Shown here piece by piece: positions 1 to 31,220 of a stretch of DNA of 31,220 nucleotides. Source of the stretch: a virus; the IMG/VR virus record IMGVR_UViG_3300032285_002187, positions 1 to 31,220 of that record. One strand, given 5' to 3'. How positions within the stretch are numbered: the stretch's first letter is position 1; every line of letters begins with the position of its first letter. The translations under genes were made by a program, and so were the position numbers. The notes under the pieces were generated by a model that was given only the letters and a program-made list of their open reading frames with translations, made no database searches and was not told the origin of the DNA.

Positions 1-73
1 GCCTTTTTCATATATGCGCGAAATTACAAGTTCGACCCCCAAGCAATAATTTTGAATTCAGAAAGTTGATGTG
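1..73. other. Left-end non-coding stretch, candidate packaging (cos) region
   Basis: No gene is visible before the small terminase start. If the molecule is circular, this stretch joins 31179-31220 to make an intergenic gap of about 115 bp between the HNH gene and the small terminase, which is where HK97-type phages usually carry their cohesive-end site. A C-rich core (CGACCCCC at about 33-40) stands out in A+T-rich surroundings. No termini can be read from the sequence alone, so the cos call is inference from gene order. Confidence 0.35.
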
Positions 74-523
74 ATGCCAGCCGGAAGACCTCCTAAGCCA
101 AATGAACTCAAGAGAGCAACTGGCAATCCCGGCAGAAGACCTTTGCCAGAGCTTGCAGTTGTAACTCCATTACCTATGGCAGATCAAACGCCAAAGGCAC
201 CCGAGGGTTTGCAAGAAGCAGGATTGCAGTTATGGGAAAATGCTTGGGCAAATGCAATCACTTGGCTTTCACCAGCTTCAGACATGCGAGCAATTGAAAA
301 TGCTGCAAGACTGGCTGATGATTTACAAATGGCAAGAAATAAATACAGGGCAACATTGGATGCAGCAGATGGGCGATTGCTGGTTCATATAAACAAATCA
401 TTTGTGGATGCTTTATCCGCACTTGGTTTCGATCCGACTTCTCGCTCTCGCCTAGGGGTGGCAGAAGTAAAGAGGGTTTCGGCGTTAGATGAACTCATCG
501 CAAAACGGCAAAAAAAGAATTGA
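74..523 (+). CDS. terS: Terminase small subunit (P27 family)
   Basis: Probable DNA-recognition subunit of the packaging motor, which brings phage DNA to the large terminase. The N-terminus carries the P27-family signature GRPPKPNELKR followed by GNPGRRPLPE (about residues 4-26), and the rest is a helical protein of about 149 residues, normal for the family. ATG at 74 is chosen; a GTG directly before it at 71 is an equally possible start, with a weak GAAAG at 61-65 as the only ribosome-binding hint. The gene overlaps the large terminase start by 35 bp, which suggests coupled translation. The position next to terL supports the call. The sequence is compatible with the family but has no catalytic motif to confirm it. 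Confidence 0.88.
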   Translation: MPAGRPPKPNELKRATGNPGRRPLPELAVVTPLPMADQTPKAPEGLQEAGLQLWENAWANAITWLSPASDMRAIENAARLADDLQMARNKYRATLDAADGRLLVHINKSFVDALSALGFDPTSRSRLGVAEVKRVSALDELIAKRQKKN

Positions 524-2045
524 AGGATTTCCTCCTAAGTATTTGACCCCAACTCCACTTCCTGACTTGAAAAGAAGTCGAGGAGATGAGATCGCTGACT
601 TTGCAGAATCACTTTGCAAAATCACAAAAGACTCTGTGGCAGGTGCCGCCGGCGAACCTTTGGTTTTTCGCCCATGGCAACGCCAACTGACAAAACATCT
701 CTTTGCTCGCAAAGCAGATGGCAAGCTCAAACATAAAGTTGGCTTGATTGGATTGCCAAGAAAAAATGGCAAATCTGCTTGGCTGTCTGCTGTGGCACTT
801 GAATCTTTAGTGTTCGGAGCAGTAGGCGGAGAAATTTATTCTTGCGCTGCTGAAAAGGAACAAGCCAAAATTGTTTTTGGTACTGCAAAGCGGATGGTTG
901 AAATGCATCCGGAACTTTCAGAGTTTTTAGAAGTTTACAAAGATTCGATTTACAATCCAAAAACTGGTTCTGTTTATCGAGCATTATCTTCCGAGGCTTT
1001 TTCTAAGGAAGGTTTATCACCAACGCTAGTGGCATTCGATGAGTTACACGCTCAGCCGAATAGAGAACTCTTTGATGTAATGTCACTTGCGATGGGTGCT
1101 AGAAATGAACCCTTGATGATTGCAATAACAACTGCCGGAGTCAAAACAGATACATCTGGAAAAGATTCAATTTGTTATTCATTATACGAGTATGGAAAAA
1201 GGATTACCTCTGGTGAAATCGATGATCCATCTTTCTTCTTCGCATGGTGGGAAGCAAATTCTGAAGGCGATTATCGAGATGAACAATCTTGGAAAGATGC
1301 AAACCCGGGATTCAATGACATTGTTGCAGCAGATGATTTCTCATCAGCAATCCTTAGAACTCCAGAAACAGAATTCAAAACCAAGCGACTGAACATTTGG
1401 TCATCAACATCTGACACTTGGCTTCCTCATGGAAGTTGGGATGCGTTAGCAATTGAGAATTCAATTGAAGATGGCGCAAATGTAGTTCTTGGATTTGATG
1501 GTTCCTTCAATGGTGACTGCACCGCAATAGTTGCAATTTCAGTTGAAGAAGTTCCTCACATAATTCCAGTTGCAGTTTGGGAAAAACCTGAAGAGGCTTC
1601 TGCTGATTGGCAGATTCCAGTTCTTGAGGTTGAAGATACAATCAGAAATGCTTGTAAGCGTTGGCAGGTTTTAGAAATATCCTGCGACCCTTATCGATGG
1701 GCGAGAACTTATCAAGTATTAGAAGATGAAGGTTTGCCAGTAGTCACATTTCCACAGACTGCATCTCGAATGACACCGGCAACAACAAGATTCTTTGAAG
1801 CTGTTGTGAACAAGCAATTGACTCACAGTGGCGATCCTCAACTTGCAAGACATATTGCAAACACAACCTTGAAGGTTGATCAAAGAGGAACAAGACTGGC
1901 AAAAGAAAAGCGTGGTTCTGCCCGGCGCATTGACTTAGCAGTTGCATCAGTTATGGCTCTTGAGCGAGCCAGTTGGCATCATTCTCAAGGTGGTAATTTG
2001 CCACAAGTATTTGACCCTTGGTCATTGGAGGAAAACAATGCGTGA
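489..2045 (+). CDS. terL: Terminase large subunit
   Basis: Packaging ATPase and nuclease that pumps DNA into the prohead and cuts the concatemer. The 518-residue protein has the expected two domains. In the ATPase half, the Walker A motif GLPRKNGKS is at residues 88-96 and the Walker B motif LVAFDE at 180-185. In the RNase H-like nuclease half, metal-binding acids fit D337 (GFDGS), D400 (SCDPY) and D482 (RIDLAVA). Length and spacing are those of HK97-type large terminases. The ATG at 489 lies inside the small terminase gene, and the end overlaps the next small gene by 8 bp. The assignment is firm from motifs and context. Confidence 0.96.
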   Translation: MNSSQNGKKRIEGFPPKYLTPTPLPDLKRSRGDEIADFAESLCKITKDSVAGAAGEPLVFRPWQRQLTKHLFARKADGKLKHKVGLIGLPRKNGKSAWLSAVALESLVFGAVGGEIYSCAAEKEQAKIVFGTAKRMVEMHPELSEFLEVYKDSIYNPKTGSVYRALSSEAFSKEGLSPTLVAFDELHAQPNRELFDVMSLAMGARNEPLMIAITTAGVKTDTSGKDSICYSLYEYGKRITSGEIDDPSFFFAWWEANSEGDYRDEQSWKDANPGFNDIVAADDFSSAILRTPETEFKTKRLNIWSSTSDTWLPHGSWDALAIENSIEDGANVVLGFDGSFNGDCTAIVAISVEEVPHIIPVAVWEKPEEASADWQIPVLEVEDTIRNACKRWQVLEISCDPYRWARTYQVLEDEGLPVVTFPQTASRMTPATTRFFEAVVNKQLTHSGDPQLARHIANTTLKVDQRGTRLAKEKRGSARRIDLAVASVMALERASWHHSQGGNLPQVFDPWSLEENNA

Positions 2046-2187
2046 GATAATCACTTCAATTACTGAAATTATTGGAGCAGGTTTGATAGCTCTTGGCATC
2101 GGATTTATTTTTGGAAAAGGCGCTGCATTTGTAGTAGCAGGAATTTTTGTAATTGCAGGAAGTTATTTGGCAGGTAATAATCAATGA
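2038..2187 (+). CDS. Small two-helix membrane protein
   Basis: A 49-residue protein of unknown function, almost entirely hydrophobic: two predicted membrane helices (about residues 9-22 and 26-43) joined by a short FGKG turn. The ATG at 2038 is preceded by GGAGG at 2027-2031 with good spacing, so this start is preferred over longer upstream readings in the same frame. It overlaps the end of terL by 8 bp and the portal start by 4 bp (ATGA), so it is embedded in the head operon. Small membrane proteins occur here in other actinophages without an assigned role. It is probably a real gene because of the strong ribosome-binding site and tight overlaps on both sides. Confidence 0.75.
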   Translation: MREIITSITEIIGAGLIALGIGFIFGKGAAFVVAGIFVIAGSYLAGNNQ

Positions 2188-3404
2188 GCATTTTCACCAG
2201 AGGCTTCACAGTAGGTCGATATCCTCAGTTCAACAACTATGTTTCACCATTGAGTCAGCTCTATGGTCAAACATCGATGACTTCAGCTGCCGGCGAGCGC
2301 ATCGATGAATGGACTGCTCTTGGCGTATCAGCAGTTTTGAGTTCAGTATCTTTGCTTGCAGATTCAGTTGCTTCAATGCCTCTTCGCTCATTTGAAATTG
2401 CTAAAGATGGCAAGCGTGTGATGCGACCATTGCCAGATGTTCTTTCCGATCCTGATCCTGAATCAAACACCTATGAATTGATTCATCAAATTGTTGCTTC
2501 AATGGCTTTGCATGGAAATGCATACATCAAGATCGACAGAGATCGCTCTGGAAATATGATTGGTTTAGTTCCTTTGCATCCTTATCAGATGCAGGTTCTT
2601 CCAACAGGTGATATGACTGGTCGCAGATATTTGCACCTTGGAAATGAAATGAATCGTGAAGATATGCTTCACCTTCGCTGGTTCACTCCTCCACAATCAT
2701 TGGTTGGAATTTCACCATTGAACCAAACTCGAAATTTAGTTGGTTTAGCAATTGCAATGGATCGCCACTTGGCTCAATTTTATGGTGAGGGTGGAACTCC
2801 TTCTTCAGTTCTTGAGACAGATCAAAAACTTACTCTTGATCAGGCTCGCATCATTCAAGGAACTTGGGAAGCAACTCATCGCAGACATCGCAAGCCAGCA
2901 GTTTTGTCTGATGGTTTGAAGTGGAGACCGATCACAACTTCCGCAGCTGATAATGAAATGATTGCAACAAGAGAGCAATTGATCAGAGACATTGCTCGCA
3001 TCTTCCGCATCCCATCACATTTGATTGGTGCAACTGGAGACAATCAGACTTATCAGAATGTTGAACAAGCATCTTTGAACTTCCTAACACATACCATTGC
3101 TCCTTGGATTCGTAGAATTGAAATTGCAATTTCAAAGATTCTTGATCCGGGTGTTGATGTTGCATTTGATACTTCTTCAATTTTGAGAACAGATGCTTTG
3201 ACTCGTGCTAGAGTAAACTCAATCAACATTTCAATGGGCGCTCGCACTCCAAATGAAGTTCGCCAAATTGAAGGTTTGGAACCTTATGATGGCGGAGATG
3301 AATTTGCTCAATCTCTTGTTGGCAATGTAACAGCCGGAGGTCAATTACCTACACTTGGAACTGATGATGATCCATCTGCTCCAATTATGGGAGTTCTTGA
3401 ATAA
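2184..3404 (+). CDS. Portal protein (HK97 family)
   Basis: Forms the dodecameric ring at one capsid vertex through which DNA passes and to which connectors attach. The 406-residue protein has the HK97 portal hallmarks: an N-terminal region TALGVSAVLSSVSLLADSVA that is typical of the family, MPLRSFE, a middle LHGNAYIKIDRD segment, PLHPYQM, and the C-terminal clip and stem region with IARIFRIPSHLIG and NVEQASLNFLTHTIAPW. Length is normal (about 400). The start overlaps the preceding gene by ATGA, and the stop shares a base with the next start. It sits between terL and the maturation protease, exactly as expected. Confidence 0.95.
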   Translation: MSIFTRGFTVGRYPQFNNYVSPLSQLYGQTSMTSAAGERIDEWTALGVSAVLSSVSLLADSVASMPLRSFEIAKDGKRVMRPLPDVLSDPDPESNTYELIHQIVASMALHGNAYIKIDRDRSGNMIGLVPLHPYQMQVLPTGDMTGRRYLHLGNEMNREDMLHLRWFTPPQSLVGISPLNQTRNLVGLAIAMDRHLAQFYGEGGTPSSVLETDQKLTLDQARIIQGTWEATHRRHRKPAVLSDGLKWRPITTSAADNEMIATREQLIRDIARIFRIPSHLIGATGDNQTYQNVEQASLNFLTHTIAPWIRRIEIAISKILDPGVDVAFDTSSILRTDALTRARVNSINISMGARTPNEVRQIEGLEPYDGGDEFAQSLVGNVTAGGQLPTLGTDDDPSAPIMGVLE

Positions 3405-5587
3405 TGGCTGAAACATACAGACCGCCTAAAGGCGTTCAAGATGAAGCAAAGAGAGCGCTCGCTTGGATTGCAGATGGTAAAGCCGGTTCAGGATTTACAG
3501 CTGTTGGAAGAAAGAGAGCATCTGATTTGGCTTCAGGAAAGCCAATAAGCGCTCAAACAATTTTGAGAATGTACTCATTCTTCAAAAGACATGAAGTAGA
3601 TAAAAAAGCAGAAGGTTTCAATTCTGGTGAAGATGGATTTCCATCAGCTGGAAGAGTTGCATGGTCAGCTTGGGGTGGCGATGCAGGATTTTCTTGGTCA
3701 AACAAAATAAGAAATTCAATTACAAACAGCGCAAGAGCGCTTTCCCTAATAGCCGAGGAGAATGACATGGCTGATATGAATCAAGTTCCTGATCTAAATG
3801 AGGAACTTACTGAGCTTCTTGCTGATGTTTTCAGCTTCTATCTTAGAGCGCATGGCGCTCACTGGAATGTTGTTGGTGCAGACTTTGCTGAATACCACAA
3901 ATTGTTCCAAAAAATTTATGAAGATGTTTATGAGTCAGTCGATCCAATCGCAGAAAATCTTCGCAAATTAGGATCAAAGGCTCCATTTCAACTTACACAA
4001 TTTTTATCACTTCGCACATTAGAAGATGCTGGTGTAGTTTCTCAAGACCCAAGAGCATTAGCAATGGATTTATTACAAGCAAATGATATTTTGCTTGATG
4101 AAATTTCAGATGCCTTTGATTGTGCAACTGCTTATGGACAACAAGGCGTTGCAAACTTCCTTGCAAGTCGCATGGATCAACATCAATTGTGGAAATGGCA
4201 ACTATCAGCATCTCTTGGCTTAGAGGTTGCAGTTGCAAATCCTGATCCAGTAAATGATCAAGGCGTTGATGAAGATGATGTTGAAGAGCAGGTCGAAGGT
4301 ATGACCATGCCTATGATGATGACTTATTCAGCTGAGAGATCAGCATCTGGAGCATCTGATTTGCCAATCGCTGCAAGAGATCGCACTTGGGATGCAGCAG
4401 CAGCTGACAAGAGAGTTCAAGAATATGCCGGTGGCAAAGACAAAATGGATTGGGCTAAGTATGGAAAAGCCTTCTTCTATGTTGATCCTGAAAAGAAAGA
4501 ATTATTGGGTGGCTACAAACTTGGATTTGCTGATGTAATTGATGGCAAATTAGTTGCAGTTCCTAAAGGAATCTTTGCAGTAGCAGCAGTTCTTCAAGGT
4601 TCTCGTGGCGGAGTAGATATTCCAAACGATGATAAAGAAGCAATCAAATCTAAAGTTGCAGCATATTACAATCGAATGGCAAAAGAGTTTGATGACAAAA
4701 ACATCAAGGCTCCATTTGAGGATCGTGCCTCAGCAGCTCGCATCGGAGAAGGTTCATTTGTATCTTGGAACACTTCAAATGGTCGTGCTAGAGGAAAAGT
4801 TGAAAAGGTAATTACCAAAGGTCAAGCAACTTCATCCGATGGTTATGTACTTGAAGCAACTTCTGATGCTCCAGTGTTCAAAATTCGCATTTACAAAGAA
4901 CAGGGCAATGGATATATTCCAACAGATACAGTCGTTGTTCATCGCAATGATTATCTAACTATTACCAGCGCACTCCCAGCGCCACGATCAGAGGATGTCT
5001 CAATGATTGAAGAACGCAAAACAATGATTCGCAATGCTGAACAAATTACAATGAATGCTGAAGTTCGTGCAGTCAAAACTGATGATGGCACACTTCGCAT
5101 TGGTGGTTACGCAGCAACATTTGGAAATGAAGCAACTGGTCTGAACTTCAGAGAAGTTATTGCACCGGGAGCATTCACTCGCACCCTTGCTTCAGATAAC
5201 CCAATCTTCCTTCTAATCAATCACGATATGGAACAACTTCCACTTGCATCAACCAAGTCTGGAACCCTTCGCCTAAGTGAAGATTCAGTTGGACTTCGCA
5301 TGGAAGCTGACCTTGATCCAAACAATCCAAGAGCAGTTGAACTTGCTTCAGCACTATCTCGAGGCGATGTGGACAAAATGTCATTTGCATTTACAGTCGC
5401 ACCCGGCGGAGATACTCGTGAAGAAGGACTTCGCACTCTAACTGATCTTGATCTATATGAAGTTTCTGTTGTAAACCTCCCTGCTTATGAGGCAACAGCA
5501 GTTGGCATGAGAAATTCGCAAGAAGATTTGAATCTTCGCAAGCGAAAGATCAAAGCCAAATTCAATCATTCTCGCTTGAAGAAATAG
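3404..5587 (+). CDS. Multidomain prohead-protease polyprotein with a Dps/ferritin-like domain
   Basis: A 727-residue protein, over three times the length of an ordinary HK97 protease. Modules in order: residues 1-106, a region (PPKGVQDEAKRAL, GFTAVGRKRAS, GRVAWSAWGGD) of a type I recognise beside phage head genes; 130-272, a Dps-like four-helix domain with AHWNVVGADF; 325-438, a phage-associated region (DKMDWAKYGKAFFY, FADVIDGKLVAVPKGIF, RGGVDIP); 445-520, a small beta domain resembling DUF2945/TUDOR; 553-705, the HK97 (U35) protease with H607 in INHD and S660 in KMSFAF, plus LYEVSVVNLPAYEA. Aligned to E. coli Dps, H51, H63, D78 and E82 match H153, H165, D180 and E184; D67 is Q169. The protease should mature the capsid. 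The Dps part could be packaged, bind DNA or store iron, but that is inference. The frame is open throughout, so no frameshift explains the fusion. Confidence 0.9.
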   Translation: MAETYRPPKGVQDEAKRALAWIADGKAGSGFTAVGRKRASDLASGKPISAQTILRMYSFFKRHEVDKKAEGFNSGEDGFPSAGRVAWSAWGGDAGFSWSNKIRNSITNSARALSLIAEENDMADMNQVPDLNEELTELLADVFSFYLRAHGAHWNVVGADFAEYHKLFQKIYEDVYESVDPIAENLRKLGSKAPFQLTQFLSLRTLEDAGVVSQDPRALAMDLLQANDILLDEISDAFDCATAYGQQGVANFLASRMDQHQLWKWQLSASLGLEVAVANPDPVNDQGVDEDDVEEQVEGMTMPMMMTYSAERSASGASDLPIAARDRTWDAAAADKRVQEYAGGKDKMDWAKYGKAFFYVDPEKKELLGGYKLGFADVIDGKLVAVPKGIFAVAAVLQGSRGGVDIPNDDKEAIKSKVAAYYNRMAKEFDDKNIKAPFEDRASAARIGEGSFVSWNTSNGRARGKVEKVITKGQATSSDGYVLEATSDAPVFKIRIYKEQGNGYIPTDTVVVHRNDYLTITSALPAPRSEDVSMIEERKTMIRNAEQITMNAEVRAVKTDDGTLRIGGYAATFGNEATGLNFREVIAPGAFTRTLASDNPIFLLINHDMEQLPLASTKSGTLRLSEDSVGLRMEADLDPNNPRAVELASALSRGDVDKMSFAFTVAPGGDTREEGLRTLTDLDLYEVSVVNLPAYEATAVGMRNSQEDLNLRKRKIKAKFNHSRLKK
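3755..3769 (+). promoter_or_regulatory. Internal ribosome-binding site and in-frame ATG before the Dps domain
   Basis: GAGGAG at 3755-3760 lies six bases before an ATG at 3767 that is in frame (Met122 of the polyprotein) and begins MADMNQVPDLNEE, directly ahead of the Dps-like domain. Spacing is ideal. Initiation here would give a 606-residue protein with the Dps domain near its N-terminus. The motif and frame are read directly; use of the site is inferred. Confidence 0.55.
4991..5005 (+). promoter_or_regulatory. Internal ribosome-binding site and in-frame ATG before the protease domain
   Basis: GAGG at 4991-4994 precedes an in-frame ATG at 5003 (Met534) by eight bases. Translation from here would give a protein of about 194 residues made of the HK97 protease domain alone, close to the ordinary length of stand-alone prohead proteases. 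The site is weaker than the one at 3755 because ATG and GAGG are common in this composition. Confidence 0.4.
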
Positions 5588-5654
5588 TCAAGCGATTACC
5601 CCCGGCGCATCACGCCCCGGCGGTCTTTATCCAACCAACCCGAAAGGAGATGCT

Positions 5655-7004
5655 ATGTCATTAGCATCAAAACTTCGTGAACAGCGTGATGCCGCAGCAT
5701 TAGCAGCAGAAGAAATTCTTGCAGCTGATGAAGTAACTGCTGAAGCATTAGAGACTGTTGAAGCGAAGCATGAAGAAATCGCAGCTCTTGATGAGCGCAT
5801 TGCAACTGCCGAAAAGGTAGAGGCACGCACAGCAGCAATTGCTGAATCACGCAAGGAAGCAAAGGTCGCTACATTTGGCGGCGCAGTTGTAACTCGTGAG
5901 GCAATGACCTACGATCGTGATGGAAAGAACTCTTTCGTTCGCGATATGATCGGCGCACAACTTCGCAACGATCGTTCATCTTGGGAGCGCTTAGCTCGTC
6001 ACCAACAAGAAGTTGCAGTTGAAACTCGCGACATCTCACGCACTGATGGTGCTGGTGGAGATTTCGTTCCACCTATCTACTTGATCAATGAATACGCAGA
6101 GTTTGCTCGTGCAGCTCGTGTAACAGCTGACCTTGTAACAAATATGGCACTTCCAGCAGGAACAGACAGCATCAACATACCTCAAATCACAACAGGTACA
6201 TTGGCTGCATTCCAATCTGCTGATAACGCAGCAACAACAACTCGCGATATGGTGTCAAGCACTGTAACAGCTCCAGTTCGTACAATCTCAGGTTATGAGA
6301 ATGTATCTATCCAATTGGTTGAGCAATCACCTTTGGCTGGTGGACTTGATCGCCTAGTATTTGGCGATTTGATGGCTGACTATGCATTACAACTAAACAC
6401 AGCAGTTGTTGGAACCGGCGATGGAACATCAGGAACTCTAAAGGGTCTAATCACTCTTGGAACTGATACAACCAACGGCATCCCTACAACTTGGACTGAA
6501 TCAAGTCCATCAGCTGTAAATGGTGCAATTGCAATCGCTAAGGCGATTTCAAAGGTTGTAACAAACCGCTACAAGCAAGCAGAAGCAATTATCATGCACC
6601 CATCAATGTGGTACTGGTTTGCATCACAAGTTGATGGATCAAACCGCCCACTTGTTGTTCCAGTAACTGGTGCTTCTTCTGCATTCAACGCAGCAGGTAC
6701 AATTACAAATCCGGGCGCTCCAGCAGGTCTTGTTGGTACAATTCAAGGAGTACCAGTATTCCTTGATGCTACAGTAACAAAGGCTTACGGCGCATCAACA
6801 AACCAATCTCCAATTCTTGTTGGTAAGTTCTCAGATTCTTACCTATTCGAATCAGGTGTAAAGACTCGCGTACTTCCAGATGTACTTTCAAGCAACCTAA
6901 CAGTTCGCTTCCAAGTTTACGGATATGCAGCTCTTGCACACCGCTTCAACAAGTCTGTTTCAGCAATTACTGGAACAGGAACTGTTGCTCCTTCTGGCTA
7001 CTAA
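5655..7004 (+). CDS. Major capsid protein (HK97 fold)
   Basis: Builds the icosahedral shell. The 449-residue protein begins with a charged, alanine- and glutamate-rich helical region (about residues 1-75), the usual delta or scaffold domain removed by the prohead protease. The HK97-fold part follows: GGDFVPPIYLINEY, the LPAGTDSINIPQI stretch, TRTISGYENVSIQLVEQSP-like strands, ADYALQLNTAVVGTGDGTSGTLKG, IIMHPSMWYW and a C-terminal beta region ending RFQVYGYAALAHRFNKSV. Length and order match the family. AAAGGAG at 5643-5649 gives a strong start at 5655. A structured RNA follows the stop (see 7016-7066), fitting a highly expressed gene. The preceding 67-bp gap has a G+C-rich stretch with only a weak hairpin. 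Confidence 0.95.
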   Translation: MSLASKLREQRDAAALAAEEILAADEVTAEALETVEAKHEEIAALDERIATAEKVEARTAAIAESRKEAKVATFGGAVVTREAMTYDRDGKNSFVRDMIGAQLRNDRSSWERLARHQQEVAVETRDISRTDGAGGDFVPPIYLINEYAEFARAARVTADLVTNMALPAGTDSINIPQITTGTLAAFQSADNAATTTRDMVSSTVTAPVRTISGYENVSIQLVEQSPLAGGLDRLVFGDLMADYALQLNTAVVGTGDGTSGTLKGLITLGTDTTNGIPTTWTESSPSAVNGAIAIAKAISKVVTNRYKQAEAIIMHPSMWYWFASQVDGSNRPLVVPVTGASSAFNAAGTITNPGAPAGLVGTIQGVPVFLDATVTKAYGASTNQSPILVGKFSDSYLFESGVKTRVLPDVLSSNLTVRFQVYGYAALAHRFNKSVSAITGTGTVAPSGY

Positions 7005-7015
7005 TTAGCCTGACT

Positions 7016-7066
7016 TTGGTGCTGACCTTATCTTCGGATAGGGTCAGCGCTAAAGCGCAACACCAA
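7016..7066 (+). terminator. Strong hairpin, possible three-way RNA junction, after the capsid gene
   Basis: GCTGACCTTATC (7021-7032) pairs with GATAGGGTCAGC (7037-7048) across a TTCG tetraloop: 12 pairs with one G-U wobble. A second small hairpin, GCGC-TAAA-GCGC, follows at 7047-7058, sharing two bases with the first stem. TTGGTG at 7016-7021 can pair with CACCAA at 7061-7066 to enclose both, giving a three-way junction. There is no T-run, so this is not a textbook intrinsic terminator; it may act as an attenuator, processing site or mRNA-stabilising structure. Confidence 0.7.
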
Positions 7067-7082
7067 TTCACAGGGGGATTTT

Positions 7083-7232
7083 ATGAAATCTATATTTCTT
7101 GAAGGTTTGAAAACTGCCAGAGATTATTTGAAATACAATGGCGGAGTTGCTGCTCTTGATAAATTGATTGAAGAGCATGAAAAAGGCGAGATTGAAACTG
7201 CAACTCGAAAACCAAAAATGGAAGCTAGATGA
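7083..7232 (+). CDS. Small hypothetical protein (49 aa)
   Basis: A 49-residue, charged, mostly helical protein beginning MKSIFLEGLKTARDYL and ending KPKMEAR. I do not recognise a family. It has a strong ribosome-binding site (AGGGGG at 7072-7077, five bases before the ATG at 7083), and its stop overlaps the ATG of the glycosyltransferase gene (ATGA at 7229), so the two are probably co-translated. It is the first gene after the structured element that follows the capsid gene. The good start and the coupling make it a likely real gene. Confidence 0.7.
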   Translation: MKSIFLEGLKTARDYLKYNGGVAALDKLIEEHEKGEIETATRKPKMEAR

Positions 7233-7963
7233 GACCAAAAGATAGAGTTTGCATCGGAATGGTAAACAATGGAACCATCGATGCATTGTTAGCAATTGAT
7301 TTGATTCATATTGCAAGAGATAAAAATGGTCATTTCGACCACATGGTTCAAGTGGGCAATGTCGGACTCACTACTCGATCACGCAATGTTGTGGTCAAAA
7401 CATTTTTAGAAACAACTGATGCTAATTGGCTTTTGATGATCGACTCAGATGAGAGATTATCAATTGATACTTGGCGAAAATTGATTGCATCAGCTGATGA
7501 GAAAGAAAGACCAATTGTTTCCGGTCTAATATTTGCAGCATTCTTCGACAATGAAGATCAACTTCGACCAGTTCCAACCATTTATCGAATGAATATGGAG
7601 ACCGGTCTTCAACCAATGGATGATTATCCTTTGAATGAATTGATCGAGGTCGATGCAGTCGGAACAGGTTGCATTCTTATTCATCGCAGTGTTCTTCTTG
7701 ATATGCAAAAAAATGCAACTCCAAATCAAGGAAAAGATTGGGCTTGGTTCGTAGAAGGCGCAATCGATGGAACTTACTTTGGCGAGGATTTATTATTTTC
7801 CAAGCGATTGAAATCGATGGGATATAAAATCTTTGCTCATACTGGAGCGATACTTCCGCATCATAAACAATTTTGGCTTGATCAAAGACATCACGCAGCA
7901 TTGCGTGAGATCACACTATTGAAAGACAAGTCAGTTGTACCCCTGACAACTGACTTGTCCTAA
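7229..7963 (+). CDS. Glycosyltransferase, GT-A fold, family 2-like
   Basis: Probably transfers a sugar from a nucleotide-sugar donor, either to a virion protein or to a host glycan. The 244-residue protein has the GT-A plan: an N-terminal Rossmann-like half, a DSD metal-binding motif at residues 72-74 in WLLMIDSDERL, the acceptor-side VDAVGTGCILIHRSVL at about 141-156, and GEDLLFSKRLKSMGYKIFAHTG at about 185-206, a typical family-2 C-terminal motif. It has no membrane helix, so it is probably cytoplasmic. The start overlaps the preceding gene by ATGA. The last codons encode the left arm of a long hairpin (7925-7959). Its position between capsid and fibre genes suggests a structural protein as substrate, which is inference. 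Confidence 0.82.
   Translation: MRPKDRVCIGMVNNGTIDALLAIDLIHIARDKNGHFDHMVQVGNVGLTTRSRNVVVKTFLETTDANWLLMIDSDERLSIDTWRKLIASADEKERPIVSGLIFAAFFDNEDQLRPVPTIYRMNMETGLQPMDDYPLNELIEVDAVGTGCILIHRSVLLDMQKNATPNQGKDWAWFVEGAIDGTYFGEDLLFSKRLKSMGYKIFAHTGAILPHHKQFWLDQRHHAALREITLLKDKSVVPLTTDLS
7925..7959 (+). terminator. Perfect 14-bp hairpin at the end of the glycosyltransferase gene
   Basis: GACAAGTCAGTTGT (7925-7938) and ACAACTGACTTGTC (7946-7959) are perfect inverted complements with a 7-base loop. The structure lies in the last codons of the glycosyltransferase gene and ends one base before its TAA. No T-run follows, so it may be a factor-dependent terminator or an mRNA-stabilising or attenuating element before the collagen-like gene. 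Confidence 0.65.
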
Positions 7964-7977
7964 CATCTAAGGACTAA

Positions 7978-9612
<1,635 letters not shown>

Positions 9613-9635
9613 CTAAAAGAATAGGGTAGTAACTA

Positions 9636-9941
9636 ATGGCTACAACTAGCAAAACTCTTTACAGAGGCGCAGCTTCAACAACAACTTCCACAACTCTTTA
9701 CACAGTTCCATCCAGCACAACTACTGTTGTGACTAGCATTGTGGTTACTAATACTGCTGGCACATCTGGAACTTTTACTCTTGCACTTGGTGGAGTCAAT
9801 CTTGCAACGACAGTTACAGTTGGTGCTTATGATTCAACAGTTATTGATTTGAAGCAGACCCTTACAGCTACTCAAACAATTACAGGTGGAGCATCTGCAA
9901 CTACTATCAATTTCCATATCTCTGGAGTTGAAATCGCCTAA
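9636..9941 (+). CDS. Small threonine-rich beta structural protein
   Basis: A 101-residue protein rich in Thr, Ser, Val and Ala with no charged stretches: TSKTLYRGAASTTTSTTLYTVPSS near the start and TTINFHISGVEIA at the end. The pattern of alternating strands suggests a compact beta-sandwich. Similar short proteins sit beside fibre genes in many environmental phages, where they are annotated as hypothetical or minor structural proteins. The upstream AGGGTAG is a modest ribosome-binding site, and the stop overlaps the next ATG by one base (TAATG). A decoration or fibre-associated role is inferred from composition and position only. Confidence 0.7.
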   Translation: MATTSKTLYRGAASTTTSTTLYTVPSSTTTVVTSIVVTNTAGTSGTFTLALGGVNLATTVTVGAYDSTVIDLKQTLTATQTITGGASATTINFHISGVEIA

Positions 9942-10876
9942 TGACTCCGGTCTATAAATTCAGTAATGCTGGTGGTCTAACGAGCAAGCAGCGTTATACA
10001 TCCATGCTTGCTGGGAATTCTGTTTATGTTCCCGGCATATCTGTTGATTATCTTGTAGTCGCAGGTGGTGGCGGCGGTGGTTCAATGGGTGTTTCAGATG
10101 GAAGCGCAGCTGCCGGTGGTGGTGCAGGAGGTTTGAGATGCACAGTAACTGCAACCGGTGGCGGAGGAACTTTAGAAACTTCATTATCTTTAGATTTTGG
10201 AACTAATTACACAGTTACAGTTGGAGCAGGTGGAGCAAGTGCTTCAGCGGCAACGGCAGGTAATTCAGGCAACAATTCAGTATTTGCAACTATTACTTCC
10301 ATTGGTGGTGGTGGTGGAGGCGGCAATACTCGTTACGATGGTGCTAGTGGTGGGTCTGGCGGCGGTGGTTGGGCAAATGGCGGTGCTGGTACTTCTGGAC
10401 AAGGTTATGCGGGTGGTAGTGGAAACATCGGAGGATATGCGGCTGGTGGTGGTGGCGGTGCTGGACAATTTGGAGGAAATATAAGCGGTTCAGGAGATGC
10501 TGCTATTGCTGGTAATGGCGGAAATGGTGTTGCAACTTCAATAACAGGTTCATCAGTTACATATGCTGGTGGCGGCGGTGGTGCAGATTACGCTGGTGGC
10601 AGTTATGGAACTGGCGGAACTGGTGGTGGAGGCAGGGGTCAAGGTAGAACTACTGGACCAGATGCTCAAGATGGAACAATAAACACTGGTGGCGGCGGTG
10701 GCGGAAGATGTTTTGGAACAACCACAGCCGGTGGTTCTGGAGTAGTTATTCTTCGCTATCCAGACACAAGAACGATAACTATTGGAAGCGGTCTTACTGG
10801 CTCAGAAAGTGCAGCTAGTGGTGGTTATAAGAGAGCAACAATTACAGCTGGTTCTGGAAATGTGAGTTGGTCATAA
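9941..10876 (+). CDS. Glycine-rich fibre protein (copy 1)
   Basis: A 311-residue protein. After a roughly 35-residue N-terminal lead, the sequence DYLVVAGGGGGG opens a long glycine-rich region (Gly runs at about 43-49, 121-126 and 247-252) with GAGGLR, NYTVTVGAGGA and GGSGVVILRY, the pattern of phage glycine-rich fibre domains, which form stacked polyglycine helices in the receptor-binding tips of other phages. A C-terminal tail of about 45 residues follows (GYKRATITAGSGNVSW), absent from the second copy at 19264. The TAATG junctions on both sides indicate coupled translation. Probable role: host adsorption or virion surface. The Gly-rich composition and low complexity make finer assignment impossible. 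Confidence 0.75.
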   Translation: MTPVYKFSNAGGLTSKQRYTSMLAGNSVYVPGISVDYLVVAGGGGGGSMGVSDGSAAAGGGAGGLRCTVTATGGGGTLETSLSLDFGTNYTVTVGAGGASASAATAGNSGNNSVFATITSIGGGGGGGNTRYDGASGGSGGGGWANGGAGTSGQGYAGGSGNIGGYAAGGGGGAGQFGGNISGSGDAAIAGNGGNGVATSITGSSVTYAGGGGGADYAGGSYGTGGTGGGGRGQGRTTGPDAQDGTINTGGGGGGRCFGTTTAGGSGVVILRYPDTRTITIGSGLTGSESAASGGYKRATITAGSGNVSWS

Positions 10877-11265
10877 TGGCACATTACGCATTCTTAGATG
10901 AAAATAACGTTGTAGTTCAAGTCATTACAGGTGTTGATGAAAATGTAATTCAAGTTGATACAAATGGAAAATCTGTTGGTGGTAGTAGCGAAGCTTGGGA
11001 AAGTTTTTATTCTTCTTTACCTTGGTTTGCTGGATTACAATGCAAGCGCACTTCATACAATAATAAAATTAGAAAAAATTATGCTGGTATTGGTTTTTCT
11101 TATGATCTTGAAAGAGATGCATTTATTCCACCAAAACCTTTTGATTCTTGGTTATTAGATGAAGAAACTTGTATTTGGAAAGCGCCAATTCAATATCCAA
11201 ATGATGACAAGTTTTATCGTTGGAATGAAGATACAGTTTCTTGGGTAGAAGTTCCTTCTCTGTAA
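10876..11265 (+). CDS. Small phage protein with AGIG-SYD motif (long form)
   Basis: A 129-residue protein starting MAHYAFLDENNVVVQVI and containing CKRTSYNN, NYAGIGFSYDLERDAF, IPPKPFDSWLLDEETCIW and a final YRWNEDTVSWVEV. This is a family I recognise from many marine and freshwater phages, usually next to fibre or baseplate genes, with no proven function. ATG at 10876 overlaps the preceding TAA by one base, so it is preferred to an in-frame GTG nine bases upstream. It follows glycine-rich protein 1, and a shorter relative follows glycine-rich protein 2 at 20169. It may be a chaperone or a tip component of the fibre, by analogy with genes placed directly after fibres. Confidence 0.78.
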   Translation: MAHYAFLDENNVVVQVITGVDENVIQVDTNGKSVGGSSEAWESFYSSLPWFAGLQCKRTSYNNKIRKNYAGIGFSYDLERDAFIPPKPFDSWLLDEETCIWKAPIQYPNDDKFYRWNEDTVSWVEVPSL

Positions 11266-11274
11266 ATAATATCT

Positions 11275-12351
11275 GTGAAAATAGGGGTATATTCAATAGC
11301 GCTCAATGAAGCGAAATTCATCGAGCGCTGGTATCAATCAGCAAAAGAAGCTGATTTCATCTTGATCGCCGATACTGGATCAACTGATGAAACTGTTGAG
11401 ATAGCAAAAAAACTTGGTATAAATATCATTTCCATCTCCATAAAACCTTGGAGATTTGATGATGCTAGAAATGCAGCTCTTGCTCATATCCCATCTGATA
11501 TAGATTATTGCATCGCTTTAGATATTGATGAACAATTGCAATCAGGTTGGCGAAATGAACTTGAAAAAATTGAACCGACTGCAACAAGACCAAGATACAA
11601 ATATATTTGGAGTTGGAATCCTGATGGTTCTGCCGGGCTTACTTATGGCGGAGACAAGATTCATTCTAGGGTTGGCTATCGCTGGAAACACCCAGTTCAC
11701 GAGACTCTGACCTATCAAGGCGAGGAAAAACAAGTTTGGACAAAACTTGAAATTCATCATCATCCAGATGAATCTAAATCTCGCAGTCAATACTTTCCAT
11801 TGCTTAGACAAGCTGTAATGGAAGACCTTTCTGATGATAGAAATTGTTTTTATTATGCAAGAGAACTTTATTTTCACAATTTTTACACCGAAGCCATAAA
11901 AGAATTCAATCGACATTTATCACTTCCAAAGGCAGTTTGGAAACCAGAGCGAGCAGCATCAATGAGATACCTTGCCAAGATGGATGTTGATAATAAACAA
12001 AGTTGGTTGTTCAAGGCAATGGCAGAATCGCCAAATAGTCGAGAACCAATTGTTGATTTGGCTGAGTATTATTACTCAAAAGAGCAATGGCTTCAATGCT
12101 ACTCAACAGCTCATCAAGCCTTGTTACTTACTCAGCAACCGCTTGAATATCTTGTTGAAGCAGATGCTTGGGGATACCTTCCTCACGATCTGATTGCAAT
12201 TTCATCCTACAGACTTGGCAATTTCAAAGAAGCGCTTGAACAAGGTTTGATTGCTTATGAAAAAGCACCTTGGATTGAAAGGCTTGCGGATAATTTAGAA
12301 TTTTACAAAGGAGCTGTAAATGACTCAGATGCAATCAAGGACAGTATCTAG
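11275..12351 (+). CDS. Glycosyltransferase family 2 with C-terminal helical repeats
   Basis: A 358-residue enzyme. The N-terminal GT-A domain has IALNEAKFIERWY (8-20), ADTGSTDET (32-40), WRFDDARNAAL and the DID metal motif at 83-85 in ALDIDEQL, all typical of GT2 enzymes. Residues from about 185 onward are helical and TPR-like (YYARELYFHNFYTEAIKEFNRHL; EYYYSKEQWLQCYSTAHQAL; AISSYRLGNFKEALEQG), an arrangement found in some O-linked glycosyltransferases. The start is GTG at 11275 with no clear ribosome-binding site. The gene overlaps the next start by 32 bp. It probably glycosylates a virion protein or modifies a host glycan; the substrate is not visible. Confidence 0.82.
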   Translation: MKIGVYSIALNEAKFIERWYQSAKEADFILIADTGSTDETVEIAKKLGINIISISIKPWRFDDARNAALAHIPSDIDYCIALDIDEQLQSGWRNELEKIEPTATRPRYKYIWSWNPDGSAGLTYGGDKIHSRVGYRWKHPVHETLTYQGEEKQVWTKLEIHHHPDESKSRSQYFPLLRQAVMEDLSDDRNCFYYARELYFHNFYTEAIKEFNRHLSLPKAVWKPERAASMRYLAKMDVDNKQSWLFKAMAESPNSREPIVDLAEYYYSKEQWLQCYSTAHQALLLTQQPLEYLVEADAWGYLPHDLIAISSYRLGNFKEALEQGLIAYEKAPWIERLADNLEFYKGAVNDSDAIKDSI

Positions 12352-12517
12352 CACCTCAATAACTCCAAGAGTAAATTTATCAGGTGGTAAAAGTTATTGG
12401 ACATATAATCAACCAGCGACAATGTATAATCAAACTTTGATTACATATAATTATTATGATGCTTCCGGAAGCATGAGCATTCGAGATATTTCTCAAACAG
12501 TAATGAGAGGCAGATAA
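12320..12517 (+). CDS. Small hypothetical structural-region protein (65 aa)
   Basis: A 65-residue protein of unknown function, rich in Ser, Thr, Asn and Tyr (SGGKSYWTYNQPATMYNQTLITYNYYDASG) and lacking charged helices or membrane segments. AAAGGAG upstream provides a good ribosome-binding site for ATG at 12320, within the end of the glycosyltransferase gene. It ends one base before the connector gene start. Its composition resembles small phage structural proteins. The overlap at one end and abutment at the other favour a real gene, but I cannot assign a family. Confidence 0.6.
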   Translation: MTQMQSRTVSSTSITPRVNLSGGKSYWTYNQPATMYNQTLITYNYYDASGSMSIRDISQTVMRGR

Positions 12518-13363
12518 ATGGCAGTTTATGATTTAGGCGATGTTGTTTCCCTAGGAATTAGCATCTACAACACTTCTGGCACTCTTCAAAATGCAACAGC
12601 AGTTACCGCAACAGTTACCGCACCTGATGGCTCATCCTCAACTCCTACTGTAACCAATTCCAGCGCTGGCTTATATGACATCTCCTATAATCCATCACTT
12701 GCAGGTCGCTACGCAATTCGATGGGTTGCAACTGGCACAAATGCATCAGCTTATACCGATGAATTCTCAGTTCGAGATTACAATGATTTAGGAATTGTTT
12801 CACTTGATGAAGTAAAGTCTCACTTGAATATCCCATCAACAGATTCAACCTTGGATGAGGAACTTCGCAGATTTATCGATTCAGCATCTGATCTTGCCGA
12901 AAGTTATGTTGGACAAGTTTTGGGTCGCAGAACATTTACTGATGAACTCTATGATGGCGGAACTGAATTTATTCGCTTGCGTAATCCAAAAGCAATTTCC
13001 ATAACCTCAGTTTATGAAAATGGCATTCTAATCCCATCAAGCAACTATGTGATTGATTACACCGGGCAACGCTTGTATCGAATTGGTTCAGGAACTCTTT
13101 ATGCAACCAACTCTTATGGATACTGGACACAAGGAATGAACAATGTTTCCATCACCTATGTTGCCGGTTATGTAAATCCTCCAGCAGCTGCAAAGCAAGG
13201 TGTTTTGGAGATTGTTCGCCATCTATGGCAGACACAAAGAGGTGCAATGAATGTTATGACCAGAAATCAAACAGGTGATGATTTCTATCAGGGTTCAACA
13301 TACTCACTTCCACGCAGAGCGATGGAATTACTCGATCCAGTCTCTTTCCCGGGTCTTGCATAA
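12518..13363 (+). CDS. Head-tail connector (HK97 gp6-like) with N-terminal Ig-like domain
   Basis: Probable adaptor ring that binds the portal and begins the connector. The 281-residue protein has two parts. Residues 1-85 look like an immunoglobulin-like beta domain (VVSLGISIYNTSGTLQNATAVTATVTAPDG, then GRYAIRWVATG). Residues 92-281 match the gp6/QLRG connector family: VSLDEVKSHLNIPSTDSTLDEELRRFIDSASDLAESYVGQ, then LRNPKAISITSVYENG and a C-terminal LEIVRHLWQTQRG. Ordinary gp6 proteins are about 100-200 residues, so the Ig-like extension is an addition. It directly abuts its neighbours. It stands about 5 kb from the capsid gene, farther than usual. Confidence 0.82.
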   Translation: MAVYDLGDVVSLGISIYNTSGTLQNATAVTATVTAPDGSSSTPTVTNSSAGLYDISYNPSLAGRYAIRWVATGTNASAYTDEFSVRDYNDLGIVSLDEVKSHLNIPSTDSTLDEELRRFIDSASDLAESYVGQVLGRRTFTDELYDGGTEFIRLRNPKAISITSVYENGILIPSSNYVIDYTGQRLYRIGSGTLYATNSYGYWTQGMNNVSITYVAGYVNPPAAAKQGVLEIVRHLWQTQRGAMNVMTRNQTGDDFYQGSTYSLPRRAMELLDPVSFPGLA

Positions 13364-13825
13364 ATGGCAACCAGCGCACTTCCTTCATTTATCAATGCAG
13401 TCATTACAAGATTGAAGGCGGACTCAAACCTGTCATCAGTTCGAGTATTTGATGGAATTGAAATCGATCAATCTTATCCCGGCGATGCAATCTGCATTGG
13501 TCACAATGGCAATATGGAAGGCGATGAAGTTGTTGCCTCAAATTTGACTCAAGAATATCGCAACCTTGGTGCAGTTGGTAAATTTGAAGATGGAGTTTTG
13601 AATTGTACGATGTGGGCTTGGGATGGAACAACAGATCTTACAGCTCGCAGAACTCGTGCAACTCAAGTTCTTGGATATGTTGAAAACTCAATTCGATCAG
13701 ATGTTTCATTTGGTGGAGTTGTAATATATTCAGGCATTGATGCAGCGCAGATGATTTACCGCCAAACAACTGGTGGAGCTGCTGTTGTAATAAATTTCTC
13801 GATTACTTATCGTGCAAAGATATAA
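13364..13825 (+). CDS. Probable tail terminator or tail-completion protein
   Basis: A 153-residue protein with an alpha/beta pattern: SFINAVITRLKADSNLSSVRVFDG at the N-terminus, ITRLK helix, CIGHNGN, a central TMWAWDGTTDLTARRTRATQVLGYVEN, and a final INFSITYRAKI strand. This order and the location between the connector and the major tail protein fit the tail terminator (gpU-like) family that caps the tail tube. There is no unique motif, so position carries much of the weight. Its ATG immediately follows the TAA of the connector gene, without a gap. Confidence 0.68.
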   Translation: MATSALPSFINAVITRLKADSNLSSVRVFDGIEIDQSYPGDAICIGHNGNMEGDEVVASNLTQEYRNLGAVGKFEDGVLNCTMWAWDGTTDLTARRTRATQVLGYVENSIRSDVSFGGVVIYSGIDAAQMIYRQTTGGAAVVINFSITYRAKI

Positions 13826-13834
13826 GGGGATTTG

Positions 13835-14029
13835 ATGGCAAGAATCAAGAATATCTCGCCACTTGGCGAACTATATGTTCCTTCACTCAATTTGACTGTG
13901 AAGGCAGGGGAAACAGCTGATGTTTCAAATGAGGCAGCAGCTTCTTTGTTAGAACAAACCGATAATTGGGTAGCAGCTGATAAAACAGCCGCTTCACTTT
14001 CCAATGCATTACCCAAAATAGGAGAATAA
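13835..14029 (+). CDS. Small conserved phage protein (64 aa)
   Basis: A 64-residue protein starting MARIKNISPLGELYVPSLNLTVKAGETADVSNEAAASLLEQ and containing DNWVAAD. It resembles short proteins with an LEV-like beta hairpin followed by a helix that occur between tail-terminator and major-tail genes in actinophages, of unknown function. ATG at 13835 has AAGGGGA at 13824-13830 with four-base spacing; a TTG at 13832 is the only alternative. It ends one base before the major tail gene. Confidence 0.68.
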   Translation: MARIKNISPLGELYVPSLNLTVKAGETADVSNEAAASLLEQTDNWVAADKTAASLSNALPKIGE

Positions 14030-14030
14030 A

Positions 14031-15014
14031 ATGGCAATTGGTTCAGGTATTGGCTCCCAACTTGGGATTGCAGCCGAAACAACATTCAATACCCCAGTAA
14101 CAGTCTCACGCTTCTACGAGTTCACATCAGAGAACTTGAAGTTCAATAAGAAGACAGCTGTTGGAATGGGTCTTCGAGCAGGTGGACAACTTGCTCGCTC
14201 ACAACGCAGGGTTGTAACAACAACTGATGCTTCAGGAGATATTGCTCTTGATCTTCCATCAAGAGGTCTCGGACTATTGCTTTCACAAGCAATGGGAACT
14301 GCTCCATCACCAACAACTGTAACAACCGGCGTCTATTCTTATGCTTTCACACTTGGCGATGTGTATGGAAAATCATTCACAGCTCAAGTTGGCGTTCCTC
14401 AATATGGCGGAACAGTTACTCCAAAAACTCTTGGAGGATGCAAGATTTCATCCTTTGAACTTGCAGTTTCAAATGCTGCAATTGCAACAGGAAAATTCAA
14501 TGTTGATGCTGCTTCCCTAACCACAGGAATCTCACTTGCAACAGCATCATTCTCAAACTACGCAACAACCAATCTATTCAACTTTGCTCAAGGAGCAATC
14601 ACAGTTGATGGATCATCAGTTGCAAATGTAAAGGATTTCAGCATCACAGTTGAAAACACCTTGAAGACTGATCGTTACAATCTTGGTTCAGCAGGTGTCA
14701 AGGCAGAACAAACAATCAATGGCTTCCGCAAGATCAGCGGAAAATTGACTGCTGAATTCACAGACACAACCTTCCTTGCTAAGTATCTTTCAGATGCATC
14801 AACAGCTCTTGTTCTAACTTTCACAGGTGGAACAATTGCCAATGGTCAATCTGAGAAATTGGTTATCAATGTTTCAGCAGTCAAGTTCGATGCTGATACT
14901 CCAAATGTTGCAGGACCGGGAGTTATCGATCTTGCGATGTCATTTGAGGCTTATGATGATGGCTCAAATGCTCCATTGACAATCACTTATCAGACAGCAG
15001 ATGCAGCTCTCTAA
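14031..15014 (+). CDS. Major tail tube protein
   Basis: Stacks in rings to form the siphovirus tail tube. The 327-residue protein starts with a region typical of this class, SQLGIAAETTFNTPVTVSRFYEFTSE, followed by repeated beta strands (VTTTDASGDIALDLPSRGLGLLLSQAMGT; SFTAQVGVPQYGG), KISSFELAVSNAAI, VKDFSITVENTLKTDRYNLG, and a C-terminal SGKLTAEFTDTTFLAKYL, all familiar from phage tail tube proteins. ATG at 14031 follows ATAGGAG closely. The last base is shared with the next gene start. Position before the gp10-like and chaperone genes is somewhat rearranged but consistent with a tail module. Confidence 0.85.
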   Translation: MAIGSGIGSQLGIAAETTFNTPVTVSRFYEFTSENLKFNKKTAVGMGLRAGGQLARSQRRVVTTTDASGDIALDLPSRGLGLLLSQAMGTAPSPTTVTTGVYSYAFTLGDVYGKSFTAQVGVPQYGGTVTPKTLGGCKISSFELAVSNAAIATGKFNVDAASLTTGISLATASFSNYATTNLFNFAQGAITVDGSSVANVKDFSITVENTLKTDRYNLGSAGVKAEQTINGFRKISGKLTAEFTDTTFLAKYLSDASTALVLTFTGGTIANGQSEKLVINVSAVKFDADTPNVAGPGVIDLAMSFEAYDDGSNAPLTITYQTADAAL

Positions 15015-15583
15015 TGGCTGAAAATGCTTTTGAAATCGATGTGGACAGCAAGGATTATGCTCGCTTCTATAAAGCAACAAAACAAGTTGAACCAGAGATT
15101 GCAAAAGCGCTTAGAAAAAGATTGACAACAGTTACCAAACCAATTACCAATGAAGTCAAAGAAGCAGCTCTCAGTTTGCCTTCCAAACAGGGGGCAACTG
15201 AGAAGGCTGCTCGAGGATCAACTGGAGTTGGACTAAGGCAAGGATTAGCAGCAGCAACTGAACAAAAGGTTCGACCAACTGGAAAAGCCGGTTTGAATGT
15301 TCGCATCAGAGTTTCAGGAACATCATTTGCTGACAAAACTGGCAAGCCTCGCAAACTTCCTCGTTATGTTGAAGGTTTCTCAAGAAAACCTTGGAGGCAT
15401 CCAGTATTTGCTGACAGAGGTGCAACCAAAGGAACTTGGACTGGTCCTTGGGTAGAACAAAAGCCAACACCATTTTTGTTCAAAACTGTTATTGCCCACA
15501 AAGAAGAGTTCAAGAATGCAGTATATGATTCTTTTGTGGATGCAGTTCACGCTTCACAAATGTTAGACAATGAAACAATATAA
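15014..15583 (+). CDS. HK97 gp10-like neck or tail-completion protein
   Basis: A 189-residue basic protein: a helical N-terminal half (KDYARFYKATKQVEPEIAKALRKRLTTVTKPITNEVKEAAL) and a beta-rich C-terminal half with KLPRYVEGFSRKPWRHPVF, TWTGPWVEQKPTPFLFKTV and a final FKNAVYDSFVDAV helix. The pattern RHPVF...PFL is typical of the gp10-like family, which functions at the head-tail joint. Usually this gene precedes the tail tube gene; here it follows. It starts on the last base of the tail tube stop and ends eight bases before the chaperone gene. Confidence 0.72.
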   Translation: MAENAFEIDVDSKDYARFYKATKQVEPEIAKALRKRLTTVTKPITNEVKEAALSLPSKQGATEKAARGSTGVGLRQGLAAATEQKVRPTGKAGLNVRIRVSGTSFADKTGKPRKLPRYVEGFSRKPWRHPVFADRGATKGTWTGPWVEQKPTPFLFKTVIAHKEEFKNAVYDSFVDAVHASQMLDNETI

Positions 15584-15591
15584 GGGGAAAA

Positions 15592-15909
15592 ATGCCATTA
15601 GTAATTAGAGAAAAATCTTACACAATTCCAAAAGAGAATGGTTCACCAGCACCGACAGGTCGGGAAATCATTGAAATTGAAAATGCTTTCAATCTTGATG
15701 GATTGGCTTTACTTGGAACATTAGCAAATGATGAGCCAAGCAAACTTCAAGGATATTCAAAGGTCAAAGCATTGTATGCAGTTGCTTGGATCGCTATGAC
15801 TCGAGCAGGGGAAACAGTTTCTATTGATGATGTATTGAATGAATATGCTATTGATGAAATTCAGCTTAGCGATGAGCCAGAAAAAAAAGAAGTAGCAGCC
15901 GACTCATAA
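15592..15909 (+). CDS. Tail assembly chaperone, zero-frame product (gpG-like)
   Basis: A 105-residue acidic protein located directly upstream of the tape measure gene, where siphoviruses encode the tail assembly chaperone that binds the tape measure during tail building. Visible features: MPLVIREKSYTIPKE, NLDGLALLGTLAND, a KVKALYAVAWIAMTRAGE helix, and a charged tail (LSDEPEKKEVAADS). AAGGGGA precedes the ATG. Eight A residues at 15881-15888, near the end of the gene, offer a -1 slip into a frame that continues to 16049 (separate entry). Family assignment rests on position, size and the frameshift layout more than on sequence. Confidence 0.78.
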   Translation: MPLVIREKSYTIPKENGSPAPTGREIIEIENAFNLDGLALLGTLANDEPSKLQGYSKVKALYAVAWIAMTRAGETVSIDDVLNEYAIDEIQLSDEPEKKEVAADS

Positions 15910-16049
15910 GAGGCGGCACATTAGGGCGGATTAGATCAAATCTTCCGCTTCTGATGCATACCTATCCGGGTATAACACCATTCAATGTCTATGACATTGA
16001 GGTTGAAGTTCTAAATGATTTGATCGAGGCTGCACAACCAAAAGATTAG
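15888..16049 (+). CDS. Tail assembly chaperone -1 frameshift extension (gpGT-like)
   Basis: The zero frame reads GAA AAA AAA GAA across the A8 run, so an A AAA AAA heptamer (15882-15888) is correctly placed for tandem -1 slippage. The -1 frame then runs 53 codons without a stop to TAG at 16047-16049, encoding RSSSRLIRGG, a RIRSNLPLLMHTYPG region and VYDIEVEVLNDLIEAAQ. The full slipped product would be about 152 residues. The extension has no ribosome-binding site of its own before its first ATG (15954) and ends just before the tape measure, where its TAG overlaps the tape measure Shine-Dalgarno (AGGAG 16048-16052). This matches the G/GT arrangement of phage lambda and relatives. The slip itself is inferred. 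Confidence 0.72.
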   Translation, partial: RSSSRLIRGGTLGRIRSNLPLLMHTYPGITPFNVYDIEVEVLNDLIEAAQPKD

Positions 16050-16061
16050 GAGAAACCATTT

Positions 16062-17477
16062 ATGGCAATGGATGCATCAATTGGCGTAAATCTAATCGGT
16101 AGAGATGTTTCCGCATCTAGTGCAATCAAAGGCGTAGGCGAGACTGCCAAATCAACTAGCGAATCCATCAAGGATGCTGGAGCCAAAGCTGCAATTGCTT
16201 TTGCAGCAATCAGTGCCGGCGCTCTAAATGCAGCCAAGGCAGCAGCTGAGGATCAACAATCTTCTGTTCAATTAGCCAACACTTTGAAAAATGTTGTTGG
16301 CGCAACTGATGCCACAGTCAAATCTGTTGAGGATTACATCAACAAAACAACACTGGCAACAGGTATTGCTGATGATAAATTGCGACCTGCTTTCCAAAGA
16401 CTTGTTCAATCAACCAAAGATGTTGGCGAAGCACAAAAACTTACAAACCTTGCAATGGAAATTGCAACTGCAAAACATCTTGAAGTTCAAGATGTGGCAA
16501 ATGCTTTGGCGAAAGCACACGATGGAAATATGGGCGCACTCAAGCGCTTGGGTGTATCTCTTGATGCTTCAACAGTAAAGAGCAAAGATTTTGGAAAAGC
16601 AGTTGATGAGCTAGGCGGTCAATTCAAAGGCTCACTTGCTGCAAATGCTGATACTGCTGCCGGCAAGATGCAGATTATGAGCAACTCTCTAAATGAAGCC
16701 AAGGAATCTGTTGGCTACGCTCTTCTTCCAGCACTTGAATCCCTAACAGGAACATTTCAAAAACTAGCACCATTCATTCAACAACACGCAGATTTCATTG
16801 GCAAGGCTGTTATTGTGGTTGGCGCTTTGACTGGTGCAGTTATGCTTGCAGGAGCCGCAATCAAGGCTTATGAAGTATTTGTGAAAGTAGCAGCAGCAGC
16901 TCAAGTTGTATGGAATACAGTTTTGAGTTTGAACCCAATTGCATTGGTTGTAATTGCACTCGCTGCCTTAGCAGCAGCTCTCATTTATGCCTACAATCAT
17001 TCAGAGAAGTTTCGTGACATTGTTACTACTGCTTTCAATGCGGTCAAAGAAGTTGCAACATTTGTTGCAGATGCAATTTCGTTCTATTTCAAAACAATGT
17101 TTGGTGTAATCAAGTTTGAAATCAATGCAATTATCAGTTTAGCAAATATGGCAATTCGAGCATTGAATGGAATCAATATCTCAGTTCCTTCTTGGGTTCC
17201 GGGCTTGGGTGGCAAATCATTTGGTTTTGACCTCAAGGAAATTCCAAAACTTGCTGATGGCGGTATCGTTACAAAACCAACACTTGCAATGATTGGTGAG
17301 GCAGGTGCAGAAGCTGTTGTTCCTCTGACTCGAGGTGGCTTTGGTGGCGGAATCAATGTTGTTGTAAATGTTGGCGGTTCAGTAGTTCAAGAACAAGATT
17401 TGGCAGTATCAGTTCGCGATCAAATTGCTATTCTTATGCGCCGAAGAGGACTCAATCCATCAATCTTGGGGGTATAA
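16062..17477 (+). CDS. Tape measure protein
   Basis: Sets tail length and is ejected with the DNA. The 471-residue protein has the signs of a small tape measure: alanine-rich helices, a phage minor-tail region with LANTLKNVVGAT, ATGIADDKLRPAFQRLVQSTKDVGEAQ and LEVQDVANALAKAHDGNMGALKRLGV (about 75-168), hydrophobic segments at about 247-272 and 291-311, and a C-terminal LADGGIVTKPTLAMIGEAGAEAVVPL, which is a common tape measure ending. No peptidase or transglycosylase domain is seen. At about 0.15 nm per residue the protein implies a short tail near 70 nm. AGGAG at 16048-16052 serves ATG 16062. Confidence 0.92.
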   Translation: MAMDASIGVNLIGRDVSASSAIKGVGETAKSTSESIKDAGAKAAIAFAAISAGALNAAKAAAEDQQSSVQLANTLKNVVGATDATVKSVEDYINKTTLATGIADDKLRPAFQRLVQSTKDVGEAQKLTNLAMEIATAKHLEVQDVANALAKAHDGNMGALKRLGVSLDASTVKSKDFGKAVDELGGQFKGSLAANADTAAGKMQIMSNSLNEAKESVGYALLPALESLTGTFQKLAPFIQQHADFIGKAVIVVGALTGAVMLAGAAIKAYEVFVKVAAAAQVVWNTVLSLNPIALVVIALAALAAALIYAYNHSEKFRDIVTTAFNAVKEVATFVADAISFYFKTMFGVIKFEINAIISLANMAIRALNGINISVPSWVPGLGGKSFGFDLKEIPKLADGGIVTKPTLAMIGEAGAEAVVPLTRGGFGGGINVVVNVGGSVVQEQDLAVSVRDQIAILMRRRGLNPSILGV

Positions 17478-18713
17478 ATGTCATTGCTTGATGGCACAAA
17501 TGCACCAACAATTTCAGTAGATTTTGATTTAGGAAACAAGGGATATTTCACCCTTGGCATTTCCGCACTTGGCGGAAGCGATGTTCTAGGCGCTCCAGCA
17601 TCAACACAATGGACAACTATTACAACCAGCGATATTAGAAAGCTCAACATTCGCCGAGGTCGCACTCGTGAAGATCAAGCAAATCAACCCGGCGTTCTAA
17701 GTCTTACTTTGGAAAATTATTCAAGCCAATATGATCCAGATAATTCATCTTCTTCTTATCAATGGAATGGTTACTCAATCCTTACAAAAGGAATGGGTGT
17801 CAGAGTTAGAGCAACTTGGTCAGGAACTGATTATCTAATTTATCGAGGCTACCTTGAGCAATTAGATACCGACATGAGCCTTGATCCAGTTGTGGTAATG
17901 CAGTTCACCGATGCGCTTGCCAAGATTGGCTCATATACAGTTGCAGCTATATCTTCCTCATATTCAGGAGATACAACCGCAACCCGAGTTGGTCGCATCC
18001 TTGATGCAGCCGGCTGGGATGCCTCTCTTCGGTCTCTGACAGGCTCTAGGACAATGAAACCGACAACCTATGGAGCAACTGCCCTAGCACTGGCAGAAGA
18101 GGCTAACAACTGCGAATATGGGCGTTTTTACGCCGACAGGCAGGGGAATATCACCTTGATCCCCTATGAGTCTCTATTGACCACACCATACCGATTTACC
18201 CTATCTGATACCCGAGCCTCTGGCACTATTGAATATGATTCAATTTCTACAAACCCGGGCGCTAAGTATTTGGTCAATACTGTTGTTTTGACTCAAGATA
18301 ATAGCAATGTTCAAACTGCTACAAATACAGCTTCTGTTGGCAGATATGGAACTGCTCAAAAATTGATTACAGCTCCATTGCTCAACAACTCTGATGCATT
18401 GACAATGGCTCAAATATATGCTGACAAAAATGCTCTTCCTTCAACTCGTGTCGATCACATTGAATTTGATGCGTTAGGAATTAGCACTCTTTGGTCATCT
18501 TTGCTCCAAACCGATCTTGGAGACAATGTAAATGTTGAAAGAACAACAATTGATTCTCGAAACAGAACCTTTACATCAATTGTTGAATCTATTGACATGG
18601 ACATCACGCCGTTTTCGTGGCGTGTTGGGTTAGACTTATCACCATCAGCTCGAACAGGATTATTCATTCTTGGAACCTCTTTACTTGGCGGTTCTGACAC
18701 ACTTGGCTACTAA
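17478..18713 (+). CDS. Minor tail / tail-tip protein
   Basis: A 411-residue protein directly after the tape measure, the place of distal tail or baseplate-hub proteins. The central region resembles phage hub-type proteins: IRKLNIRRGRTREDQANQPGVLSLTLEN, YDPDNSSS, GVRVRATW, YRGYLEQLDTD, then RVGRILDAAGW and a GRFYADRQGNITLIPYE stretch. An imperfect repeat brackets the protein: ISALGGSDVLG near residue 28-38 and TSLLGGSDTLG at the C-terminus. It may combine distal-tail and hub functions. It begins with ATG immediately after the tape measure TAA and ends ten bases before the next gene. Confidence 0.78.
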   Translation: MSLLDGTNAPTISVDFDLGNKGYFTLGISALGGSDVLGAPASTQWTTITTSDIRKLNIRRGRTREDQANQPGVLSLTLENYSSQYDPDNSSSSYQWNGYSILTKGMGVRVRATWSGTDYLIYRGYLEQLDTDMSLDPVVVMQFTDALAKIGSYTVAAISSSYSGDTTATRVGRILDAAGWDASLRSLTGSRTMKPTTYGATALALAEEANNCEYGRFYADRQGNITLIPYESLLTTPYRFTLSDTRASGTIEYDSISTNPGAKYLVNTVVLTQDNSNVQTATNTASVGRYGTAQKLITAPLLNNSDALTMAQIYADKNALPSTRVDHIEFDALGISTLWSSLLQTDLGDNVNVERTTIDSRNRTFTSIVESIDMDITPFSWRVGLDLSPSARTGLFILGTSLLGGSDTLGY

Positions 18714-18723
18714 GGAGAAATAA

Positions 18724-19254
18724 ATGGCAACTGGATTCCCGGTCAAAGGAACAGGTGGATCAACTTCCTACGCAAATGGCAACTCACTTTCAGCATCTGA
18801 TCTCAATGATGGATTTGGAACTCTGAATTTACTTGCTGCTTTCTACACAGGAAACCCAGCACTTGTTGGAGCGCTTGAAACTTGCAATGTTGTAGCTTCA
18901 GCTGCAACTGGCACAATCAATGTTGATGCCAAAACTTCAACTGTTTGGTACTACACATCAAATGCCAGCGCAAACTTCACATTGAATTTCAGAGCAAATT
19001 CTTCAACAACTCTTGCATCTATTCTTGCAACAGGTCAATCAATCACCATTGTTTTTTTGAATACAAATGGATCAACACCTTATTACTCAAGCACAATTCA
19101 AATTGATGGATCAACAGTGACTCCAAAGTGGCAAGGTGGAAGCGCACCAACTGGAGGCAATGCTTCTGCAATTGATGCTTATTCCTTCACTATTATCAAG
19201 ACTGCTGCAACTCCAACTTACACAGTTATTGGCTCACAAACAAAGTTTGCATAA
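18724..19254 (+). CDS. Probable tail fibre or tip protein
   Basis: A 176-residue Ser/Thr/Ala-rich beta protein. Visible segments are GGSTSYANGNSLSASDLNDGFGTLNLL at the N-terminus, typical of phage baseplate-attached fibres, then NVDAKTSTVWYYTSNASANFTLNFRAN, a beta-helical or jelly-roll type pattern in which TLAS..GQSITIVFLNTNG is often seen, and a final YTVIGSQTKFA. Proteins of this form appear next to tail-tip genes in environmental phages. AAGGAG gives a strong start at 18724. Function as a short fibre or receptor-binding part is inferred. Confidence 0.7.
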   Translation: MATGFPVKGTGGSTSYANGNSLSASDLNDGFGTLNLLAAFYTGNPALVGALETCNVVASAATGTINVDAKTSTVWYYTSNASANFTLNFRANSSTTLASILATGQSITIVFLNTNGSTPYYSSTIQIDGSTVTPKWQGGSAPTGGNASAIDAYSFTIIKTAATPTYTVIGSQTKFA

Positions 19255-19263
19255 GGGGAAAAA

Positions 19264-20169
19264 ATGCCAATTCTAGGAAGCATTGCAAGTAACTCTGCAA
19301 AAGCATTTGGTTTGACAGCTGTTACTGCTCCAAAATCTGTTGTTACAGGTGGAACTCTTTCATCTGATTCAACTTACTATTACAGAACTTTCACAGGTAA
19401 TGATGATTTGGTAATAACAACTGCTCCATTGATTTGCGATTATCTTGTTGTTGCCGGTGGAGGTTCAGGTGGTGGACAAGGTGGTGGAGGTGCTGGAGGT
19501 TTACGAGCAGTTACTTCACAAACTCTTTCAGCTGCAACCTACAATGTTGTAATTGGTGCTGGTGGCGCTGGTTCAGGTGCAAATGGTAATAACTCGAGCA
19601 TAAATAGTTTTGCAACAACTGGTGGTGGCAAATCTGGTTATTCCGCAGCTTCATCATCTGGTGGTTCAGGTGGTGGTGGTCTTTATGGTTATCCAACTGG
19701 TGGTGCAGGTAATGCTGGTTCTTATTCACCAGTAGAAGGTTATGCTGGAGGAAACCAAAGCAATTCCTCAACTGGTGGCGGTGCTGGTGGTGGAGGTTCT
19801 GCTGCTGTAGGTAGCGGAAACTCTGGAGCAACTGGTGGCGCTGGTGGCGATGGTGCAAGTGTTTACAATTCAATTGATTTCAGCTCTTGGCTTACTGCAA
19901 CTGGTTATGGATCAGGTGGCAAACTTGCCGGCGGTGGTGGCGGTGGTTCTTATGGAACAACATCATCACCAGTAACTGGCGGAGCAGGAAAAAATGGTGG
20001 CGGTAATGGTGGTCAAGGTGGAGATTTTTCAGTAAATGGTCAAGGAATTGATGGAACTTCCAACACCGGTGGCGGTGGCGGTGGAACTGGTTATTCAGGA
20101 ACAGGTTTTTCACCCGGCGCTGGTGGCTCTGGAATTGTAATTGTTCGTTATTTGAAATCGGCGGTGTAA
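19264..20169 (+). CDS. Glycine-rich fibre protein (copy 2)
   Basis: A 301-residue protein whose layout parallels the product of 9941-10876: a roughly 55-residue lead (FGLTAVTAPKSVVTGGTLSSDSTYYY), CDYLVVAGGGSGGG, GAGGLR, YNVVIGAGGAG, several glycine-rich blocks and a closing GGSGIVIVRY. The lead differs from copy 1, and copy 2 ends at the RY strand without copy 1's C-terminal tail. Such polyglycine-helix domains form host-binding tips in other phages. AAGGGGA precedes the ATG, and the stop shares a base with the next ATG. Its place in the tail-tip operon supports an adsorption role. Confidence 0.76.
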   Translation: MPILGSIASNSAKAFGLTAVTAPKSVVTGGTLSSDSTYYYRTFTGNDDLVITTAPLICDYLVVAGGGSGGGQGGGGAGGLRAVTSQTLSAATYNVVIGAGGAGSGANGNNSSINSFATTGGGKSGYSAASSSGGSGGGGLYGYPTGGAGNAGSYSPVEGYAGGNQSNSSTGGGAGGGGSAAVGSGNSGATGGAGGDGASVYNSIDFSSWLTATGYGSGGKLAGGGGGGSYGTTSSPVTGGAGKNGGGNGGQGGDFSVNGQGIDGTSNTGGGGGGTGYSGTGFSPGAGGSGIVIVRYLKSAV

Positions 20170-20426
20170 TGATGTCTCATTGGGCTGAAGTAGATAAAAA
20201 TAACAAAGTTGTTCGTGTGCTTGTTGGTGATAATAACGATCCAGCAGGTGATGAAGGTTATCAATGGCTAGTGAACAATCTTGGTGGAACTTGGCTAAAG
20301 ACTTCTTATAATGCTGCAACAAATGGTTTTCGTGGCAAATTTGCAGGAATAGGTGACAGTTATGATGCTCAAAAAGACATATTTGTAGGACCTGAAAAAC
20401 CCTCAATTGATAATGTTGAAATATAG
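20169..20426 (+). CDS. Small phage protein with AGIG-SYD motif (short form)
   Basis: An 85-residue relative of the 129-residue protein at 10876: it shares the opening (MSHWAEVDKNNKVVRVL), the TSYN element and KFAGIGDSYDAQKDIFVGPEKP, but lacks the C-terminal SWLLDEETCIW segment. Two consecutive ATG codons at 20169 and 20172 both fit; the first overlaps the preceding TAA (TAATGATG). Like its relative it follows a glycine-rich fibre gene, implying that the pair works together. No biochemical role is known to me. Confidence 0.75.
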   Translation: MMSHWAEVDKNNKVVRVLVGDNNDPAGDEGYQWLVNNLGGTWLKTSYNAATNGFRGKFAGIGDSYDAQKDIFVGPEKPSIDNVEI

Positions 20427-20435
20427 GAAAATCAA

Positions 20436-20711
20436 ATGAGTTCAGATGTAGCAACCATTGTTTACTCTTATTTTTTCGTTACAGCAGCGGTTCTTGCTGG
20501 GATCAGTATGGTTGCAAAACACACTATCCGCACTCATACAGATGAACTCAAGGATCAACTATCAAAAATCAATTATGCCTTGTACAACGATGGACAAACT
20601 GGTCTAATCAACAAGGTTGATCAATTGATTGAAAATCAACAATCAATCAAATTAGATGTTGAAATTTTGAAAGTAAAATCCGAAAGCAAATCAAGAACAA
20701 AGTCAAAATGA
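20436..20711 (+). CDS. Single-helix membrane protein with coiled coil, lysis region
   Basis: A 91-residue protein with one N-terminal membrane helix (about residues 7-27, YSYFFVTAAVLAGISMVA) followed by a charged, coiled-coil-like cytoplasmic or periplasmic tail (HTDELKDQLSKINYAL; KVDQLIENQQSIKLDVEILKVKSES). It lies immediately upstream of the endolysin and overlaps its start by 4 bp. Such proteins at this position are often called holin-like or DUF2746-like. It might be a holin, a holin partner or a spanin-like factor; topology alone cannot decide. Confidence 0.7.
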   Translation: MSSDVATIVYSYFFVTAAVLAGISMVAKHTIRTHTDELKDQLSKINYALYNDGQTGLINKVDQLIENQQSIKLDVEILKVKSESKSRTKSK

Positions 20712-21181
20712 GCAATCTAAAATCATCAAATGGTTGGACTGCATCAGCAAATCCTGTTGATATTGATGTCAAAATTTTTACAGTTTTAGATGGTGCAAAT
20801 CCAATCAAAGTTCGATGTGCATCCGCAGCTGCTCCCTTATTGATTGCGGCGTGTCGTGAATGGGATAAAAGGGTCGAAAAGTTAGAATCTGGACAGGTTC
20901 AAGGATATGTATTTCGAGATGTCAGGGGTGGAGCAGGAACTTTGTCTAATCACGCATCCGGCACCGCTGTTGATATTTTCCCAACTAGGCATCCTCAAGG
21001 AAGCGCAGATGGGAATCTGACCAAAGAACAACAAGCTGCAATTATTGATATTTGCAGCAAGTACGGGTTGAGGTCAGGTGGCACCTACAAAAATGCCAAA
21101 CCCGATTGGATGCATATTGAAATCAATATAACTCCAGCAGAAGTAGCAAAACTTGTTGCTTCATTGAAAGGAAAAATATGA
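20708..21181 (+). CDS. Endolysin, M15-type D-Ala-D-Ala peptidase
   Basis: Peptidoglycan-cleaving endolysin candidate of 157 residues. The zinc-peptidase motifs of the M15/VanY group are present: SNHASGTAVD at 80-89, with metal ligands H82 and D89, and DWMHIE at 133-138, with ligand H136 and catalytic acid D133. The fold signature RDVRGGAGTLSNH is typical of phage M15 lysins. There is no signal peptide, so export should depend on a holin; a holin candidate lies immediately downstream with a 4-bp overlap. No separate cell-wall-binding domain is visible, as usual for short M15 enzymes. Confidence 0.88.
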   Translation: MSNLKSSNGWTASANPVDIDVKIFTVLDGANPIKVRCASAAAPLLIAACREWDKRVEKLESGQVQGYVFRDVRGGAGTLSNHASGTAVDIFPTRHPQGSADGNLTKEQQAAIIDICSKYGLRSGGTYKNAKPDWMHIEINITPAEVAKLVASLKGKI

Positions 21182-21426
21182 AATTAGATTCAAAGAAAAT
21201 CAAAGCACTTGCTTTGACTTATGGAAGCCTTGCGCTACCAATAGCAGCAGCGGCATTTGCAATGAATGCAAGTTTTTTTGTAAAAGTTCTTTCTTTTGCT
21301 TCTGGTTTACTTCCAGTTATTATTCGTCAAGCAAATCCAAAAGACCCATTTACAATCAACTTTCTTGCTGTTGCTCAAGCTCAAGTTGATGCCGAACTTG
21401 CTAAGCAAAAAAAGAACAAGAAATAA
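21178..21426 (+). CDS. Putative holin
   Basis: An 82-residue protein with two closely spaced hydrophobic segments (about 10-28, ALALTYGSLALPIAAAAFAM, and 31-50, SFFVKVLSFASGLLPVIIRQ) and a lysine-rich C-terminus (AKQKKNKK). Size, two-helix topology and a charged tail fit class II or III holins. It overlaps the endolysin gene by ATGA, making a lysis cassette with the 20436 gene. There is no sequence motif that proves holin function. Confidence 0.68.
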   Translation: MKLDSKKIKALALTYGSLALPIAAAAFAMNASFFVKVLSFASGLLPVIIRQANPKDPFTINFLAVAQAQVDAELAKQKKNKK

Positions 21427-21429
21427 CAA

Positions 21430-22008
21430 TTGAAAATTCAGGAATTTACTCTAAATCCTGAAACCAAACAAATAGCATTACTTCTCGCCGAGCAGACCTT
21501 TGAGCGTTATCGCAACAATCCCGGACATTATAGGAATACAGCGAACAATCATCTCGTAGGTCATCTCGGCGAATTTGCTGCATTCATTTGGCTTCGAGAC
21601 AATGGCTTTGAGCCAGTTGCTGCCTTTTCCGATCCGGAAAAAGATAAAGAAGCTGATGTTTTGACCAATGTTGGTCGCATTGAAGTAAAAACTTGGTCTG
21701 AAAAATACTGGGAAAAATGGGGTAGATGTGTCTCAGTTTCGCAGTATGCTTCAATCAAGCGGAAAGCAGATTACATCTTCTGGTTATCAGTTGATGATGT
21801 CGAATCCGATACACCAAAAGTTTCTTTCAGGGGTTGGTGCGAGGTTGATATTTTCGAGGGAATGTCACCGATTATGACTGGCGATGCTGGCAGAGAAGTC
21901 AGGAATTACCAATTGCACCCATCTCAATTGAAACCAGTTGAAGAGATGGAGAAATTGAATGAATCGAGAAGAGACTCTCAAGGAGGCAATTCGCCTGACA
22001 ATGGGTGA
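21430..22008 (+). CDS. PD-(D/E)XK nuclease-like protein
   Basis: A 192-residue protein with the order of motifs of a PD-(D/E)XK nuclease: E48 in GHLGEFAAFIWL, D76 in KEADVLTN, and E85-V-K87 in RIEVKTWS. A following helix (SVSQYASIKRKADYIFWLS) fits the fold core. The likely role is DNA cleavage in phage metabolism or in degradation of host DNA. The only upstream start in frame is TTG at 21430; no good ribosome-binding site is seen, so initiation may depend on coupling with the holin gene four bases before. The C-terminal tail overlaps the next gene by 50 bp. Confidence 0.7.
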   Translation: MKIQEFTLNPETKQIALLLAEQTFERYRNNPGHYRNTANNHLVGHLGEFAAFIWLRDNGFEPVAAFSDPEKDKEADVLTNVGRIEVKTWSEKYWEKWGRCVSVSQYASIKRKADYIFWLSVDDVESDTPKVSFRGWCEVDIFEGMSPIMTGDAGREVRNYQLHPSQLKPVEEMEKLNESRRDSQGGNSPDNG

Positions 22009-22216
22009 TCGCAATGAATCTTATGATGATCCATTGCCTAACCATTTGAGAATTGCAAAAATCTGGTCAGTAATTCTAGGCGTTGAAATTGATGCAACTC
22101 AGGTTGCTTTGTGTATGGCAGGTTTGAAATTGGCAAGACTTGCTTACAAATATGATGATGATTCTTTCATCGATCTTTGCGCTTATGCAGCTATTGCAAA
22201 TGAAGTTCGCCAATGA
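21959..22216 (+). CDS. DUF6378-like phage protein
   Basis: An 85-residue helical protein with the pattern MGDRNESYDDPLPNHLRIAKIWSVILG, QVALCMAGLKLARL and DDSFIDLCAYAAIANEV. It matches the DUF6378 group that is common in tailed phages and has no established function; the arrangement of acids and HD-like spacing resembles all-alpha NTP-pyrophosphohydrolase-like proteins, but that is only suggestive. It overlaps the nuclease-like gene by 50 bp, starting at ATG 21959 after GGAGA. It is the last gene before the strong terminator. Confidence 0.78.
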   Translation: MNREETLKEAIRLTMGDRNESYDDPLPNHLRIAKIWSVILGVEIDATQVALCMAGLKLARLAYKYDDDSFIDLCAYAAIANEVRQ

Positions 22217-22281
22217 AAAATCTTGTTCTAGGAGCTTTCGCCAAGTAGAGCTTACCTCGCCCTTGCTCCTTGGCGTTGCGA

Positions 22282-22329
22282 CAAAATAACCCATCCGACC
22301 CTAGTATCGGATGGGTTATTTTGCTTTTT
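22282..22329 (+). terminator. Rho-independent terminator
   Basis: CAAAATAACCCATCCGA (22282-22298) pairs perfectly over 17 bp with TCGGATGGGTTATTTTG (22307-22323), with an 8-base loop, and is followed by CTTTTT (22324-22329). The stem itself ends in A/T runs. It closes the structural-lysis block and is the best terminator in the window. Confidence 0.92.
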
Positions 22330-22355
22330 ACGCTCAAATTAGGCGCAACACGCCG

Positions 22356-22369
22356 ATTTCAGCTGAAAT
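22356..22369. promoter_or_regulatory. Palindromic candidate operator
   Basis: ATTTCAGCTGAAAT is a perfect 14-bp palindrome in the gene-free control region, 82 bp before the first gene of the DNA-metabolism block. Perfect palindromes of this length are plausible dimer-binding sites; no regulator is assigned, though the phage WhiB protein or the HTH protein could be tested. Confidence 0.35.
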
Positions 22370-22410
22370 GCTTCCATCCTAGGTAATTATGGTTTACCCT
22401 TATGGCAAGA

Positions 22411-22429
22411 GATGAACTCGGGGTTCATC
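22411..22429 (+). promoter_or_regulatory. Leader hairpin upstream of the first early gene
   Basis: GATGAAC (22411-22417) pairs with GTTCATC (22423-22429) across a 5-base TCGGG loop. It lies just before the Shine-Dalgarno AGGGGAG (22436-22442) of the gene at 22451, so it could affect translation or mRNA stability. The pairing is seen directly; a role is inferred. Confidence 0.4.
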
Positions 22430-22450
22430 GCCAACAGGGGAGCAAGACAA

Positions 22451-22678
22451 ATGACAACAGTTGAAACAGCAAAAATGATCCGCACAGAACTGAAAACAAA
22501 TTTTCCAACATACAAATTTTCAGTTCGTAAAATTGATTGCGGAGTAATCAATATCGAATACAACGGCGATTCAGAAATTCGCCCAATGGTAGATTCAATT
22601 GCAAACAAATTCAAAGGCTGGTCAGCCTATAACACAGAATATGTTTTTGTGAACGCTTTTGGTAAGGCAGGTGCATAA
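22451..22678 (+). CDS. LPD29-like small protein
   Basis: A 75-residue protein starting MTTVETAKMIRTELKTNFPTYKFSVRKID, followed by VINIEYNGD, VDSIANKFKGW and a final YVFVNAF. This pattern resembles the large polyvalent protein-associated domain LPD29, found in phages and plasmids, which has no proven activity. ATG at 22451 with AGGGGAG eight bases before it is preferred; an in-frame ATG at 22412 lies inside a leader hairpin and lacks a ribosome-binding site. It is the first gene of the DNA-metabolism block, and its stop shares a base with the next ATG. Confidence 0.72.
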   Translation: MTTVETAKMIRTELKTNFPTYKFSVRKIDCGVINIEYNGDSEIRPMVDSIANKFKGWSAYNTEYVFVNAFGKAGA

Positions 22679-22827
22679 TGACACTTCTACTTATCATCTT
22701 TGCAATGACAATAATTTTTCTGCCAGTAATGCTCTGGCTTGATGATCGATACACAACATCTCAAGAAAATCAATCAATCAAAGATTGGCATAATTTCAAA
22801 ACTGCAATGGAAAGGAAATCAAAATGA
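22678..22827 (+). CDS. Small single-helix membrane protein (49 aa)
   Basis: The ATG at 22678 overlaps the preceding TAA by one base and opens a 49-residue frame: a hydrophobic N-terminal helix (residues 2-21, LLLIIFAMTIIFLPVMLWL) followed by a polar tail (DDRYTTSQENQSIKDWHNFK) ending in basic residues. It ends with an ATGA overlap to the next membrane protein. Two consecutive one-helix proteins in the early block may act together at the membrane. Function unknown. Overlaps at both ends support a real gene. Confidence 0.68.
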   Translation: MTLLLIIFAMTIIFLPVMLWLDDRYTTSQENQSIKDWHNFKTAMERKSK

Positions 22828-23057
22828 ATATGTATATTCTACTTTTGGGCATAAGTATCGGATTCACAATTGGATTTATCTATGGCGGATTTCTTGAATG
22901 GGATCGCTTTAGACCATTGACTAGAGATTTACAGAATGAGCTGATGGAGTCATACAAAGAAAATGATGAACTCCGAACAATCATTCACAAAAATTTGGGC
23001 GTAGTTCTCCGTCAAACTTCTGCCCACCCTTCGCTGCGATCATCTCGGGATAGATAG
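22824..23057 (+). CDS. Small single-helix membrane protein (77 aa)
   Basis: A 77-residue protein with one N-terminal membrane helix (about residues 4-22, YILLLGISIGFTIGFIYGG) and a charged coiled-coil-like segment (TRDLQNELMESYKENDELRTIIHKN), ending in an Arg/Ser-rich tail. AAAGGA lies about eight bases upstream of the ATG at 22824. The stop shares one base with the GTG of the resolvase-like gene. Family and role are not recognised. Confidence 0.66.
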   Translation: MNMYILLLGISIGFTIGFIYGGFLEWDRFRPLTRDLQNELMESYKENDELRTIIHKNLGVVLRQTSAHPSLRSSRDR

Positions 23058-23410
23058 TGAGCAAAGCAAAGGCAAAAGGTACGAGCGCTGAAAGCGCTTT
23101 GGTGAAGTATTTGGTTGCTCAGGGTTATCCAAATGCAGAACGCCGGGCGCTTTCAGGTTCAAATGATATGGGTGATGTATCAGGTTGTTTTGGTTTGGTG
23201 TGGGAGGTAAAGAATCATAAAACTTATTCCATACCTGCTTGGCTTGAAGAAACTCAAATTGAAGCTGAAAATGCCAATGCTGATTTCGGAATTCTTGCAG
23301 TAAAACCAAATAAAGTTGGATTAGGAAATGTTGAAAACTGGTGGGCGATTATGACCATCAAAGATGTTGTGAATCTACTTAGAGATGCTGGCTATGGCGA
23401 TCCACGATGA
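23057..23410 (+). CDS. Holliday-junction resolvase-like nuclease
   Basis: A 117-residue PD-(D/E)XK nuclease with E12 in GTSAESALVKYL, D40 in NDMGDVSG and E50-V-K52 in VWEVKNH; the following AWLEETQIEAENANADFGILAVK matches the core helix and strand of small archaeal-type or phage resolvases (RuvC-unrelated, Hjc/VRR-like). It could resolve branched replication intermediates ahead of packaging. The start is GTG at 23057 with only GGGA before it, and it overlaps the previous stop by one base. The end overlaps the WhiB gene by 26 bp. Confidence 0.72.
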   Translation: MSKAKAKGTSAESALVKYLVAQGYPNAERRALSGSNDMGDVSGCFGLVWEVKNHKTYSIPAWLEETQIEAENANADFGILAVKPNKVGLGNVENWWAIMTIKDVVNLLRDAGYGDPR

Positions 23411-23792
23411 ATTCAACGCTACCTTCTTCCCAAGTTTCCCAAAGGCTCAATGTCGCAATCTCAATGGAGATGATTTCTTCCCGGACTCAAAACAAGAGCT
23501 TGAAGAGCGACTACCAGCAATCAAACAAATTTGTGACAGCTGTATCCACCAAATTGACTGTTACTCCTTTGCAGTCATTCACCAAGTTGAAGGAATTTGG
23601 GCTGGAACAACCTATGAGGAGAGAAAGCGAAACTTCAGAGATCAGGAAATCAGAGGTAAGAAAATCGCTGATGTCCTTGAAAAACTATCAAATGGCTTTA
23701 CTGTTGAAGAGATCGCCAAAATGCAAGGAGTCAAAATCTCCTCAGTTGAGCGATTACTACTCAGAGCAAAGCAACGAGGAGTTATCAAATGA
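23385..23792 (+). CDS. WhiB-family transcription factor with extra C-terminal HTH
   Basis: A 135-residue protein. The WhiB iron-sulfur cluster cysteines are all present: C23, C50, C53 and C59, in the C-x2-C-x5-C layout, followed by GIWAGTT (70-76), the WhiB turn. WhiB proteins bind [4Fe-4S] clusters and sigma factor region 4 and act as redox- or NO-sensitive regulators in Actinobacteria. Residues 92-134 form a helix-turn-helix-like C-terminal part (IADVLEKLSNGFTVEEIAKMQGVKISSVERLLLRAK), more than many WhiB proteins have, which could bind DNA. Start is ATG 23385, with ATG 23394 as an alternative. It overlaps the transglycosylase gene by ATGA. It probably reprograms host or phage promoters. Confidence 0.93.
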   Translation: MLAMAIHDEFNATFFPSFPKAQCRNLNGDDFFPDSKQELEERLPAIKQICDSCIHQIDCYSFAVIHQVEGIWAGTTYEERKRNFRDQEIRGKKIADVLEKLSNGFTVEEIAKMQGVKISSVERLLLRAKQRGVIK

Positions 23793-24229
23793 ATCGCAAA
23801 TTATCGACACTTATTATTGCATCACTATCAATTTCACTATTGATCCTGTCAATAATCACAAATGGAATTTGGTCTCAATCAAAGAAACCTTCAGTTCAAA
23901 TGATCAAGGTTTCCGAGGTAATGGCAATGAGCGATCAGGCTCGAATCGATTTACTGATCGATCAATTGTTAGAACCAAAATCAGCAACTTGTTTCCGAAA
24001 CATCTTGATGAAGGAAAGTCGGATGAATCCTCAAGCTGCAAACAAACAATCTTCAGCCAAGGGTGTAGGTCAATTACTAGATCAGACTTATATCAATCTT
24101 GGAATGAAGCACTCAACAGATGGCATTGCTCAAACCATTGCAGCACTTGCCTACATCAGCCGGCACTATGGCGGCGCAAACTCAACCTGCCAAGCGTGGA
24201 AGTATTGGCAGAAACACAAAACATACTAA
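23789..24229 (+). CDS. Membrane-anchored lytic transglycosylase-like protein
   Basis: A 146-residue protein with an N-terminal hydrophobic helix (about 7-27, TLIIASLSISLLILSIITNGI) that would act as a signal anchor, then a lysozyme-fold SLT-like domain: catalytic-acid candidate E76 in MKESRMNPQAANK, SAKGVGQLLDQTYINLG, and AALAYISRHYGG. C68 and C134 could form a disulfide outside the membrane. It probably cleaves peptidoglycan glycan strands from the outer face of the membrane. It sits in the early block, not the lysis cassette, directly after whiB with an ATGA overlap. It could be a signal-arrest-release endolysin, a superinfection factor or an entry aid. Confidence 0.72.
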   Translation: MNRKLSTLIIASLSISLLILSIITNGIWSQSKKPSVQMIKVSEVMAMSDQARIDLLIDQLLEPKSATCFRNILMKESRMNPQAANKQSSAKGVGQLLDQTYINLGMKHSTDGIAQTIAALAYISRHYGGANSTCQAWKYWQKHKTY

Positions 24230-24242
24230 CAGGGGATAAAAA

Positions 24243-24557
24243 ATGACAACGCAAATCAATCAACAAATGATTGAACTGCATGAAGCCGGCAACGCTTGGC
24301 TTCTTGCATACAAAGAAGCAAAGTTGAAAATCAAAGAATGGACTGAGAAGGCTGACATTGCTCAAGAGCAAATCAAAAGTATGCTGGGCGATGCTGAGAT
24401 CGGTCTTATCAATGGCAAAGAATCAGTTCGCTGGACAACAGTTGAATCACGCCGATTAGATGTGAAGAAGGCTAGAGAAATCCTGCCTCCACAGGTAATC
24501 GACATCATTGAAGTTCTTTCAACCAGTCGCAGATTTACTGTGATTGAAGAAGAATGA
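24243..24557 (+). CDS. Exonuclease-associated helical protein
   Basis: A 104-residue protein, coiled-coil in the first half (QQMIELHEAGNAWLLAYKEAKLKIKEWTEKADIAQEQIKSML), then a small beta element (DAEIGLINGKESVRWTTVESRRLDVKKARE) and a final strand RRFTV. This is the arrangement of small proteins that accompany phage YqaJ/Cas4-type exonucleases in actinophages, where the C-terminal part of longer exonucleases also looks like this. AGGGGA precedes the ATG. It overlaps the Cas4-like gene by ATGA. A role in recombination is inferred from the neighbour. Confidence 0.68.
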   Translation: MTTQINQQMIELHEAGNAWLLAYKEAKLKIKEWTEKADIAQEQIKSMLGDAEIGLINGKESVRWTTVESRRLDVKKAREILPPQVIDIIEVLSTSRRFTVIEEE

Positions 24558-25300
24558 GTCAAATCGAATTTGCCAAACTTGGCAATGATTCTCAGCTGCT
24601 GGCAAGCAAACTTTCAGCTGTAATAAATCATCGATCAAATAACTCCTCACGCTCTGTTCAAAAGCGAGTTGGCTTGTCAGAGGTTGGCGAACCTTGCGTT
24701 CGCAAAACTGCCTATCGGATTTTGGATTGGAAGAAGACTAATCTGCAAACTGATCCTTGGGCATCAATCTCTGGTACTGCCATCCACGCTTGGCTTGCTG
24801 AGGCATTTGAGAAGGTTGAAGGTTTTCTAGTTGAACATGCAGTTCAAGCAGCTGATGGATTATCAGGAACTAGCGATCTATTTGATATTGAAGAAGGAAT
24901 GGTAATCGATCACAAATGCGTTGGTGCATCATCGATGAAATCTCGCAAGCGTGATGGAATGACATTTCAACAAAGAGTTCAAATAAATCTCTATGGTCTT
25001 GGATTCGAAAATGCCGGATATAAGGTAAATAAAGTTGCGCTCGCTTTCTATCCTCTTGGCGGTCGCTTGGATGGGCTTTACACAATCGTTGAGGATTACA
25101 ACAGACAACTGGCTTTGAATGCGATTGAAAGATTTGCAGCTACACAAAATCTTGTTTGGTCACTTGATCCAGAGAAGAGCGAAGAGGCTTGGGATTTGAT
25201 TCCAAAGACACCTTCCTACACTTGCATTTATTGCCCTTGGTATTTGCCGGGGTCAAAGAATCCAGCCAATGGTTGTTCAGGTGAGGTAGGCGCTCAATGA
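24554..25300 (+). CDS. Cas4/RecB-like exonuclease with iron-sulfur cysteines
   Basis: A 248-residue PD-(D/E)XK exonuclease. Visible features: C48 in GEPCVRK; H78 in GTAIHAW; D108 in GTSDLF; D119 and K121 in VIDHK; Q143 and Y147 in QINLY; and a C-terminal cysteine set C224, C227 and C241. One N-terminal plus three C-terminal cysteines is the [4Fe-4S] pattern of Cas4 and AddB. It should resect DNA ends and supply single strands for recombination or replication. No cas1 or CRISPR array is present, so a role in adaptation is not suggested. The gene overlaps both neighbours by ATGA. Confidence 0.86.
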   Translation: MSQIEFAKLGNDSQLLASKLSAVINHRSNNSSRSVQKRVGLSEVGEPCVRKTAYRILDWKKTNLQTDPWASISGTAIHAWLAEAFEKVEGFLVEHAVQAADGLSGTSDLFDIEEGMVIDHKCVGASSMKSRKRDGMTFQQRVQINLYGLGFENAGYKVNKVALAFYPLGGRLDGLYTIVEDYNRQLALNAIERFAATQNLVWSLDPEKSEEAWDLIPKTPSYTCIYCPWYLPGSKNPANGCSGEVGAQ

Positions 25301-25470
25301 GTCCAATCTATCAATATCGATGCGATCGATGCGGTGCAACATTTGATCAAAAGCGTTCATTCTCAGATTCTGAGATTGCGCCTATGTGTGGCGATTGCCT
25401 AATCTCAATGAGTAGGGTCTATTCTGCTCCCTCTGTAACATTCAAAGGCGATGGTTGGGGTGGCAAATGA
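25297..25470 (+). CDS. FmdB-like zinc ribbon protein
   Basis: A 57-residue protein beginning MSPIYQYRCDRCGATFDQ, with CxxC at C9/C12 and a second pair CGDC at C31/C34, then SRVYSAPSVTFKGDGWGG. It matches the FmdB-type small zinc ribbon found in many bacteria and phages, whose function is unsettled. ATG at 25297 overlaps the previous stop by ATGA, and the stop overlaps the next ATG in the same way. The ribbon and tight coupling leave little doubt that it is a gene. Confidence 0.85.
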   Translation: MSPIYQYRCDRCGATFDQKRSFSDSEIAPMCGDCLISMSRVYSAPSVTFKGDGWGGK

Positions 25471-25610
25471 AGCTGAAGATTCAATCGCCGATTGTTTATG
25501 AGAAATCAGAAGAAAGATTTGTGACAATAAATTGTTTTCATTGTGGCAAAGAATATAAAGTTTTCAATACAAATATAAGAGTCGATAATTATTGCGAGGG
25601 TTGTAAATGA
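25467..25610 (+). CDS. Small zinc ribbon protein (47 aa)
   Basis: A 47-residue protein with two CxxC pairs: CFHC (C23/C26) and CEGC (C43/C46), the spacing of a zinc ribbon. No other domain is present. It overlaps the FmdB-like gene by ATGA at its start and the next membrane protein gene by ATGA at its end. Two zinc ribbons in a row beside a Cas4-like exonuclease might serve nucleic-acid or protein contacts in replication or transcription; that is inference. Confidence 0.72.
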   Translation: MKLKIQSPIVYEKSEERFVTINCFHCGKEYKVFNTNIRVDNYCEGCK

Positions 25611-25807
25611 ATAAAATCGGATGGCTTGCTTTGATGGGATTCTCATTTGCCGGTGGATACTGGCTTGGGTTATCAATCAAATTTTTGGTAAAAAATGAAA
25701 AGAAAATTGAACTAGATCATCTGCAAGATGTGCTTGCACTACACACAGAATTGACATCATCTCGATGCCAATGCAGTACCCAAAACCAAAACAGAAAAGA
25801 GAAATAA
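25607..25807 (+). CDS. Small single-helix membrane protein (66 aa)
   Basis: A 66-residue protein with one N-terminal membrane helix (about residues 5-29, GWLALMGFSFAGGYWLGLSIKFLV) followed by a charged helical tail (KKIELDHLQDVLALHTELTSSRC) and a Cys-Gln-Cys. Function unknown. It is the third one-helix protein of the early block, which suggests repeated use of small membrane proteins, perhaps for exclusion or host-membrane control. Start overlaps the previous gene (ATGA), and the stop shares a base with the next ATG. Confidence 0.65.
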   Translation: MNKIGWLALMGFSFAGGYWLGLSIKFLVKNEKKIELDHLQDVLALHTELTSSRCQCSTQNQNRKEK

Positions 25808-26280
25808 TGATTGGACTGGAAGTATTTTCCAAACCATCAGTTGCAGGGGAATCTCCAAAACCTGCTGACCTAAATGGTCATTTACTGATCATCAAGCCAG
25901 TTGAATTCAAAACAGGAATTCAAACATCACTAGGCGAGGCAGATGCCATTCAATGCGAAATCGTTGATTTGGATACAAACAAAGAACACTCATCTGTTCT
26001 TTTCTTCAATGTAGCTCTAAAGAATGCATTGAAGCCAAATATCGGTAAAACAGTTCTTGCTCGTATTGGGCAAGGCGTAGCAAAGCCGGGCAAATCTGCA
26101 CCTTGGATTTTGCTTGATGCAACTCAAAATGATGCCGACATAAAGAAGGCAACTGATTATCTGACAGCTGCTGCAAAAGGCGCTGTTGCTTCAACTCCAG
26201 CACAAGCTGTTGCACCTGCATCAGCGATTACGCCGGAGGTTGCAGCGTTGCTTGCTCAACTAGGAGCAAAGCCAGTATAA
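25807..26280 (+). CDS. Probable single-stranded-DNA-binding OB-fold protein
   Basis: A 157-residue protein: N-terminal strands with PADLNGHLLIIKPVEF, a central CEIVDLDTNKEHSSVLFFNVALKNALK, GKTVLARIGQGV and SAPWILLDATQND, then an alanine-rich hinge (AAAKGAVASTPAQAVAPAS) and a short C-terminal helix. The strand pattern and location upstream of the primase-helicase resemble actinophage proteins thought to bind single-stranded DNA with an OB fold, although no acidic SSB tail is present. ATG at 25807 overlaps the preceding TAA and is preferred to an in-frame ATG at 25765 within the previous gene. Confidence 0.6.
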   Translation: MIGLEVFSKPSVAGESPKPADLNGHLLIIKPVEFKTGIQTSLGEADAIQCEIVDLDTNKEHSSVLFFNVALKNALKPNIGKTVLARIGQGVAKPGKSAPWILLDATQNDADIKKATDYLTAAAKGAVASTPAQAVAPASAITPEVAALLAQLGAKPV

Positions 26281-26299
26281 AGTAAACATTTGTCGGTAT

Positions 26300-26382
26300 A
26301 AGGGGAAGATGCCGGCAAACTCATTGGCAGGTTTGCAACTCATACGAGGACCATGAGTTCTTGGTTCAATTCCAAGCAATGA
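26300..26382 (+). promoter_or_regulatory. Leader with three abutting hairpins and two coupled micro-ORFs
   Basis: Three hairpins lie end to end: GCAAAC/GTTTGC (26315-26336, 10-base loop), AACTCAT/ATGAGTT (26337-26359, 9-base loop) and CTTGG/CCAAG (26360-26376, 7-base loop TTCAATT, tRNA T-arm-like). Over them run two tiny frames, 26309-26356 (15 codons plus stop, beginning MPANSLAG) and 26353-26382 (9 codons plus stop), joined by ATGA; the second stop overlaps an in-frame ATG at 26379 of the next gene, again ATGA. AGGGGA precedes the first ATG by only two bases. This may be a translational attenuator or coupling leader. Confidence 0.45.
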
Positions 26383-26408
26383 ACAAGATAAACAATGATC
26401 GGAGAAAA

Positions 26409-26615
26409 ATGGCAAATCAAGTTCGGTTCAAGCGAACTACGCCATTTGAAAAGCAATGCTGTTTTATCATCTCCCATGAATGGGGAGAAATTGAAAGATG
26501 TGAAGAGGATGCCGATTTCGGACTTTATGTCGGAACTCGGTTGATCAAAGTAATTTCACTTTGTCACTATCACACAGTTTACCAAGAATCACTTCTAATA
26601 GGGGGAAGAGAATGA
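26409..26615 (+). CDS. Small Cys/His-containing protein upstream of primase-helicase
   Basis: A 68-residue protein: MANQVRFKRTTPFEKQCCFIISHEWGEIERCEEDADFGLYVGTRLIKVISLCHYHTVYQ. The CxxxxxH, C and CHYH elements could hold a metal, but no known family is recognised. ATG at 26409 is preceded by GGAG at 26401-26404 (four-base spacing); an in-frame ATG at 26379, overlapping the second micro-ORF by ATGA, would add ten residues. The stop overlaps the primase-helicase start. Confidence 0.6.
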   Translation: MANQVRFKRTTPFEKQCCFIISHEWGEIERCEEDADFGLYVGTRLIKVISLCHYHTVYQESLLIGGRE

Positions 26616-28726
26616 ATCCAGTATTGCAAGCAGCACTAAATTTCTATGATGCTGGAGTTTCAGTTGTGCCAGCAGCTGTTGATGGATCAAAGGCACCGAT
26701 TGGTTCTTGGAAGAAATATCAAAGTGAGCGAGCAAGTCGAGAACAATTGATTCAATGGTTTGGCGAGGGTCATCTTGGAATTGGAATTGTGACAGGTGCA
26801 ATCTCTGGCAATCTTGAAATGCTAGAGCTTGAAGGTAGAGCTGTATCTTCTGGATTATTGGAAGAGGCAAAAGAGATCGCATTCAACTCTGGACTAAGCC
26901 ACATTTGGGAAGCAATCTCAACTGGTTATGTCGAGGCAACTCCATCAGGTGGGGTTCATTTCCTTTACCAAGTAATTGATGAGCCAATCTCAGGCAACCT
27001 AAAACTGGCTAGAAGACCCGGTGAAGGCGATAGCGTTGAAGTATTGGCTGAGACTAGAGGTGAAGGCGGATTCGTGGTCACAGCGCCATCCTCAGGCTCT
27101 ACACATCCATCAGGCAATCCTTGGATATTACTGAAAGGCTCACCAGCGACAATTGCAGCTCTGACAATGGAGGAGCGCAATGCCATTCACGCAGTATTCA
27201 GATCACTTGATTCAATGCCGGTCAAGGAGTCGATTGAACTTGCACTAAAGACACCTAAAAATTCTGATCAACTAAAGCCGGGCGATGATTACAACAACAA
27301 AGCCAACTGGAAAGAAATCTTGGAGCCGAAAGGCTGGAAGATTGTATTTACATCAGGTGGAGTTACCTACTGGCGCAGACCGGGCAAAGATATTGGCATC
27401 AGCGCAACTACTGGTCGAAATGATGGCGATAATTTATATGTATTTACAACATCATCAACATTTGAAGCTGAAAAGCCTTACTCAAAATTTGCAGCATATA
27501 CACATCTTGAATTTGATGGGGATTACTCAAGAGCTGCATCAGCATTGCGCTCGCAAGGTTTTGGTTCTTCTCTTTCTTCCTTACCAAGTAACCCATTACA
27601 ACAAACATCAGCGCCATTGCTACAACTTGTGCCAAAAGTAGATGATACTGCTGAGGTTGAATCATCTTGGAAACCAGTTGATCTAATTCAATTCTTCGAT
27701 GGCAGTTATGAAACTCCAGTCACATCAATTTTGACTAGGACAGATGAGAAGTCATTGATATATGCCGGAAGAGTTCATTCATTCTACGGCGAATCAGAAT
27801 CAGGAAAATCTTGGCTTGCACAAATTGCAGTTGCAGAACAACTAAAGCAATTCAAAAAAGTTGTTTACATCGACTTTGAATCAGATGCCGCCGACCTTGT
27901 TTTCAGACTTGGCTCACTCGGTGTCTCTCAAGCTGAAATCCTGCAAAACTTCACCTACATCAGACCAGATACTGCAAGAGATCACGATGATCCATATTGG
28001 CAAAATCTGCTAAAACCTAATTCATCCTCACTTGTAATTATCGATGGTGTAACTGAGGCTTTGACTATGTGGGGTGGAGAGACTAAAGACAACGATGCCA
28101 TCACTAGATGGATGAGATTATTTCCAAGAGCAATTGCTCAACAATCAGGAGCTGCTGTAATTTCAATTGACCATGTTACAAAGGACAAAGAGACCAGAGG
28201 CAGATTTGCAATTGGCGGTCAAGCAAAACTTGCCACCATCGATGGCGCTGCCTATCTAATCGAGCCAATTGAAGTTCTAGCACCCGGGCGAACTGGCTCT
28301 CTGACTGTTCGAGTAACTAAAGACAGACCGGGCTTTGTTCGAAAGATTGCTGGAATGTATCGAAAGAGCGATCGAACTCAAGAGGCAGCTGTAATTACCA
28401 TTGATTCAATATCCTCACCAATGAAGGTGGTTATAGCTCCTCCATTACTTGAGGATGAGGCGCTGGCAGTCAAGTTGATGCAACTGGACTCAGACATCAT
28501 CAACTTCATCGATAACAACCCGGCATCGACTAAATCCAAGGCTGTTCATGGCATCAAGGGTCACGATGACAAGACTCTATTGGCGAGAATCGATGATCTA
28601 ATTGAGGATGGCATTTTGGAGAATCAAGGCAACAACAGGTCTTATATTTTGTACCTAACCGATGAAGGAAGAGCCAAATTTGGCAGACCAAATGCGGTTA
28701 TCTTCCAGTTACCGAGCAACAAATGA
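26612..28726 (+). CDS. Primase-polymerase / RepA-like helicase fusion
   Basis: A 704-residue replication protein. Residues 1-200 form a bifunctional primase-polymerase (prim-pol) domain: VPAAVDGSKAPIGSWKKYQ, GIGIVTGAISGNLEMLELEGRA with an E-x-E pair in place of the usual D-x-D, EATPSGGVHF and FVVTAPSSGSTHPSGNPW. A linker region with GDDYNNKANWKEILEPKGWK, WRRPGKDIGISATTG follows. The ATPase has Walker A GESESGKS (393-400), YIDFES (419-424), Walker B LVIIDGV (474-480), and SIDHVTK (518-524), matching RecA/RepA-like hexameric helicases. A winged-helix tail (about 625-690) ends the protein. It should unwind and prime the phage genome with host polymerase completing synthesis. GGGGGAAG precedes ATG 26612. 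Confidence 0.92.
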   Translation: MNPVLQAALNFYDAGVSVVPAAVDGSKAPIGSWKKYQSERASREQLIQWFGEGHLGIGIVTGAISGNLEMLELEGRAVSSGLLEEAKEIAFNSGLSHIWEAISTGYVEATPSGGVHFLYQVIDEPISGNLKLARRPGEGDSVEVLAETRGEGGFVVTAPSSGSTHPSGNPWILLKGSPATIAALTMEERNAIHAVFRSLDSMPVKESIELALKTPKNSDQLKPGDDYNNKANWKEILEPKGWKIVFTSGGVTYWRRPGKDIGISATTGRNDGDNLYVFTTSSTFEAEKPYSKFAAYTHLEFDGDYSRAASALRSQGFGSSLSSLPSNPLQQTSAPLLQLVPKVDDTAEVESSWKPVDLIQFFDGSYETPVTSILTRTDEKSLIYAGRVHSFYGESESGKSWLAQIAVAEQLKQFKKVVYIDFESDAADLVFRLGSLGVSQAEILQNFTYIRPDTARDHDDPYWQNLLKPNSSSLVIIDGVTEALTMWGGETKDNDAITRWMRLFPRAIAQQSGAAVISIDHVTKDKETRGRFAIGGQAKLATIDGAAYLIEPIEVLAPGRTGSLTVRVTKDRPGFVRKIAGMYRKSDRTQEAAVITIDSISSPMKVVIAPPLLEDEALAVKLMQLDSDIINFIDNNPASTKSKAVHGIKGHDDKTLLARIDDLIEDGILENQGNNRSYILYLTDEGRAKFGRPNAVIFQLPSNK

Positions 28727-28868
28727 TTGGCGTTGTGCGTTGTGGAGCGTTGTGGAAGCACTCCACAACGCAACCCCCATCACGCTCAGTTTGGCGTTGT
28801 GGCGTTGTGGGTACCTTTAGGTACACAACGCACAACGCAACGGATGCCCTAAGCCACAAGGAGAAAAG
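28727..28868. repeat. Iteron-like repeat cluster, candidate origin
   Basis: Gene-free stretch with eight exact copies of CGTTGTG. Five are forward (28731, 28738, 28748, 28795 and 28803) and three reversed, as CACAACG (28764, 28824 and 28831). Two form a perfect 10-bp hairpin, GCGTTGTGGA (28747-28756) with TCCACAACGC (28762-28771). A second, imperfect inverted pair spans 28794-28838, around GTACC/GGTAC. Direct and inverted iterons just after the replication protein gene are a common origin pattern. An operator array is the alternative. Confidence 0.75.
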
Positions 28869-29228
28869 ATGACAGATGCAACTACTTCCCAACATTTGAT
28901 AAATTCCAAGGCAAAGCCGGAAGTCTGCTTGCGATGCAATCGAGATATTTGGATTGCAACTGTAAATGGCTTCAAGGTCAAAGTTGAGCCGACCCGACTC
29001 AACCCTAGCGAAGAGGTTGTTTTGAGGATGGCAGGAAATCGAATCTTTCAAACCCTTAGAATTGGCACCCAATTTGAATTACAGCTGAGAACCGCTTGGC
29101 ACATTACCAAAGGTGATCCGAAGGCGATAGCGCTGGCAGAACACGATTGTGAAAACATCGATGCTGGGATTTTGCAAGATTTCTACGCCGCTAAAAAAAT
29201 CGACAATTCAGAGGAGCCATCATTTTGA
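28869..29228 (+). CDS. Conserved actinophage protein with CxxC motif
   Basis: A 119-residue protein with a zinc-knuckle-like pair C20/C23 (EVCLRCNRDIWIATVNGFKVKVEPTRLNPSEE), a beta region (GNRIFQTLRI; FELQLRTAWHITKG) and an AEHDC element near residue 93. Proteins of this layout occur downstream of replication genes in actinophages and are annotated hypothetical. AGGAG at 28859-28863 lies five bases before ATG 28869, giving a clear start right after the repeat cluster. Its role is unknown; single zinc pairs suggest nucleic-acid contact. The stop overlaps the next gene by TTGA. Confidence 0.68.
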   Translation: MTDATTSQHLINSKAKPEVCLRCNRDIWIATVNGFKVKVEPTRLNPSEEVVLRMAGNRIFQTLRIGTQFELQLRTAWHITKGDPKAIALAEHDCENIDAGILQDFYAAKKIDNSEEPSF

Positions 29229-29992
29229 GCGAAAATGCCAATTGCAATCTTTGTGATAAGCAGATCGCCGAAAATGGCATCTGCTACAGGTGTCATTCAA
29301 AGATTCATCGCCAATTAGATGACATCTATGAATTCTGGCTTACTGCCCACGATGAGCTTCTTCCCGGTCGAAGTGGTTCAGGTGGCAGATCATCAGAGAG
29401 AACTATCGGACTCAATGTCGCAGCTCTCTCATTCATAACTGGAACCGACATTTTGGGATTGCTTCACGAGTGGGAAAAATTGATCAGGCAGGATAGGAAT
29501 CTGACAAGACCGGCATTTTTGAAAAAGGAATCCTTGGCAATTGAAATTTCAAATGCCATCAAATTTGCTCAGACTCATTTGCAATGGTCAGCAACTCAAC
29601 CTTGGATTGGCGATTTTGCCAAAGAGCTGAAAAACCTGCACTCACTTGGAATGAGCGCTGCAAAATGCTTCTTGGAGAAGACTCGAAAGATTGAATGTCC
29701 GGCAGAAACCGATGAAGGCATTTGCAACAACCTTTTGAAGATCAATGAGCAAGACCCACTTGAAATCTTTGAATGCAAAAAATGCCAATCCCAATGGACA
29801 ACCTTGAGATTGGTGGCAGTTGCACTATCTGATCCAAATCGAAAGGTTTGGCTAGATGCTGAGGCAATCGCCAAATGGATCGGAGTTTCAGAAAGGCATG
29901 TCAGGAGAATTGCTCAAAGAAACAATGTTGCCAAAAAGGGGAATTTGTATGATGTCAATGGAGTCAGGGTTGCTTATGCACAAGGAGCATAA
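29225..29992 (+). CDS. Zinc-finger and helix-turn-helix DNA-binding protein
   Basis: A 255-residue protein. Residues 7-23 hold a zinc ribbon (C7, C10, C20, C23: CNLCDKQ..., CYRC). A helical middle part follows. A second possible zinc site uses C158, C167, C184 and C187. Residues 208-248 form a helix-turn-helix (VWLDAEAIAKWIGVSERHVRRIAQRNN with NLYDVNGV), the pattern of MerR- or excisionase-like HTH domains. It is likely a phage transcription or replication regulator, and the repeats at 28727-28868 or the palindrome at 22356 are candidate targets. The start is a TTG at 29225 that overlaps the previous stop (TTGA). Confidence 0.75.
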   Translation: MSENANCNLCDKQIAENGICYRCHSKIHRQLDDIYEFWLTAHDELLPGRSGSGGRSSERTIGLNVAALSFITGTDILGLLHEWEKLIRQDRNLTRPAFLKKESLAIEISNAIKFAQTHLQWSATQPWIGDFAKELKNLHSLGMSAAKCFLEKTRKIECPAETDEGICNNLLKINEQDPLEIFECKKCQSQWTTLRLVAVALSDPNRKVWLDAEAIAKWIGVSERHVRRIAQRNNVAKKGNLYDVNGVRVAYAQGA

Positions 29993-29993
29993 T

Positions 29994-30257
29994 TTGACAA
30001 AAATGTCCAATCGAGATGCTACAATAGACATTGTCGGTGTGGCGTGTTCCCAAGAGGAACCGACAAATAAAACAATTTCTTTTCAGTATCCTATTCAAAT
30101 GATACTTGAGGCAAACATGAAGGTTGAAGAAATCGATGAGGCATTGAAACACCTCAGCGATGTAATTCGTGTTGCTAGAGATGATCAAAGAAAAAAAGCG
30201 TTATTAGATTTGGCTGATGCTTTACTAGATGCAAAAATTGAGAAGGCATCACAATGA
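29994..30257 (+). CDS. Small helical protein of unknown function (87 aa)
   Basis: An 87-residue protein with a short N-terminal segment (MSNRDATIDIVGVACSQEE), then an acidic/basic helical tail (KVEEIDEALKHLSDVIRVARDDQRKKALLDLADALLDAKIEKA). I do not recognise a family. TTG at 29994 has AGGAG at 29983-29987 six bases earlier, making it the preferred start; ATG at 30003 is the alternative and removes three residues. A TTGACA at 29994 and TACAAT at 30020 resemble promoter boxes but are 20 bases apart. The stop overlaps the proteasome-like gene by ATGA, so the two are likely coupled. Confidence 0.62.
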   Translation: MTKMSNRDATIDIVGVACSQEEPTNKTISFQYPIQMILEANMKVEEIDEALKHLSDVIRVARDDQRKKALLDLADALLDAKIEKASQ

Positions 30258-30850
30258 CAACATTGATAGCAATTCAAAATGAGAACTGGTGCGTTATTGC
30301 AGCAGATTCACAATCGACTGCATACAACAAGATTGCAGATTGTTCTCCAGTTGGAAAGATAAATCGCAATGGCGATTATGTAATTGCAGCTGCTGGATCA
30401 GTAAGAGGCGCAAACTTATTGGCATTTGGATTTACTCCACCAAGAGCGCCACAAAAAAATCTTGATACATTCATGACAAGAAAGTTTATTCCTGCAATGC
30501 GTAAGACATTCATTGAGAATGGTTACGACATAAAAGCAGATGGACAAGAAGCATCATTCTCAAATGAATTACTTGTTGCAGTTCGTGGTCAGATATATTT
30601 CATTGATGAGATATATGGCTGGGAAAGATGTGGCACAAAGGTTTATACATCGGGTTCCGGCGGTGACTTTGCATTAGGTGCAGCAGATGCATTAGGTGCA
30701 AGAGACTGCAATGATTATGAAGAAGCAATTACTATTGTTGAGAAGGCAGTAAAGATCGCCACCAACTGGGATGCATTCTCAGGTGGATTGATTCAAGTAG
30801 CAGTACAGAATCACAAAGGTGAATCAATGATCACTCACATTACAGAGTAA
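30254..30850 (+). CDS. Proteasome-beta/HslV-like Ntn hydrolase
   Basis: A 198-residue protein that resembles HslV and proteasome beta subunits. The sequence begins MTTLIAIQNENWCVIAADSQ, so removal of Met exposes an N-terminal Thr, the Ntn nucleophile. Counting from that Thr, D17 sits exactly as in HslV; a lysine at 34 (PVGKIN) fits K33; and YTSGSGGDFALGAADAL (about 131-147) matches the conserved GSGG turn and following helix. The final strands VAVQ and MITHITE fit the sandwich. Probable role: a self-assembling threonine peptidase degrading host or phage proteins, or a protease-inactive relative. No ATPase partner (HslU, Mpa) is encoded here. Translationally coupled (ATGA) to the small gene before it. 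Confidence 0.8.
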   Translation: MTTLIAIQNENWCVIAADSQSTAYNKIADCSPVGKINRNGDYVIAAAGSVRGANLLAFGFTPPRAPQKNLDTFMTRKFIPAMRKTFIENGYDIKADGQEASFSNELLVAVRGQIYFIDEIYGWERCGTKVYTSGSGGDFALGAADALGARDCNDYEEAITIVEKAVKIATNWDAFSGGLIQVAVQNHKGESMITHITE

Positions 30851-30854
30851 TCAA

Positions 30855-31178
30855 ATGCCAAAGATGCCTTGCTTGGATTGTGGTATTCCAACACAGAGAA
30901 GCAGATGCATAAGCTGTGAAAATATCTTTGTAGAAAATCGTCCACAGAGAATAAGACTTGGGCGTGATGTGCGTGGCTATGACTGGGCTTGGATAAAAGT
31001 TCGCAAACAAATCTTGCATCGAGATAAGTATCGTTGTGGTTATTGTGGAGTAGATATTGCTGGAGCAGATGCGACAGTAGATCACATAGTTCCTTTGTCT
31101 AAGGGTGGCGAGCGACTAGACCCAAGCAATCTAATTGCTGCGTGCCGTTCTTGTAATTCATCCAAGAAAAATAAATAA
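30855..31178 (+). CDS. HNH endonuclease
   Basis: A 107-residue nuclease: an N-terminal zinc ribbon (C6, C9, C18, C21), then the HNH core with CGYC at 61-64, VDHIVPLSKGG (D76, H77), N92 in DPSNLIAACRSCN and C97/C100. In HK97-type phages an HNH protein lies next to the terminase and cooperates with it in cutting cos sites. Here it is the last gene in the window, so on a circular map it would be followed by the small terminase. No strong ribosome-binding site is seen before ATG 30855. Confidence 0.9.
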   Translation: MPKMPCLDCGIPTQRSRCISCENIFVENRPQRIRLGRDVRGYDWAWIKVRKQILHRDKYRCGYCGVDIAGADATVDHIVPLSKGGERLDPSNLIAACRSCNSSKKNK

Positions 31179-31220
31179 CTTGTTAGCAATTTCTGTTTTT
31201 TCTAAAATACACGCCATCAC
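31179..31220. other. Right-end non-coding stretch
   Basis: The last 42 bases after the HNH stop hold a T-run (TGTTTTTTCT at about 31194-31203) but no hairpin to go with it. If the molecule is circular this joins positions 1-73 to form the gap where the packaging site is expected. Confidence 0.4.

Follow-up and report, generated by a model that had tools for sequence, protein, structure and literature searches.

In the window, the whole 31,220-nt stretch of viral DNA analyzed here (IMG/VR record IMGVR_UViG_3300032285_002187), one gene encodes a Dps/ferritin-like domain and an HK97-type prohead protease in a single reading frame, and the same combination was found in 101 distinct viral ORFs. 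We read the product as a capsid-maturation polyprotein, in which the protease would carry one Dps-type ferroxidase into the prohead to guard the DNA and head proteins against iron and peroxide; the probability that we assign to this reading is slightly below one half (∼0.48). The group of bacterial viruses with the Dps-protease fusion is large and uncultured, and our observations suggest that these phages load a guard against iron and oxidation into their own heads during assembly.

The fusion gene is located between one putative portal gene, assigned by position and sequence reading, and a major capsid protein (MCP) gene that was identified by profile match; the fusion gene begins within the stop codon of the putative portal gene. 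The features of the region are as follows.

2184–3404, plus strand: upstream gene, putative portal (406 aa; gene order)
3404–5587, plus strand: Dps-prohead protease fusion gene (727 aa; frame, profile matches, 101 distinct relatives)
3419–3709, plus strand: N-terminal module, residues 6–102 (PHROG match, phrog_2859; basic)
3800–4219, plus strand: Dps/ferritin-like domain, residues 133–272 (PF00210, AlphaFold, Foldseek, VIA-align)
4220–4378, plus strand: acidic tail or linker C-terminal of Dps, DPxxxQGVDEDD... (composition, comparison with the reverse-order fusion L281)
4379–4738, plus strand: mid module, optional (comparison among relatives)
4751–4885, plus strand: Hva1_TUDOR domain, residues 450–494, optional (Pfam)
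5057–5518, plus strand: S78 prohead protease domain, residues 552–705 (PF04586, invariant residues)
5222–5224, plus strand: catalytic H607, invariant in 38 fused proteins
5381–5383, plus strand: catalytic S660, invariant in the same 38 proteins
5655–7004, plus strand: MCP gene (Pfam profile, Phage_capsid PF05065)

The Pfam Ferritin profile PF00210 matches residues 133–272 (E = 1.7e-13, 51.2 bits against a cut-off of 24.5), and Peptidase_S78 PF04586 matches residues 552–705 (140.6 bits, E = 7e-41); like the Tudor-like match, each reaches or exceeds its own cut-off. PHROG 3636, a phage Dps-type 'DNA binding protein', covers residues 126–271 (E = 7e-21). A preliminary description of this DNA had proposed one intact 727-codon frame with a Dps-like domain at residues 130–272 and an HK97 protease at residues 553–705, with H607 and S660; the frame is open throughout, and the profile matches, the fold matches described below and the invariance of both catalytic residues bear out the two domains. 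The phrog_2859 module, the mid module, the Tudor-like domain and two internal in-frame start sites were absent from that description. The phrog_2859 module is also N-terminal in the protease-MCP-like protein of Roseobacter phage CRP-406, and the mid module is also present in the head maturation protease of Thermus phage Riverbug.

The protein resembles the HK97-type S78 proteases in its domain, its catalytic His and Ser, the position of its gene just before that of the MCP, and the N-terminal region of the MCP, which is helical-looking and resembles a delta domain. Different from these proteases, it is a long N-terminal polyprotein with Dps, optional modules and internal start-like sites. The MCP is encoded by a separate gene; Dps is joined to the protease, not to the shell protein. 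The AlphaFold model of the full-length protein is poor (pLDDT 67.7, pTM 0.31) and too weak for use.

The Dps region itself gave a confident model. Using an alignment of 41 relatives of this region, AlphaFold2 predicted M122–280 as a monomer with pLDDT of 92 and pTM of 0.87; the model contains four long helices and one short BC helix, and Dps structures fill the top 50 Foldseek matches. PDB sequence matches were of Dps/ferritin-like proteins only, including some engineered chimeras, with P. aeruginosa PA0962 and V. cholerae Dps ranking first; the best is 8ff9, P. aeruginosa Dps (E = 4.5e-16). VIA-align superimposed residues 8–156 of the model on residues 7–156 of the L. innocua Dps chain (1qgh), with Z of 22.0 and rmsd of 1.6 Å over 149 residues. 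By AlphaFold2 and Foldseek, the domain is thus a four-helix Dps and not a two-helix subunit of the EncFtn decamer type.

The known ferroxidase ligands of L. innocua Dps, H31, H43, D47, D58 and E62, align through the VIA-align offset with H153, H165, Q169, D180 and E184, respectively; four of the five ligands are therefore in register. The same four residues, with Q169 replacing D67 of E. coli Dps, had been picked out in the preliminary description, and the 1qgh alignment agrees with it.

3860–3862, plus strand: H153, ferroxidase ligand (H31), invariant in 81/81
3896–3898, plus strand: H165, ferroxidase ligand (H43), invariant in 81/81
3908–3910, plus strand: Q169, fifth ligand place (D47, E. 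coli D67), variable
3941–3943, plus strand: D180, ferroxidase ligand (D58), invariant in 81/81
3953–3955, plus strand: E184, ferroxidase ligand (E62), invariant in 81/81

All four ligands are unchanged in the 81 distinct fused domains and in five of five stand-alone domains, down to 37% identity, and all fall within the 19 invariant columns of the 159 (∼1.5e-4 by chance for randomly drawn columns). At position 169, these fused and stand-alone domains have Q, L, N, A, E, M or G, and the Asp at the fifth ligand place is lost in most members. The Dps domain is under strong purifying selection, with dN/dS of ∼0.11 compared to 0.15 in the protease. Because the four ligands are invariant, dN/dS is this low and position 169 varies, the metal site is kept by selection, yet it is not the textbook five-ligand site. 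With the fifth ligand missing in most members, ferroxidase activity may be low; the metal site could be purely structural, and the large partners fused on either side of the domain may interfere with dodecamer formation. Compared to known Dps proteins (L. innocua Dps, P. aeruginosa PA0962, HP-NAP), the domain is alike in fold, length and the intersubunit ligands H31, H43, D58 and E62, whereas it is part of a capsid protein of 606–727 aa, D47 is replaced, and an acidic tail takes the place of the lysine DNA-binding tail.

Queries for scanning viral contigs were taken from the Dps, N-terminal and protease regions. Of the 101 distinct fusion ORFs recovered, 90 are complete; with such a number of ORFs and the clean profile and fold matches, chance similarity and assembly chimera were both ruled out. 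None of 50,697 records of isolated phages covers 80% of the fusion protein. On the protease tree, the presence of Dps changes three times, compared to 10 changes for the N-terminal module, 16 for the mid module and 15 for the Tudor module; relative to these modules, Dps is a stable partner of the protease. Thirteen ORFs consist only of ∼70 residues, Dps and protease, and no complete relative within the fusion clade was found with Dps split from the protease. In 12 ORFs without Dps, the slot is mostly filled by a different helical module (VMAADAAMDAAQ...). Through the many gains and losses of modules, the frame is kept at all module junctions, and from the repeated exchange of domains, the prohead protease may serve generally to carry cargo. 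In 63 of 99 linkers, the acidic tail is followed by an RS motif, too weak a signal to call a cleavage site.

The linkage of Dps to a prohead protease is not confined to one order. In one phage of 61% GC (L281/L286), the protease (residues 17–161) precedes Dps (residues 235–373), and this reverse-order fusion is also located between portal and MCP. Compared to the window, Dps and the acidic tail of L281 are 59% identical, whereas the protease is only 27% identical. Since the same Dps sits on opposite sides of two different proteases, the link arose at least twice. One stand-alone Dps gene (L287) lies immediately downstream of the portal gene, and others (L032–L034) lie three genes after TerL; together with the L281 fusion, these positions indicate that Dps of this type has settled repeatedly in the block of head genes. 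Stand-alone phage Dps genes (PHROG 3636; Aeromonas, Bacteroides and Lactobacillus phages; L032–L035) encode the same domain. Those tested retain the ligands as in the fusion and some lie within head gene blocks, but they are separate genes with no tie to a protease.

Two internal start-like sites were observed in the fusion gene, one at the start of the Dps module and the other before the protease module.

3755–3760, plus strand: internal Shine-Dalgarno GAGGAG, 6 nt 5′ of the ATG at 3767
3767–3769, plus strand: internal start codon M122, at the Dps module start (predicted product 606 aa)
4990–4995, plus strand: second internal Shine-Dalgarno AGAGGA, 7 nt 5′ of the ATG at 5003
5003–5005, plus strand: internal start codon M534, before the protease module (predicted product 194 aa)

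The predicted pairing of the M122 site with the 16S end (−8.9) is the strongest of all in-frame sites, compared to −6.8 for the first ATG. Across relatives, the Shine-Dalgarno and ATG at the Dps start form the best in-frame ATG site in 69 of 92 ORFs. AGGAG is retained while the codons over it vary (EEN, EEG, EED, KED, KET, KES and KEN), and the motif survives in 6 of 10 tested Dps-less variants, in which the slot holds another module. With such sites present, more than one product is likely, and the conserved sites at M122 and M534 would imply nested products. It is also possible, albeit improbable in our view, that they are pause sites or leftovers of once separate genes and that only the full-length protein is made, which concerns the nested products only and is compatible with any of the readings discussed below. 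The separate Dps genes L032–L034 do bear one ribosome site at the equivalent place. When sequences were taken singly, the synonymous-codon control gave no significance for the internal site (mean p ∼0.22); the case for internal starts is thus built on comparison across relatives and falls short of proving initiation. Leftovers or pause sites, however, do not readily account for the spacing to the ATG, which stays short across relatives though the amino acids change, or for the median duplex, which is −10.6 for the Dps-start site and −8.0 for the protease site, compared to −2.1 for in-frame ATGs in general. The reverse-order fusion also has its best site (M216, −7.3) just before Dps, and this would give free Dps.

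HK97-type proteases clear the scaffold before packaging. By analogy with this known biology, the fused Dps should enter the assembling prohead together with the protease, and nested products from M1, M122 and M534 would set the dose of cargo relative to free protease. During maturation, the protease would cut the flexible acidic linker and then destroy itself; the compact Dps, probably as a cage, would be left inside the head or persist to the end of packaging. In the head it would bind Fe2+ and oxidize it with peroxide, lowering Fenton damage to the DNA and head proteins. Survival of Dps through the self-digestion of the protease is plausible, given its compact fold and the flexible acidic linker. 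HK97 Prohead 1 holds ∼60 copies of the protease, and purified Prohead 2 of phage D3 contains cleaved MCP only, with protease remnants absent (PMC12749128); protease parts can therefore leave the head. The more far-reaching form of our reading, in which virions carry a working Dps cage and the head is an encapsulin-like iron and peroxide compartment, loaded by the protease with the dose set via internal starts, appears doubtful to us.

Encapsulins have the HK97 fold in common with phage capsids, and ferritin-like proteins are their classic cargo; a phage Dps tied to a prohead protease is a virus-side counterpart of ferritin-loaded encapsulins. The closest idea is that of the Flp-fusion encapsulins of P. 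furiosus and S. solfataricus, whose HK97-fold shell protein bears a fused ferritin-like protein (PMC8346489), and these are a precedent for ferroxidases inside HK97-fold shells. In both cases, a ferritin-like protein is joined to one component of an HK97-fold shell system. Different from the encapsulins, where the carrier of a decameric Flp is the shell protein of a cellular compartment, this system has Dps on the protease of a tailed phage. The fusion offers a direct test of iron handling by virions and bears on the idea of phages carrying iron. The sequence fact itself is already in databases under automatic names: the long viral proteins A0A6J7WPK9, A0A6J7WIS1 and A0A6J5RFH1 of uncultured Caudovirales phages, which contain the Dps fold by structure, are named 'Prohead protease' or 'DNA-binding protein Dps' in UniProt. 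A literature search, with subscription papers mostly outside its reach, found no description of a Dps-protease fusion.

Chief among the rivals to a carried ferroxidase is that Dps acts structurally, serving as the core for oligomerization. Dps proteins are known as rigid self-assembling cages, and the domain could be an assembly device whose dimer or dodecamer interfaces gather protease or prohead subunits, the metal only steadying the interface and iron oxidation being a relic. The loss of Asp at the D67 place would be in line with this, as would the ability of the unrelated helical module to fill the slot, as if the oligomerizing helix were what counted. However, the other four ligands are strictly invariant, beyond the need of a pure scaffold, and stand-alone phage Dps genes keep them without any protease; we consider the assembly device unlikely, though a serious contender.

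Still less probable is that the fused Dps is an auxiliary metabolic product, acting late in the host cytoplasm against oxidative stress, with the fusion merely coupling expression. Ferritin is among the ROS-defence genes listed for freshwater phages (PMC6802176), and stand-alone Dps is present in other phages. Against this, the frame is preserved at every junction, a self-destroying protease is a poor partner for making a cytoplasmic enzyme, and fusion to a protease occurred independently in the reverse order. The fusion bears on the true site of action of phage 'ferritin' genes, which are counted as oxidative-stress helpers.

A lysine-rich tail is of the E. coli type and, being absent in several Dps proteins, does not define the family; A. 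tumefaciens Dps is said, in the title of 1o9r, to protect DNA without binding it. In its stronger form, the preliminary description had Dps condensing the packaged DNA or being ejected into the host, and although the prohead interior would place Dps beside DNA and the N-terminal module is basic by composition (pI 9.9), this is very improbable: the Dps region has pI of 4.4 and net charge of −14, the tail preceding it contains a single arginine and lacks lysine, the flanking tails are acidic (pI 4.1), and one cage of ∼9 nm (PMC11202242) would not pass the tail channel folded. Condensation by a lysine tail was ruled out on composition, DNA condensation by the domain in general is unlikely and not supported by its sequence, and tail ejection of an intact 9-nm dodecamer is also unlikely; entry into the prohead is expected from the known behaviour of HK97-type proteases.

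The window has GC content of 42.5%, and no tRNA or Rfam matches were found in it. In a scan of bacterial genomes, one contig with the fusion was present among the 80 loci listed (L170, 4.7 kb, binned as Betaproteobacteria). We rejected a betaproteobacterial host; the contig is probably misplaced viral DNA. The window encodes one WhiB protein at 23385–23792, and WhiB counts as an actinophage marker (PMC10202952), so that an actinobacterial host is likely, perhaps in a freshwater setting.

The Dps domain is also found behind the protease, in the reverse order, and as a stand-alone gene near the portal or terminase gene; ORFs of the same type without Dps occur as well. The related loci are as follows.

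L281:5320-6639, protease-Dps fusion, order reversed relative to the window, in a 61% GC phage
L287:4950-5459, stand-alone Dps gene, portal gene immediately before
L032:3756-4223, stand-alone Dps gene, large terminase three genes upstream
L033:7950-8417, stand-alone Dps gene, large terminase three genes upstream
L034:3683-4147, stand-alone Dps gene, large terminase three genes upstream
L134:3463-4755, Dps-less ORF
L105:1956-3917, Dps-less ORF
L251:3995-6379, single 794-residue protein of Roseobacter phage CRP-406, beginning with the N-terminal module of the window's fusion

The reverse-order ORF recurs at L286:5001-6320; in L281, one candidate internal start ATG (M216) with a good ribosome site lies ahead of Dps. 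The acidic tail that follows Dps in the window (4220-4378) carries a conserved DPxxxQGVDEDD motif, often with an RS motif after it. This tail accompanies Dps, the reverse-order fusion included, and is possibly a cleavage or targeting signal.

In the Dps-less ORFs (L134, L105 and ten more), the Dps slot is mostly occupied by a different helical module, VMAADAAMDAAQ...DPIVSQAYYLICAADAAL, which has no match in Pfam or PHROGs and is often preceded by the same strong putative internal ribosome site as Dps.

The stand-alone Dps of L287 is followed by a 1656-residue protein matching phrog_2859, to which the N-terminal module of the window's fusion belongs. Very long proteins also follow Dps in L033 and L034; the domain scan, which covered L033 only, identified DUF6321 there. 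In CRP-406, protease and major capsid protein seem to be joined in one protein. Is the N-terminal module, shared by CRP-406 and the window, a prohead carrier or targeting module?

Elsewhere, the window encodes a collagen-like protein with GPTGATG repeats (7981-9612), close to two glycosyltransferase-like genes (7229-7963 and 11275-12351), a WhiB-like protein with a C-terminal helix-turn-helix (23385-23792; weak sigma-70 region 4 match) and a protein matching a proteasome subunit (30254-30850; PF00227, 6.2e-10).
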